From: Burkholderiales bacterium
Lineage (GTDB): Bacteria > Pseudomonadota > Gammaproteobacteria > Burkholderiales > Casimicrobiaceae
Length of the DNA: 51,444 bases
Assembly: GCA_020847675.1 (NCBI GenBank)
Contig: JADLBN010000286.1
Coordinates: forward strand, 1-51,444
Direction of reading: 5' to 3'
Shown: positions 1 to 51,444 of the stretch, piece by piece
How positions within the stretch are numbered: position 1 is the stretch's first letter
Layout of the letters: every line of letters starts with the position of its first letter
Program-made: the position numbers and the translations under genes
Notes under the pieces: generated by a model
Seen by the model: the letters and a program-made list of their open reading frames with translations, nothing else
Databases searched by the model: none
What the model was told of the DNA's origin: nothing

Positions 1-2
1 TC

Positions 3-179
3 AACGACGCCAAGGGGTTCGGATTCATCACGCCGGACGGCGGCGGCGAGGACCTGTTCGCCCATTTCTCCGCGATCAACATGCAGGGCTTCAAATCCCT
101 CAAGGAAGGCCAGAAGGTGAGCTTCGAAGTCACCCAGGGGCCGAAGGGCAAGCAGGCCTCGAACATCCAGACCGCCTGA
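3..179 (+). CDS. Cold-shock protein, CspA family (5' end outside window)
   Basis: This is the last 58 codons of a small cold-shock (CSD) nucleic-acid chaperone, which in this family binds single-stranded RNA or DNA and melts secondary structure. The RNP1-like KGFGFI and RNP2-like DLFAHF motifs are visible, followed by a typical acidic/basic tail ending in SNIQTA. Roughly 10 N-terminal residues lie upstream of the window, so the start cannot be assigned. A strong intrinsic terminator follows about 30 bp after the stop, so the gene is probably monocistronic at its 3' side. Family assignment is secure; which paralogue it is cannot be told. Confidence 0.93.
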
Positions 180-211
180 TCGCCTCCGGCCGATGCGCCG
201 GTGACGGTCGA

Positions 212-244
212 CGAAGGCCCGCGACGCGGGCCTTCGCTTTTTCG
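212..244 (+). terminator. Rho-independent terminator after the cold-shock gene
   Basis: A perfect GC-rich stem (CGAAGGCCCGCG pairing with CGCGGGCCTTCG around a single A) is followed by a T-rich stretch. It lies about 33 bp past the stop codon and is oriented to end the cold-shock transcript. Confidence 0.85.
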
Positions 245-302
245 GGCGGCCGAATCGTATCTCCCGAGTGCGTGATGGCGGATGGCCGTCGCCGGACGAG
301 GC

Positions 303-1970
303 TCATTCGGGGACGGCGGTGCCAGGTGGCGGCGGTCCGAGCCGGGAGTGGCGGATCAGCAGGATCAACGGGGCCATCGCGAGAAAACTGGCGGCGACCA
401 GCCAGAACGTGTCGACGTAGGCGGCGAGTTGCGCCTGCTGCGCGACCGCCTTGGCCAATACCTGCGCACCCAGTGCGGAATCCGGCGCGAGGTGGAGCGA
501 TCCGAGATAGTCGGCGACCGGACCTCGGAACGGGTTGACCTGACCCCTCAGCATCTCCCAGTGCCGCTGCGCCGAGCGCGCGAAGTAGCTCGACACGAGC
601 GAGATGCCCACCGCCGATCCCACCGACCGCACGAGGCTGTAGAGGCCGGCCGCCTCCGCCGCGAGATGCTTCGGGATGGTCGAGAAAGCGATCGTCGAAG
701 CGGGAACGAAGATGAGTCCGAGTCCGAAACCCTGCAGGAGCAGCGGGCCGACCATGAACGCGCCGCCGACCTCCGCGGTGAGCTGCGTCATCCACACCGA
801 TCCGGCTACGCTCGCGGCGACCCCTCCGGCGAGCAGCGTCCGCGGCGTCACGCGGCTCGCCACCCGCGAAACGAACATCATCGCCACGAACGTCGCGAGC
901 CCCCGCGGCATGAGGTCCAGCCCGGTCTCGGTGGCCGGGTAGTCGAGCAGATTCTCGAAGAACATCGGCTGCAGCAGCATGCCGCCGAAGAGCCCGATGC
1001 CGATCGCGAACATGATCGAGCAGGCGATCACGAAATTGCGGTCGCGCAGCACCGCGAGGTCGAAGAGCGGGTGGTCGCGCCGGCCGATCGAGCGCGCCAC
1101 GAATGCCGCGAACAGCAGCGCCGACGCGACCGCCATGGCAACGATGAAACTGGAAGCGAACCAGTCGTCGCGTTCGCCCCGGTCGAGCACGACCTGCAGC
1201 GCGCACAAGGACAGCGCGAGCGCGCCGTAACCGGTCCAGTCGAGCCGCCGCTCGCGCACCGGCATGTCGGGCACGTGGCGTGCCGCGAGCAGGAACGACA
1301 GCAGGCCGACCGGCAGGTTGACGTAGAAGGTCCAGCGCCAGCTCGCGGTCTCGGTGAGCCAGCCGCCGAGCGTCGGCCCGAGGATCGGCGCAACCACCAC
1401 GCCCATGCCCCAGATCGCCATCGCCTTCGCGCGTTCGTGGAGCGGGAACGTCTCCGCCATGACCGCCTGCGAAAGCGGAGTCAGCGCCGCGCCGAACAGG
1501 CCCTGCAGCAGGCGGAACGACACGATCTGCGCCAGGTTCTGCGCGAGACCGCACAGGCCGGACGCGATCACGAAGCCTCCGATCAAGACGAGCAGGAAGC
1601 GCCTGCGTCCCAGGCGGTCGGAGAGATACCCGGTGAGCGGCATCACCACGGACGTGGCGATGAGGTAGGAGGTCAGCACCCAGGCGATCTGGTCCATTCC
1701 GGCACCGAGATTGCCGGCCATGTGCGGCAACGCGACGTTGACGATCGTCGTGTCGAGCGCCTGCATGACCGTCGCCCCCATCATCGCGACGACGATGAGG
1801 AAGCGGTTCGACGCGCCTTCGTGCGTGACGGCAGAGCCAGCGGCTGGTGCGGCGGCGGGTTCGGTGGCCTGAGCCGCGGTGCACGCGTCGGCGTCGCCCC
1901 CGGCGACTTGCGGTGCCGCGGCTTCGTCCGGATTCGGCGGCTCCCGCGGCAAACCGGCGGGCTGGTCCAC
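303..1970 (-). CDS. emrB: DHA2-family MFS multidrug efflux permease (EmrB-like)
   Basis: Inner-membrane proton-coupled drug exporter of the 14-TM DHA2 family, expected to work with the EmrA-like adaptor encoded just upstream. The 555-aa product has MFS motif A (GYLSDRLGRRR), the motif C region (GVVVAPILGPTLGGWL), the family N-terminal signature LDTTIVNVALP, and a run of hydrophobic helices to the C-terminus. The start used is GTG, 1 bp after the emrA stop. It gives an unusually long Ala/Pro-rich cytoplasmic leader of about 55 residues before TM1, so an internal start is possible. It is the last gene of the marR-emrA-emrB operon. Substrates cannot be read from sequence. Confidence 0.9.
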   Translation of the reverse strand: MDQPAGLPREPPNPDEAAAPQVAGGDADACTAAQATEPAAAPAAGSAVTHEGASNRFLIVVAMMGATVMQALDTTIVNVALPHMAGNLGAGMDQIAWVLTSYLIATSVVMPLTGYLSDRLGRRRFLLVLIGGFVIASGLCGLAQNLAQIVSFRLLQGLFGAALTPLSQAVMAETFPLHERAKAMAIWGMGVVVAPILGPTLGGWLTETASWRWTFYVNLPVGLLSFLLAARHVPDMPVRERRLDWTGYGALALSLCALQVVLDRGERDDWFASSFIVAMAVASALLFAAFVARSIGRRDHPLFDLAVLRDRNFVIACSIMFAIGIGLFGGMLLQPMFFENLLDYPATETGLDLMPRGLATFVAMMFVSRVASRVTPRTLLAGGVAASVAGSVWMTQLTAEVGGAFMVGPLLLQGFGLGLIFVPASTIAFSTIPKHLAAEAAGLYSLVRSVGSAVGISLVSSYFARSAQRHWEMLRGQVNPFRGPVADYLGSLHLAPDSALGAQVLAKAVAQQAQLAAYVDTFWLVAASFLAMAPLILLIRHSRLGPPPPGTAVPE

Positions 1971-1971
1971 G

Positions 1972-2964
1972 TCAGTCGACCCGGATCTCGACCGTGGCGG
2001 TCGCGCCCACGCGCAACGGGTGGGCGGGGTCCGTGTCGTCGATGCGGACCTTGACCGGGATTCGCTGCGTCACCTTGACCCAGTTGCCGGTCGCGTTCTG
2101 CGGCGGCAGCAGCGAGAATGCCGAGCCGGTCCCGCCGGAGAGACTGTCGACGTGTCCGTGGAACACGCGGCCGGGCACCATGTCGACCGAGACCTGCGCG
2201 CGCTGCCCCGGCCGGATGCCGGGGAGTTCGGTCTCCTTGAAGTTCGCGTCGACCCAGAAGCTGCCATCGACGATCAGCGCCGCGACCGGCGCGTTCGCCG
2301 TGACGCTCGAGCCCGCGACCAGCGAGAAGTTGGTGATCCGCCCGTCGGAGGGCGCGATCACGCGCGTGCGCTCGACGTCGAGTTGCGCCTGCGCGATCTC
2401 GGCGCGGGCTTCCAGCGCGTCCGGATTCGCCGCGACGCCGCCGGTCACCGCCTGGCGCGCGCGATCGAGCATCGCCTGCGCCGCCGCGAGCGACGCCTCC
2501 GCGGTGCGCGCCTTCGCGCGCGCGTCGTCGAGCGCCTGCTGCGACAGGAACTTCTGCGCGACGAGGTCCTCGGCGCGCTTCAGTTGCGCGTTCGCATTGT
2601 CGAGCGCCACGCGCGCGCTCTCGACGCCGGCCTGCGCCGCACCGACGTCGGCGCTGTCCTGCCGCGCCGTCCGCTCCGCCTGAGCGAGCTTCGCGCGCGC
2701 CTTGGCGAGCGCCACCTCGAACGGCCGCCGGTCCAACTCGAAGAGTTCGTCGCCCTTCCTCACCTCCTGGTTGTCCTTCACGAACACACGCGCCACCTGG
2801 CCGGTGACGAGCGCGGAGATCCGGGCGACGTCCGCGTTCACGTAGGCGTCGTCGGTGCTGCGCACGCGCAGCGACTCGCGATACCACGCGTACCCGGCCG
2901 CGGCCGCGCCGAGCACCGCGACGATCGCGAGACCCTGGACGATGCGCCGGCCGGCGACCTTCAC
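1972..2964 (-). CDS. emrA: HlyD/EmrA-family membrane fusion protein
   Basis: Periplasmic adaptor that links an inner-membrane exporter to an outer-membrane channel. The 330-aa product has a short cytoplasmic N-terminus, one TM helix (about residues 8-27), the biotinyl-lipoyl region containing STDDAYVNADVARISALVTG, a long Ala/Lys-rich coiled coil (about 85-170), and a beta-barrel domain with FWVDANFKETEL. This architecture is typical of EmrA. Its ATG overlaps the marR stop by 4 bp and its stop is 1 bp before the emrB start, so the three genes are coupled. Expression is probably set by the MarR protein. Confidence 0.92.
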   Translation of the reverse strand: MKVAGRRIVQGLAIVAVLGAAAAGYAWYRESLRVRSTDDAYVNADVARISALVTGQVARVFVKDNQEVRKGDELFELDRRPFEVALAKARAKLAQAERTARQDSADVGAAQAGVESARVALDNANAQLKRAEDLVAQKFLSQQALDDARAKARTAEASLAAAQAMLDRARQAVTGGVAANPDALEARAEIAQAQLDVERTRVIAPSDGRITNFSLVAGSSVTANAPVAALIVDGSFWVDANFKETELPGIRPGQRAQVSVDMVPGRVFHGHVDSLSGGTGSAFSLLPPQNATGNWVKVTQRIPVKVRIDDTDPAHPLRVGATATVEIRVD

Positions 2965-3404
2965 GAACCCTCCGCGAGGCGGCCGTGCAGACGGGTGAGG
3001 AGCGCGTGCGCCGCCGCGAGTTGCGCGGCGTCGACGTCGCGGAAGAGTTCGTTGCGCATCTCGGAGGCGACCCGGAGGATCTCTGCGGCAAGAGCCTCGC
3101 CCTTCGCGGTCGCGTGAACCGTCTTCACGCGGCGGTCGGTGCCGGTTCGACGCACGACGTAGCCGTCCTTCTCCAGCCGGTCGACCAGCCGCACGACGCT
3201 CGCCCCTTCGAGCCCGAGGCGCTCCGCGAGCTGGGACTGGCTCGGCGCGTCCAGTCTGCGCACGAACGCCAGCAGCATCCAGGTGGCGCGGGACAGGCCG
3301 AGAGGACGCAGCCGGCGGTCGAGTGAAGTGCGCCAGTCGTGCGCCGTCAGGTGCAGCAGATGGGCAAAGTCCTCGGTCGACACTGGGCTGGTCGCGGCGG
3401 ACAA
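2961..3404 (-). CDS. MarR-family transcriptional regulator of the efflux operon
   Basis: A 147-aa winged-helix MarR-type regulator. Central residues AERLGLEGASVVRLVDRLEKDGYVVR form the recognition helix and start of the wing, and TDRRVKTV is the typical wing tip. It is the first gene of an operon with emrA and emrB and overlaps emrA by 4 bp, so autorepression with relief by an efflux substrate is the likely logic, as for EmrR/MarR. The start used is TTG; a GTG seven codons downstream (3383) is an alternative, and neither has a clear Shine-Dalgarno. A perfect palindrome lies 10 bp upstream of the TTG. Confidence 0.9.
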   Translation of the reverse strand: MSAATSPVSTEDFAHLLHLTAHDWRTSLDRRLRPLGLSRATWMLLAFVRRLDAPSQSQLAERLGLEGASVVRLVDRLEKDGYVVRRTGTDRRVKTVHATAKGEALAAEILRVASEMRNELFRDVDAAQLAAAHALLTRLHGRLAEGS

Positions 3405-3410
3405 ACTAGC

Positions 3411-3427
3411 AGACTAATAATTAGCTC
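3411..3427 (-). promoter_or_regulatory. Candidate MarR operator upstream of marR-emrAB
   Basis: An 11-bp perfect odd palindrome, CTAAT-A-ATTAG (3414-3424), lies in an AT-rich island that contrasts sharply with the GC-rich surroundings, just upstream of the marR start. MarR dimers bind such palindromes over their own promoter; that this one is the site is inference. Confidence 0.55.
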
Positions 3428-3493
3428 ACTAACTTTCAGTATGACCGTTCCCCGTCCGTACCGCAAGGCCGAATATCGCATCGGGCCCACCCC

Positions 3494-3570
3494 GCACCCC
3501 CCCAACCACCCCGGTGTCAGACACGGTGTCAGACACCGTGTCTGACACCGGGGTGCTTGGGGGGGTTGCC
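3494..3570. repeat. REP-like palindrome R1 (GTGTCAGACAC family)
   Basis: A perfect inverted repeat of 22-nt arms (3509-3530 and 3532-3553, single-base centre) is made of alternating GGTGTCAGACAC and its complement. It extends imperfectly outwards through C-rich and G-rich flanks. Related copies lie at 22363-22404 and 50216-50262. It sits between the marR promoter and the icd terminator. Confidence 0.85.
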
Positions 3571-3573
3571 AAT

Positions 3574-3598
3574 GAAAAGGGGCGCCGAAGCGCCCCCC
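3574..3598 (-). terminator. Rho-independent terminator of icd
   Basis: Read on the minus strand, a GGGGCGC-TTC-GGCGCCCC type stem is followed by TTTTCATT, about 25 bp downstream of the icd stop codon. This is a good intrinsic terminator. Confidence 0.8.
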
Positions 3599-3622
3599 GT
3601 CGAACCGGACGACCGCCGCGCG

Positions 3623-4876
3623 TCACATACGCTCGATCATCGCCTGACCGAATCCCGAGCAGGAGACCTGCTTCGCGCCTTCCATCAGACGGGCGAAGTC
3701 GTAGGTGACGACCTTGTCGCCGATGGCCTTCTCGAGCGAGGCGATGATCACCTTCGCCGCCTCGCGCCAGCCCATGTGGACCAGCATCATCTCGGCCGAA
3801 AGGATCTCGGAGCCGGGATTCACGTAGTCCTTGCCCGCGTACTTCGGCGCCGTGCCGTGGGTGGCCTCGAAGTTCGCGACCACGTCGGACAGGTTCGCTC
3901 CGGGCGCGATGCCGATGCCGCCCACTTCCGCGGCCAGCGCGTCACTGATGTAGTCGCCGTTGAGGTTCAGCGTCGCGATCACGTCGTACTCGGCTGGCCG
4001 CAACAGGATCTGCTGGAGCATCGCGTCAGTGATCACGTCCTTGATCACGATCTCCTTGCCGGTCTTCGGGCTCTTGAACGACATCCAGGGGCCGCCGTCG
4101 AGCGGCTTCGCGCCGAACTCGCGCGCGGCGAGCGCGTAGCCCCAGTCGCGGAACGCGCCCTCGGTGAATTTCTGGATGTTGCCCTTGTGCACCAGCGTGA
4201 CCGAGCGGCGGTCGTTGTCGATCGCGTACTGGATCGCGCGGCGGATCAGGCGGTCCGAGCCCTCGCGCGACACCGGCTTGATACCGATGCCCGAGGTGGC
4301 CGGGAAGCGGATCTTCTTCACCCCCATTTCCTTGACGAGGAAGTCGATCACCTTCTTCGCCTGCGGCGTCTCCGCCGCCCACTCGATGCCGGCGTAGATG
4401 TCCTCCGAGTTCTCGCGGAAGATCACCATGTCGACGTTCTCGGGGTTTTTCACCGGCGAGGGCACGCCGCGGAACCACCGCACCGGCCGCAGGCAGACGT
4501 AGAGGTCGAGTTCCTGGCGCAGCGCGACGTTGAGCGAGCGGATGCCGCCGCCGACCGGCGTCGTGAGCGGTCCCTTGATCGAGACGACGTAGTCCTTGAC
4601 GATCTGGAGCGTCTCGTCGGGGAGCCACACGTCGGGACCGTAGACGCGGGTCGCCTTCTCGCCCGCGTAGATCTCCATCCAGTGGATCTTGCGCTTGCCG
4701 CCGTAGGCCTTCGCGACCGCGGCGTCGACCACCTTGATCATCACGGGCGTGATGTCGACGCCGGTGCCGTCGCCCTCGATGTAGGGGATGATCGGGTGGT
4801 CGGGAACGTTGAGCGTGTAGTCCTTGTTGACGGTGATCTTCTGGCCGCCGGCGGGGACCTTGACGTGCTGGTACAT
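3623..4876 (-). CDS. icd: NADP-dependent isocitrate dehydrogenase
   Basis: TCA-cycle enzyme oxidatively decarboxylating isocitrate to 2-oxoglutarate with NADP. The 417-aa product matches the usual length (about 416). It carries the N-terminal [12 protein letters not shown], the substrate/regulatory loop [14 protein letters not shown] (the serine phosphorylated by AceK in enterics lies here), and the metal-binding and cofactor region [19 protein letters not shown]. The start [11 protein letters not shown] was chosen over a longer open frame because it matches the family N-terminus. A terminator lies just downstream, so it is probably monocistronic. It is divergent from rluE with about 170 bp between. 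Confidence 0.97.
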
Positions 4877-5049
4877 GCTGGGGACTCTCCGTGGATGGGA
4901 TCGGCGCGCCCGCCGTCCGGAAGCCGGGGCACAGCACGCCGCCGCGATGTGCGGCAAAGCCCATCATTATCCGCCAAATCGACGCCCCTGCCCATGCTAC
5001 CGACCCCAAGGCCCGCACCGCTGGCACGGGCCGACCTCCGTTCCCGACC

Positions 5050-5736
5050 GTGACCCTTCAGCGCCTGCGCAGAACCGAGCCGCGCCCGTCCGAAGGTGCG
5101 GCGAGCATCGTGCTGCTCAACAAGCCGTTCGGCGTCCTGTGCCAGTTCACCTCGCCCGACGGTCGGCCGACGCTCGCCGGCCTCCTCGCCCGACCCGGCC
5201 TCTACCCGGCCGGCCGGCTGGACGCCGACAGCGAAGGATTGGTCGTGCTGACCGGGGACGGCGCCTTGCAGGCCCGGATCGCCCACCCCCGGCACAAGCT
5301 CGAGAAGATCTACTGGGCGCAGGTCGAAGGCGACGCCGGCGACGAGGCGATCGAAGCGCTAGGGCGCGGCGTCACGCTCCGGGATGGCCCGGCGCGCCCG
5401 GCCGGCGTGCGTCGTATCGAGGCGCCCGCGACGCTGTGGCCGCGCGACCCGCCGATCCGTTTTCGCGCGGCGATTCCCACGTCGTGGCTGGAAATCCGGC
5501 TGACCGAAGGCCGCAACCGCCAGGTCCGGCGGATGACCGCGGCGGTCGGCCTGCCCACGCTGCGGCTGGTGCGCGTTGCGGTGGGCCCGTGGTCGCTCGG
5601 CAGCCTCGCCCCGGGCGAGTGGCGAGAGGAGGTTCTCGACGCTCGCGTGCTATCATCCGCCGCCGTTTCGCATTCCCCGTCCCCCGCGCGCCGCTCGCCT
5701 TCGCGCGACCGGTCCCGCCGTCCACGCCCAGCATGA
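5050..5736 (+). CDS. rluE: 23S rRNA pseudouridine synthase, RluE type
   Basis: RsuA/RluE-family pseudouridine synthase that in characterised members modifies 23S rRNA. The product has the family catalytic motif AGRLDADSEGLVVLTGDG (Asp is the nucleophile), the start motif IVLLNKPFGVLCQF, and GRNRQVRRM near the end. Like RluE it lacks an N-terminal S4 domain. The GTG at 5050 was chosen because the longer frame runs into the icd promoter region; it gives 228 aa. The C-terminal 25 residues are low-complexity Ser/Pro/Arg. The stop overlaps the pcnB ATG by 4 bp, making this the first gene of a coupled operon. Confidence 0.88.
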   Translation: MTLQRLRRTEPRPSEGAASIVLLNKPFGVLCQFTSPDGRPTLAGLLARPGLYPAGRLDADSEGLVVLTGDGALQARIAHPRHKLEKIYWAQVEGDAGDEAIEALGRGVTLRDGPARPAGVRRIEAPATLWPRDPPIRFRAAIPTSWLEIRLTEGRNRQVRRMTAAVGLPTLRLVRVAVGPWSLGSLAPGEWREEVLDARVLSSAAVSHSPSPARRSPSRDRSRRPRPA

Positions 5737-7094
5737 TCCGCCGCCTGCTCGCACGTTTCTGGCCCGGCCGGGCGACAGGAGAGCCGAAGATCCACCGTCC
5801 CGACGAGCATCCGGTCCGCCGCGACCAGGTGAGCTACGCCGCACGCACCGTCACGCGGCGCCTTCAGGACGGGGGCTTCAAGGCGTTCGTCGTCGGCGGC
5901 GCGGTGCGCGACCTGATGCTCGGCCTCGAGCCGAAGGACTTCGACGTCGCGACCGACGCGACGCCGGAGCAGGTGAAGCCGCTGTTCCGGCGCGCGTTCA
6001 TCATCGGGCGCCGCTTCCGCCTCGTGCACGTGCACGTCGGCAACGAGGTGATCGAGGTGTCGACGTTCCGCGCGCCGCAGAAGGCGGAGGACGCGACCGA
6101 CGAGCACGGGCGCCTGATCTCCGACAACGTGTACGGCACGCAGGCCGAGGATGCCGTGCGCCGCGACTTCACGATCAACGCGCTCTACTTCGACCCGGCG
6201 ACCGAGGAGGTGTGGGACTACGTCGGCGGCGTCGCCGACGTGCGCGCGCGACGCCTGCGCCTGATCGGTCCCCCGGCGACCCGCTTCCGCGAGGACCCGG
6301 TGCGGATGCTGCGCGCGGTGCGGCTCGCGACCAAGGTCGGCGTCGCCATCGACAAGCGCACCGCCGCGCCGATCCCGAAGCTCGCCCCGCTGATGGCGAA
6401 CGTGCCGCCGGCGCGCCTTTTCGACGAGATGCAGAAGCTCCTGCTGTCGGGGCACGCGGCGCAGACGCTCAAGGCGCTGCGGGCGCACGGCCTCGCGCAC
6501 GGGCTGCTGCCGCTGCTCGACGTGATCCTCGAACAGCCGCTGGGGCAGAAGTTCATCGACGTCGCGCTCGCGCACACCGATCGTCGCGTGCGCGAAGACC
6601 TCGGCGTGTCGCCCGCATTCCTGTTTGCCACGCTCCTGTGGCACGAGGTGATCGTCCACTGGAACGCCGCGAAGGCGAAGGGCGAGAAGCCGCTGCCCGC
6701 GCTGTTCGACGCGATGGACCGCGCGCTCGAGCATCAGGCGCAGCGCATCGCGATCCCGCGCCGGTTCGAGGCGACGATGCGCGAGATCTGGTCGCTGCAG
6801 CCGCGCTTCGAGCAGCGCGCCGGCGCGCGCCCGGCGAAGCTCGTCGAGCACCCGCGCTTCCGCGCCGCCTACGACTTCCTCGCGATCCGCGGCGAGGCCG
6901 GCGAAGTCGACGCCGCGCTGGTCGACTGGTGGACGCGCTTCCAGGACGCGCCGGCCGACGAGCGCGAGAAGATGCTGAAGCCCGAGGAAGCGCCGAAGAA
7001 GAAGCGCCGCAGGCCGCGCGGCCGCGGCCGCAAGGCGCGCGAAGGCGACCCCGCAGCGCCTTCGCCGGCCCCGGAGTCCGGCGACACCGCATGA
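5733..7094 (+). CDS. pcnB: Poly(A) polymerase I
   Basis: Adds 3' poly(A) tails to RNA, marking it for degradation. The 453-aa product has the nucleotidyltransferase head FVVGGAVRDLMLGLEPKDFD with the catalytic DxD (DFDVAT), then RRDFTINALYFDP and the RFREDPVRMLRAVRLA segment typical of class II nucleotidyltransferases. The C-terminus is a highly basic tail rich in Lys and Arg, as in other PcnB proteins. ATG overlaps the rluE stop by 4 bp, and its own stop overlaps the folK ATG by 4 bp. pcnB-folK adjacency is widespread in proteobacteria. Confidence 0.95.
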   Translation: MIRRLLARFWPGRATGEPKIHRPDEHPVRRDQVSYAARTVTRRLQDGGFKAFVVGGAVRDLMLGLEPKDFDVATDATPEQVKPLFRRAFIIGRRFRLVHVHVGNEVIEVSTFRAPQKAEDATDEHGRLISDNVYGTQAEDAVRRDFTINALYFDPATEEVWDYVGGVADVRARRLRLIGPPATRFREDPVRMLRAVRLATKVGVAIDKRTAAPIPKLAPLMANVPPARLFDEMQKLLLSGHAAQTLKALRAHGLAHGLLPLLDVILEQPLGQKFIDVALAHTDRRVREDLGVSPAFLFATLLWHEVIVHWNAAKAKGEKPLPALFDAMDRALEHQAQRIAIPRRFEATMREIWSLQPRFEQRAGARPAKLVEHPRFRAAYDFLAIRGEAGEVDAALVDWWTRFQDAPADEREKMLKPEEAPKKKRRRPRGRGRKAREGDPAAPSPAPESGDTA

Positions 7095-7597
7095 GCCTCG
7101 CCCACATCGGACTCGGCAGCAACCTCGACCATCCTCGCCGGCAACTCGCCCGCGCGGTGCGGGCGCTCTCGCGCCTGCCGCGCACGCGCCTGCTGCGCGT
7201 CTCCCCGAACTACGTCACGGCGCCGCTCGGGACGACCGGCGCGCAACCCGACTACGTGAACGCCGTCGCCGTGCTCGACACCCGGCTGTCGCCGCGGGCG
7301 CTGCTGCGCCGCCTGTTCGCGATCGAGCGGCGCCACGGACGCATCCGTCCTCCGGGCGGCCCCGCGCGTGCGCCGCGCACGCTCGACCTCGACCTCTTGC
7401 TCTTCGGCCGCCGGCGCCTGCGCGCAGCCGACCTCGTCGTGCCCCATCCGCGCATGCACGAGCGCGCGTTCGTGCTGCGCCCGCTCGCCGACGTCGCGCC
7501 GCGAGCGACCATTCCGGGCAAGGGCCTCGCCCGCGCGGCGCTGCCGCGCCTGCGCAGCCAGCGGATCGTGCGCACCCGGACCCACACCGGGGCCTGA
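7091..7597 (+). CDS. folK: 2-amino-4-hydroxy-6-hydroxymethyldihydropteridine pyrophosphokinase
   Basis: Folate pathway enzyme transferring pyrophosphate from ATP to the hydroxymethylpterin. The 168-aa product has the N-terminal IGLGSNL, the Mg/ATP site region RTLDLDLLLFG (two essential Asp), and the VPHPRMHERAFVLRPLADVAP signature. It starts at the ATGA overlap with pcnB and ends 7 bp before the kinase gene. The Arg-rich composition is normal for this genome. Confidence 0.95.
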   Translation: MSLAHIGLGSNLDHPRRQLARAVRALSRLPRTRLLRVSPNYVTAPLGTTGAQPDYVNAVAVLDTRLSPRALLRRLFAIERRHGRIRPPGGPARAPRTLDLDLLLFGRRRLRAADLVVPHPRMHERAFVLRPLADVAPRATIPGKGLARAALPRLRSQRIVRTRTHTGA

Positions 7598-9103
<1,506 letters not shown>

Positions 9104-9139
9104 GAGTTCGGGGGTAGCGAATTCGGGGTCAGACTCGGG

Positions 9140-9218
9140 GAAATCGGGGACAGACCCCCATTCCGGGCGCCGACGCGTTCCGCGTCGGCGCCCGGAATGG
9201 GGGTCTGTCCCCGATTTC
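9140..9218. repeat. Perfect 38-bp-arm palindrome downstream of panC
   Basis: Arms 9140-9177 and 9181-9218 are exact reverse complements around TTC. The outer part contains GGGGACAGACCCCC and its complement; the inner part is a GC-rich CGGGCGCCGACGCG stem. Just upstream is GGGGTCAGACTCGGGG, related to the GTCAGAC palindromes elsewhere. It may also act as the 3' end hairpin for the panC operon and the opposing gene, although no T-tract follows. Confidence 0.9.
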
Positions 9219-9261
9219 CTGTCCCCGATTTCCGATTTCGCCGATTTCGCGAATCCCGGTT

Positions 9262-9573
9262 TCAGGCGGCCTTCTGCGTCGCCGACACCCAGATCAGGCC
9301 TCTGCCGCGGCTCAGGTAGTAGCCGCCCTGCGGACTGATGACCACGGCGCGATGCGCCGCGGAGTCGACGAAGTATCGCCAGCCATGGCCCGGCTCGCCC
9401 TGCGCCGCGCCGTTCGCGACTTCGTTCATCGCGGTAGCGTCGGCGTTCATCGGATGGGCCTCGGCGCGCGAGTGACCGCCGTGCCCGTCGTGACGGTGGT
9501 CACCAGCAAGCGCAGGGCCGGCGGCGAGAAGCGCGAACACGCCGAGCGAGGCGAGAAGAGAGGTCGATTTCAT
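9262..9573 (-). CDS. Small His/Gly-rich secreted protein, unknown function
   Basis: A 103-aa protein with a clear Sec signal peptide (MKSTSLLASLGVFALLAAGPALA, cleavage after ALA). The mature N-terminus is rich in His, Gly and Asp (GDHRHDGHGGHSRAE), which could bind metal. A C-terminal half follows containing WRYFVDSAAHRAVVISPQGGYYLSRGRGLIWV. I do not recognise the family. Its promoter carries the same operator as yceI and the PepSY/DUF2271 operon, with a matching -10 hexamer, so it probably belongs to the two-component regulon. An AAGGAG ribosome site precedes the ATG. Confidence 0.8.
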   Translation of the reverse strand: MKSTSLLASLGVFALLAAGPALAGDHRHDGHGGHSRAEAHPMNADATAMNEVANGAAQGEPGHGWRYFVDSAAHRAVVISPQGGYYLSRGRGLIWVSATQKAA

Positions 9574-9620
9574 GATGGGCTCCTTGGCAGGTGGATGCAG
9601 TCGAAGGCGACTGTGGGTGC

Positions 9621-9678
9621 ACTGTGCGCCCGCGGCGCTGAACCGGTGCTGAACCGGCCGTTCACACGACGTTCAGGC
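9621..9678 (-). promoter_or_regulatory. Operator A and -10 box for the small secreted protein gene
   Basis: The 43-bp operator (9636-9678) contains two TGAAC half-sites 11 bp apart, then, 10 bp later, two GTTCA half-sites 11 bp apart. On the minus strand a -10-like CACAGT (9621-9626) ends 13 bp from the first half-site. The same geometry recurs at operators B and C. It lies about 60 bp upstream of the start at 9573. Confidence 0.75.
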
Positions 9679-9739
9679 AATCGTCGGAGGCGCTGCCTGC
9701 CGGACACGTCACGACAGGCAGTGCCCCCGCGACGACCGC

Positions 9740-10315
9740 CTACTGCTTGAACGCTTCGATGGTGGCCGTGATGTGCACGGTCTTCGGCATCCCCTTGTCG
9801 ACCAGGTAATTCATGCCCCACTGCGTGCGGTCGAGCACGGCCTCGAAATCGCCGCCGCAGGCCTCGGTCTTCGCCCGCTGGTTGGCGTAGCAGGTGAACT
9901 GGCGGGCCTTGAGCGTCACAGGTTGGGTGCGGCCGAGCAGCGTGAGCTGGCCGGGCACCTCGACCAGACGATCGCCCTCGAACACCAGCCGATCGGCGAC
10001 GAAGCGCATCGTCGGATGCTTCGCGGCGTCGAAGAGGTCGGGCGCGAGCAGGTGCTCGTCGAAGCCCTTCGAACCGCTGTACACGCTGCGCACGTGCACC
10101 GTCATGTCGATTGCGCCGGTGCGCGCGGCCTTGTCGAAGCTCACGCTGCCGGTCACCTCGTCGAAGCGTGCGCGGTTGATCGAGGCACCGTTGTGGTCGA
10201 TCGCGAAGGTCGCGTAGGTGTGGTCGTCGTCGATCTTGTAGACGGCGGGCTGCGCGTGGGCCGCGCCGGCGCCAAAGGCCGCAAGCGCGATCAGGGGAAC
10301 GACGGACTTGAACAT
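9740..10315 (-). CDS. YceI-family periplasmic protein
   Basis: A YceI-like beta-barrel (lipocalin-like) periplasmic protein; members bind polyisoprenoids or other amphiphiles and are often stress-induced. The 191-aa product has a signal peptide (MFKSVVPLIALAAFGAGAAHA). The mature part shows the YceI pattern: YKIDDDHTYATFAIDH, a GSVSFD strand, HPTMRFVADRL, and AVLDRTQWGMNYL near the end. The start at 10315 was chosen to begin at the signal peptide. Operator B lies about 100 bp upstream, placing it in the same predicted regulon as its neighbours. Confidence 0.92.
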   Translation of the reverse strand: MFKSVVPLIALAAFGAGAAHAQPAVYKIDDDHTYATFAIDHNGASINRARFDEVTGSVSFDKAARTGAIDMTVHVRSVYSGSKGFDEHLLAPDLFDAAKHPTMRFVADRLVFEGDRLVEVPGQLTLLGRTQPVTLKARQFTCYANQRAKTEACGGDFEAVLDRTQWGMNYLVDKGMPKTVHITATIEAFKQ

Positions 10316-10397
10316 GGCAATCCTCTCGGGCGGGGTCGCAAGGGTCGCGTTGCGCGTTGCGGGCCTGCTCGACCCGAACCGCAAGCGTCAAGTTCCC

Positions 10398-10455
10398 ACT
10401 GTCCGCCAGACGCGCTGAACCGGCGCTGAACGGCCCGTTCATCTGCCGTTCAGGC
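10398..10455 (-). promoter_or_regulatory. Operator B and -10 box for yceI
   Basis: The 43-bp operator (10413-10455) is nearly identical to operator A: TGAAC at 10416 and 10427, then GTTCA at 10437 and 10448. A minus-strand -10-like GACAGT (10398-10403) ends 13 bp from the first half-site, exactly as at A and C. This is the layout of a class II OmpR/PhoP-type activated promoter. Confidence 0.75.
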
Positions 10456-10518
10456 GTTCGGGAAGCGCCGCGCGGCGTGCAGCGGACCGAGCCGGCGCGA
10501 TCGGCGAACCCTCGCGGC

Positions 10519-11502
10519 TCAGGCAACCGCAGCGGGCATCGGAGCGGCGAAGCGCCCGACCCCCGTCTCCACCAGCGCGCCGTCGCGCCGCACGAGCCAC
10601 AGCGCTTCGAGTCCGAGACGCTGCGCCAGCGGCACGCCTTCGACCGGTCCGACGACCAGGAGCGCCGTCGCCCACGCGTCGGCGCGCATGCAGCTTCCCG
10701 CGAGCACGCTGACCGAGGCCACGGCGTTGTTCACCGGCAGCGCGCGGCGCGCATCCATCGTGTGGGCGAGGCGCGCATCGCCCGCCTGCACGAAGCGCCG
10801 GTAGTCGCCCGAGGTGGCCACGGCAAGATCCTGCAGCTCGATCACGGCGTGCGCCGCGCGGTGCCCGGGATCGGGGCGCTCGACTGCCACCGCCCAGGGG
10901 TGACCCTCCGACCGGGAGCCGACGGCGCGCAACTCGCCATCGAGAGCGGCGAGCGCGTGCCGCACGCCGTGGCGTCGCAGTACCTCGACCATGCAGTCCA
11001 CGGCGTAACCCTTGGCGATGCCGCACAGGTCGATCGTGCGCGGCGCGTGCTTGCGCGCGCGACGCGCGTCGAGATCCAGCTCCAGACATGCGTGCGTGGG
11101 TGGGCGCGCGAGCGCGAGCGCACGGGCGGCCCGGATCGCCGCCGCGTCCGGGGCGGCGCGCGGCGCGCCGAAGCCCCAGGCATCGACCAGGTCGCCGACG
11201 CCCGCATCGAAGGCACCGCCGCTCTGCCGCCCGATCTCCAGCGCGCAGCCCAGCACCCGCAGGATCTCGTCGGGCAACTCGACCCAATCGTCCACCGCAG
11301 CGCGGTTCAGCCGGTTGAGGTCGCTTTCGGGCTTCCACGGCGACATCTGCGCGTCCGTTTGCCGCACTGCCGCAGCGAGATCGCGCTCGAGTACTGGCAA
11401 GTCCGGCGCAGCGTCGCAGGCGAGCGAGACCGACCAGCGCGTGCCCATCGCGGGCCCGTGCAGCGTGGTGAGCGCCGCGCGCTCAGAAGACGTCTTCGGC
11501 AT
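10519..11502 (-). CDS. apbE: FAD:protein FMN transferase (ApbE family)
   Basis: ApbE enzymes move FMN from FAD onto Ser/Thr of target proteins, usually extracytoplasmic redox carriers. The 327-aa product shows GPAMGTRWSVSL at the N-terminus, FDAGVGDLVDAWGFG, IDLCGIAKGYAVDCMVEVL, and the C-terminal AHTMDARR...MRADAWATAL metal/FAD site. No signal peptide or lipobox is evident, unlike many ApbE proteins, so it may be cytoplasmic or the start may be misplaced. It overlaps the 3' end of the flavoreductase gene by 20 bp and is the last gene of the PepSY-DUF2271-reductase-apbE operon. The DUF2271 protein in the same operon has a plausible acceptor motif. Confidence 0.93.
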   Translation of the reverse strand: MPKTSSERAALTTLHGPAMGTRWSVSLACDAAPDLPVLERDLAAAVRQTDAQMSPWKPESDLNRLNRAAVDDWVELPDEILRVLGCALEIGRQSGGAFDAGVGDLVDAWGFGAPRAAPDAAAIRAARALALARPPTHACLELDLDARRARKHAPRTIDLCGIAKGYAVDCMVEVLRRHGVRHALAALDGELRAVGSRSEGHPWAVAVERPDPGHRAAHAVIELQDLAVATSGDYRRFVQAGDARLAHTMDARRALPVNNAVASVSVLAGSCMRADAWATALLVVGPVEGVPLAQRLGLEALWLVRRDGALVETGVGRFAAPMPAAVA

Positions 11503-13699
11503 ACCGCTCCCGAGCCTTCAGTTCACGCACGCTGAGTCCGATCGGCGCGAGCACGGCGTCCAGCGTCTCGGCCACGCCACGCGCCATCGCGTGGCTGCCG
11601 CACACGCGCACGATCGCGCCGCGCGCGAGGAGTTCGCGCAGGTGCGCGGCCTGCCGGCGCAGCGTGTCCTGCACGTAGCCGCCGCCCCCCGGCGTGCGCG
11701 AGAACACCGTCTGCACGCTGGCAAGCCGTCCCTGCTCGCGCCAGCGCTCGATGTCCTCGCCGAAGTAGTAGTCCTGCGCCGGGTCGCGACCTCCGAAGAA
11801 CAGGTGCATCGGCGTGCGCCGGTGGTTGCGCCGGATGAAACCGGCCAGCGGGGCCACGCCGGTGCCCGCGCCGACGAGCACCACGCTTTGCCGCGTGCGA
11901 GGCAGCGCGAAGGCGGGATTGGGACGAATGAAGGCAGCGACGCGCTCGCCCGGCGCGAGGCCGAGCAGGTGCGTCGAGCACAGGCCGCCCGGGATCCGGC
12001 GCACGCAGATCTCGACGAAGCCGTCTTCGGTCGCCGACGCGAGCGAGTAGAAGCGCGGCACGTTCGTGCCCGGAGGCACGATGCCCAGGAGGTCGCCCGC
12101 GGCGAACGAAGACAGGCCCTGTCCGCGCCAGCGCGCGAGCACGCCCTGCTCGGGCCAGGTGAAGCACAGGATCGCAGCAGGCTCTCCTGCGCCGCCGGGG
12201 TAGTCGCGGCGCGAGGCGAGCGTGAGTTCGACGGTCGGCGGCAGGTGCGGCACGTGACTCAGCGTGAGCGGTTCGCCAAGCGAAGCCGCCAGCGCTTCGC
12301 CCCAGCGCGCGAACTCCTGCGCGGACTGCTGGTGGATGCACTCGAGCGGCAGCAGCATCGGCCAGCCGCGCGCGCGCAGCGTCTCGTCGAGGGCGTGCGC
12401 GTAGGCGCAGAACGCCGGAAACTGGCGGTCGCCGAAGCCCAGCACGGCCACCCGCGCGCGGCCGGCATCCAACGCGGCGATGCGCTTGAGCGCGTCGCGC
12501 GCGTGCGCCGGCGCCTGACCTTCGCCGTACGTCGCGGCGAGTACGAATACGTGGCGCGTCGCGGGCGTGGTCCGGAAGCGTTCGAGCGGCGCGCTGTGCA
12601 CGCGGTGGCCGCCCAGCACCAGTGCATCGTGCAGCGTCTGCGCGAAGCCCCGGGTGCTGCCGCCTTCGCTCGCGACGAAGATCAGAGCGTCGGCCTGGTC
12701 CGGCGTGCTGTTCCCGCCGATGCGCGGCACGAACCGGCGCGCCTGCCACCAGACGACGATGCCCGACAGCCAGAACAGCACGACGCTCGCCCCCATCAGG
12801 CCCAGCGCCACAGCCCACGGCCACGCGCCATCACCGGTGTGCAGCACGAGCGCCCAGTCGTTGACGCGCTGCCCGAGGCTCGCGTCCTGCCAGGCGAGCA
12901 TCCGGCCCGAATAGCGGTCGACCGAGCCGGTGCCCTGCCCTGTGACGAGCGTCCAGGTGTCTTCGGGGTCGGCAGGGTCGGGGAAGCCCAGCCGGCGCAG
13001 GTCGGACACGGGCAACTGCTGCAGCGGATCGAGTCGCGCCGCGGGCAGCGCCTGCCGGTCCGGGTCCGCGGGCACCACCGACACGACGTCGGGTTCGCCG
13101 GAAGCGTCCAGCGGCACGAATTCGAGCGTCGCGGCGCTCAGAACGAGCGCGCTGATCGAGCTCACGAGAAGCAGCGGCAGCAGCACCCGGCCGGTGATCG
13201 CGTGCACGCGCTGCGCAGGCGAGCCGCGCACCCTGCCGCCGAGTTGCCGCCAGCCACCCATGCGGCGCAGGAGCAGCACGAGGCCCGAGAACGACAGCAA
13301 CGCCATCGCCAACGCCGCGCCTGCGGCGGCCCAGCGTCCGGCGTCGCCCGCGAGGAACGAACGGTGCAGGTTCTTCACCCAGCGCGGCGACACCGACGGC
13401 CGGTAGGCGCCCAGCACGCGGCCGTCGGACGCGTCGACGTAGGATGCGAGCGCGCGTTCGCCGTCGAAGCCGAAGACGACCAACGCGCCCGAGGGCAGAC
13501 GGCGGATCTCCTGCGCGCCGGGCACGCTCGCCTGCACGCGCTCGACCAGCGCAGCCACGCTCGACGCGGGTGCGGGCGCCGCCGCGTGCCACGCATCGAC
13601 GAGCGGGTCGAGCGCGAGCAGTGCACCGGTGAGTCCCAGCACCAGCGCGAGCGTGCCGGCGACGAGCCCCAGCCAGCGGTGCAGTTGCCTGAAGCCCAC
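11483..13699 (-). CDS. PepSY-TM / flavodoxin / FAD reductase fusion (transmembrane flavoreductase)
   Basis: A 738-aa fusion. Residues about 1-330 form a PepSY-associated membrane module: TM near 10-32, a periplasmic PepSY segment with GRVLGAYRPSVSPRWVKNLHRSF, then three further TMs. Residues about 335-480 are a flavodoxin-like FMN domain (ALIFVASEGGSTRGFAQTL). Residues about 500-738 are a CysJ/P450-reductase-like FAD and NAD(P) module (RFYSLASATEDGF, GTGVAPLAGFIRR, VRVCGSHAMARGVAETLD). It should carry electrons from cytoplasmic NAD(P)H through FAD and FMN into or across the membrane. It starts 9 bp after the DUF2271 gene and overlaps apbE, so the likely periplasmic acceptor is a neighbour product. 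Confidence 0.9.
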   Translation of the reverse strand: MGFRQLHRWLGLVAGTLALVLGLTGALLALDPLVDAWHAAAPAPASSVAALVERVQASVPGAQEIRRLPSGALVVFGFDGERALASYVDASDGRVLGAYRPSVSPRWVKNLHRSFLAGDAGRWAAAGAALAMALLSFSGLVLLLRRMGGWRQLGGRVRGSPAQRVHAITGRVLLPLLLVSSISALVLSAATLEFVPLDASGEPDVVSVVPADPDRQALPAARLDPLQQLPVSDLRRLGFPDPADPEDTWTLVTGQGTGSVDRYSGRMLAWQDASLGQRVNDWALVLHTGDGAWPWAVALGLMGASVVLFWLSGIVVWWQARRFVPRIGGNSTPDQADALIFVASEGGSTRGFAQTLHDALVLGGHRVHSAPLERFRTTPATRHVFVLAATYGEGQAPAHARDALKRIAALDAGRARVAVLGFGDRQFPAFCAYAHALDETLRARGWPMLLPLECIHQQSAQEFARWGEALAASLGEPLTLSHVPHLPPTVELTLASRRDYPGGAGEPAAILCFTWPEQGVLARWRGQGLSSFAAGDLLGIVPPGTNVPRFYSLASATEDGFVEICVRRIPGGLCSTHLLGLAPGERVAAFIRPNPAFALPRTRQSVVLVGAGTGVAPLAGFIRRNHRRTPMHLFFGGRDPAQDYYFGEDIERWREQGRLASVQTVFSRTPGGGGYVQDTLRRQAAHLRELLARGAIVRVCGSHAMARGVAETLDAVLAPIGLSVRELKARERYAEDVF

Positions 13700-13708
13700 G
13701 CGCGTCCC

Positions 13709-14191
13709 CTACGGCAACTGGAAGGTCAGCGACTGGACGTACTGCCTGCCGGACTGCGGCTTGCCGGCAGCCGCGGTGGTCAGCGGCACGCGCACTTCCG
13801 ACGGGCTGTCGCGGAACTTCTCGACCGCGGCGTCGACGCGGATCTCGTAGCCCGCGTCGATCAGGGCGTCGGCGAGATCCGCCGTGACCTTGAGCGTGCG
13901 GCCGGCGCCGACGCTCGCGCCGGTCACGCCCGCGAGGCGATTGCCGTCGCCGGTGGACAACCGGTTCCAGTCGGACAGATTCCGGTAGTACTTGGCCTTG
14001 CCGCCGGCGACCCACAGCGTGCCCGCGTAGGCGCCCTTCGCGTCGGTCAGGTACACGGCGAGATAGGCGCCGTCGCCGCCGTAATCCTTGAGTTGGACGG
14101 CGAGCGACACCGGGCGGGCGAGCACGGCCGAGGGAAGCGCCAGCGCGCAGGCGGCCGCGCCGCCGATCAGGACTTTCGACTTGATGGACAT
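13709..14191 (-). CDS. Secreted DUF2271-domain protein with TGAS flavinylation-like motif
   Basis: A 160-aa protein with a signal peptide (MSIKSKVLIGGAAACALALPSAVLA) and a DUF2271-type domain (YLAVYLTDAKGAYAGTLWVAG...YYRNLSDW). Residues 88-98 read GVTGASVGAGR; T90-G-A-S93 resembles the SGAT/TGAS acceptor motif that ApbE flavinylates in NqrC-type proteins. An ApbE is encoded in the same operon, so this may be its target. That is inference, and the preceding Asp is further away than in the classical motif. The start at 14191 is preceded by GAGGAAG, a good ribosome site; the longer open frame overlaps the upstream gene. Confidence 0.85.
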   Translation of the reverse strand: MSIKSKVLIGGAAACALALPSAVLARPVSLAVQLKDYGGDGAYLAVYLTDAKGAYAGTLWVAGGKAKYYRNLSDWNRLSTGDGNRLAGVTGASVGAGRTLKVTADLADALIDAGYEIRVDAAVEKFRDSPSEVRVPLTTAAAGKPQSGRQYVQSLTFQLP

Positions 14192-14210
14192 GGAATCTTC
14201 CTCGTGGGCT

Positions 14211-14630
14211 CTACTCGACCTGGCCGCGCGGGGCGGTGCCGGGGGTGAACAGCGGAGCGGGCGCGGTGGCGCCTTGCGACGCGCGCGGCGAGGATCCGCC
14301 GGTTTGCCCCTCACGACCGCGCTCGCGCCCGTGATTCCGCTCACGATCGCGGTCGCGATGCCCGAACTTCACGACCTGCAGCGTCTCGGGGTCGACCTTC
14401 GCCTTGAACGCGCGTCCGTCCGCATCCCGGCCGCGGATTTCGTAGCAGCCGTCGTCGATCTTCAGGCGTTCGACCTGCCAGCCGCGCTGGGCCGCCATCG
14501 TGCGCACGGCGTCGCGCGGCTTCCAGCGCTCCACGGGCACCGCGCAGTCGTCGTCGGCCAGCGCGGGAGTGGCGACGAGGGCAAGGGACAGCGCCAGCAA
14601 GCCGTGGCGCAGGCGGGCAGCGAGGTTCAT
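14211..14630 (-). CDS. Secreted PepSY-domain protein
   Basis: A 139-aa protein with a signal peptide (ending TPALA) followed by one PepSY-like domain (about 35-95: KPRDAVRTMAAQRGWQVERLKIDDGCYEIRG, then VDPETLQVV). The C-terminal tail of about 45 residues is disordered and rich in Arg, Gly, Pro and Ala. PepSY domains are periplasmic regulatory or metal/haem-associated modules. It is the first gene of the operon running to apbE, with an AAGGAG ribosome site. A 172-bp leader follows the predicted promoter at operator C. Confidence 0.85.
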   Translation of the reverse strand: MNLAARLRHGLLALSLALVATPALADDDCAVPVERWKPRDAVRTMAAQRGWQVERLKIDDGCYEIRGRDADGRAFKAKVDPETLQVVKFGHRDRDRERNHGRERGREGQTGGSSPRASQGATAPAPLFTPGTAPRGQVE

Positions 14631-14809
14631 GACGTGGCTCCTTTCGGGGGGTTCAAGTCAACGCAGCGCGGACGCTTCCGGATGCGGCCGGCGCGCCCTG
14701 GCCGGTTCAGCGTTCCAGCACGGACACGGAGTCGCCCGATCGGATGTCCGGGGCCTCGGGTCTTCAGCGGATGCGTCGGGCATGGCGCGATTCGTTCCTT
14801 TCGGCGAGC

Positions 14810-14868
14810 ATTGTGGAAACGCCGGGTTGAACGCAGCCTGAAGGCCGCGTTCAGCCCCCGTTCATCGC
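14810..14868 (-). promoter_or_regulatory. Operator C: divergent control region of the PepSY-redox operon and the two-component operon
   Basis: Half-sites TGAAC (14828) and TGAAG (14839) are followed by GTTCA at 14849 and 14860, the same 11-10-11 geometry as operators A and B. A minus-strand CACAAT (14810-14815) ends 13 bp from the first half-site, predicting activation of the 14630-to-10519 operon. The other edge is only about 22 bp from the ATG of the PepSY-regulator-kinase operon, so that operon may be autoregulated from the same site. Confidence 0.75.
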
Positions 14869-14889
14869 CGCGCGCATACCTTCCCGCCC

Positions 14890-15252
14890 ATGAACACGCG
14901 CAACCTGCTTCGTCGCGGTCGCCCCGCCCTGCTGGGCCTTGCGTTGTTCGCGCTCGCGGCCAGTCCGCTCCTGGGCGCGCAGGAACACGACCACGACCGC
15001 GCGCGCCGGGCGCTCGAGCAAGGCGAGGTGCTGCCGCTGCGTACCGTGCTCGACAAGGTGGAGCGCGACTACGGCGGCAAGGTGCTGAAGATCGAGTTCG
15101 AGCGCGACGACGGGCGCTTCGTCTACGAGATCCGCCTGTTGCAGAACGACGGCCGCATGGCCAAACTCAAGATCGACGCGGTCGACGGCCGCGTGCTCGA
15201 AGTCCAGCGCAGGGAACACGGAAGCAGGAGCGATGCGCATTCTCGTCGTTGA
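14890..15252 (+). CDS. Secreted PepSY-domain protein preceding the two-component genes
   Basis: A 120-aa protein with an N-terminal signal sequence (about residues 1-30, ending LLGAQ) and a PepSY domain (ARRALEQGEVLPLRTVLDKVERDYGGKVLKIEF...FVYEIRLLQNDG...LKIDAVDGRVLEV). Small PepSY proteins are frequently co-transcribed with QseBC/PhoPQ-like pairs and may modulate the sensor in the periplasm. The gene overlaps the regulator start by 20 bp. It is divergent from the operon whose first product is also a PepSY protein. Confidence 0.88.
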   Translation: MNTRNLLRRGRPALLGLALFALAASPLLGAQEHDHDRARRALEQGEVLPLRTVLDKVERDYGGKVLKIEFERDDGRFVYEIRLLQNDGRMAKLKIDAVDGRVLEVQRREHGSRSDAHSRR

Positions 15253-15904
15253 GGACGAACCCGCGCTCTGCGCGCAGCTGGTGGAGGCGATCTCCGCGGC
15301 AGGCCACACGGTGGAGAGCGCCGGGGACGGCGTCTCCGGCCACTACCTGGGAGAAGCGGAGGACTTCGACGCCGTGGTGCTGGACCTCGGGCTGCCCAGG
15401 CTCGACGGCCTGTCGGTGCTGCGCCGCTGGCGCGGGGCCGGGCGCAACATGCCGGTGCTGATCCTCACTGCGCGCAGCGCCTGGCACGAGAAGGTGGCGG
15501 GCATCGACGCGGGCGCCGACGACTACCTCGCCAAGCCGTTCCACATGGAGGAACTGCTCGCGCGCCTGCGGGCGCTGCTGCGCCGCGTGGGCGAGCACGC
15601 CAGCGCCGAGTGGCGCTGCGGCCCGATCGTGCTCGACACGCGCCAGGCGCGCGTGCAGGTCGACGGCCGGCCGCTGCAGCTCACGAGCCACGAGTTCAAG
15701 CTGCTGTCGCTCCTGATGCAGCGCAAGGGCGAAGTGCTGTCGCGCACCGAGCTGTCCGAGCACATCTACGCCTACGACAGCGACCGCGACTCCAACACCA
15801 TCGAGGTCTTCGTCGGGCGCCTGCGCAGGAAGCTGCCGCCGGGCAGCATCGAAACGGTGCGCGGCATGGGCTACCGGCTCGTGGAAGCGGGCGCCGGCGC
15901 TTGA
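15233..15904 (+). CDS. OmpR/PhoB-family response regulator
   Basis: A 223-aa two-domain regulator. The receiver domain (1-115) has the acidic pocket VVEDE, phospho-acceptor D51 in VVLDLGLPRLDG, LILTAR, and KPF. The winged-helix domain (about 125-220) has LTSHEFKLLSLLMQRKGEVLSR and the DNA-contact region DSNTIEVFVGRLRRKL. It resembles QseB/PhoP-type regulators. It sits between a PepSY gene and its cognate kinase with overlaps on both sides. The three tandem operators nearby have the 11-bp half-site period expected of this family, so it is the best candidate to bind them. Confidence 0.95.
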   Translation: MRILVVEDEPALCAQLVEAISAAGHTVESAGDGVSGHYLGEAEDFDAVVLDLGLPRLDGLSVLRRWRGAGRNMPVLILTARSAWHEKVAGIDAGADDYLAKPFHMEELLARLRALLRRVGEHASAEWRCGPIVLDTRQARVQVDGRPLQLTSHEFKLLSLLMQRKGEVLSRTELSEHIYAYDSDRDSNTIEVFVGRLRRKLPPGSIETVRGMGYRLVEAGAGA

Positions 15905-17271
15905 ACGGCGGATCGCTGCGACTGCGGCTCCTCGCAGGCACGCTCGCCTGGGTGCTGGCCGTCATCGCGCTCGCCGGCTGGGGTCTGCGCGCGCTGTTCC
16001 AGGAACACATCACGCTCCAGCTGCAATCGCAGCTCGTCCTGCAGCTCGACCACCTGAGCGCCGCGGTCGACTGGAAGAGCGGCGTGGGTGTCGCGATCGG
16101 TTCCGCGCCCGCCGACCCGAGACTCGACGAGCCGCTGTCGGGCCTGTACTGGCAGGTCGACCGGCTGGGCGCCGCACCGGCGGCGGGCATCGCGCGCTCG
16201 CGCTCGCTGTGGGACCAGGTGCTCGCGCTGCCGCCGCCTCCGGTGACCTACCCTGCTGACGGTTACCGCGTGCTGGACCTGCACGATGCGCAGGGCCGCG
16301 CGCTCAAGGCCGTGGCGCGCGTCGTGCAGTTGCCCGAGGAGGACGCGCCGCCGCTGCGGCTGGTGGTGGCGGGCGACCCGGCGCTCCTGGCCGAGCCGTT
16401 GCAGCGCTTCACCCGCCTCCTGCTGATCGCACTGGGCATCCTGGCGGCCGGCCTGGCGGTGGCCGTGGTGGTGCAGCTGCATCTCACGCTTCGGCCGCTC
16501 GAGCGCCTTCGCGCGCACCTGGCTGCCGTGCGCGGCGGCACCGCCGCACGGCTCGAAGGGCGCTTCCCGCAGGAGTTGCAGCCGCTGGTCCACGAGTTCA
16601 ACCACGTGCTGCAGGAGAACGCCGACATGGTGCAGCGCGCCCGAACCCAGGCCGGCAACCTGGCGCACGCGGTGCACACGCCGCTGTCGATCCTCGCCAA
16701 CGCCGCGGCGCAGGACGGAAGCCCGCTGGCGCAACTCGTCACCGAACAGGTGGCGCGCGCCCGCCGGCAGGTCGACTACCACCTCGCCCGTGCGCGCGCA
16801 GCCGCCGCGGTTCGTGCCACCGGACTCGCGACCCCGGTGCTGCCGCCGCTTCGCGCCCTGGTGCGCACGATGCAGCGGCTGCACTCGGCCCGCGGCCTGT
16901 CGTTCGAAATCGCCGCCGGCGCGACGGACACGGCCTTCCGCGGCGAGGAGCAGGACCTCTACGAACTCATGGGCAACCTGATCGACAATGCCGGCAAGTG
17001 GGCGCGCACGCGCGTGCTGGTCGACGTGAGGCAGCAGGGCGACGAACTGCGCATCACCGTCGACGACGACGGCCCCGGCATCCCCGCCGAAGAGCGCGAG
17101 CGCATGTTCGAGCGCGGCGTGCAGCTCGACGAAGAGCGTCCCGGATCGGGACTGGGGCTCGACATCGTGCGCGGCCTCGCCCAGACCTACGGCGGCAGCG
17201 TGAGGGCGGAAGCGTCACCGCTCGGCGGCGCGCGCCTCGAATTGCGGCTGCCCGCGGCCGCTGAAGCATGA
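15901..17271 (+). CDS. Sensor histidine kinase (PhoQ/QseC-like)
   Basis: A 456-aa membrane sensor kinase. TM1 is at about 10-30, followed by a periplasmic domain (about 31-170) and TM2 at about 171-193. The HisKA H-box is NLAHAVHTPL with H256 as likely phospho-acceptor. The ATPase domain has N box GNLIDNAGKWA, G1 DDDGPGIP and G2 GSGLGLDIV. The LAHAVHTPL form is typical of PhoQ-like kinases. The start is TTG, overlapping the regulator stop as TTGA. The signal is unknown; the regulon content suggests envelope redox or cation stress. Confidence 0.93.
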   Translation: MNGGSLRLRLLAGTLAWVLAVIALAGWGLRALFQEHITLQLQSQLVLQLDHLSAAVDWKSGVGVAIGSAPADPRLDEPLSGLYWQVDRLGAAPAAGIARSRSLWDQVLALPPPPVTYPADGYRVLDLHDAQGRALKAVARVVQLPEEDAPPLRLVVAGDPALLAEPLQRFTRLLLIALGILAAGLAVAVVVQLHLTLRPLERLRAHLAAVRGGTAARLEGRFPQELQPLVHEFNHVLQENADMVQRARTQAGNLAHAVHTPLSILANAAAQDGSPLAQLVTEQVARARRQVDYHLARARAAAAVRATGLATPVLPPLRALVRTMQRLHSARGLSFEIAAGATDTAFRGEEQDLYELMGNLIDNAGKWARTRVLVDVRQQGDELRITVDDDGPGIPAEERERMFERGVQLDEERPGSGLGLDIVRGLAQTYGGSVRAEASPLGGARLELRLPAAAEA

Positions 17272-17319
17272 TCGCGACGCGCCTTGCGGAGGGCGCGGCC
17301 TGCGGTCGCCCCCGATGCA

Positions 17320-17369
17320 GAGAGCGGGCTCCTTCTCCGGACGGCGATCGAACGCGCGAGCCCGCTCTC
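17320..17369. terminator. Hairpin between convergent kinase and DMT genes
   Basis: Perfect 12-bp inverted repeats (GAGAGCGGGCTC at 17320-17331, its complement at 17358-17369) flank a 26-nt loop, between two convergent stop codons. No T-tract is present, so it may be a weak bidirectional terminator or an mRNA 3' stem. Confidence 0.45.
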
Positions 17370-17372
17370 CCG

Positions 17373-18251
17373 TCAATCGGACTTCGGCGGACGGAGCGCC
17401 AGCACGCCTCCAACGAAAGCGAGCAGTGCCCCCAGCAGCGCGAGGGCGCTCCAGCGGTAGCCCTCGTAGAGCGTCGAGAGCAGCATCGCGACCACCGGCG
17501 TCGACACGCTGACGTACGCGGCCGGCCCCGCGCCGACGCGCCGGATCAGCGTGAGATAGGCCGCGAACGCGATGACGCTGCCGGGCACGGCCAGGTAGAC
17601 GAGCGACAGCCCATAGCTCGCGCGCTGGTCGAACGTCCAGGCCGACCCCCGGGCGAACGCGACCACCGCAGCGGACAGGGCGCCGTAGAACATTCCCCAG
17701 GCGGTCGCCGGCAGCATCGGAAGACCCATCGCGCCATTGCGCACGGCAGCGAGCGTTCCCCCGGTCGAGATCAGCGTGCCCGCGAGAGCCCATGCGATCC
17801 CGCGGGCCAACGACCCTCCGTCGCCCACGACGCGGAGTTCCGGCAGGAACAGGAGCGCGACACCGGCCACGCCCAGCGTCGCGGCAACGACGATCCGCGC
17901 CGGCAGCGGATCCCCGAAGAACAGGCGCATGCCGATCGGACAGGTGAACGCCATCGTCGCGAACACCACCGCGACCAGGCCGGACGCGACGTGGGCCTCG
18001 GCGTAGTACACCGCGACGTAGGAGAGCCCGAACATCATCGCCCCCCAGAACGCGAGCCAGGCGTGGGTCGCTGGGCGAAACGCGAGCGGGCGCCCGGTCG
18101 CGGCGCACCACGCGGCGAGCAGCGCGGAAGCGAGCGCGAACCGGTAGACGACCGAGACTTCCGGCGGCACCGGGCCGAGCTGGAACGTGATGACGTACCA
18201 GGTCGAGCCCCAGATGGCCGTGGCGAGGACGAAGAGAGCCGGAACGCTCAA
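17373..18251 (-). CDS. EamA/DMT-superfamily membrane transporter
   Basis: A 292-aa protein with two five-helix EamA repeats: VPALFVLATAIWGSTWYVITFQLGPVPPEVSVVYR at the start and WALAGTLISTGGTLAAVRN... opening the second half. It ends at ALRPPKSD. DMT carriers export metabolites, amino acids or toxic compounds; the substrate is not evident. The TTG start overlaps the stop of the upstream YcaQ-type gene as TTGA, so it is translationally coupled to it. It is the last gene of the exporter/repair operon. Confidence 0.88.
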   Translation of the reverse strand: MSVPALFVLATAIWGSTWYVITFQLGPVPPEVSVVYRFALASALLAAWCAATGRPLAFRPATHAWLAFWGAMMFGLSYVAVYYAEAHVASGLVAVVFATMAFTCPIGMRLFFGDPLPARIVVAATLGVAGVALLFLPELRVVGDGGSLARGIAWALAGTLISTGGTLAAVRNGAMGLPMLPATAWGMFYGALSAAVVAFARGSAWTFDQRASYGLSLVYLAVPGSVIAFAAYLTLIRRVGAGPAAYVSVSTPVVAMLLSTLYEGYRWSALALLGALLAFVGGVLALRPPKSD

Positions 18252-19351
18252 GCGGATTCCGCGCGTCCGCGTCCTGCCCGGGCGAAGCGCGCGAGCGCGT
18301 CGAGTTCTTCGTCGAGGGCGCGCGCGAAGCCGGCGTCGCGCGGCCTGCCGTCCACGAACCGGGCGGTGAACGTGACGCCGCGCTGCGTCGCACGGGCGTT
18401 GGCCCATCCGACGACGCCGTCGCGCCACAGGACCGGCAGCGCGTAGTAGCCATAGACGCGCTTCGAGGGCGGCGTGTAGGCCTCGAAGCGGTAGCCCCAG
18501 CCCCACAGGTGCTCGAAGCGGGTCCGGTCCCAGGTGAGAGGATCGAACGGGGCGAGCACGCGCGCACGCTCCTCGACCGCGGCCGCGAGCGGGTCCTCGT
18601 CCGCGGGCCACAGATAGCGCACGCCGTCGACGACGGCGCCCGCGACCGCACGCGAGCGCGCGAACTTCGACACCGCCTCCGCACGCCGCTCGTTGCCCAG
18701 CGCATCGCCGCCGACCATGCGCGCGAGCCGCAGAAGCGACGAAGCGGGCAGCGGCGCGTACAAATGCAGCAGCAGGTCGAGCAACTGCTTCGCGCGCGAG
18801 GCGGCGCCGGTTGCCCTCGGTCGGGCGCGCGCAGGCGCGTAGACGCGGATGCCGGCGTCTCGGCGCACGACGCGCAGGCGCCCGCGGTGGTGCAGCATGT
18901 CGAGCACGCGCGTGGTCGCCGACTGCTCGCCGCCCCAGGCCCCGATGGTCGCGATCGGACCGAGCGCCTCGGCAAGGGCGCGCGGGTGCGTCGCCTCGCG
19001 GGCGTTGGCGAAACGAAGCACGCGCCGCGCGAGCGCCGGATGCTCGCGTTCCACGTGCCAGGCGCCCTCGTCGCCGCGCGGGTGCAGGGCGTGGAGGCGC
19101 ACGGCGGGCATCACGCCGTACACGTGCAGATAGCCCTCCTCCAGCGCCGATCCGGGGTAGGCGTGGTCGAGGTCGCCGTCGCGATAGCCTTCGACACGCT
19201 GCCGCAGGATGAGGTCCTGCGCGCAAGCGGGCGCGCGGATCGGGTCGTACTGCACGAAGCCCATCCGATCCACGGCGGCGACCGCGTCGGGTGCGCGGAA
19301 GAACGTTCGCGCGACCGCGTAGCGCCGCAGCGTGCCGGCGTCGAGCTTCAC
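18248..19351 (-). CDS. YcaQ/AlkZ-type DNA glycosylase (winged-helix, interstrand-crosslink unhooking)
   Basis: A 367-aa HTH_42 (AlkZ/YcaQ) superfamily protein. Characterised members excise bulky alkylated bases and unhook DNA interstrand crosslinks. The N-terminus LDAGTLRRYAVARTFF and MGFVQYDPI match the family, with Q34-Y-D36 at the position of the catalytic QxD/QxQ motif. HPRALAEALG and the C-terminal WRDGVVGWANAR and FVDGRPRD are also typical. Its ATG overlaps the stop of an ABC permease gene by 4 bp, and the following DMT exporter overlaps its stop. This makes it part of an efflux operon rather than a lone repair gene. Confidence 0.88.
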   Translation of the reverse strand: MKLDAGTLRRYAVARTFFRAPDAVAAVDRMGFVQYDPIRAPACAQDLILRQRVEGYRDGDLDHAYPGSALEEGYLHVYGVMPAVRLHALHPRGDEGAWHVEREHPALARRVLRFANAREATHPRALAEALGPIATIGAWGGEQSATTRVLDMLHHRGRLRVVRRDAGIRVYAPARARPRATGAASRAKQLLDLLLHLYAPLPASSLLRLARMVGGDALGNERRAEAVSKFARSRAVAGAVVDGVRYLWPADEDPLAAAVEERARVLAPFDPLTWDRTRFEHLWGWGYRFEAYTPPSKRVYGYYALPVLWRDGVVGWANARATQRGVTFTARFVDGRPRDAGFARALDEELDALARFARAGRGRAESA

Positions 19352-20514
19352 GCCGCCCTCAGCGCGTCGACGATCTTCATGCGCGCCGCGCGCGCCGCGG
19401 GCAGGAAGCCGCCGACGAAGCCCATTGCGACGGCGAACCCGAGCGACGCGGCAGCGATGCCGGGGGTAAGCGCGAACGAGAACGCGATCTCGGCGAAGGT
19501 CTGGAAGTTCATCGTGGAGATCGACACCGACTGCATCAGCGCGGCGCCCAGGAGTCCGGCCAGGCCCCCGGCGAGGCCGAGCAGCAGCGACTCGACCAGG
19601 AACGCGGCGAGGACCGCGCCGCGCGAGAACCCGAGCGCCCGCAGCGTGCCGATCTCGCCTGTGCGCGAGGCGACCGACGCGTACATCGTGATCATCGCGC
19701 CGATGATCGCGCCGAGCGAGAAGATGACCGAGATCGACGTCCCGAGATAGGTGATGAACTTGGCCAGCGCCTCGGACTGGTCGGCGTAGAAGCGCGTCTC
19801 GCGCTTGGCCTCGAGCGTGAGGCGGGGGTCGCTCGCGATCGCGTCGCGAACCTGGTCGAAGCGCGAGCCGTCGGCGAGCCGGAAGATCAGCGACGAATAG
19901 CCCGGCCGGCGAAACGCCTGCAGCATCTGCTCGGCGTCGCCCCAGATCTCTGAGTCGAAGCCGGTGCGCCCCGCGTCGAACACGCCGACGACGGTCCAGT
20001 CGCGCGAGGCGAAGCGCACCGACTCGTCGAGTCCGGCGCCGCGGAAGCCCTCGGCGATCGCGCGTCCCGCAACCACCTCGGCGGTGCCCGGCCGGGGCAG
20101 GCGGCCTTCGACGATGCGAGCCTGCGGCCGAAGCGCATAGCCCTCCGGCGTGACGCCGCGGATCACGACGTTGGCCGGCTTCCCCGATTCGCGTTTCGGC
20201 AGCGTGATCAGCACGACCGGCTCCTTCGAGACCAGGGCCCGCCCGTCGGCCCCGGTCGCGATACCGGGCAGCGAATCGACGATGGCGGCCTGCGTGCGGT
20301 CGATGCCGCTCTGGACTTCGGTCTGGGAGCCGCGCCGGATCACCACCACATTGTCGTCGCTGCCGGTGGCGACCAGCGTGCGCTCGAGGCCGGCGGCCAG
20401 CATCAGCACCGTCGCGAACACGTACACGACGAGCGCCATGCCCCCGGCCGTGAGCGCGGTCGTGAGCCTGCGCGCGGCGAGGTTGCGGGCGACGTAGGCG
20501 AGCGGGATGGCCAC
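19348..20514 (-). CDS. ABC transporter permease, MacB/FtsX type (second)
   Basis: A 388-aa permease with an N-terminal TM (LTTALTAGGMALVVYVFATVLML), a large periplasmic MacB_PCD-like domain (about 45-250), and three C-terminal helices of the FtsX domain containing ASRTGEIGTLRALGFSR, the usual coupling motif. It forms an exporter with the adjacent permease, ATPase and HlyD adaptor. It starts 4 bp after the upstream permease stop and overlaps the glycosylase start. Confidence 0.92.
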   Translation of the reverse strand: MAIPLAYVARNLAARRLTTALTAGGMALVVYVFATVLMLAAGLERTLVATGSDDNVVVIRRGSQTEVQSGIDRTQAAIVDSLPGIATGADGRALVSKEPVVLITLPKRESGKPANVVIRGVTPEGYALRPQARIVEGRLPRPGTAEVVAGRAIAEGFRGAGLDESVRFASRDWTVVGVFDAGRTGFDSEIWGDAEQMLQAFRRPGYSSLIFRLADGSRFDQVRDAIASDPRLTLEAKRETRFYADQSEALAKFITYLGTSISVIFSLGAIIGAMITMYASVASRTGEIGTLRALGFSRGAVLAAFLVESLLLGLAGGLAGLLGAALMQSVSISTMNFQTFAEIAFSFALTPGIAAASLGFAVAMGFVGGFLPAARAARMKIVDALRAA

Positions 20515-20518
20515 CGGT

Positions 20519-21676
20519 TCACGCGACGGCGCGCAGGCCGTCGACGATGCGTATGCGCGCCGCCCTCCACGCCGGAACGGCGGCGGCGCAGAGCCCGACC
20601 ACGAGCGCAGCGGCGAGCTGGAGCACCACCGTCCGGTCGGAAACGAAGAACACCGGGAACAGCGTGCCCATCGCGTCGGCGAAGATCCCCGCGAGCGGAT
20701 AGGTAAGCGCGATGCCGGCGAGCCCTCCGAGAAGCGCGAGCCCGAACGACTCCGCCACGATCAGCCCGGCGACGAACCCGCCGGAGAATCCGAGGGCCTT
20801 GAACGTCGCATACTCGCCGTAGCGCTCGCGCGCGGTCATCGCCATCGTGTTCGCCATCACCGCCATGATGATGAGGATCACGACGTAGGACACCGCCTGG
20901 ATCGCCGCGAGGATCGCCTCGGTCATCGACACGAACGACAGCTGGAACGCCTTCTCGGTCTCGGTGAGGGTCTCGGCGAGCGAGTTCGCGAACCGGGCGT
21001 CAATCGCCTGCGACACCTCGGCCGCCTCTCCCGGGTCGCGGATCTTCACCACGAACAGGCCGGCCTGGTCGCTGCGCCCCGGCGCCAGTCTGCGGACGCT
21101 CTCGTTCAGGTAGTCCCAGTGGAAGAAGAAGGTCGACTCGTCGACCGTCCGGTCGGCGCCGTCGTAGACGCCACGCAGTGTGAACGACCAGTTGCCCGGG
21201 AAGATCGTGCCGCGCAGCGGGATCGTGTCGCCGACCTTCCATCCGTACTGGTTCGCGAGCTTGCGTCCGGCGATGGCCCCCTGGCGATCGGAGAGGAACG
21301 CCCTGCGCTCCGCGTCCGTGAGCGTGAGCTCCGGATACATCGCGAGGTAGGCCGGCGCCTGGATGGCGAACTGCGGAAAGAAGTTGCGCTCGGTGACGTA
21401 GACGCCGCCGAACCAGTTGACCGCCGCGACCGACTCGACGCCGCCCACCTGGCGCAGCTTCTGCGCGTAGCTCAGGGGCAGAGGAAAGACCAGCGACACC
21501 GAGCTCCGCGTCACCAGCCTGGCCGAGTTGCTCGCGTTCGCGCCCGCGTACCAGGCGTCGACCACGGTGCGCAGCAGGCCGAACGAGGCGATCGCGATCA
21601 CGATGCCGAACGCGGTCAGCAGCGTGCGGAGCTTGTGCCGGAACAGGTTGCGAAGGACGAAGAGCGTGACGAACAC
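20519..21676 (-). CDS. ABC transporter permease, MacB/FtsX type (first)
   Basis: A 385-aa permease of the same fold as its neighbour: TM1 (LRTLLTAFGIVIAIASFGLLRTV), a periplasmic domain with VESVAAVNWFGGVYV, and a C-terminal FtsX domain with MTARERYGEYATFKALGFSGGF. Two different half-size permeases imply a heterodimeric MacB-like transporter, possibly for lipophilic or peptide substrates. It starts 18 bp after the ATPase gene. Confidence 0.92.
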   Translation of the reverse strand: MFVTLFVLRNLFRHKLRTLLTAFGIVIAIASFGLLRTVVDAWYAGANASNSARLVTRSSVSLVFPLPLSYAQKLRQVGGVESVAAVNWFGGVYVTERNFFPQFAIQAPAYLAMYPELTLTDAERRAFLSDRQGAIAGRKLANQYGWKVGDTIPLRGTIFPGNWSFTLRGVYDGADRTVDESTFFFHWDYLNESVRRLAPGRSDQAGLFVVKIRDPGEAAEVSQAIDARFANSLAETLTETEKAFQLSFVSMTEAILAAIQAVSYVVILIIMAVMANTMAMTARERYGEYATFKALGFSGGFVAGLIVAESFGLALLGGLAGIALTYPLAGIFADAMGTLFPVFFVSDRTVVLQLAAALVVGLCAAAVPAWRAARIRIVDGLRAVA

Positions 21677-21694
21677 GGTGTGCCGCGCCCGCGG

Positions 21695-22399
<705 letters not shown>

Positions 22400-22426
22400 C
22401 GGGGTTGGCGGGGGTGCGGCGGTCGC

Positions 22427-23638
22427 TCACCTGGTCGCCGCGCGCACTCGCGCACCGGACGCGAGGTCGGCTGACGGGCGCTGCACCACGCGGTCGCCGG
22501 ACTTCACGTCGCCGGTCGCCGCCACGAGGTCGCCGAGCCTCGCCCCGACGCTCACCGGCACCTGCGTCGCGACGTCGTCTCGCACCACGAACACCACGTC
22601 GCGGCCGTCGCGCTGCGCGACGGCATCGGCCGCGACCGCGGTGAGCGGCCTCTGCTGCTCCGGCGTGACTTCCCGCGAGAGAAACGACACCTTCGCGCTC
22701 ATCTCCGGCAGCACGCGAGGGTCGATGTGGTCGAAGCGCACCTTGGTCATCACCGTCGCCTTCGCGCGATCGACGGTCGGCACCATGCGGTTGATGCGGC
22801 CGGTGAACCGCGCGTCGGGCAACGCGTCCAGCAGGATCTCGGCGGGCTGCCCGACCTTCACCTTGGCGAGGCTCGACTCGGACACGTCGGCCTCGACCTC
22901 GAGCGTCCCCATGTCGGCCATCGTGACGACGGCGCCCTTGGAATCGGTCGCGCTCGAGAACGGCGTCACCATGTCGCCGACGTTCGCGCTCTTCGACAGG
23001 ATCACGCCGTCGAACGGCGCGCGGATCATCGTGTAGTCGACCGCCACGTGCGCGTTGCGCGCGCCCGCCTCCGCGGCGGCAAGCGCCGCCCTTGCGCTCC
23101 CCACGCCCGCGACCGCGCGCTCGGCCCGCGCCCGCGACGCGTCGAGCGCGGACCGCGACACGAAACCCTTGCCGACCAGTTCGACGTTGCGCCGATGCTG
23201 CGCGTCGGCGTCGCGCTCCTCGGCCTCCGCCTGCGCGAGCCCCGCACGCGCGGCGACGACCTGGGCGTCCGCCATCTGGGCCTGGGCGACGACGTCGCGG
23301 TTCTCGAGCCGGGCGATGACATCGCCCGCCTTGACGCGCGATCCCTCGGCGACGCCCAGCCACTCGAGGCGGCCGGTGGCCTTCGAGGCGATCGCCGCCT
23401 TGCGCTGGGCGACGACGTACCCGGTCGCGTTGAGCACCACGAACTGCTGCGACGGGTACGAGGTCACGACCGCGACGGTCTGCACGTCGGCGACGCGCGG
23501 TCGAAGCGCGAGCCACGCGGCGACGGCCGCAACCAGCACGGCCAGCCCCCCGAGTGCCGCCCAGCGGCGGGTGCGGCGCCGCCGGATCGGCGCGAGACTG
23601 CGGTCGATGCGCAGCTTCGACAGGTCGGGAGTGCTCAC
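22427..23638 (-). CDS. HlyD/MacA-type periplasmic adaptor of the ABC exporter
   Basis: A 403-aa membrane fusion protein: cytoplasmic Arg-rich N-terminus, TM at about 25-45 (WAALGGLAVLVAAVAAWLAL), lipoyl half-motifs GRLEWLGVAEGSRVKAGDVIARL and IRAPFDGVILSKSANVGD, an Ala/Glu-rich coiled coil between them, and a C-terminal beta-barrel and MP domain (VEADVSESSLAKVKVGQPAEI). The GTG at 23638 was chosen as the first start consistent with MacA-like N-termini; the longer frame overlaps the upstream ftrD. It lies 40 bp downstream of ftrD on the same strand, so read-through from the iron operon is possible. Confidence 0.9.
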   Translation of the reverse strand: MSTPDLSKLRIDRSLAPIRRRRTRRWAALGGLAVLVAAVAAWLALRPRVADVQTVAVVTSYPSQQFVVLNATGYVVAQRKAAIASKATGRLEWLGVAEGSRVKAGDVIARLENRDVVAQAQMADAQVVAARAGLAQAEAEERDADAQHRRNVELVGKGFVSRSALDASRARAERAVAGVGSARAALAAAEAGARNAHVAVDYTMIRAPFDGVILSKSANVGDMVTPFSSATDSKGAVVTMADMGTLEVEADVSESSLAKVKVGQPAEILLDALPDARFTGRINRMVPTVDRAKATVMTKVRFDHIDPRVLPEMSAKVSFLSREVTPEQQRPLTAVAADAVAQRDGRDVVFVVRDDVATQVPVSVGARLGDLVAATGDVKSGDRVVQRPSADLASGARVRAATR

Positions 23639-23678
23639 GGGGCGGCCATTGTACCGTCCCGACTCGCTGCGACCGCGG

Positions 23679-25076
23679 TCAGCTCCAGCCGAAGAACAGG
23701 AGCGCCCAGGCTGCGACGACCACAGCGACCGCGATTGCACAGGCCGCGAACGCACGCAGACGGGATGCGCGGTCCGCGACGTCCGCGAGTTGCCGCCACG
23801 CGAGCGAAAGACTCCACGCCGCGCCCGCGCCGAGCACGGCAACCCGGATCGCCGGCACCGCGCCGAGCGGCCAGCCCTCCGCCTTCGCGAGCGTGACGGT
23901 GAGGCTCGACAGGCCGAGGAACACACCCAATCCCGCCAGCGGGATCAGCGCGTAGGCGAGCCGCACCGCTTGCGCAACCCGCGCCTTCCCGCAGGCGCCG
24001 GCCGCGACGAGGAGCGCGCCCCACACCAGCGACGACACGACGAGCGCGGTCGCGAGGATGTAGCCGGCGATCAGGAGCCCGTCGAGCCAGGTGAACACGT
24101 CGTTCGCGTCCGGGTAGTGCGTGAGCAGCCACCAGGGCGCGTGGTCGGAGAGGAGCCACGCCGGACCGTGGTCGACGACCAGCGCCGCCGCCGCGAGCTT
24201 CCATTCGACGAACCACGGACTCGCCGACCAGTGGAACGCGCCGATCGCGACGCCGATCATCCCGACGACGATCAGCGCCGCATCCCAGCCGGAGGCTTCG
24301 GTGGCCGGAAGCGCCGCGACCTCGCGGTTCGGCGGCCGGAACGAGAGCGCGATCGCGTCGAGGTGCCCGCTGCACCGCCCGCACATCTGGCACTCCGAGG
24401 GCCCGGTCATCCGGCGGATGCGAACGAGCGGCGCGCAGTTCACCGGATGCACCGGGACGTGGCCCGCGTTGCGCGACCACGTCTCGCGATCGACGCGGAA
24501 GTGGACCGGTGCGACGCGCGAGAGCACCGAGAACACGCCGCTCACCGGACACAGGTGGCGGCACCAGACCCGCTTCTCCTTGCCGTAGACCAGGCCGACC
24601 GCGATGGCCGCTACGGTCGAGCCGCCCAGCACGACCAGCGCGGCAGGCGCGTACTGATAGACGCTAACGAGCTGGCCGAAGATCGTGGTCGCGAGGAACG
24701 CGACGAACGGCCATCCGCCCCAGCGAAGCCAGCGGGGAACCGCGCGGTGCAGACCCACCCTGCTCGCGGCCTCGGTCAGCGTTCCTTCCGGACAGAACAG
24801 GCCGCACCACGAACGTCCCGCGACGAGCATCGAAAGAATCACGAACGGCCACCACAGCCCCCAGAATGCCCACTGCGCGAACACCGTGAGGTTGTCGAGC
24901 GCGTGCGCATCGCCGTCCGGCAACGGCAGGAACGCGGGAACGACGATCAGGAACGCATAGACGGCGACCACCATCCACTGCACGGTGCGCACGATGCCCG
25001 CGTGGTCGCGCAGCCAGTCGCCGTACGCGGCAAGCAGGCCCGAGGCGCGCGATGCGACCGGTGCGAGAGCGTTCAT
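23679..25076 (-). CDS. ftrD: Polyferredoxin-like membrane protein FtrD
   Basis: A 465-aa multi-spanning protein with NapH/CcoG-like Fe-S motifs: CGLFCPEG, CRHLCPVSG and the ferredoxin-type CQMCGRCSGH. At least nine hydrophobic helices are visible. In Brucella and Bordetella FtrABCD, FtrD is thought to accept or dispose of electrons during periplasmic Fe(II) oxidation coupled to transport by the FtrC permease. Its ATG overlaps the ftrC stop by 4 bp. The order ftrA-B-C-D here matches those systems. Confidence 0.88.
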   Translation of the reverse strand: MNALAPVASRASGLLAAYGDWLRDHAGIVRTVQWMVVAVYAFLIVVPAFLPLPDGDAHALDNLTVFAQWAFWGLWWPFVILSMLVAGRSWCGLFCPEGTLTEAASRVGLHRAVPRWLRWGGWPFVAFLATTIFGQLVSVYQYAPAALVVLGGSTVAAIAVGLVYGKEKRVWCRHLCPVSGVFSVLSRVAPVHFRVDRETWSRNAGHVPVHPVNCAPLVRIRRMTGPSECQMCGRCSGHLDAIALSFRPPNREVAALPATEASGWDAALIVVGMIGVAIGAFHWSASPWFVEWKLAAAALVVDHGPAWLLSDHAPWWLLTHYPDANDVFTWLDGLLIAGYILATALVVSSLVWGALLVAAGACGKARVAQAVRLAYALIPLAGLGVFLGLSSLTVTLAKAEGWPLGAVPAIRVAVLGAGAAWSLSLAWRQLADVADRASRLRAFAACAIAVAVVVAAWALLFFGWS

Positions 25077-25915
25077 CGCGCAGGGGCGCCCGTGCCCGCG
25101 CCAGATGTCGATGCGGGCCGGCCGCGAAGCAGCAGCCACGCCATGGCAACCCAGTAGGCCGCGAGGCACAGGAGCGGCGTGAGCGCCGGCTGCGAGCGGT
25201 AGCCGGTGAACGCGGCGACGAACCCGCCCAGGCGCGTCGAGTCGTCGAGGAAGGCGGTGGTGTCCCAGAGCTGGTCGGCGAGCGGCGGCAGCACGCCGAG
25301 CGAGATGAGCTTCTCGACGCCGGAGACCAGCAGCGCGCCGGCGAGGAGCAGGAGCAGGATCTCGCTCACCCGGAAGAACACCCGCCACGACAGCACCCTG
25401 CCGCCCTGCTGCAGGAGCCAGAACGTGAGCCACGCGAGCGCGAAGCCCCCGGCGAGCACGAGCGCGAACTCGCCCGCGCTCATCTGCGCGAGCCCGACGC
25501 CGTAGAGGAACACGACGGTCTCCGAGGTCTCGCGCGCGATCGCCAGCGCGATCACCACGAGCATCCCCCACCAGTTCGCGGCCTGAGCCTCGGCGCCCAG
25601 CCGGGTCTCGAGGTCGCGCTTCATCGTCCTGCCGTGGCGGCGCATCCAGAACACCATCTGCACGATCAACGCGGCCGCCACCAGCATTGCTGCGACGGTG
25701 AACATCTCGAGCGCGTCGCCGTCGAGGAAACGGGCGATGCCGAGCATCGCGAGCGCGAGCACGGCCGCGAGACCGAGCCCCGCGGCGACGCCTCCCCACA
25801 GGTAGCGCATGCCGACGCGCGCGTCAGGCTGGCGCTTCAGCCAGGCGTAGACGATGCCGACCACGAGCAGCGCCTCGGCCGACTCGCGCCAGACGATGAA
25901 AAGCGCATTGCCCAC
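25073..25915 (-). CDS. ftrC: FTR1-family iron permease FtrC
   Basis: A 280-aa inner-membrane permease of the Ftr1/EfeU family. Two REXXE iron-binding motifs are visible: R10-E-S-A-E14 at the N-terminus and RETSE in the middle of the chain, each within a hydrophobic helix. Seven helices are predicted by eye. It starts 13 bp after ftrB and is coupled to ftrD. It imports iron probably as Fe(III) formed from Fe(II) by the periplasmic partners. Confidence 0.94.
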   Translation of the reverse strand: MGNALFIVWRESAEALLVVGIVYAWLKRQPDARVGMRYLWGGVAAGLGLAAVLALAMLGIARFLDGDALEMFTVAAMLVAAALIVQMVFWMRRHGRTMKRDLETRLGAEAQAANWWGMLVVIALAIARETSETVVFLYGVGLAQMSAGEFALVLAGGFALAWLTFWLLQQGGRVLSWRVFFRVSEILLLLLAGALLVSGVEKLISLGVLPPLADQLWDTTAFLDDSTRLGGFVAAFTGYRSQPALTPLLCLAAYWVAMAWLLLRGRPASTSGAGTGAPAR

Positions 25916-25928
25916 GGCCGGCCTCCGG

Positions 25929-26270
25929 TTACTTCGCGACGATCACGCCCCTGGACGTGTCGGGGTGGAACTCGTCGAAGAACGGGTAGCTGCCGGGCTT
26001 GAGCGGGTGGATCACCACCGACGAGCGCGCGCCCGGACCGAGCACCTTCTCCTGCTTGAGCGGCAGGCTCTCGAACTCGATCGGCGTCGTGCCGTCGTTC
26101 ACGATCTCGATCTTGATCCTGCGGCCCGCCGGGACTTCGAGGTTGGGCGGCGCGAAGCGCCCGTCCTTCGCCACCAGCCGGAAGAGCACCGGATCGTCGG
26201 CGGCGAGCGCGGCCGTCGGCGCCGCCGCGAGGAAGGCGGCGAGCGTGGCGAGCAGCAGCGGGACCTTCAT
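25929..26270 (-). CDS. ftrB: Cupredoxin-domain periplasmic protein FtrB
   Basis: A 113-aa secreted protein with a signal peptide (cleavage after AALA) and a single cupredoxin-like domain (RFAPPNLEVPAGRRIKIEIVNDGTTPIEFES...PGSYPFFDEFHPD). It resembles the EfeO N-terminal cupredoxin and FtrB, proposed to bind copper and oxidise ferrous iron. A canonical type 1 copper Cys is not present; His and Met ligands are sparse, as is usual in this subgroup. It lies 4 bp after ftrA. Confidence 0.88.
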   Translation of the reverse strand: MKVPLLLATLAAFLAAAPTAALAADDPVLFRLVAKDGRFAPPNLEVPAGRRIKIEIVNDGTTPIEFESLPLKQEKVLGPGARSSVVIHPLKPGSYPFFDEFHPDTSRGVIVAK

Positions 26271-26274
26271 CGGC

Positions 26275-26859
26275 TCAGTAGCCGCCCTTCTTGCCCACGC
26301 CGGCGTAGACGAACTCGTAGTCGAGCGTGAACGGCTTGAACCACGGCCCGACCCCGGTCTCCTTGTCGGTGTGGCGGCCGAAGTGTGCGTGCGGATCGCT
26401 CCCCGGCGGCGACACCGTGAGCTTCAGCGTGTAGCGGCCGGGGCCGGCGAGTTTCACGTTGTCGCCGTAGTGCGGGCCGTCGCTCGCGACCATCGGCATC
26501 ATCGGGCCCTTGATCACCTCGCCCGAACCCTGCTTGCGCAGTTCGTAGGCGACGGTCAGGAACGGGATCCAGCTGCCGTCGGCGAAGCCGTTGGCATTCG
26601 TGTCGGTGGCCTTGATATCCGCTTCGAGGTGGATGTCGGAGGCCTTCGCGTCGCGCATCATGCCCGGCGGCTCCATCGCGATCGGCTGCAGGTAGACCGC
26701 GGCGACCTCCATGCCGTCGCGGATCTGCGGCTTGCCGATCGGGTACTCGAGCGCCAGCGCCGGCCCGGCGGACAGCAGCAGGAGGGCTCCCACGGCCGCC
26801 GTCCCGGCCGCGCGTCGGCACCGGGCCGCCGCCGTTGACGTAACTTGCTGTTTTTCCAT
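26275..26859 (-). CDS. ftrA: Periplasmic iron-binding protein FtrA (P19/Tpd family)
   Basis: A 194-aa secreted protein of the P19/FetP/Tpd family that binds iron (and copper) for delivery to the FTR1 permease. The signal peptide ends at GPALA; the mature chain begins LEYPIGKPQIRDGMEVAAVYLQP and contains the metal-ligand-rich regions PPGMMRDAKASDIHLEADI and DPHAHFGRH. It is the first gene of ftrABCD, transcribed from a promoter next to a candidate Fur site. Tandem Arg-rich residues before the signal core suggest a slightly long n-region. Confidence 0.92.
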   Translation of the reverse strand: MEKQQVTSTAAARCRRAAGTAAVGALLLLSAGPALALEYPIGKPQIRDGMEVAAVYLQPIAMEPPGMMRDAKASDIHLEADIKATDTNANGFADGSWIPFLTVAYELRKQGSGEVIKGPMMPMVASDGPHYGDNVKLAGPGRYTLKLTVSPPGSDPHAHFGRHTDKETGVGPWFKPFTLDYEFVYAGVGKKGGY

Positions 26860-26896
26860 GATTTGTCCAGCGCCCCACGGGCAGGTTCAGGCGCCC

Positions 26897-26964
26897 AGTC
26901 TAGTCCGGCGGGATGCGTCTGTAAATAGTAATGATTTGCGTTTGCCAGATCGTTGCGCTAGGAT
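26897..26964. promoter_or_regulatory. Divergent ftrA / bfd promoters with candidate Fur box
   Basis: On the plus strand TTGCGT (26936-26941) and TAGGAT (26959-26964) are 17 bp apart, ahead of bfd. On the minus strand TTTACA (26920-26925) and TAGACT (26897-26902) are also 17 bp apart, ahead of ftrA. Between them the AT-rich 26927-26945 matches 11 of 19 positions of the Fur consensus, including TAATGAT. One Fur dimer there would cover both promoters. Fur control of these families is well established; the box itself is a visual match. Confidence 0.6.
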
Positions 26965-26996
26965 GATCGGCACGTCGATTCCCCGCCCTGCGCGCC

Positions 26997-27191
26997 ATGT
27001 ACGTCTGCGTCTGCAACGCCGTCACCGACCGCGAGATCCGCGCGGCGGCGGACCTGGGTGCGCGCACCCTGGACGACCTCAAGGTCTCGCTCGGCGTCGG
27101 CACCTGCTGCGGGCGCTGCACCGACTGCGCGCGCGGCGTGCTCGCGAGCGCCGCGGGCGCGCTTCCGGCCTGCGCCGGCGGCGACGACTGA
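26997..27191 (+). CDS. bfd: Bacterioferritin-associated ferredoxin
   Basis: A 64-aa [2Fe-2S] protein that reduces the core of bacterioferritin to release iron. Cysteine ligands are in MYVCVCNAVTDREIR (CxC) and GTCCGRCTDC (CxxC), the Bfd arrangement. It stands 71 bp upstream of bfr on the same strand, with a good promoter overlapped by the candidate Fur site. Expression in iron starvation is therefore likely. Confidence 0.94.
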   Translation: MYVCVCNAVTDREIRAAADLGARTLDDLKVSLGVGTCCGRCTDCARGVLASAAGALPACAGGDD

Positions 27192-27262
27192 GAATCATTC
27201 CGGCGGCGACCGCCGGGCGCCGCTAGCATGGCGGCGGATTCTTCCGGTCAGCGGAGCGGGGC

Positions 27263-27748
27263 ATGAAAGGCGATCGCCAGGTCATCAAGCATCTCAACGC
27301 GGTGCTCACCAACGAGCTCACCGCGATCAACCAGTACTTCCTTCACGCGCGGATGTTCTCGAACTGGGGCCTCGCGCGCCTCGCCGAACTCGAGCGGCAC
27401 GAGTCGATCGACGAGATGAAACACGCCGACCGGCTGATCGAGCGGATCCTGTTCCTCGAGGGGCTGCCCAACGTCCAGGACCTGCACAAGGTCCGGATCG
27501 GCGAGAACGTCAAGGAGGCGCTCGAGTGCGACCTCGCACTCGAGATGGAAGCGCACCCGGCGCTCAAGGCCGCGATCGCGCACTGCGAGTCGGTCAAGGA
27601 CTACGTGTCGCGCGAGGTATTCGAGGAGATCCTCGAGAGCGCGGAGGAGCACATCGACTTCCTCGAGACCCAGCTCGAGCTGATCGAGAAGCTGGGAATG
27701 CAGAACTACCTGCAGTCCGCGATCTCCGGACTCAAGGAAGCGTCGTAG
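27263..27748 (+). CDS. bfr: Bacterioferritin
   Basis: A 161-aa haem-containing ferritin that oxidises and stores iron in a 24-mer. All ferroxidase ligands are present at standard positions (E18, E51, H54, E94, E127, H130), and M52, the inter-subunit haem ligand, is conserved ([10 protein letters not shown]). The protein ends [11 protein letters not shown]. Iron import (ftrABCD), storage (bfr) and release (bfd) genes are therefore adjacent. Confidence 0.97.
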
Positions 27749-27823
27749 GCCGCAGACCGGCGCGGGTGCCCCGCCCCGTCGCGTCGGACCGAAGCGCGAG
27801 AACCCGCGGCTCGGGATGCCGGG

Positions 27824-28750
27824 TCAGCCGCCGTCGCCGCGCGCGGGCAGGACGACCGACCCGCGCCGGACGGCAATCGCCACGAGAGTCGCGAGGCCGG
27901 CGCCGATGAACGCGATGCCGGCCCACTCGTTCGCCTCGAGACGCTCACCCAGCGCAATCATCGACGTCAGGAGCGCGATCGGCGGAATCGCGAAGATGTT
28001 GAGCGACGCCGTCCCTGCGGGAAGGCGCCTCAGGACCACGATCCAGAGGAGAAAGCCCAGGGCGGTCGAGATCGCGCCGACGTAGAACAGAAGCGCGGCT
28101 TGAACGAAGCTCCAGTGCGTCGGCGGCAGGTCGAACAGGAGCGGCAGCATCGAGAGCGGCACGACGCCGACCAGCATCTGCCACGCCGCGAAGTTGAGAG
28201 GGTCCGCCGGGCGACGCTCCTGGAAATACTTGGTGGAGACGGTACCGGCCGCCCAGCCCAGCCCGGAGAGCGTCGCCCAAAGCTTGGGCCGCAGGTCGCC
28301 GTGCCAGTCCCAGGGCGCAACGACGAGGACCAGTCCGGCGAACGCCAGCGCCACGGCGAGCCACTGCGCGCCTCTCAGCCGCTCGCCGAGCACGATGCGC
28401 GCGATCACGAGCGTCCAGAACGGCATCGTGAACACGAGCACCGCGGTGCGCCCGGCGCCGCCTCCGGCGAGCGCGATGGTCGTGGTGCCGAAGTTGATCG
28501 TCACCTGGAAGAACGCGGTGACGACGATCGCGGTCCAGGTCGACTGCGGCGCGAGCGGGACGCGCATCGCGGCCATCGCGACGAACAGCACCGCAACCGC
28601 GAGCCAGATGCGCTGGACCGTGAACACGATCGCGTCGGCCTGCGCCAGCGCGAGCTTCATCACCAGCCAGTTGAAGCCCCAGATCGCGACCAGCAACGCC
28701 AGCGCGGCCCAGGCCGCGCGCTGCGATCCGGCGACCCCTCCCGCGTTCAC
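27824..28750 (-). CDS. EamA/DMT-superfamily transporter
   Basis: A 308-aa protein of ten helices in two EamA repeats (AALALLVAIWGFNWLVMKLAL near the start; LWATLSGLGWAAGTVSTKYF opening the second half). It differs in sequence from the DMT protein at 17.4 kb. The GTG start overlaps the stop of the upstream alpha/beta hydrolase gene as GTGA. The substrate cannot be inferred; coupling to the hydrolase suggests they share a transcript and perhaps a metabolite. Confidence 0.88.
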   Translation of the reverse strand: MNAGGVAGSQRAAWAALALLVAIWGFNWLVMKLALAQADAIVFTVQRIWLAVAVLFVAMAAMRVPLAPQSTWTAIVVTAFFQVTINFGTTTIALAGGGAGRTAVLVFTMPFWTLVIARIVLGERLRGAQWLAVALAFAGLVLVVAPWDWHGDLRPKLWATLSGLGWAAGTVSTKYFQERRPADPLNFAAWQMLVGVVPLSMLPLLFDLPPTHWSFVQAALLFYVGAISTALGFLLWIVVLRRLPAGTASLNIFAIPPIALLTSMIALGERLEANEWAGIAFIGAGLATLVAIAVRRGSVVLPARGDGG

Positions 28751-29643
28751 GTCGCGTCGAGGAAGCGCTCGACCGCGCGCGCCACCGCCTCGGGCTGGTC
28801 GTGGTGCAGCATGTGCCCCGCGTCCGGGACGACCACGAGTCGCGCGTCGCGGATCTCGCTCATGCGCCCGCGCACGAGGTCCAGACCGTTGCCCGGCATC
28901 TCGCCCTCGGGGTGGCCCGCGAGCCAGTGCGGGATGCGCGACTCCGCGCCCGCGACCCACAGCACCGGCGCGGCGATCCGCCTCCAGATGGCGACCATCT
29001 CGGAGAGCCGGTAGACCGACGGGAACGGCAGCTTGTGCCGCGGGTCGGACGCGAGTTCCGCGCTGCCGTCCTCGCGCACCCGCGCCCACCACGAGGCGAG
29101 GAACTCGGCGCGCTCGCGCGGCAGGCGCGGGTTGTTCTTCTGCAGGCGGTCGGCTACCGCGGAGAGATTCGCGTACGGCGTGAAACCGGGCGGATCGCGC
29201 AGCGCATCGAGCCAGGCCTCGTACTTGCGCGGCGCGGCGTCGTCGGCTTCCGCGGGAATGCCGAAACCGTCGAGCGAAATCGCGCGGCGCACGCGCGCGG
29301 TCCGAACGCCGGCGTAGATCATCGCGACGTTGCCGCCGAGGCTGTGCCCGGCGAGGTCGATCGTCTCGCCGGGCGCGAACGCCTCGACCAGCGCGTCGAG
29401 GTCGGCGACGTAGTCGGCGAACCAGTAGCCCTGCGGCTGCCAGTCGCTGCCGCCGTACCCGCGCAGGTCGGGCGCAATCACGTGGCGCTCGCCCGCGAAC
29501 GCGTCGACCAGGAACTGGAACGACGCGGCCACGTCCATCCAGCCGTGCACGAGGAAGAGCTTCGGCGAGCCGGCCTCGCCCCACTCGAGCACCCGGTGCC
29601 CGAGGCCGCGCAGTTCGATGCGGCGTGCGCGCGCGGGCTTCAT
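28747..29643 (-). CDS. Alpha/beta hydrolase
   Basis: A 298-aa cytoplasmic alpha/beta-fold hydrolase. The oxyanion HGWMD follows strand 3, APDLRGYGGSD is typical, the nucleophile elbow is AGHSLGGN, and the catalytic His is in VVPDAGHMLHHDQPEAV. Substrate class (ester, epoxide or haloalkane) is not determinable. The start at 29643 was chosen at the beginning of recognisable similarity; the frame stays open far upstream only because dnaE lies on the other strand. Confidence 0.88.
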   Translation of the reverse strand: MKPARARRIELRGLGHRVLEWGEAGSPKLFLVHGWMDVAASFQFLVDAFAGERHVIAPDLRGYGGSDWQPQGYWFADYVADLDALVEAFAPGETIDLAGHSLGGNVAMIYAGVRTARVRRAISLDGFGIPAEADDAAPRKYEAWLDALRDPPGFTPYANLSAVADRLQKNNPRLPRERAEFLASWWARVREDGSAELASDPRHKLPFPSVYRLSEMVAIWRRIAAPVLWVAGAESRIPHWLAGHPEGEMPGNGLDLVRGRMSEIRDARLVVVPDAGHMLHHDQPEAVARAVERFLDAT

Positions 29644-29659
29644 GCCCGGCACGACGAAG

Positions 29660-29971
29660 TCAGCGCTTCCTGCACAGGCTCGCGCCGTCGGTCCAGCCGG
29701 TGCGGTAGTTGCCGTCCTGCGCGTAGCGCTGCGCATCGCGTCGCTGCGGCCCGGTCGCGCTCGCGCAGCCGTCGGCGTAACCCTGCCGGTAGGGCAGCGG
29801 GAATCCCGACAGGTTGACCGGCGGCGGCGGCGGCTCGGCCGTGCGCGGCAGCGGCGGCGCGCTGGGCAACGCGGGCGCGGGGGCCGGCGTGGCCGGCCCG
29901 GTCGCAGGTCCCGTCGACGCGCACCCGGCGACGAGGACAGCGGCGGCGACGCCGGCGAGGAAACGCGACAT
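29660..29971 (-). CDS. Small Pro-rich lipoprotein, unknown function
   Basis: A 103-aa predicted lipoprotein: MSRFLAGVAAAVLVAGC with lipobox LVAGC, then a Pro/Ala/Thr-rich linker (about 20-57), and a C-terminal domain GFPLPYRQGYADGCASATGPQRRDAQRYAQDGNYRTGW with two Cys that could form a disulfide. I recognise no named family. The start is set by the signal peptide. It is divergent from dnaE, 155 bp away, with a mirrored promoter-like repeat between them. Confidence 0.75.
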   Translation of the reverse strand: MSRFLAGVAAAVLVAGCASTGPATGPATPAPAPALPSAPPLPRTAEPPPPPVNLSGFPLPYRQGYADGCASATGPQRRDAQRYAQDGNYRTGWTDGASLCRKR

Positions 29972-30038
29972 GGCGGGAATCCGGCGGCGGCGGGCGACGA
30001 ACGAGGGTCGCGGCCGGCGGTCGGCGCAGTAAAATTCG

Positions 30039-30119
30039 AGTGTACCGAATCGGCGGCGCGCTTTGAAGGTCGCCGCGGTTCCGCACGCGCGATCCGAGCT
30101 TCCGCGCCCTCGGTACACT
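30039..30119. promoter_or_regulatory. Mirrored TACACT boxes in the dnaE/lipoprotein divergent region
   Basis: A perfect 10-bp inverted repeat, AGTGTACCGA (30039-30048) and TCGGTACACT (30110-30119), brackets 61 bp. Each copy ends in TACACT, a -10-like hexamer facing its gene. For dnaE the hexamer lies 7 bp before the ATG, implying a leaderless or nearly leaderless transcript. No convincing -35 was seen. Confidence 0.45.
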
Positions 30120-30126
30120 TTGCCCC

Positions 30127-33558
<3,432 letters not shown>

Positions 33559-33616
33559 ATCGCCGCAGCGCCGGCGCGCCCGCGTGCCAGCGGGCGCCGC
33601 AAGGACTCGCCCCGCG

Positions 33617-34801
33617 ATGATCTCGGCGAACCTGCGCACGCGCTACGCCGCGCTCGCCGCGCAACCCGGCGCGCTGCGGTTCCTCGCGCTGTCGCTGCCG
33701 ATGCGCCTGCCGATCGGGACGGTGGGACTGGGCACGCTCCTGCACCTGCGCGATCTCACCGGATCGATCGCGTTCGCCGGCAGCGTCGTCGGTGCGCAAC
33801 TCGTCGCGATGGCCGCGGCCGCGCCGCTCCTGGGGCGGATCGTCGACCGGCGGGGTCCGCGCGGCGTGCTCGTCGCCTGCGGACTCGTGTGCCCGATCGC
33901 ACTCGCCATGCTGCTCGCGGCGGGACCCCTCGGGATGTCCGGAGGAGTCGTCTTCGCCGTTGCCGTGGTCGCCGGCGCGTTCACGCCTCCGCTCACGGTG
34001 CTGGTCCGGACGCTGTGGCGGATGCGGCTGTCGGACCCGGCGCTGCGCCAGACCGCCTTCGCTACCGATGCGGTCGCCCTCGAACTCGCCTACACGGTCG
34101 GCCCGGCCCTGATCGCGCTCGCGGTGGCGCTCGGGCCGCCGGGGGCGCCGCTCGCCCTCGCGCTCGCGTTCACCGCTTCGGCGGTGCCGATCATGTTCGC
34201 CTCCGGAGGGCTCGACTGGTGGGTTCCGTCGGAACCTTCGGAGCGCCACCTGCTCGGCCCTTTGCGCGACGCCCGGCTCATCCGGCTCTACGCGACCACG
34301 TTCGCGCTCGCGCTGGCGTTCGGCGTGATCGAGGTCGCCTATCCGGCGTTCGGTCGGGCAGCAGGCGCCGATGCCTGGGGACCGGCGCTCCTCGCCATCT
34401 GCTCGATCGGCAGCGCGCTCGGCGGTGTCGCCTATGGCGGCCTGCACCTCGCCGCGCCGCTCGCGCGGCAGGTTCCGGTCGCGATGGCGCTGATCGCCCT
34501 CGGTCTCGCCGCGCACGTGCCGATTTCGGATCCCTGGCTGCTGGCGCCCGTGGCCGCACTCGCGGGCTTGCTGATCGCCCCCGCGATGACGATGGTTTCG
34601 CTGCTGGTCGCCGAGATCGCGCCGCCGAAGTACGCGACCGAGGCCTTCACCTGGTCGGTGACCGCGATCGTGACCGGCATCGGTGCGGGCATGGCTGCCG
34701 CCGGGGCGCTCATCGAGCGTGTCGGCCTCGGCAGCGCCTTCGCGATGAGCGCGGCGGCGGCGGCGCTCGCGTCAGCGCTCGCGGTCCGGTTGCGCCGCTG
34801 A
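33617..34801 (+). CDS. MFS transporter
   Basis: A 394-aa major facilitator with about 12 helices. Motif A-like GRIVDRRGPRGVLVACGL lies between TM2 and TM3, and a central loop (GGLDWWVPSEPSERHLLGPLRDARLIR) separates the halves. It resembles DHA1-type efflux carriers of unassigned substrate. The ATG at 33617 was preferred over one 33 bp upstream. It follows dnaE by 58 bp, and its last 30 bp overlap the 3' end of the opposing acyl-CoA ligase gene. Confidence 0.88.
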   Translation: MISANLRTRYAALAAQPGALRFLALSLPMRLPIGTVGLGTLLHLRDLTGSIAFAGSVVGAQLVAMAAAAPLLGRIVDRRGPRGVLVACGLVCPIALAMLLAAGPLGMSGGVVFAVAVVAGAFTPPLTVLVRTLWRMRLSDPALRQTAFATDAVALELAYTVGPALIALAVALGPPGAPLALALAFTASAVPIMFASGGLDWWVPSEPSERHLLGPLRDARLIRLYATTFALALAFGVIEVAYPAFGRAAGADAWGPALLAICSIGSALGGVAYGGLHLAAPLARQVPVAMALIALGLAAHVPISDPWLLAPVAALAGLLIAPAMTMVSLLVAEIAPPKYATEAFTWSVTAIVTGIGAGMAAAGALIERVGLGSAFAMSAAAAALASALAVRLRR

Positions 34802-36391
34802 GGCGTACGACTCGCGCAGTTCGGTCTTCAGCACCTTGCCGGCGCTGTTCTTCGGCAGGTCGGCGACGATCTCGTAGGCGCGCGGCCGCTTGAAGCGCGC
34901 GATCTCTCCGAGACACAGCGCGTCGAGGGACGCCTCGAAGCGCGATCGCGCGGCGGCGTCGGGCAGCTCCGCGCGCGGAACCACGCAGGCGACGACCTCC
35001 TCGCCCCACTCGCGGTGCGGGCGGCCGATCACCGCGACCTCGAGCACGTCCGGGTGGCGCAGCAGCGCTTCCTCGACTTCACGCGGATAGATGTTCGAGC
35101 CGCCGCTGATGATGAGGTCCTTGCTGCGGTCCTTGAGCGTGAGGAAGCCTCGCGCGTCGAGCACACCGACGTCGCCGGTGTGGAGCCACCCGCCGGCGAG
35201 CGTCTTCGCCGTCGCTTCCGGGTTGCGCCAGTATCCGCGCATGACCGTCGCACCGCGCACCAGCACTTCGCCGCAAGCGAATGTAGGGTCATACTCGACA
35301 TTCCCAGAAGCTGGGAAAGTCGAGTCTGACCCTACATTCGACACTGCATTCGCCACCCGCACCTCGATGCCGGTCTGCGCCACGCCGACCGAACCCAGCC
35401 GCGCGTCGTCGCCGCGCGCGACCGCGTCGGCGATCGCGTGGCGGTCCATCGCCGTGATGGTCATCGGCGACTCGCCCTGCCCGTAGATCTGCGCGAGCCT
35501 CGGTCCCAGCGCCGCGTACGCCGCCTTCGCATCCTGCACGTACATCGGTCCGCCCCCGTAGACGATCGTCTTCAGATGCCCGAGGCGTGCCCCCGCGAGC
35601 GCAGGTGCCTCGACGAAACGCTTGACCATCGTCGGCGCCGCGAAGAACAGCGAACGCTCCCAACGGCCGACCAGCCCGACGAGTTCGGCGGCGTCGAACC
35701 CGCCGGACTCCGGCACCACGTTGACCGCCGCGCGCGCGACGTGAGGCACCGCGTACAGGCCCGAGCCGTGCGACAGCGGAGCGACGTGCAGGATCGCGTC
35801 GCCCGGGGCAATCGCCTCGACGTCGGCGAGGAAACAGCGGGTCATCGCGGCGAGGTTCGCATGCGTGATCTCGACGCCCTTGGGCCGGCCGGTCGTGCCG
35901 CTCGTGTAGAAGAGCCACGCGGGGTCGTCGGACGCGACTGCTGCGGGCTTGCTCGTCGTATCCTCCGCGAGCAGATCGTGCTCGCGCCCGCCGACCACGA
36001 CCGCGCGCTCGAGCGTGGCGACGCGCAGGCCGCCAAGTGCCGCGTGCCAGTCTTCATCCACGAAGGCCCAGCGTGCGCCGCTGTCCTCCAGCACCCATGC
36101 CAGTTCCTTCGCGTGCAGCTTCGCATTGACCGGCACCGCGACGAGCCCCGCCCACCAGCACGCGAACATCGCGATCAGCGTGGCCGGATGGTTGCGCGCG
36201 ACCAGCGCGACACGGTCGCCGGCGTCGAGCCCCGCGGCCCGCATCGCCGCCGCCTGCCGCGCCACACCGGTGGCGAACGCGCGGTAGTCGAGCAGGACGC
36301 CGTCGCCCTGCGCGACGGCGGGGAGCGACGGCCACAGGTTCGCCGTGCGGTCGAGCAGCGACACGACGTTGGCTGCGCGGCCGGCGATCAT
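34772..36391 (-). CDS. AMP-forming acyl-CoA ligase with in-frame REP-like insertion
   Basis: An ANL-superfamily ligase of 539 aa activating a carboxylic acid to acyl-AMP and then acyl-CoA. The motifs are present: YTSGTTGRPKGVEITH (A3), YGQGES (A5), GEVLVRG (A6), GGWLHTGDVG (A7), DRSKDLIISGGSNIYPREVE (A8) and KNSAGKVLK with the catalytic Lys (A10). Residues about 351-371, just before GEVLVRG, are encoded by a 61-bp palindrome and have no counterpart expected in the family. The reading frame is intact. The start at 36391 was chosen; 36415 is possible. Substrate unknown. Confidence 0.9.
   Translation of the reverse strand: MIAGRAANVVSLLDRTANLWPSLPAVAQGDGVLLDYRAFATGVARQAAAMRAAGLDAGDRVALVARNHPATLIAMFACWWAGLVAVPVNAKLHAKELAWVLEDSGARWAFVDEDWHAALGGLRVATLERAVVVGGREHDLLAEDTTSKPAAVASDDPAWLFYTSGTTGRPKGVEITHANLAAMTRCFLADVEAIAPGDAILHVAPLSHGSGLYAVPHVARAAVNVVPESGGFDAAELVGLVGRWERSLFFAAPTMVKRFVEAPALAGARLGHLKTIVYGGGPMYVQDAKAAYAALGPRLAQIYGQGESPMTITAMDRHAIADAVARGDDARLGSVGVAQTGIEVRVANAVSNVGSDSTFPASGNVEYDPTFACGEVLVRGATVMRGYWRNPEATAKTLAGGWLHTGDVGVLDARGFLTLKDRSKDLIISGGSNIYPREVEEALLRHPDVLEVAVIGRPHREWGEEVVACVVPRAELPDAAARSRFEASLDALCLGEIARFKRPRAYEIVADLPKNSAGKVLKTELRESYASAAQPDRER
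35279..35339. repeat. REP-like palindrome R5 inside the acyl-CoA ligase gene
   Basis: Arms 35279-35307 and 35311-35339 (29 nt each) are reverse complements with two mismatches around AAG. The arms carry TAGGGTCATACTCGAC and its near-complement with GTCTGACCC, the same GTCTGAC core as the intergenic repeats. It is open in the ligase frame and adds about 20 residues. Confidence 0.85.
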
Positions 36392-36494
36392 GCGCTTTCG
36401 GCCCGCCGTCCGCACCGCGGCGGCTGCGCACCGGCCTCCCGGTCGAACGCGCCCGGTCCCGGGCGACGCGGCGAGGCCGGCACGACGCCCATCG

Positions 36495-37241
36495 TCAGTA
36501 CGTCGCCCGGCCGCCCGACAGGTCGAACACGGCGCCGGTCGAGAACGAGCAGTCTTCGCTCGCCAGCCAGCACACCATCGAGGCGATCTCGTCGACGGTG
36601 CCGAAGCGGCCCATCGGGATCTTCGACAGCATGAAGTCGATGTGCTGCTGCGTGATCTGGTCGAAGATCGCGGTGCGCACGGCGGCCGGCGTCACGCAGT
36701 TCGCGCGGATCCCGGTCTTCGCGAGTTCTTTTCCGATCGACTTGGTGAGCCCGATCACCGCCGCCTTCGACGCGCTGTAGGCCGACGCATTCGGATTGCC
36801 TTCCTTGCCCGCGATCGAGGCGATGTTCACGATGCGGCCGTAGTCGTGCTGCTTCATCACCGGCACGACCGCGCGGTTGCAGTAGAACAACCCGTGCACG
36901 TTGATGTCGAACACGCGCTTCCACGCGTCGACCGGGAACTCCCAGGTCGTGTGGTTGGGGCCCGCGATCCCGGCCGAGCAGACGAGCGCGTCGATGCGGC
37001 CGAACGCCTTCGCCGTGGCCGCGGTCGCGTGCTCGACTGCATGGGCATCGGCGACGTCGAGCGCATGGGTCAGCGTGCCGTGCCCGAGCGTCGCGGCGGC
37101 GGAGGCGAGCGCCTGCCCGTCGAGGTCCCACAGCGCCACGCGCGCACCCGAACTCGCCAGCCGCTTCGCCACCGCGAAGCCGATGCCCGCCGCACCTCCC
37201 GTGACGACGGCGGTGCGTCCCTCGAAATCCAGTCGGTTCAT
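36495..37241 (-). CDS. SDR-family NAD(P)-dependent oxidoreductase
   Basis: A 248-aa classical short-chain dehydrogenase/reductase. The cofactor motif is VTGGAAGIGFAVAKRL (TGxxxGxG), followed by VCSAGIAG (NAG-type), catalytic Ser in NIASIAGKEG, YSASK (Tyr-x3-Lys), and C-terminal STGAVFDLSGGRATY. It resembles 3-oxoacyl-ACP reductase-like or sugar/hydroxyacid dehydrogenases. The start at 37241 has a GGAGGG ribosome site 8 bp upstream. It lies 103 bp upstream of the acyl-CoA ligase gene on the same strand and could share its pathway. Confidence 0.93.
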   Translation of the reverse strand: MNRLDFEGRTAVVTGGAAGIGFAVAKRLASSGARVALWDLDGQALASAAATLGHGTLTHALDVADAHAVEHATAATAKAFGRIDALVCSAGIAGPNHTTWEFPVDAWKRVFDINVHGLFYCNRAVVPVMKQHDYGRIVNIASIAGKEGNPNASAYSASKAAVIGLTKSIGKELAKTGIRANCVTPAAVRTAIFDQITQQHIDFMLSKIPMGRFGTVDEIASMVCWLASEDCSFSTGAVFDLSGGRATY

Positions 37242-37368
37242 GTCCCGTTCCCTCCTTGAATCCGATGGTACCAGCGGGCCGCGGCGCACGGCCGCGGTCT
37301 GAGGCTTGCCGTTTGCCGCCCGGTGCGTCTAGCATGGGCAAACCATCCGCAACGCCCCCGAGCATCCG

Positions 37369-38628
37369 ATGGCACGAACCCGGCTCGCCGCGATCGCCGC
37401 CTGCGCCTTCGGCTCACTGATGGTGGCGCCTTCCGTCCTCGCCGGACCGTCGCGCGGAGCGACGGAAGCACAGACCCCCGTCGTCAGCGCTTTCTCGTCG
37501 CCGCTCGAGGCCGCGCGGTTCCTCGCCGGGCCGGGCGTCACCGTCAGCAATGCCGCCTGGAGGGGCGACGTCGGAATCGGCGGGTTCTCCGGTGCACAGG
37601 CCGAAGTCGGCTTCGACGCCGGCGCGCTGCTGACGAGCGGATTCCGCGACACGATCTTCCGGCCGAACCTCTACTTCGAGACGACCGGTGTCCACCAGGG
37701 CGCGGATGCGCTGGGCGACCCCGATCTCGACTCGATGAGCGCGCCTTACGCCACGTTCGATGCGGCGGTTCTGGAGTTCGATGTCACCACCGATGCCACG
37801 ACGATCGGAATTCGCTACGTGTTCTCGTCGGAGGAGTTCAACGAGTGGGTCGGCTGGGCCTACAACGACGTGTTCGCGATCTTCGTCAACGGCGTGAACT
37901 GCGCGCTCGTCGGGGCGAAGCCGGTGTCGGTCGATACGATCAACCTCGACAGCAACCTCCCGCTCTTCGTCGACAACACGGGTTCGGTGCGAGAGATCGA
38001 GATGGACGGCCTCACGGTCGACCTGACCTGCACGGCGCAGGTGACGCCCGGCGTCCCCAACCATGTGAAGCTCGCCGTCGCCGACGTCGCCGACCCGCTG
38101 GTGGACTCCGTGGCCTTCGTCGCCGCGCACGGGATCGTGCCCGGGGGACCGCCGCAGCCGGGCGCGCGCGCGACCGCGGTCGAGTACATCGACGCGACGT
38201 TCGGTCACTATTTCTTCACGTCGAAGGTCGACGAGATCGCGGCCCTCGACAACGGGACGATCCCCGGCTGGAGGCGCACCGGCGAGTCGTTCACCGTCTG
38301 GACCGGAGGCGCGGGGCTGGTCGACGTGTGCCGCTTCTTCACCCCGGCGTTCGCACCGAAGGTCTCCCACTTCTACACGGCCACCGGCGCCGAGTGCGCC
38401 TGGCTGCGCAGGAACCCGATCTGGATCGACGAGGGCCTCCCGTTCCGCGTTGCGCTTCCCGACGCCGCCGGGCATTGCCCGACCGGGGTCAGGCTCTATC
38501 GCCTCTACAACAACGGCCAGACCGGAGCGCCCAACCACCGCTACACGACGAGCCCCGCGATCCGCGAGCAGATGATCGGCCAGGGCTTCGTGCCGGAGGA
38601 CACGAACGACTGGTGCGTCGCGAACTGA
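37369..38628 (+). CDS. Secreted choice-of-anchor L plus DUF5648-like protein
   Basis: A 419-aa exported protein with a signal peptide (about 1-24, ending VLAGP). The first domain (about 40-255) matches the choice-of-anchor L type (AARFLAGPGVTVSNAAWRGDVGIGGFSG..., IRYVFSSEEFNEWVGWAYNDVFAIFVNG). The C-terminal domain (about 262-419) resembles DUF5648 beta repeats: HYFFTSKVDEIAALDNG, HFYTATGAECAWLRRNP and NHRYTTSPAIREQMIGQGF. No PEP-CTERM or LPXTG anchor follows. These domains occur in extracellular adhesin or matrix-like proteins; the ligand is unknown. Confidence 0.82.
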   Translation: MARTRLAAIAACAFGSLMVAPSVLAGPSRGATEAQTPVVSAFSSPLEAARFLAGPGVTVSNAAWRGDVGIGGFSGAQAEVGFDAGALLTSGFRDTIFRPNLYFETTGVHQGADALGDPDLDSMSAPYATFDAAVLEFDVTTDATTIGIRYVFSSEEFNEWVGWAYNDVFAIFVNGVNCALVGAKPVSVDTINLDSNLPLFVDNTGSVREIEMDGLTVDLTCTAQVTPGVPNHVKLAVADVADPLVDSVAFVAAHGIVPGGPPQPGARATAVEYIDATFGHYFFTSKVDEIAALDNGTIPGWRRTGESFTVWTGGAGLVDVCRFFTPAFAPKVSHFYTATGAECAWLRRNPIWIDEGLPFRVALPDAAGHCPTGVRLYRLYNNGQTGAPNHRYTTSPAIREQMIGQGFVPEDTNDWCVAN

Positions 38629-38740
38629 CGCCGGATCGGAAGTTTGGGCGATTATTCGCGTTGCCTGCCGGTCGCGTGCGGGCCATCATGATCCCGGCCG
38701 GATGGCTCTCCTCGATCCGGCCGACGGAAACCCCACCCTC

Positions 38741-38767
38741 GCCCCCGCCAGCGCGGGGGCATTTCTT
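38741..38767 (+). terminator. Rho-independent terminator after the secreted protein gene
   Basis: An 8-bp GC stem (GCCCCCGC / GCGGGGGC around CAGC) is followed by ATTTCTT. It lies 113 bp past the stop of the choice-of-anchor gene and 43 bp before the oxidoreductase ATG, separating the two transcripts. Confidence 0.65.
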
Positions 38768-38809
38768 GCGGCGGCACCGGCCGCATCCCGTTCGAAGTAC
38801 CATCCGCCG

Positions 38810-40708
38810 ATGCCTATCGGAAACGACGGCGTCACGCGACGCGACTTCCTGAACGGCGTCGCCATCGCGATCGTCGCGGGCGTCGCGCCGGTCTCGCTCT
38901 TCGCCTCGCGCGAGGCCGCTGCAGCCTACCCGCCGGCCGACACGGGCTTCCGCGGCAGCCAGCCGGGGTCCTACGACGTCGCTCACGGCATGCGCGACGG
39001 CACCCGCTACGACATCGGCAGGATCCGGGCGACCGAGACGTTCGACCTGGTCGTCGCGGGCGCCGGCCTCTCGGGATTGGCCGCCGCGAGCTACTGGCAC
39101 GCCCGGCGCCCGCGTGCGCGCATCCTGATCCTCGACAACCACCCGGACTTCGGCGGCCACGCGCTCCGGAACGAATTCCGCGTCGACGACCGCCTGCTGC
39201 TCTCCTACGGCGGCAGCGAGTCGCTCCAGTCTCCGGAGACACTCTGGAGCGAGAATGCCAAGGCGTTCATCGCCGGCCTCGGCGTCGACCTCGCGCGCTT
39301 CGAGTCCGCCTTCGACCGCAAGCTCTACCCCTCGCTCGGACTCTCGCGCGGGATCTTCTTCGCGCGCGAGGCGTTCGGCGTCGACAAACTCGTGACCGGC
39401 GACCCGATGCGCATGGTCGCCGACGACATTCCGCCGGATCGCATGAACGCGCGCTCCGTCGAGGCGTTCGTCGCCGACTTTCCCCTTCCCGAGGCCTCGC
39501 GCGCGAAGCTGGTCGCGATGTGGACCTCGAAGCGCGACCCGCTCGCCGGAAAGACGATCGAGGAGAAGGACGCCTATCTCGAGCGCATCAGCTACCGCGA
39601 CTGGCTGATCCGGCACTGGGGACTCGACGAGACGGCGGCCGACGTGTTCTACGGCCGCACGCTCGACTTCTTCGCGGTGGGCACCGACGCGGTGTCCGCG
39701 CGCGACGCCTTCGACACCGGCTATCCGGGCTTCCTCGGAGCAGGCATCGCGAGGAGCGAGGAAGCCGAGAAGGAGATGGACGAGCCCTACATCCACCACT
39801 TTCCCGACGGCAACGCGTCGCTCGCGCGGCTGATGGTGCGAAAGCTCGTCCCCGGTGTCGGCCCGGGCTCGACGATGGAGGACATCGTCACCTCGACCTT
39901 CGACTACGACCGGCTCGACCGCGCCGGCAGCGGCGTGCGGATCCGGCTCGACAGCACCGTGGTCGCCGCGCGCAACCGCGACGGCGGCGTCGACCTGGGC
40001 TACGTGCGCGACGGCAAGCTCGTCCGCGTGCGTTCGGGCGCCGCGATCCTCGCGGGCTACCACATGATGGTCCCGTACATCATGCCGAGCCTCCCGAAGC
40101 GCCAGCGGGATGCGCAGGCGGCGAACGTCAAGGCTCCGCTCGTCTACGTGAAGGTCGCGGTGCGCAACTGGAAGCCCTGGGTCGCGCGCGGCGTGCACGA
40201 AATCAGCAACCCGATGGGGTTCCACTCGCGCATCAAGCTCGATTACCCGGTGAGCATGGGCGGCTACCGGTTCGCGCGCGGCCCGGACGAGCCGATCGTG
40301 ATCCACATGGTCCACGTGCCGGTCGTGAGGGGATCGGGGATCGACCTCCGCACCCGGCTGCGCGCCGCGCGTGCGCAGCTCTACGCGATGCCGTTCGAGA
40401 CCTTCGAGCGCAACGCGCGCGACGAGTTGACGCGCATCCTGGGGCCGGGTGGATTCGACGCGAACCGCGACATCGTCGCGATCACCGTCAACCGCTGGGG
40501 CCACGGCTACTCGTACTCGGGCTCCACGCTCGACGACAAGGAAGGCGACGACGAGAAGATCCCGGCGCTCGCGCGGAAGCGCGCGGGCCGTGTCGCGTTC
40601 GCCAACGCCGACGCGAACTGGGAGCCCTACGCCCACGCCGCGATCGACCAGGGGCGTCGCGCGGTGGACGAACTCCTCGGAAAACCGGCCGGCAAGCCGT
40701 CGAAGTGA
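38810..40708 (+). CDS. Tat-exported FAD-dependent oxidoreductase (spermidine dehydrogenase SpdH-like)
   Basis: A 632-aa flavoprotein. The N-terminus has a twin-arginine signal (VTRRDFLNGVAIAIVAG), then the FAD dinucleotide-binding motif FDLVVAGAGLSGLAAASYW with the ILILDNHPDFGGHA strand. C-terminal NRWGHGYSYSGSTLDD precedes the end of the flavin domain. Overall layout resembles periplasmic spermidine dehydrogenases, so an amine or related substrate is plausible but unproven. The ATG at 38810 was chosen to begin the Tat signal; a longer frame runs through a terminator. It is convergent with the cco operon. Confidence 0.82.
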   Translation: MPIGNDGVTRRDFLNGVAIAIVAGVAPVSLFASREAAAAYPPADTGFRGSQPGSYDVAHGMRDGTRYDIGRIRATETFDLVVAGAGLSGLAAASYWHARRPRARILILDNHPDFGGHALRNEFRVDDRLLLSYGGSESLQSPETLWSENAKAFIAGLGVDLARFESAFDRKLYPSLGLSRGIFFAREAFGVDKLVTGDPMRMVADDIPPDRMNARSVEAFVADFPLPEASRAKLVAMWTSKRDPLAGKTIEEKDAYLERISYRDWLIRHWGLDETAADVFYGRTLDFFAVGTDAVSARDAFDTGYPGFLGAGIARSEEAEKEMDEPYIHHFPDGNASLARLMVRKLVPGVGPGSTMEDIVTSTFDYDRLDRAGSGVRIRLDSTVVAARNRDGGVDLGYVRDGKLVRVRSGAAILAGYHMMVPYIMPSLPKRQRDAQAANVKAPLVYVKVAVRNWKPWVARGVHEISNPMGFHSRIKLDYPVSMGGYRFARGPDEPIVIHMVHVPVVRGSGIDLRTRLRAARAQLYAMPFETFERNARDELTRILGPGGFDANRDIVAITVNRWGHGYSYSGSTLDDKEGDDEKIPALARKRAGRVAFANADANWEPYAHAAIDQGRRAVDELLGKPAGKPSK

Positions 40709-40723
40709 GCGTCGCAGGGCGCC

Positions 40724-40936
40724 TCAGCGCGGCGGCGCCGGCGAAGGCTGCTGCGTCGGCACGCCGAAGATGCGGCGGTCGGTGCGGATCGCGGCGTCGT
40801 CGTCGCCCGCGCTGACGACGATCAGCCAGACGCAGGCTGCGATCGTGGCGGCGAGCACCGCGATGCCGAGCCACACGACCGGCTGGGCGCGCCAGCTCCC
40901 GCCGCGCGGGTGATCATCGCGCGGCGAGTGCGCCAC
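40724..40936 (-). CDS. Small membrane protein downstream of ccoP
   Basis: A 70-aa protein with one clear TM helix (PVVWLGIAVLAATIAACVWLIVV, about 19-41), a hydrophilic His/Arg-rich N-terminus and a Pro-rich C-terminus (PTQQPSPAPPR). It overlaps the ccoP 3' end by 23 bp and is the last gene of the cbb3 operon, so a role in oxidase assembly or stability is plausible. I do not recognise a named family; it is not an obvious CcoH, CcoS or CcoG. Confidence 0.7.
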   Translation of the reverse strand: MAHSPRDDHPRGGSWRAQPVVWLGIAVLAATIAACVWLIVVSAGDDDAAIRTDRRIFGVPTQQPSPAPPR

Positions 40937-41825
40937 GCTGCGGCAGGTGATGGACGTAGCCGGCGAGGATGTGGATGTCGGCGTCCGACAGGCGCGGGCT
41001 CCACGCCGGCATGTGGCCCTGGCGCCCGTCGCGAATCGTGGTCTCGATCGCGGCCTGCGTGCCGCCCCACAGCCAGACGTCGTCGGTGAGGTTCGGCGCG
41101 CCGAGCTGCGGGTTGCCCTTGCCGTCGGCGCCGTGGCAGGCGACGCAGTTCGCCTTGAACGTCGCTGCGCCGAGCGCCGCGGCAGTCCCCTGGTGCGGGC
41201 GCCCGGAGAGGCTCAGCACGTACTGGGCGAGTTCCTTCACGGCGGTGTTGCCGAGCGCGCTCCACGGCGGCATCACGCCGGTCCGCCCGTCCCGGATCGA
41301 GGCGGTGATGTCCTTCGCGCTGCCGCCGTGGAGCCAGACGCCGTCCGCGAGATCGGGCGCCCCGACCAGTGGATTGCCGCGCCCTTCCCGGCCGTGGCAG
41401 GCCGCGCAGTTGTCGACGAACAGGCGCTCGCCCAGCCGTCGCGCCTGGGCGTCGCCGCCGACCGCGTCGACGTCCTTCGCCGCAAGCCGCGCGAGCACCG
41501 GATCGAGCCGCTGAGCGTTGGCCGCGGTGGCCTCCGCGTGCTCCTTCGCCGATGTCCAGCGGAGCGTGCCTTCCCGGTCGCCGAAGCCGGGATACAGGAT
41601 GAAGTAGGCGAAAGCGGCGATGTACATCGCCAGCGAGACGGCGATCCACCACGCCGGCAGCCGGTGCATCCCCTCGCGGATCACGCCGTGGGCCCAGACG
41701 TGGCCGGTGGTGCCGTCGGGCAGCACCGGCACCTTGGCGCGCGGCGCCCACAGGAACAGGAAGAACGTGAGCCCGAGGTTGAAGACGATCAGGCCGACGA
41801 TCCACCACGACCAGGCGCCGGTCAT
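40914..41825 (-). CDS. ccoP: cbb3-type cytochrome c oxidase, dihaem subunit CcoP
   Basis: A 303-aa membrane-anchored dihaem cytochrome c passing electrons to the CcoN/CcoO core. Two N-terminal TMs (about 5-25 and 59-79), then two class I haem c domains with CAACH (140-144) and CVACH (227-231). VMPPWSALG and HMPAWSPRLS carry the axial Met residues. The start at 41825 has a GGGAGGAA ribosome site and overlaps the ccoQ stop by 4 bp. Confidence 0.96.
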   Translation of the reverse strand: MTGAWSWWIVGLIVFNLGLTFFLFLWAPRAKVPVLPDGTTGHVWAHGVIREGMHRLPAWWIAVSLAMYIAAFAYFILYPGFGDREGTLRWTSAKEHAEATAANAQRLDPVLARLAAKDVDAVGGDAQARRLGERLFVDNCAACHGREGRGNPLVGAPDLADGVWLHGGSAKDITASIRDGRTGVMPPWSALGNTAVKELAQYVLSLSGRPHQGTAAALGAATFKANCVACHGADGKGNPQLGAPNLTDDVWLWGGTQAAIETTIRDGRQGHMPAWSPRLSDADIHILAGYVHHLPQRGALAAR

Positions 41826-42013
41826 CGCCGTTCCTCCCCGGCCTGTGGAATGACACCATCCGGACCGGCTGCGCCGTCTTCCATCGGCAGCCGCGCGAGA
41901 CGGCCGAACGGGCGACGGTGGCGGGGCAGCCACGCCCAGATCCAGACGCCGAGGAACGCCGCCATCAGGAGCACGGTGAAGACACCGGCCAGGTGACCCC
42001 AGAGCGGACTCAC
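41822..42013 (-). CDS. ccoQ: cbb3-type oxidase subunit CcoQ
   Basis: A 63-aa single-TM protein (LWGHLAGVFTVLLMAAFLGVWIWAW) with a basic/acidic tail, the usual stabilising subunit CcoQ (FixQ). The GTG start overlaps the ccoO stop (GTGA) and its stop overlaps the ccoP ATG (ATGA). It was identified from position and hydropathy, as the subunit is poorly conserved. Confidence 0.88.
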   Translation of the reverse strand: MSPLWGHLAGVFTVLLMAAFLGVWIWAWLPRHRRPFGRLARLPMEDGAAGPDGVIPQAGEERR

Positions 42014-42672
42014 GGCTGCCTCCCGTCGGCCGAAGGCGCCAGCGCGCTCGTCCGCACCGGCTGCGGCTCGTTGGCGATGCCCAGGCCCTGGAGATAGGCG
42101 ACCAGTGCGTCGAGTTCGGTCCTGCCTTCGACCGCGGCCGCTGCGCCGGCGATGTCCGCGTCGGTGTACGGGTCGCCGAGCTTGCGAAGCGTGCGCATCC
42201 GGGCCGCGATGTCGTTGCCGTCGATCGCCGCCGACGCGAGCCACGGGTACGCCGGCATGTTCGACTCGGGCACGAGCGCCTGCGGCGCCAGCAGGTGCTT
42301 GCGCTGCCAGTCGTCGGAATACTTGCCGCCGACGCGGGCGAGGTCCGGCCCGGTGCGCTTGGAGCCCCACTGGAACGGCCGGTCGTAGGCCGACTCCTCC
42401 GCGGTGGAGAAGCGGCCGTAGCGCTGGGTCTCGAAGCGCAGCGTGCGGATCATCTGCGAGTGGCAGAGGTAGCAGCCCTCGCGCACGTAGACGTCGCGGC
42501 CGGCGAGCCGCAGCGGATCGTAGGGCTTGACGTTCTCGGGAGGCTTGACGCTGCGCGCCTCGACGAACAGCGGCAGCACCTCGGCGAGGCCGCCGAGCGA
42601 CACCATCACCGCAGTCAGGATGCCGAGGAGCCAGACGTGCTTCTCGACGAACTCGAAGTGGCGATAGGCCAT
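42010..42672 (-). CDS. ccoO: cbb3-type oxidase monohaem subunit CcoO
   Basis: A 220-aa monohaem cytochrome c subunit with an N-terminal TM (about 12-36) and haem motif CYLCH (67-71) in VREGCYLCHSQMIRTLR. Typical FQWGSKRTGPDLARVGGKYSD and NMPAYPWL (axial Met) follow. It is 9 bp downstream of ccoN and coupled to ccoQ. Confidence 0.97.
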   Translation of the reverse strand: MAYRHFEFVEKHVWLLGILTAVMVSLGGLAEVLPLFVEARSVKPPENVKPYDPLRLAGRDVYVREGCYLCHSQMIRTLRFETQRYGRFSTAEESAYDRPFQWGSKRTGPDLARVGGKYSDDWQRKHLLAPQALVPESNMPAYPWLASAAIDGNDIAARMRTLRKLGDPYTDADIAGAAAAVEGRTELDALVAYLQGLGIANEPQPVRTSALAPSADGRQP

Positions 42673-42681
42673 GGTCGCTCC

Positions 42682-44145
42682 TCAACCGGCGGCCGGCAGC
42701 GGCGGCGGGGTCTGCTGCAGGACCGGCTCGGGCACCGGCACCGGAATCGGCGTGATCAGCTTCTTGCGCGCGTCGGCGGCCGTGTACCAGAGGTTCCACG
42801 CCATCACCCACATGCCGAGCCAGATCAGGACGCCGCCGAACCAGCGCACCGCGTAGTACGGCTTGATCGCGAGCAGGCTGTCGATGAAGGCGTAGGTGAG
42901 CGACCCGTCGGCTTCGGTGGCGCGCCACATCAGGCCCGCGGTGACGCCCGCGATCCACATCGCGACGACGTAGAGCAGCGTGCCCGCGGTGTGCAGCCAG
43001 AAGTGCAGCTCCATCGCCCTGCGCGAGTGCATCTCGGGGCGGCCGAGCGCGCGGGGCGCCATCGCGTACAGCGAGCCGATCGTGATCATCGCGACCCAGC
43101 CGAGCGAGCCCGCGTGCACGTGCGCGATGGTCCAGTCGGTGTAGTGCGACAGCGAATTGACCGTCTTGATCGCCATCATCGAGCCCTCGAAGGTCGACGC
43201 GGCGTAGAACACCAGCGAGATCACCATGAACTTCGCCGCCGGATCGGTCCTCAGGCGGTGCCACGAACCGTTGAACGTCAGCAGCCCGTTCGCGGCGGAG
43301 CCCCAGCTCGGCATCAGCAGCACGAGCGAGAACGCCATGCCGACGGACTGCACCCAGTCCGGCAGCGCCGTGTACATCAGGTGGTGCGAACCGGCCCACA
43401 TGTAGATCGAGATCAGCGCCCAGAAGTTCACGATCGAGAAGCGGTAGCTCCACAGCGGCTGCTGCGCCTGCCGCGGCACGAAGTAGTACATCATCCCGAG
43501 GAAGCCGGCGGTCAGGAAGAACGCCACCGCGTTGTGGCCGTACCACCACTGCGCCATCGCGTCCGCGACGCCCGAGTAGATCGGGTAGGACTTGGTGAGC
43601 GACACCGGGAGCGCGAGGTTGTTGACGATGTGCAGCAGCGCGACCGCGATGATGAACGCCGCGTAGTACCAGTTGGCGACGTAGATGTGGTGGATGCGGC
43701 GGCGCCCCAGCGTCGCGAAGAACACCGCGCCGAACGCGACCCACACGACGGCGATCAGGATGTCGATGAACCACTCGGGCTCCGCGTACTCCTTGCTCTG
43801 GGTGATGCCGAAAGGCATCGTCGTCATCGCCAGCACGCAGGCGAGCTGCCAGCCCCAGAACGTCCACTCGGCGAGCCGTCCCCACGCGAGCCGGACGTGG
43901 CCGGTGCGCTGCACGACGTAGTAGCAGGTGCCCATCAGCGCCGAGCCGCCGAACGCGAAGATGACGCCGAACGTGTGGGCCGGCCGGATCCGGCTGAACG
44001 TCATCCACGAGATGCCGAGGTTGAGTCCCGGCCACGCGAGTTCGGCGGCGGCGTACATGCCGAGCAGCATGCCGACGATGCCCCACACCGCGGACGCGAA
44101 CAGGAACAGCCGCACGACGTGGTCGTTGTAGTACTCGGTCTTCAT
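42682..44145 (-). CDS. ccoN: cbb3-type oxidase catalytic subunit CcoN
   Basis: The haem-copper catalytic subunit, 487 aa with about 12 TMs. Conserved signatures include [49 protein letters not shown] (active-site His and cross-linked Tyr region), [15 protein letters not shown] (CuB His pair) and [11 protein letters not shown]. cbb3 oxidases work at low oxygen. The start at 44145 was chosen as the family N-terminus (MKTEYYND); the longer frame is not supported. It is the first gene of ccoNOQP plus a small TM gene. No convincing FNR/ANR site was found upstream. Confidence 0.97.
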
Positions 44146-44429
44146 CGTCGCGATTCCCCGGGACAGCCGATGAGGCGATGGCGCAACCGCGCGAACGCGG
44201 CATCGCCGGCGGTCGATGCGGGTGCGCGATCGGTCGGTGGACAATGATAGCTCCACCGGATTGACCGGATCCGCGTCATGGTTATGTTCGGGATTCGCGG
44301 ACGCATCGGCACGGGCGTTGCGTCCGACGCATCGCTCGCGCGATCGGCGTCGTCCCCGGCCCCGCCGCGATACCGCAGGGAACTGCCGCGAAGGGATTCA
44401 TCGCTGCGTGAGGCGAAGCGACGGGAGGG

Positions 44430-44502
44430 TGCCGGCACCAGGGGTCGAACCCGGGACCTTCGGTTTACAAAACCGCTGCTCTGCCAACTGAGCTATGCCG
44501 GC
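44430..44502 (-). tRNA. tRNA-Thr (anticodon TGT)
   Basis: On the minus strand a full cloverleaf is visible: acceptor GCCGGCA/TGCCGGC, D arm GCTC...GAGC, anticodon loop TTTGTAA giving TGT, T arm CCGGG-TTCGACC-CCTGG and discriminator A. The genomic bases after the discriminator are CCC, so the CCA end must be added enzymatically. It lies upstream of ccoN on the same strand. Confidence 0.95.
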
Positions 44503-44571
44503 CCGTCGGACATTCTAGCGGCCGTCGAACACCTGCCGCGTTCCGGGCAGCGGCAGGCGATCCAGGCGGCG

Positions 44572-44994
44572 CTACTTGATGACCTGCAGGTGTGGGGGCT
44601 TGCCCCGCGGCTTGCGGTCGGCGCTGTCGTCGCCCGCGGCGACGGCAGGGGCAGCGGTATTCGCGCTGGCCGCGACCGGCTCCTGGGCGACGGTGAACGC
44701 GAAACCGTAGCCGGTCTCCTTCGCGAAGATCCCGGCGACGCTCGCGACCGGCACCGCGATCTCCTGCGACTGGCCGTTGAAGCGGGCGGTGAACTGGATC
44801 CAGTCGTTGTCGATCGTGAGCTTGCGCGTCGCCGCGTGGCTCACGTTCAACACGATCTCGCCGTTCTTCACGTAGGCCGCGGGGACGCGCGTCTGCTCGT
44901 TGACCTTCACGGCGAGGTAGGGCGTCAAGCCGTTGTCCGCGCACCATTCGCAGATCGCGCGGACCAGGTAGGGCTTGGCGGATTGTTCGGACAT
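44572..44994 (-). CDS. sspB: ClpXP protease specificity-enhancing factor SspB
   Basis: A 140-aa adaptor that delivers SsrA-tagged proteins to ClpXP. The N-terminal substrate-binding domain starts KPYLVRAICEWCADNGLTPYLAV and contains LNVSHAATRKLTIDNDWIQFTARF. An Ala-rich flexible linker leads to the C-terminal ClpX-binding motif RGKPPHLQVIK. It follows sspA as usual but is separated from it by a 301-bp inverted-repeat element ending 2 bp before the start codon. No Shine-Dalgarno is visible there. Confidence 0.95.
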   Translation of the reverse strand: MSEQSAKPYLVRAICEWCADNGLTPYLAVKVNEQTRVPAAYVKNGEIVLNVSHAATRKLTIDNDWIQFTARFNGQSQEIAVPVASVAGIFAKETGYGFAFTVAQEPVAASANTAAPAVAAGDDSADRKPRGKPPHLQVIK

Positions 44995-44995
44995 T

Positions 44996-45296
44996 TCAGG
45001 AGTCAGGAGTCAGAGGACAGGGATCAGATGCGTCGGCGATTCCGGTGGCGGCGCATCGAGCGCCGCTGGCAGGCCTCGCCATTCCGGACTGCCGTGTCCT
45101 TCGAGGGAGGCTAGCAGGATTCGGGCCGGGGGGGCAATCCGGGTGCCGATCGGCGGACCGGCGGGCACGGGCCGGAGTCCGGCGGCATCGCCACCCTGCT
45201 CCCCGCTTCACAGGCGCCGACCCATCCGGCGCTCGATGCGCCGCCACCGGAATCGCCGTCGCTTCTGATCCCCGTCCCCTGATTCCTGATCCCTGA
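44996..45296. repeat. MITE-like element with 70-bp terminal inverted repeats between sspA and sspB
   Basis: Terminal arms 44996-45065 and 45227-45296 are reverse complements at 63 of 70 positions. They include a perfect 31-bp inner block (45035-45065 / 45227-45257) and outer TCAGGAGTCAGG / TCAGGGATCAGG type repeats. The 161-bp centre has no coding potential I can support. It fills the entire sspA-sspB gap. Confidence 0.8.
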
Positions 45297-45299
45297 GTG

Positions 45300-45899
45300 C
45301 TACTTGCGCATCCCCCGCTCCGCGCTGGTCAGCGCCTCGGAGAACGCGGGCCTCGAGAACAGGCGCTCCGCGTACTTGAGGAGCGGCGCGGCGGTCTTGG
45401 GCATCGAGATGCCGTAGTAGTCGAGACGCCACAGGAGCGGCGTGATCGCCACGTCGAGCATCGAGTACTCCTCGCCCAGCATGTACTTGTGCTTTGTGAA
45501 AACCGGCGCGATCTGCAGGAGCGCGTCGCGGGCGAGGTTGCGCGCCTTCTCGGCGTTCTTCTGGTTGTTGCCCTCGAGCGCGTCGATGTGCGCGAACAGT
45601 TCCTTCTCGAAGCGGTGCAGGAAGAGCCGCGCGCGTGCGCGCATCACCGGGTCCGCCGGCATGAGCTGCGGGTGCGGGAAGCGTTCGTCGATGTACTCGT
45701 TGATGATGTTGGCCTCGTGCAGCACCAGGTCCCGCTCGACCAGCACAGGCACCTGGTTGTACGGGTTCATCACCGCGAGATCCTCGGGCTTGTGGTCGAG
45801 GTCGACGTCGATGATCTGGAAGTCCATCCCCTTCTCGTGCAGCACGATGCGGCAGCGCTGCGAGAACGGGTCGGTCGTCCCGGAATAGAGGGTCATCAT
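45300..45899 (-). CDS. sspA: Stringent starvation protein A (glutathione S-transferase fold)
   Basis: A 199-aa RNA-polymerase-associated protein of the GST fold. N-terminal thioredoxin-like domain MTLYSGTTDPFSQRCRIVLHEKGMDFQI, then NPYNQVPVLVERDLVLHEANIINEYIDERFPHPQLMP, and an all-helical C-domain with MLGEEYSMLDVAITPLLWRL. SspA alters transcription in stationary phase and acid stress. It stands downstream of petABC, as in many betaproteobacteria, 188 bp after petC. Confidence 0.95.
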   Translation of the reverse strand: MMTLYSGTTDPFSQRCRIVLHEKGMDFQIIDVDLDHKPEDLAVMNPYNQVPVLVERDLVLHEANIINEYIDERFPHPQLMPADPVMRARARLFLHRFEKELFAHIDALEGNNQKNAEKARNLARDALLQIAPVFTKHKYMLGEEYSMLDVAITPLLWRLDYYGISMPKTAAPLLKYAERLFSRPAFSEALTSAERGMRK

Positions 45900-46087
45900 C
45901 TGGTTCTTCTCCCTTGGCCCCGGCCAAGCGCCGAGGTTTCGGTATGCGCTCGGGGTTTCCTGCCGTTGTCGGCGGGCGCCGACGGGCCGTCCCTAGGCGC
46001 CCCGCCTGAATTCAACCCGACGCAAGAGGCGCAACGCAGATCGTTCGGACCCCCGCAGCCGCACGAACGCCTCCTGCGTCGGTCGCG

Positions 46088-46906
46088 TCAGTGCACGTCC
46101 TTCCAGTACTCGCGCTTCAGCCAGTAGGCGAAGAAGAACAGGACGCCGAGGAACATCAGCACGGCGATCCCAAGCGTGATCCGCTTGTTGCGCGAAGGCT
46201 CGCCCATGTACTCGAGGTAGTTCACGAGGTCCGCGACCATCGCGCGGTACTGCACCGGGGCCATCGAGCCCGGCTGGTCGACCGCCAGCGTGCGCAGCAG
46301 GTACTTCCCGCCCGGGGCGGGCTCCACCAGCGCGAGCGCCTTGGTCGCGATCGCCGCGCCTACCGCCTTCTCGTGATTCTCGAACTCGGTCGTGACGAGC
46401 TTGTTCTGTCCCGAATACGCCCACAGCACGTGCGGCATGCCGACGTTCGGGAACACGAGGTTGTTCCAGCCGGTCGGGGCGCCCTCGTCGCGGTAGAACC
46501 CGAGGAAATAGCTGTAGAGCCAGTCCGCGCCGCGCACCCGCGAGATCACCGTGAGGTCGGGTGGCTGGACGCCGAACCACGCCTTCGCATCGGCCGGTCG
46601 CATCGCGACCGTCATCACGTCGCCGATCTTCGCGTCGCCGAGGATCAGGTTGTCGCGGATCTGGTCCTCGGTCAGGCCGAGGTCGGTGAGCCGGTTGTAG
46701 CGCATGTATTTCGCGCTGTGGCAGTTGAGACAGTAGTTGACGAAGGTGCGCGCGCCCCGCTGCAGCGACGCGTCGTCGAGCCGGCTGGCCGGCGCGCGCT
46801 CCATCCGCAGGTCGGCGCCGCCCGACGCCATGGCCGGCGCCGCGAGGGCGAGTGCCGCAGCGGCGAAAAGCGCCATCGCGGCGCGCGATGTCTTGCTGGT
46901 CGTCAT
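46088..46906 (-). CDS. petC: Cytochrome c1 (bc1 complex)
   Basis: A 272-aa haem c subunit of ubiquinol-cytochrome c reductase. A signal peptide (cleaved after PAMA) precedes the haem motif in FVNYCLNCHSAKYMRYNRL. The axial Met lies in a later segment such as DVMTVAMRPADA. A C-terminal TM anchor (RITLGIAVLMFLGVLFFFAYWL) ends the chain. It is the third gene of petABC, 5 bp after petB. The start at 46906 begins the signal peptide. Confidence 0.96.
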   Translation of the reverse strand: MTTSKTSRAAMALFAAAALALAAPAMASGGADLRMERAPASRLDDASLQRGARTFVNYCLNCHSAKYMRYNRLTDLGLTEDQIRDNLILGDAKIGDVMTVAMRPADAKAWFGVQPPDLTVISRVRGADWLYSYFLGFYRDEGAPTGWNNLVFPNVGMPHVLWAYSGQNKLVTTEFENHEKAVGAAIATKALALVEPAPGGKYLLRTLAVDQPGSMAPVQYRAMVADLVNYLEYMGEPSRNKRITLGIAVLMFLGVLFFFAYWLKREYWKDVH

Positions 46907-46911
46907 CGGCT

Positions 46912-48186
46912 TCAACTGGTCACCCGCGTCGGTACCGGCTTGGTCTTGTCGATCTTCGTGTACCACGGCATCAGCACGAAGAACGCGAAATACAGGGCGG
47001 TGAAGATCCGGGCCACGACGGTCGCCCGGTCGGCGCCGCCGAGCAGCGGTACGCCGTCGCCGAACTGGCCCCACACCGTCACCGGGACCACGCCGAGATA
47101 GCCCAGGACCAGGAAGCTCACCACGAAGATCGCGATCCACGTCTTGTAGAGCGTGCCGCGGTAGCGGATCGACCGCACCGCGCCGCGGTCGAGCCACGGC
47201 ATCGCGAAGAAGATCAGCACCGCGAGGCCCATCACGATCACGCCCCAGACCTGCGTGCCGAGGAACGACGGGATCGCGCGCAGCATCGCGTAGTAGGGCG
47301 TGAAGTACCAGACCGGCGCGATGTGCTCGGGCGTCTTCAGCGGATCGGCCGGGATGAAGTTGTTGGCCTCGAGGAAGTAGCCGCCCATCTCCGGCATGAA
47401 GAACATGATCACCGAGAACACGATCAGGAAGGCGATCACGCCCACCAGGTCCTTGATCGTGTAGTACGGGTGCGAGTAGATCCCGTCGAGCGGAAGGCCG
47501 GTCTTCGGATCCTTGGGCTGGTGCTTGACGTCGACTCCGTCGGGATTGTTCGAGCCGGTCTCGTGCAGCGCCATCAGGTGCGCGGCCACGAGCCCGATCA
47601 GCACGAGCGGCAGCGCGATCACGTGGAACGCGAAGAAGCGGTTGAGCGTGATGTCGGAGATCGTGTAGTCGCCGCGGATCCAGACCGCGAGGTCCTCGCC
47701 GATCACCGGGATCGAGGCGAACAGGTTGACGATCACCTGCGCACCCCAGAACGACATCTGGCCCCAGGGGAGCAGGTAGCCGAAGAACGCCTCGGCCATC
47801 AGCGCCAGGTAGATCAGGCAGCCGAAGATCCAGGTGAGCTCGCGCGGGTTGCGGTAGCTGCCGTAGATCAGCCCGCGGTACATGTGCAGGTACACGACGA
47901 CGAAGAACATCGACGCGCCGGTCGAGTGCATGTAGCGGATGAGCCAGCCCCACGACACGTCCCGCATGATGTACTCGACCGACTCGAACGCCTTCTGCGC
48001 GTCGGGCTTGTAGTTCATCGTGAGGAAGATGCCGGTGACGATCTGCAGCACCAGCACGAACGCCGCGAGCGAGCCGAAGTAGTACCAGAAGTTGAAGTTC
48101 TTCGGCGCGACGTACTTGCCCCACTGCGACTCCCACAGGGCGGTCAGCGGGAACCGCGCGTCGATCCAGTTCATCACTTTCTGCAT
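46912..48186 (-). CDS. petB: Cytochrome b (bc1 complex)
   Basis: A 424-aa dihaem b subunit with eight TMs. Haem-ligand helices are in YMHSTGASMFFVVVYLHMYRGL and FFAFHVIALPLVLIGLVAAHLMALHE. The Qo-site motif is PVWY (IAPVWYFTPYYAMLRAIP) rather than PEWY, a variant known in beta- and gammaproteobacteria. SFWGAQVIVNLFASIPVIGE is also typical. It lies 13 bp downstream of petA. Confidence 0.98.
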   Translation of the reverse strand: MQKVMNWIDARFPLTALWESQWGKYVAPKNFNFWYYFGSLAAFVLVLQIVTGIFLTMNYKPDAQKAFESVEYIMRDVSWGWLIRYMHSTGASMFFVVVYLHMYRGLIYGSYRNPRELTWIFGCLIYLALMAEAFFGYLLPWGQMSFWGAQVIVNLFASIPVIGEDLAVWIRGDYTISDITLNRFFAFHVIALPLVLIGLVAAHLMALHETGSNNPDGVDVKHQPKDPKTGLPLDGIYSHPYYTIKDLVGVIAFLIVFSVIMFFMPEMGGYFLEANNFIPADPLKTPEHIAPVWYFTPYYAMLRAIPSFLGTQVWGVIVMGLAVLIFFAMPWLDRGAVRSIRYRGTLYKTWIAIFVVSFLVLGYLGVVPVTVWGQFGDGVPLLGGADRATVVARIFTALYFAFFVLMPWYTKIDKTKPVPTRVTS

Positions 48187-48199
48187 GACGTCCTCGCGG

Positions 48200-48787
48200 T
48201 CAGGCCTTGTCGTCGCCGATCACCACGCGCGTGTCTGACAGATACTTGTGCGGCGGGACGACGAGGTTGAGCGGGGCGGGCATGCCCTTGTAGACGCGCC
48301 CGGCGAGGTCGAACTTCGACTGGTGGCAGGGGCAGAAGAACCCGCCGAGCCAGTCGGGCCCGAGGTCGGCCGGTGCAACGTCCTTGCGGAAGGTCGGCGA
48401 GCAGCCGAGGTGCGTGCAGATGCCCACCGCGATCCACAGCGGCGCCTTGATCGCGCGGTATTCGTTCTTCGCGTAGGGAGGCTGCTGGTCCTGCTCGGAC
48501 TTCGGGTCGGCGAGCTTGTCGGTGAGCTTGGGGAGCGACGCGAGCATATCGGGCGTGCGCGACACCAGCCAGCACACCTTGCCGCGCCACTCGACGTCGA
48601 TCTTCTGGCCCGGCTCGATCTTCGAGATGTCGACCTCGACCGGTGCGCCGGCGGCCTTCGCGCGCTCGCTCGGAAAGAGCGACATCACGAACGGAACCGC
48701 CGCGGCCACGGCGCCGACTCCGCCGACGACGCCCGTCGCGCCGACGAGGAAACGGCGCTTCCCCTTGTCCACCAGTGCTTCGTCCAT
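48200..48787 (-). CDS. petA: Rieske iron-sulfur protein (bc1 complex)
   Basis: A 195-aa [2Fe-2S] subunit. The N-terminal KRRFLVGATGVVGGVGAVAAAVPF is a Tat-type uncleaved anchor (the arginine pair is KRR). The cluster-binding boxes are CTHLGC and CPCHQSKFD, with GPAPLNL-like MPAPLNLVVPPHKYL after them. The start at 48787 was chosen at MDEALVDKGKRRF. First gene of petABC, with a -10-like TATAAT (48909-48914, minus) about 120 bp upstream. Confidence 0.96.
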   Translation of the reverse strand: MDEALVDKGKRRFLVGATGVVGGVGAVAAAVPFVMSLFPSERAKAAGAPVEVDISKIEPGQKIDVEWRGKVCWLVSRTPDMLASLPKLTDKLADPKSEQDQQPPYAKNEYRAIKAPLWIAVGICTHLGCSPTFRKDVAPADLGPDWLGGFFCPCHQSKFDLAGRVYKGMPAPLNLVVPPHKYLSDTRVVIGDDKA

Positions 48788-48908
48788 GATCGCCTTGCGA
48801 GGAGGAGGCTTCTCGGGGAGTCCGGGGGCGTTCGACGTCCAGGCTTGCAACGGCCGCGCCGGGCAGGTTCCGCCCGGCCGCCCCTTGGGGACCCGCAAAA
48901 ACCCGCCG

Positions 48909-49028
48909 ATTATACGGGAAATCGCGCCCGCGCCGGAAGCGCCTGCGGGAAACGCCTTTTGTATCAGCCGTTTGCGAGGACTCCCGCGACCGGCTTCCGA
49001 AGGGTTTTCCGATGCGCGGCGCTATAAT
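48909..49028. promoter_or_regulatory. Divergent promoters of petABC and the HtrA-type protease
   Basis: A perfect -10 TATAAT lies on the minus strand at 48909-48914, facing petA. Another lies on the plus strand at 49023-49028, 30 bp before the protease TTG start. Matching -35 boxes are weak in both cases. The hexamers stand out in otherwise GC-rich sequence. Confidence 0.6.
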
Positions 49029-49057
49029 TCATCGCTCCGTTCCCTTCGAGCGTCCCG

Positions 49058-50212
49058 TTGCTGCGTCGATTCTGGCTCCTGTTCGCCCAGGCCTGCACCG
49101 TGTGTGTCGCGGCGCTGTTCGTCGTCGCGACCCTGCGTCCGGACCTGCTGCCGCGCGTCGCCGGCCGCGCCGGACCGGTCGTGCTCACCCGGGAAGCGCC
49201 TGTCGCCGAGCCTCGGCCCGCGGCATCGACGCCGATGGCGGTCGCGGCGCGCAAGGCGACTCCCGCGGTCGTGAGCATCAAGACGAGCAAGGAGACGCGG
49301 GCGCGCGCCAATCCGCTCCTCGACGACGAGATCCTGCGCCGATTCTTTCCCGAACTCGCGCGGCAGTTCGCGCCGCAGAAGCTCACCTCGCTCGGCTCCG
49401 GCGTGATCGTTTCGCCGGACGGCTACGTCCTGACCAACCACCACGTGGTCGCCGGCGCCGACGACATCCAGCTCGCCCTCGCCGATGGCCGCTCGCTCTC
49501 CGCGCGAGTCACCGGCAGCGATCCGGAAAGCGACCTCGCGGTCCTCAAGGTCGAGGCGAGCGCGCTGCCGTCGATCACCTTCGGCTCGCTCGACCATGTC
49601 GAGGTCGGCGATCCCGTCCTCGCGATCGGCAACGCGTTCGGCCTCGGCCACACCGTGACCTCCGGCATCGTCTCCGCGCTCGGGCGCAGGTCGCTCGGCA
49701 TCAACCGGTTCGAGGATTTCATCCAGACCGACGCGTCCATCAATCCCGGCAACTCGGGCGGCGCACTGGTCGACTCGAACGGCAACCTGATCGGCATCAA
49801 CAGCGCGATCTTCTCGCCCTCCGGCGGCTCATTGGGCATCGCGTTCGCCATCCCCGTGACGCTTGCGCGATCGGTGCTCGAGCAGATCATCCGCGACGGC
49901 GAGGTCACCCGCGGCTGGCTCGGCGTCGAGCCCCAGGACATCGACGCCGACGTGCAGCGTGCGCTCGCGCTCGACCGCGCGAGCGGCGTCGTCGTGCGCG
50001 CCGTCGTGCGCGACAGCCCGGCCGCCAGGGCCGGATTGAGGCCGAGCGACGTCGTGATCGAGATCGAGGGGAAGCCGACGCACGACGCCGCCGCGCTGCT
50101 GACGCACGTCGCCGAACTGAAGCCGGGGTCCAGCGTGAAGATCGTCGTCGTCCGCTCGAGAGAGACGGTGAGCGTCGACGTCGTGATCGGGAAGCGGCCG
50201 AAGGCTACCTGA
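49058..50212 (+). CDS. DegS/DegQ-type periplasmic serine protease (HtrA family)
   Basis: A 384-aa membrane-anchored trypsin-like protease. One N-terminal TM (about 8-26) is followed by the catalytic triad H129 (TNHHVV), D159 (ESDLAVLKVE) and S233 (NPGNSGGALV). A single PDZ domain (about 285-375, WLGVEPQDI, DSPAARAGLRPSDVVIEIEG) completes it. One PDZ and a TM anchor favour a DegS-like envelope stress protease over DegP. The start is TTG at 49058, 30 bp after a TATAAT box. Repeat R3 follows 4 bp after the stop. Confidence 0.95.
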   Translation: MLRRFWLLFAQACTVCVAALFVVATLRPDLLPRVAGRAGPVVLTREAPVAEPRPAASTPMAVAARKATPAVVSIKTSKETRARANPLLDDEILRRFFPELARQFAPQKLTSLGSGVIVSPDGYVLTNHHVVAGADDIQLALADGRSLSARVTGSDPESDLAVLKVEASALPSITFGSLDHVEVGDPVLAIGNAFGLGHTVTSGIVSALGRRSLGINRFEDFIQTDASINPGNSGGALVDSNGNLIGINSAIFSPSGGSLGIAFAIPVTLARSVLEQIIRDGEVTRGWLGVEPQDIDADVQRALALDRASGVVVRAVVRDSPAARAGLRPSDVVIEIEGKPTHDAAALLTHVAELKPGSSVKIVVVRSRETVSVDVVIGKRPKAT

Positions 50213-50215
50213 TCC

Positions 50216-50262
50216 GACCCGGTGTCAGACACCGTGTCAGACACCGTGTCTGACACCGGGTC
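50216..50262. repeat. REP-like palindrome R3 between htrA-type gene and tatC
   Basis: A 47-bp inverted repeat built of GACCCGGTGTCAGACAC, a central CGTGTCAGACAC unit and GTGTCTGACACCGGGTC. It exactly fills the 55-bp gap between convergent stop codons at 50212 and 50268 and may act as a bidirectional 3' hairpin. Confidence 0.85.
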
Positions 50263-50267
50263 GGGGA

Positions 50268-51026
50268 CTATGCGGGTTCTTCCGCTTCCGGCCTCGGCGG
50301 CCCGGTTCCGACGAAGCGCGCCAGCACGAGCCCCAGCTCGAACAGCACCCACAGCGGAATGGCGAGCATCAGCTGCGAGACGACGTCCGGCGGCGTGAAG
50401 ATCGCGCCGATCACGAACGCCCCCACGATCACGTAGGGACGGGCCGCCCTGAGCTTCTCGAGCGAAACGATGCGCAGGCGCACGAGCACGATGACGACGA
50501 CCGGCGTCTCGAACGTGAGCCCGAAGGCGATGAACATCGTCAGCACGAACGACAGGTACTTGTCGATGTCGGTCATCATCTGCACGCCGGCCGGTGCGTA
50601 GCCGGCGAAGAAGCCGAACGCCACCGGGAAGACGAAGAAGTAGGCGAACGCCATCCCGATCGCGAAGAACACCACCGACGACACGATGACCGGCAGCGCG
50701 AGCCTTCGTTCGTGGTGGTACAGGCCCGGCGCGACGAAGGCCCACGCCTGCCAGAGCACGTAGGGCAGCGCGATCACGAACGCCGCCATCGCGGTCACCT
50801 TGAGCGGCACGAGGAACGTGCCGGTCACGTCGGTCGCAATCATCGTCGCGCCATGCGGCAGCACCGCGAGGAGCGGTCGCGCGAGCAGCGCGTAGATGTC
50901 CTTGGCCCAGGGGAATAGCGCGACCATCACGACGACGACGGCGATGATCGCGCGCAGCAGCCGGTCGCGCAGTTCGACCAGGTGCGAGATGAAGGTTTCC
51001 TGCGCGGCGCTTTCGGCTTCACTCAT
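50268..51026 (-). CDS. tatC: Sec-independent protein translocase TatC
   Basis: The core receptor of the twin-arginine translocon, 252 aa with six TMs. The N-terminal FISHLVELRDRLLRAI (the conserved SHLxELRxRL) is present. WQAWAFVAPGLYHHERR, ending in the conserved Glu of the signal-binding region, and FGLTFETPVVVIVLVRL follow. The start at 51026 was chosen at MSEAESAAQE. Substrates in this window include the Rieske protein and the SpdH-like oxidoreductase. tatB is 92 bp upstream. Confidence 0.97.
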   Translation of the reverse strand: MSEAESAAQETFISHLVELRDRLLRAIIAVVVVMVALFPWAKDIYALLARPLLAVLPHGATMIATDVTGTFLVPLKVTAMAAFVIALPYVLWQAWAFVAPGLYHHERRLALPVIVSSVVFFAIGMAFAYFFVFPVAFGFFAGYAPAGVQMMTDIDKYLSFVLTMFIAFGLTFETPVVVIVLVRLRIVSLEKLRAARPYVIVGAFVIGAIFTPPDVVSQLMLAIPLWVLFELGLVLARFVGTGPPRPEAEEPA

Positions 51027-51118
51027 GCTGCAGTTCCACCCCGCGTCCCTCGGGCGTCCCCCGGCTCGGCATGACGAACCGAGGGACATCCGCGGGACGC
51101 GAGGTTTGCCATGGCGCG

Positions 51119-51444
51119 CTACTGCGCCTCGAACCCGGGCAGGCTCGGCTGGCGCGCGGGCTCGGGCGTGGTGCCCGCGGGTGCGGGCGACGGCTGTGTC
51201 TCGGTCAGCTCAGGGAGCTTCGCCGGCTCGGGATTCTCCTGGCCGGCGGAGTTGAGCTGCGTCTCCACGTCGCGCACCCCGCTCTCCACGTCCCTCGCCG
51301 CGTTCGAGACCGACTGCTCGAGATCGCGCGCCGCCGACGTAACCTCCTGCTGGACCTTGCGCAACTCCTCCAGCTCCATCTCGCGGCTGATGTCCGACTT
51401 GACCTCGTTGACGTAGCGCTGGAGCCGCCCGAACAGGTGACCCA
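51119..51444 (-). CDS. tatB: TatB, C-terminal part (cut by window end)
   Basis: The visible part begins in frame at the window edge (GHLFGRLQRYVNEVKSDI) and continues through an amphipathic, Glu/Arg-rich helix (SREMELEELRKVQQEV) to a disordered Pro-rich tail ending PSLPGFEAQ. This is typical of TatB downstream of its N-terminal TM, which lies outside the window. It functions with TatC in substrate recognition. The in-frame ATG at 51379 is internal and is not the start. Confidence 0.9.
   Translation of the reverse strand, partial: GHLFGRLQRYVNEVKSDISREMELEELRKVQQEVTSAARDLEQSVSNAARDVESGVRDVETQLNSAGQENPEPAKLPELTETQPSPAPAGTTPEPARQPSLPGFEAQ

Follow-up and report, generated by a model that had tools for sequence, protein, structure and literature searches.

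Paired PhoP-type boxes as putative class II operators of a two-component regulator next to PepSY and flavin-based redox genes in a Burkholderiales genome

Closest described systems and the locus

In Pseudomonas aeruginosa, the PhoP consensus is a single box, GTTCAGNNNNNRTTCAG (PMC3156716, PMC7916210). Salmonella PhoP promoters of Architecture I carry a direct-orientation box 12 nt from the -10 element (class II), and those of Architecture II have an extra second box, which in ybjX is reversed and upstream; mutation of this reverse box lowered ybjX expression more than 8-fold (PMC3335776). Meyer et al. 2010 (PMC2909971) described SK1/RR/Orf1 systems of SHP operons, in which a redox operon runs divergently and for which they suggested a divergent promoter. 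In Sinorhizobium, FeuN reportedly binds FeuQ and inhibits it (PMC12486126), and some PepSY-like flavinylation clusters have been tied to Fur and iron (PMC8238504).

The window analyzed here is the whole 51,444-nucleotide stretch of contig JADLBN010000286.1 (assembly GCA_020847675.1, Burkholderiales, Casimicrobiaceae). On its plus strand, a PepSY protein (14890-15252) heads an operon with an OmpR-family response regulator (15233-15904) and a PhoQ-like sensor kinase (15901-17271). On the minus strand, a PepSY_2 protein (14211-14630) heads a redox operon that includes a DUF2271 protein (13709-14191), a PepSY_TM-flavodoxin-NAD/FAD reductase fusion (11483-13699), and an ApbE flavin transferase (10519-11502); by eye, the PepSY and PepSY_2 proteins both have a signal-like N terminus. 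Also on the minus strand are a YceI family protein (9740-10315; Pfam YceI, 115 bits) and a small secreted protein of 103 aa (9262-9573), for which Pfam and NCBIfam gave no match at E 0.001 and which has relatives in 4 other loci behind a similar operator.

PepSY_TM and ApbE, together with a DUF2271 protein whose TGAS fits the [S/T]GA[S/T] flavinylation motif, place the redox operon among the PepSY-like flavinylated systems, which show the same combination; passages of PMC8238504 make no mention of PhoP-type control of such clusters. The regulator operon shares with SK1/RR/Orf1 of SHP operons the gene order small protein-RR-SK, the SGxYWQ and RSRSLWD motifs, and a divergent redox operon. The latter is flavin-based (DUF2271/ApbE) here, whereas it encodes SHP cytochromes in Meyer et al., and the parts of PMC2909971 on SHP operons give no operator. 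The set of periplasmic protein, regulator, and kinase also resembles FeuN-FeuP-FeuQ of Sinorhizobium (PMC12486126). Shewanella SsoR was considered as a matching case and set aside as a different kind of system (PMC12442407). Our literature search (titles and abstract starts, open-licence subset) returned no description of such an operator.

Operator sequence and promoter geometry

The pattern TGAAC-N6-TGAAC-N5-GTTCA-N6-GTTCA starts at 9639, 10416, and 14828 with 0, 0, and 1 mismatches, as claimed in a preliminary description of this DNA. Operator 1 (9639-9675) and operator 2 (10416-10452) have four perfect half-sites, and operator 3 (14828-14864), located between the divergent operons, has TGAAG as half-site 2, a variant seen in 22/32 orthologous double operators. 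Judged by sequence, each operator is two PhoP-type boxes (RTTCA-N6-RTTCA; RTTCA/GTTTA direct repeat, 11-bp period) that stand back to back across a gap of 5 bp, which would put the four half-sites about one helical turn apart. No match to the pattern occurred in 100 dinucleotide shuffles of the window. The genome-wide scan proposed in the preliminary description returned only the three window sites at ≤3 mismatches in the draft genome (3,761,856 bases, 89% complete), in which the reversed control pattern gave 0 matches at the same threshold. When the inner gap (3-9) and the middle gap (2-10) were varied, only 6/5 of the 63 combinations matched in the window (≤3 mismatches), at the 3 known operators. 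Chance similarity of the three sites was ruled out by the shuffles, the genome scan, and these spacing controls.

The three sites could instead stem from a recent promoter duplication without shared regulation, considering that operators 1 and 2 are 0.8 kb apart and have GCGCTGAACCGGYGCTGAAC in common. However, in six local alignments of left or right flanks, 58 to 191 of 200 shuffles scored at least as high as the real flanks, so that sequences beyond the operators did not align better than shuffles, and the sites are on separate contigs in two other genomes (G002 and G008). We rejected duplication, which we regard as highly improbable.

With regard to P. aeruginosa PhoP, the operators have the half-site sequence, the 11-bp period, and the trailing G in common with its box (PMC3156716, PMC7916210). 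The minus-strand boxes facing the -10 at operator 1 (GTTCAGCACCGGTTCAG) and operator 2 (GTTCAGCGCCGGTTCAG) fit that consensus at every specified base; at operator 3 the plus box is off at 1 base and the minus box at 2, which counts against the likeness. The boxes also differ in forming back-to-back pairs spaced by 5 bp, whereas the P. aeruginosa consensus is one box and the second box of Salmonella ybjX is 30 nt away (PMC3335776). The half-site is GTTCA here and GTTTA in Salmonella (PMC3335776).

Minus-strand -10-like hexamers lie 12 bp from each operator: CACAGT (9621-9626) at operator 1, GACAGT (10398-10403) at operator 2, and CACAAT (14810-14815) at operator 3, the last for the PepSY_2-DUF2271 operon. 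The preliminary description had given a constant distance of 13 bp; the constancy held in all three, but the distance is 12 bp. Its claim that the spacing exceeds chance agrees with offset 12 being the only one in 0-40 with a same-side NANNNT at two or more of the three operators (minus side 3/3, plus side 1/3). The plus-side case is TACCTT (14877-14882), also 12 bp from operator 3 and assigned to the regulator operon; this hexamer was absent from the preliminary description. Searching the source genome for RTTCA-N6-RTTCA-N12-NANNNT gave 3 matches, namely the minus side of operator 1, the minus side of operator 2, and the plus side of operator 3. A larger regulon was rejected for this genome, as this single-box pattern returned just the same three places. 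Two observations count against the promoter assignments: the minus-side hexamers start with C, G, and C (operators 1 to 3), not T, and no NANNNT lies 12 bp from the rear box of operator 1 or operator 2.

A direct-orientation box about 12 nt from the -10 is class II geometry, and in this the operators are like Salmonella Architecture I (PMC3335776). It is also conceivable that the regulator binds yet represses, with the boxes covering promoters that are being shut off; P. aeruginosa PhoP does repress retS, where its box is located past the -10 and ahead of the start codon (PMC3156716). Here the boxes instead precede the -10 by 12 bp, as activator boxes do in Salmonella (PMC3335776), which leaves repression unlikely.

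Having -10-like hexamers on both sides, operator 3 appears to be bidirectional. This would differ from the divergent Salmonella pagC/pagD, whose architectures reportedly differ and whose activation is probably separate (PMC3335776). TACCTT is only 7 nt ahead of the ATG at 14890, and the predicted regulator operon transcript is perhaps leaderless. A leaderless start was rejected as a general feature, the first in-frame start being 4-10 nt past the hexamer in 32/80 loci.

Conservation and co-occurrence with the regulator

We compared the upstream regions of orthologous regulator loci (best 80 of 587), a comparison that the preliminary description had proposed. An exact RTTCA pair at period 11 was present upstream of the regulator in 75/80 loci, as opposed to ≤6/80 at each other period from 6 to 21, although these 80-locus counts are not independent events because many loci are close relatives. 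A TA-starting hexamer followed 60/78 RTTCA pairs at offset 12 (≤13 at other offsets in 0-30). An inverted partner box (2 mismatches of 10 allowed) occurred at gap 5 in 32/80 loci, with 0/80 at gaps 0-4 and 6-14 and 1 at gap 15. At these 32 double operators, minus-side NANNNT was found at offset 12 in 28/32 (≤4 at other offsets in 6-19). On the plus side, offset 12 had 10/32, equal to the 10/32 at offset 14, which counts against a fixed distance there; only the TATAAT match favors 12 over 14 (22 vs 8). The absence of the partner in 48/80 loci likewise counts against the double box as a general form. The exact pair was missing in L031, L034, L035, L083, and L085, with nothing convincing in the last two. 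Loci with the upstream box come from alpha-, beta-, and other proteobacteria. The Rhizobiales loci, whose regulator is 61-66% identical and is putatively FeuP, mostly have a single box.

Across 149 genomes, the operator was found in 9, and 8/9 also have the regulator (operator only, 1; regulator only, 3; neither, 137; Fisher 2.9e-10, or 3.5e-9 with the source genome left out). The exceptions are G084, where a 2-mismatch operator occurs in the absence of the regulator and counts against the association, and G054, G107, and G126, which have the regulator and no two-box site at ≤2 mismatches; one exact RTTCA pair is upstream in G107 (about 1 kb away) and G126, and none in G054. The looser single-box pattern found sites in 5/8 genomes, the source genome included, while a stricter one found 1 site in 7 relatives and was too strict for use. 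The operator is also present at orthologues of the small secreted protein (L009, L012, L017, L019), YceI (L017), and PepSY_2-DUF2271-reductase (L013). Targets in relatives are often cytochromes (DUF1924 cytochrome, diheme cytochrome, cytochrome b561).

Direct repeats of some 11 bp are common among the binding sites of OmpR-family regulators, and the PhoQ kinase model matched 19 times in the source genome, which hence has several two-component systems. It could be that a different OmpR-family regulator binds the operators and that linkage to the window regulator is incidental. This seems very unlikely given the box upstream of orthologous regulators in alpha-, beta-, and other proteobacteria, the co-occurrence across 149 genomes, and a single protein at E ≤ 1e-70 in the source genome (19 scored of 42 first-look candidates). 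The preliminary description had named the regulator at 15233-15904 as controller, with class II geometry and the targets above; the upstream boxes and the co-occurrence support the first, the offset-12 hexamers upstream of orthologous regulators uphold the second, and the sites at orthologous targets agree with the third.

Regulator, kinase and proposed regulation

The regulator scored 185.8 bits against the PhoP equivalog NF008078, below the curated cut-off of 336. PmrA (209), QseB (198), TctD (191), and the CztR/SilR/CopR subfamily (189) scored higher, all under their own cut-offs. Among E. coli regulators, PhoP (41%) is slightly more distant than QseB (45%) and BasR (44%). We rejected PhoP proper as its identity, with PmrA as top NCBIfam score and 0 of 25 families listed at cut-off. 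By eye, the recognition-helix region is PhoP-like. The kinase scored 158 bits against the PhoQ equivalog NF008077, below the cut-off of 497; this was nevertheless the top of 73 families (next, 101 bits), and the kinase matched E. coli PhoQ at 2e-43 and QseC at 8e-12. With SGLYWQ and RSRSLWD both in its sensor domain, it bears the hallmarks of the SK1 kinases described by Meyer et al. 2010. Both motifs, variants allowed, are found in 31/80 loci: 26/32 with the double operator and 5/48 without. In position, beside RR and kinase, the PepSY protein corresponds to Orf1, a periplasmic accessory protein.

Taking geometry, genome uniqueness, conservation, co-occurrence, and shared targets together, the response regulator at 15233-15904 very probably uses the three elements as its operators, with class II activation from two-box sites. 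We infer that a phosphorylated regulator dimer would occupy each box and that the box 12 bp from the -10 would stand in for a -35 element, class II contact then activating transcription. Operator 3 would drive the PepSY-regulator-kinase and PepSY_2-DUF2271-flavoreductase-ApbE operons simultaneously; operators 1 and 2 would serve the small secreted protein and YceI, respectively, in one direction each, and their rear box would probably boost expression. Considering that a known box (P. aeruginosa PhoP) is found at the known PhoP distance, the regulon would not be of a new kind. More tentatively, the four half-sites may form one cooperative operator firing two class II promoters, and one conserved sensor-regulator-PepSY unit may use it to control exchangeable modules for electron transfer from membrane to periplasm (here covalent flavin, with DUF2271/ApbE; in relatives heme, with the cytochromes named above), in which case the signal would be periplasmic redox or metal state, not magnesium.

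Our results suggest, from sequence comparison, that one regulator controls itself and extracytoplasmic electron-transfer genes. A -10 located 12 bp from a pair of PhoP-type boxes with 5 bp between them would give a sequence rule for reading from genomes the regulon of a sensor kinase type that has received little study. Operator 3 may account for the divergent promoter that Meyer et al. (2010, PMC2909971) suggested for SHP operons, and PepSY, YceI, DUF2271/ApbE, and cytochrome b561/SHP-type genes would be linked to one switch.

Gene layout and the three double operators

Between 9.2 and 17.3 kb, the 70% GC window encodes on its minus strand a redox operon of PepSY_2, a DUF2271 protein with a TGAS motif, a PepSY_TM-flavodoxin-reductase fusion and ApbE, followed by YceI and a 103-aa secreted-looking protein (9262-9573) with no Pfam or NCBIfam family. 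With this make-up, the redox operon belongs to the PepSY-like flavinylation clusters described in PMC8238504. The plus strand carries the regulator operon, in which a PepSY protein gene is followed by those for the OmpR-type response regulator (15233-15904) and a histidine kinase (15901-17271), whose frame overlaps the regulator stop and apparently starts with TTG. The interval from 9103, where another gene ends, to the small secreted protein gene contains a perfect inverted repeat (9139-9219; 39-nt arms at 9139-9177 and 9181-9219, 3 nt apart) with an additional 15-nt arm at 9219-9233. This protein and four relatives share the C-terminal stretch GW(R/Q)YF.D..A.RAVVISP.G.YYLS.G.GL; the N-terminal part of the five sequences is variable and His-rich in some.

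Operator 1 (9639-9675) lies upstream of the small secreted protein, operator 2 (10416-10452) upstream of yceI, and operator 3 (14828-14864) upstream of both the PepSY_2 operon and the divergent regulator operon. The repeat pattern reported in the preliminary description was recovered at all three, as TGAAC-N6-TGAAC-N5-GTTCA-N6-GTTCA with 0, 0 and 1 mismatches, respectively. These were also the sole matches at ≤3 mismatches in the source draft genome (3,761,856 bases, 326 contigs, 89% complete), where a reversed control pattern gave none. From window base composition alone, a genome of such size is expected to hold ~1e-7 exact and 8e-6 one-mismatch sites by chance, and of 63 spacing combinations tried in the window, matches occurred at 6/5 alone.

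Each of the -10-like hexamers on the minus strand (CACAGT, GACAGT, CACAAT) is 12 bp away from the first half-site, and not 13 bp as originally proposed. Among offsets 0-40, only offset 12 placed NANNNT on the same side of at least two sites (minus side 3/3, plus side 1/3). On the plus side this is TACCTT (14877-14882), also -10-like, with 12 bp separating it from the final half-site of operator 3 and 7 nt from the ATG at 14890. Genome-wide, GTTCA-N6-GTTCA-N12-NANNNT matched three times (minus side of sites 1 and 2, plus side of site 3), and allowing R for the first G added no further match. The flanks of the three sites aligned with one another no better than shuffles did.

Conservation of the boxes upstream of related regulators

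Our regulator scan of the genome collection yielded at least 587 confirmed relatives, and for the best 80 of these (about 61-89% identity) the stretch from 900 to 50 nt ahead of the regulator gene was analysed. Of these 80 loci, 75 contain an exact forward RTTCA pair with the 11-bp period, although the set includes many near relatives (Rhizobium, Mesorhizobium, Roseibium) and the counts are not independent; other periods (6-21) occurred in 0-6 loci. Behind 60 of 78 RTTCA pairs, a TA-starting hexamer stood at offset 12 (≤13 at other offsets 0-30). Three loci lacking the exact pair (L031, L034, L035) have GTTCA pairs with 1-2 mismatches, and upstream of the regulator in L083 and L085 we found neither an exact pair nor anything convincing as a box.

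The inverted partner box (≤2 mismatches of 10) was detected at gap 5 in 32/80 loci, 27 of them at ≤1 mismatch, and in none at gaps 0-4 or 6-14 (one at gap 15). Rhizobium loci typically have one box, e.g., ATTCATTTGCCATTCA, without a partner. On the minus side, 28 of the 32 double operators had NANNNT at offset 12 (≤4 at other offsets 6-19). On the plus side, the hexamer at offset 12 agreed with TATAAT at four or more positions in 22/32 (elsewhere ≤8, at offset 14), while NANNNT did not discriminate between offsets 12 and 14 (10/32 each). The second half-site is TGAAG rather than TGAAC in 22 of the 32, likewise in window operator 3 (14839-14843). L072 has two double operators (2184 and 2310, 126 bp apart) upstream of a single regulator, and in L028 a second one (5442), ~1.1 kb from the regulator operator, precedes a small PepSY-like protein, assigned by eye.

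Co-occurrence with the regulator and putative target genes

Across 149 genomes (own, genus, family and order), the two-box site (≤2 mismatches) was found in nine and the regulator (E ≤ 1e-70) in eleven: both in 8, site only in 1, regulator only in 3 and neither in 137 (Fisher 2.9e-10; 3.5e-9 with our own genome excluded). In the sole site-only genome (G084), both mismatches fall within one half-site, and no relative of any window protein was found in the 3-kb locus. Regarding the regulator-only genomes, an exact RTTCA pair with a 3-mismatch partner precedes the regulator in G126, G107 carries a single pair ~1 kb ahead of it, and in G054, whose regulator is the most distant (50%), no RTTCA pair was found upstream. 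No box was seen upstream of the G117 regulator, whose gene starts 722 bp from a contig end; the two sites of this genome are located elsewhere, one preceding a cytochrome-like gene and the other a PepSY_2 gene.

The targets proposed earlier (small secreted protein, YceI, PepSY-DUF2271-flavoreductase) recur behind operators in relatives. In an Ideonella MAG (L017), double operators precede the small secreted protein, YceI and the regulator operon, as in the window; the small secreted protein follows an operator also in L009, L012 and L019, and PepSY_2-DUF2271-reductase in L013. In L016, a 46-aa YceI match adjoins the operator close to a contig end. The divergent gene across the regulator operator, classed by Pfam for eight proteins (L005, L006, L015, L017, L018, L023, L028, L032) and otherwise by eye, was cytochrome b561 (L005, L017, L019), a ferric-reductase-like protein (L018, L020), DUF1924 cytochrome c (L004, L006, L028-L033 and others; in L006 a diheme cytochrome comes next) or a PepSY_2 protein (L007, L008, L023-L026). 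Divergent frames of, e.g., L040, L049, L054 and L072 fall outside all these classes.

Identity of the system and possible mode of action

The kinase is closer to PhoQ than to other families, both by NCBIfam (158 bits; next family 101) and against E. coli proteins (PhoQ 2e-43, QseC 8e-12, BasS 9e-11). As PhoP, the regulator fell below the NCBIfam cut-off. The kinase contains SGLYWQ and RSRSLWD, motifs of the type that marks SK1 kinases according to Meyer et al. 2010 (PMC2909971), a paper that links an Orf1/RR/SK1 trio to SHP operons and considers a divergent promoter possible in Rhodospirillum. Both motifs (variants allowed) occurred in 26/32 loci with the double operator vs. 5/48 without.

The P. 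aeruginosa PhoP consensus has been published as GTTCAGNNNNNRTTCAG (PMC3156716), and as CGTTCAGNNNNNRTTCAG with a ChIP-seq motif G/ATTCAG (PMC7916210). The -10-facing boxes of operators 1 and 2 match this consensus fully, whereas in operator 3 the plus box lacks the last G and the minus box the first and last G. In Salmonella, according to PMC3335776, Architecture I is a single box 12 nt from the -10 that overlaps the -35 (class II), and Architecture II has an additional second box. At ybjX this box is reversed and upstream, and its mutation lowers expression >8-fold, not to zero; mutation of the proximal box abolishes expression.

The simplest reading is that the proximal box would support class II activation, while the rear box may serve a second promoter at operator 3 and may boost activity at operators 1 and 2. 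For the regulator operon of the window, a leaderless transcript starting at or beside the ATG at 14890 is predicted; in 32/80 orthologous loci, the hexamer position is followed at a distance of 4-10 nt by the first in-frame start. All our evidence is sequence comparison, from which we infer the signal, phosphorylation step, direction of regulation and rear-box role.

The PhoP box, the 12-nt class II spacing and the SK1 system are already known; within the accessible parts of the open-licence literature subset, we found no description of the fixed back-to-back pairing for one or two promoters, or of its regulon. The double operator would be the divergent promoter suggested for SHP operons by Meyer et al. 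2010, and the element is, on the comparisons made here, real, strongly conserved and evidently regulatory.
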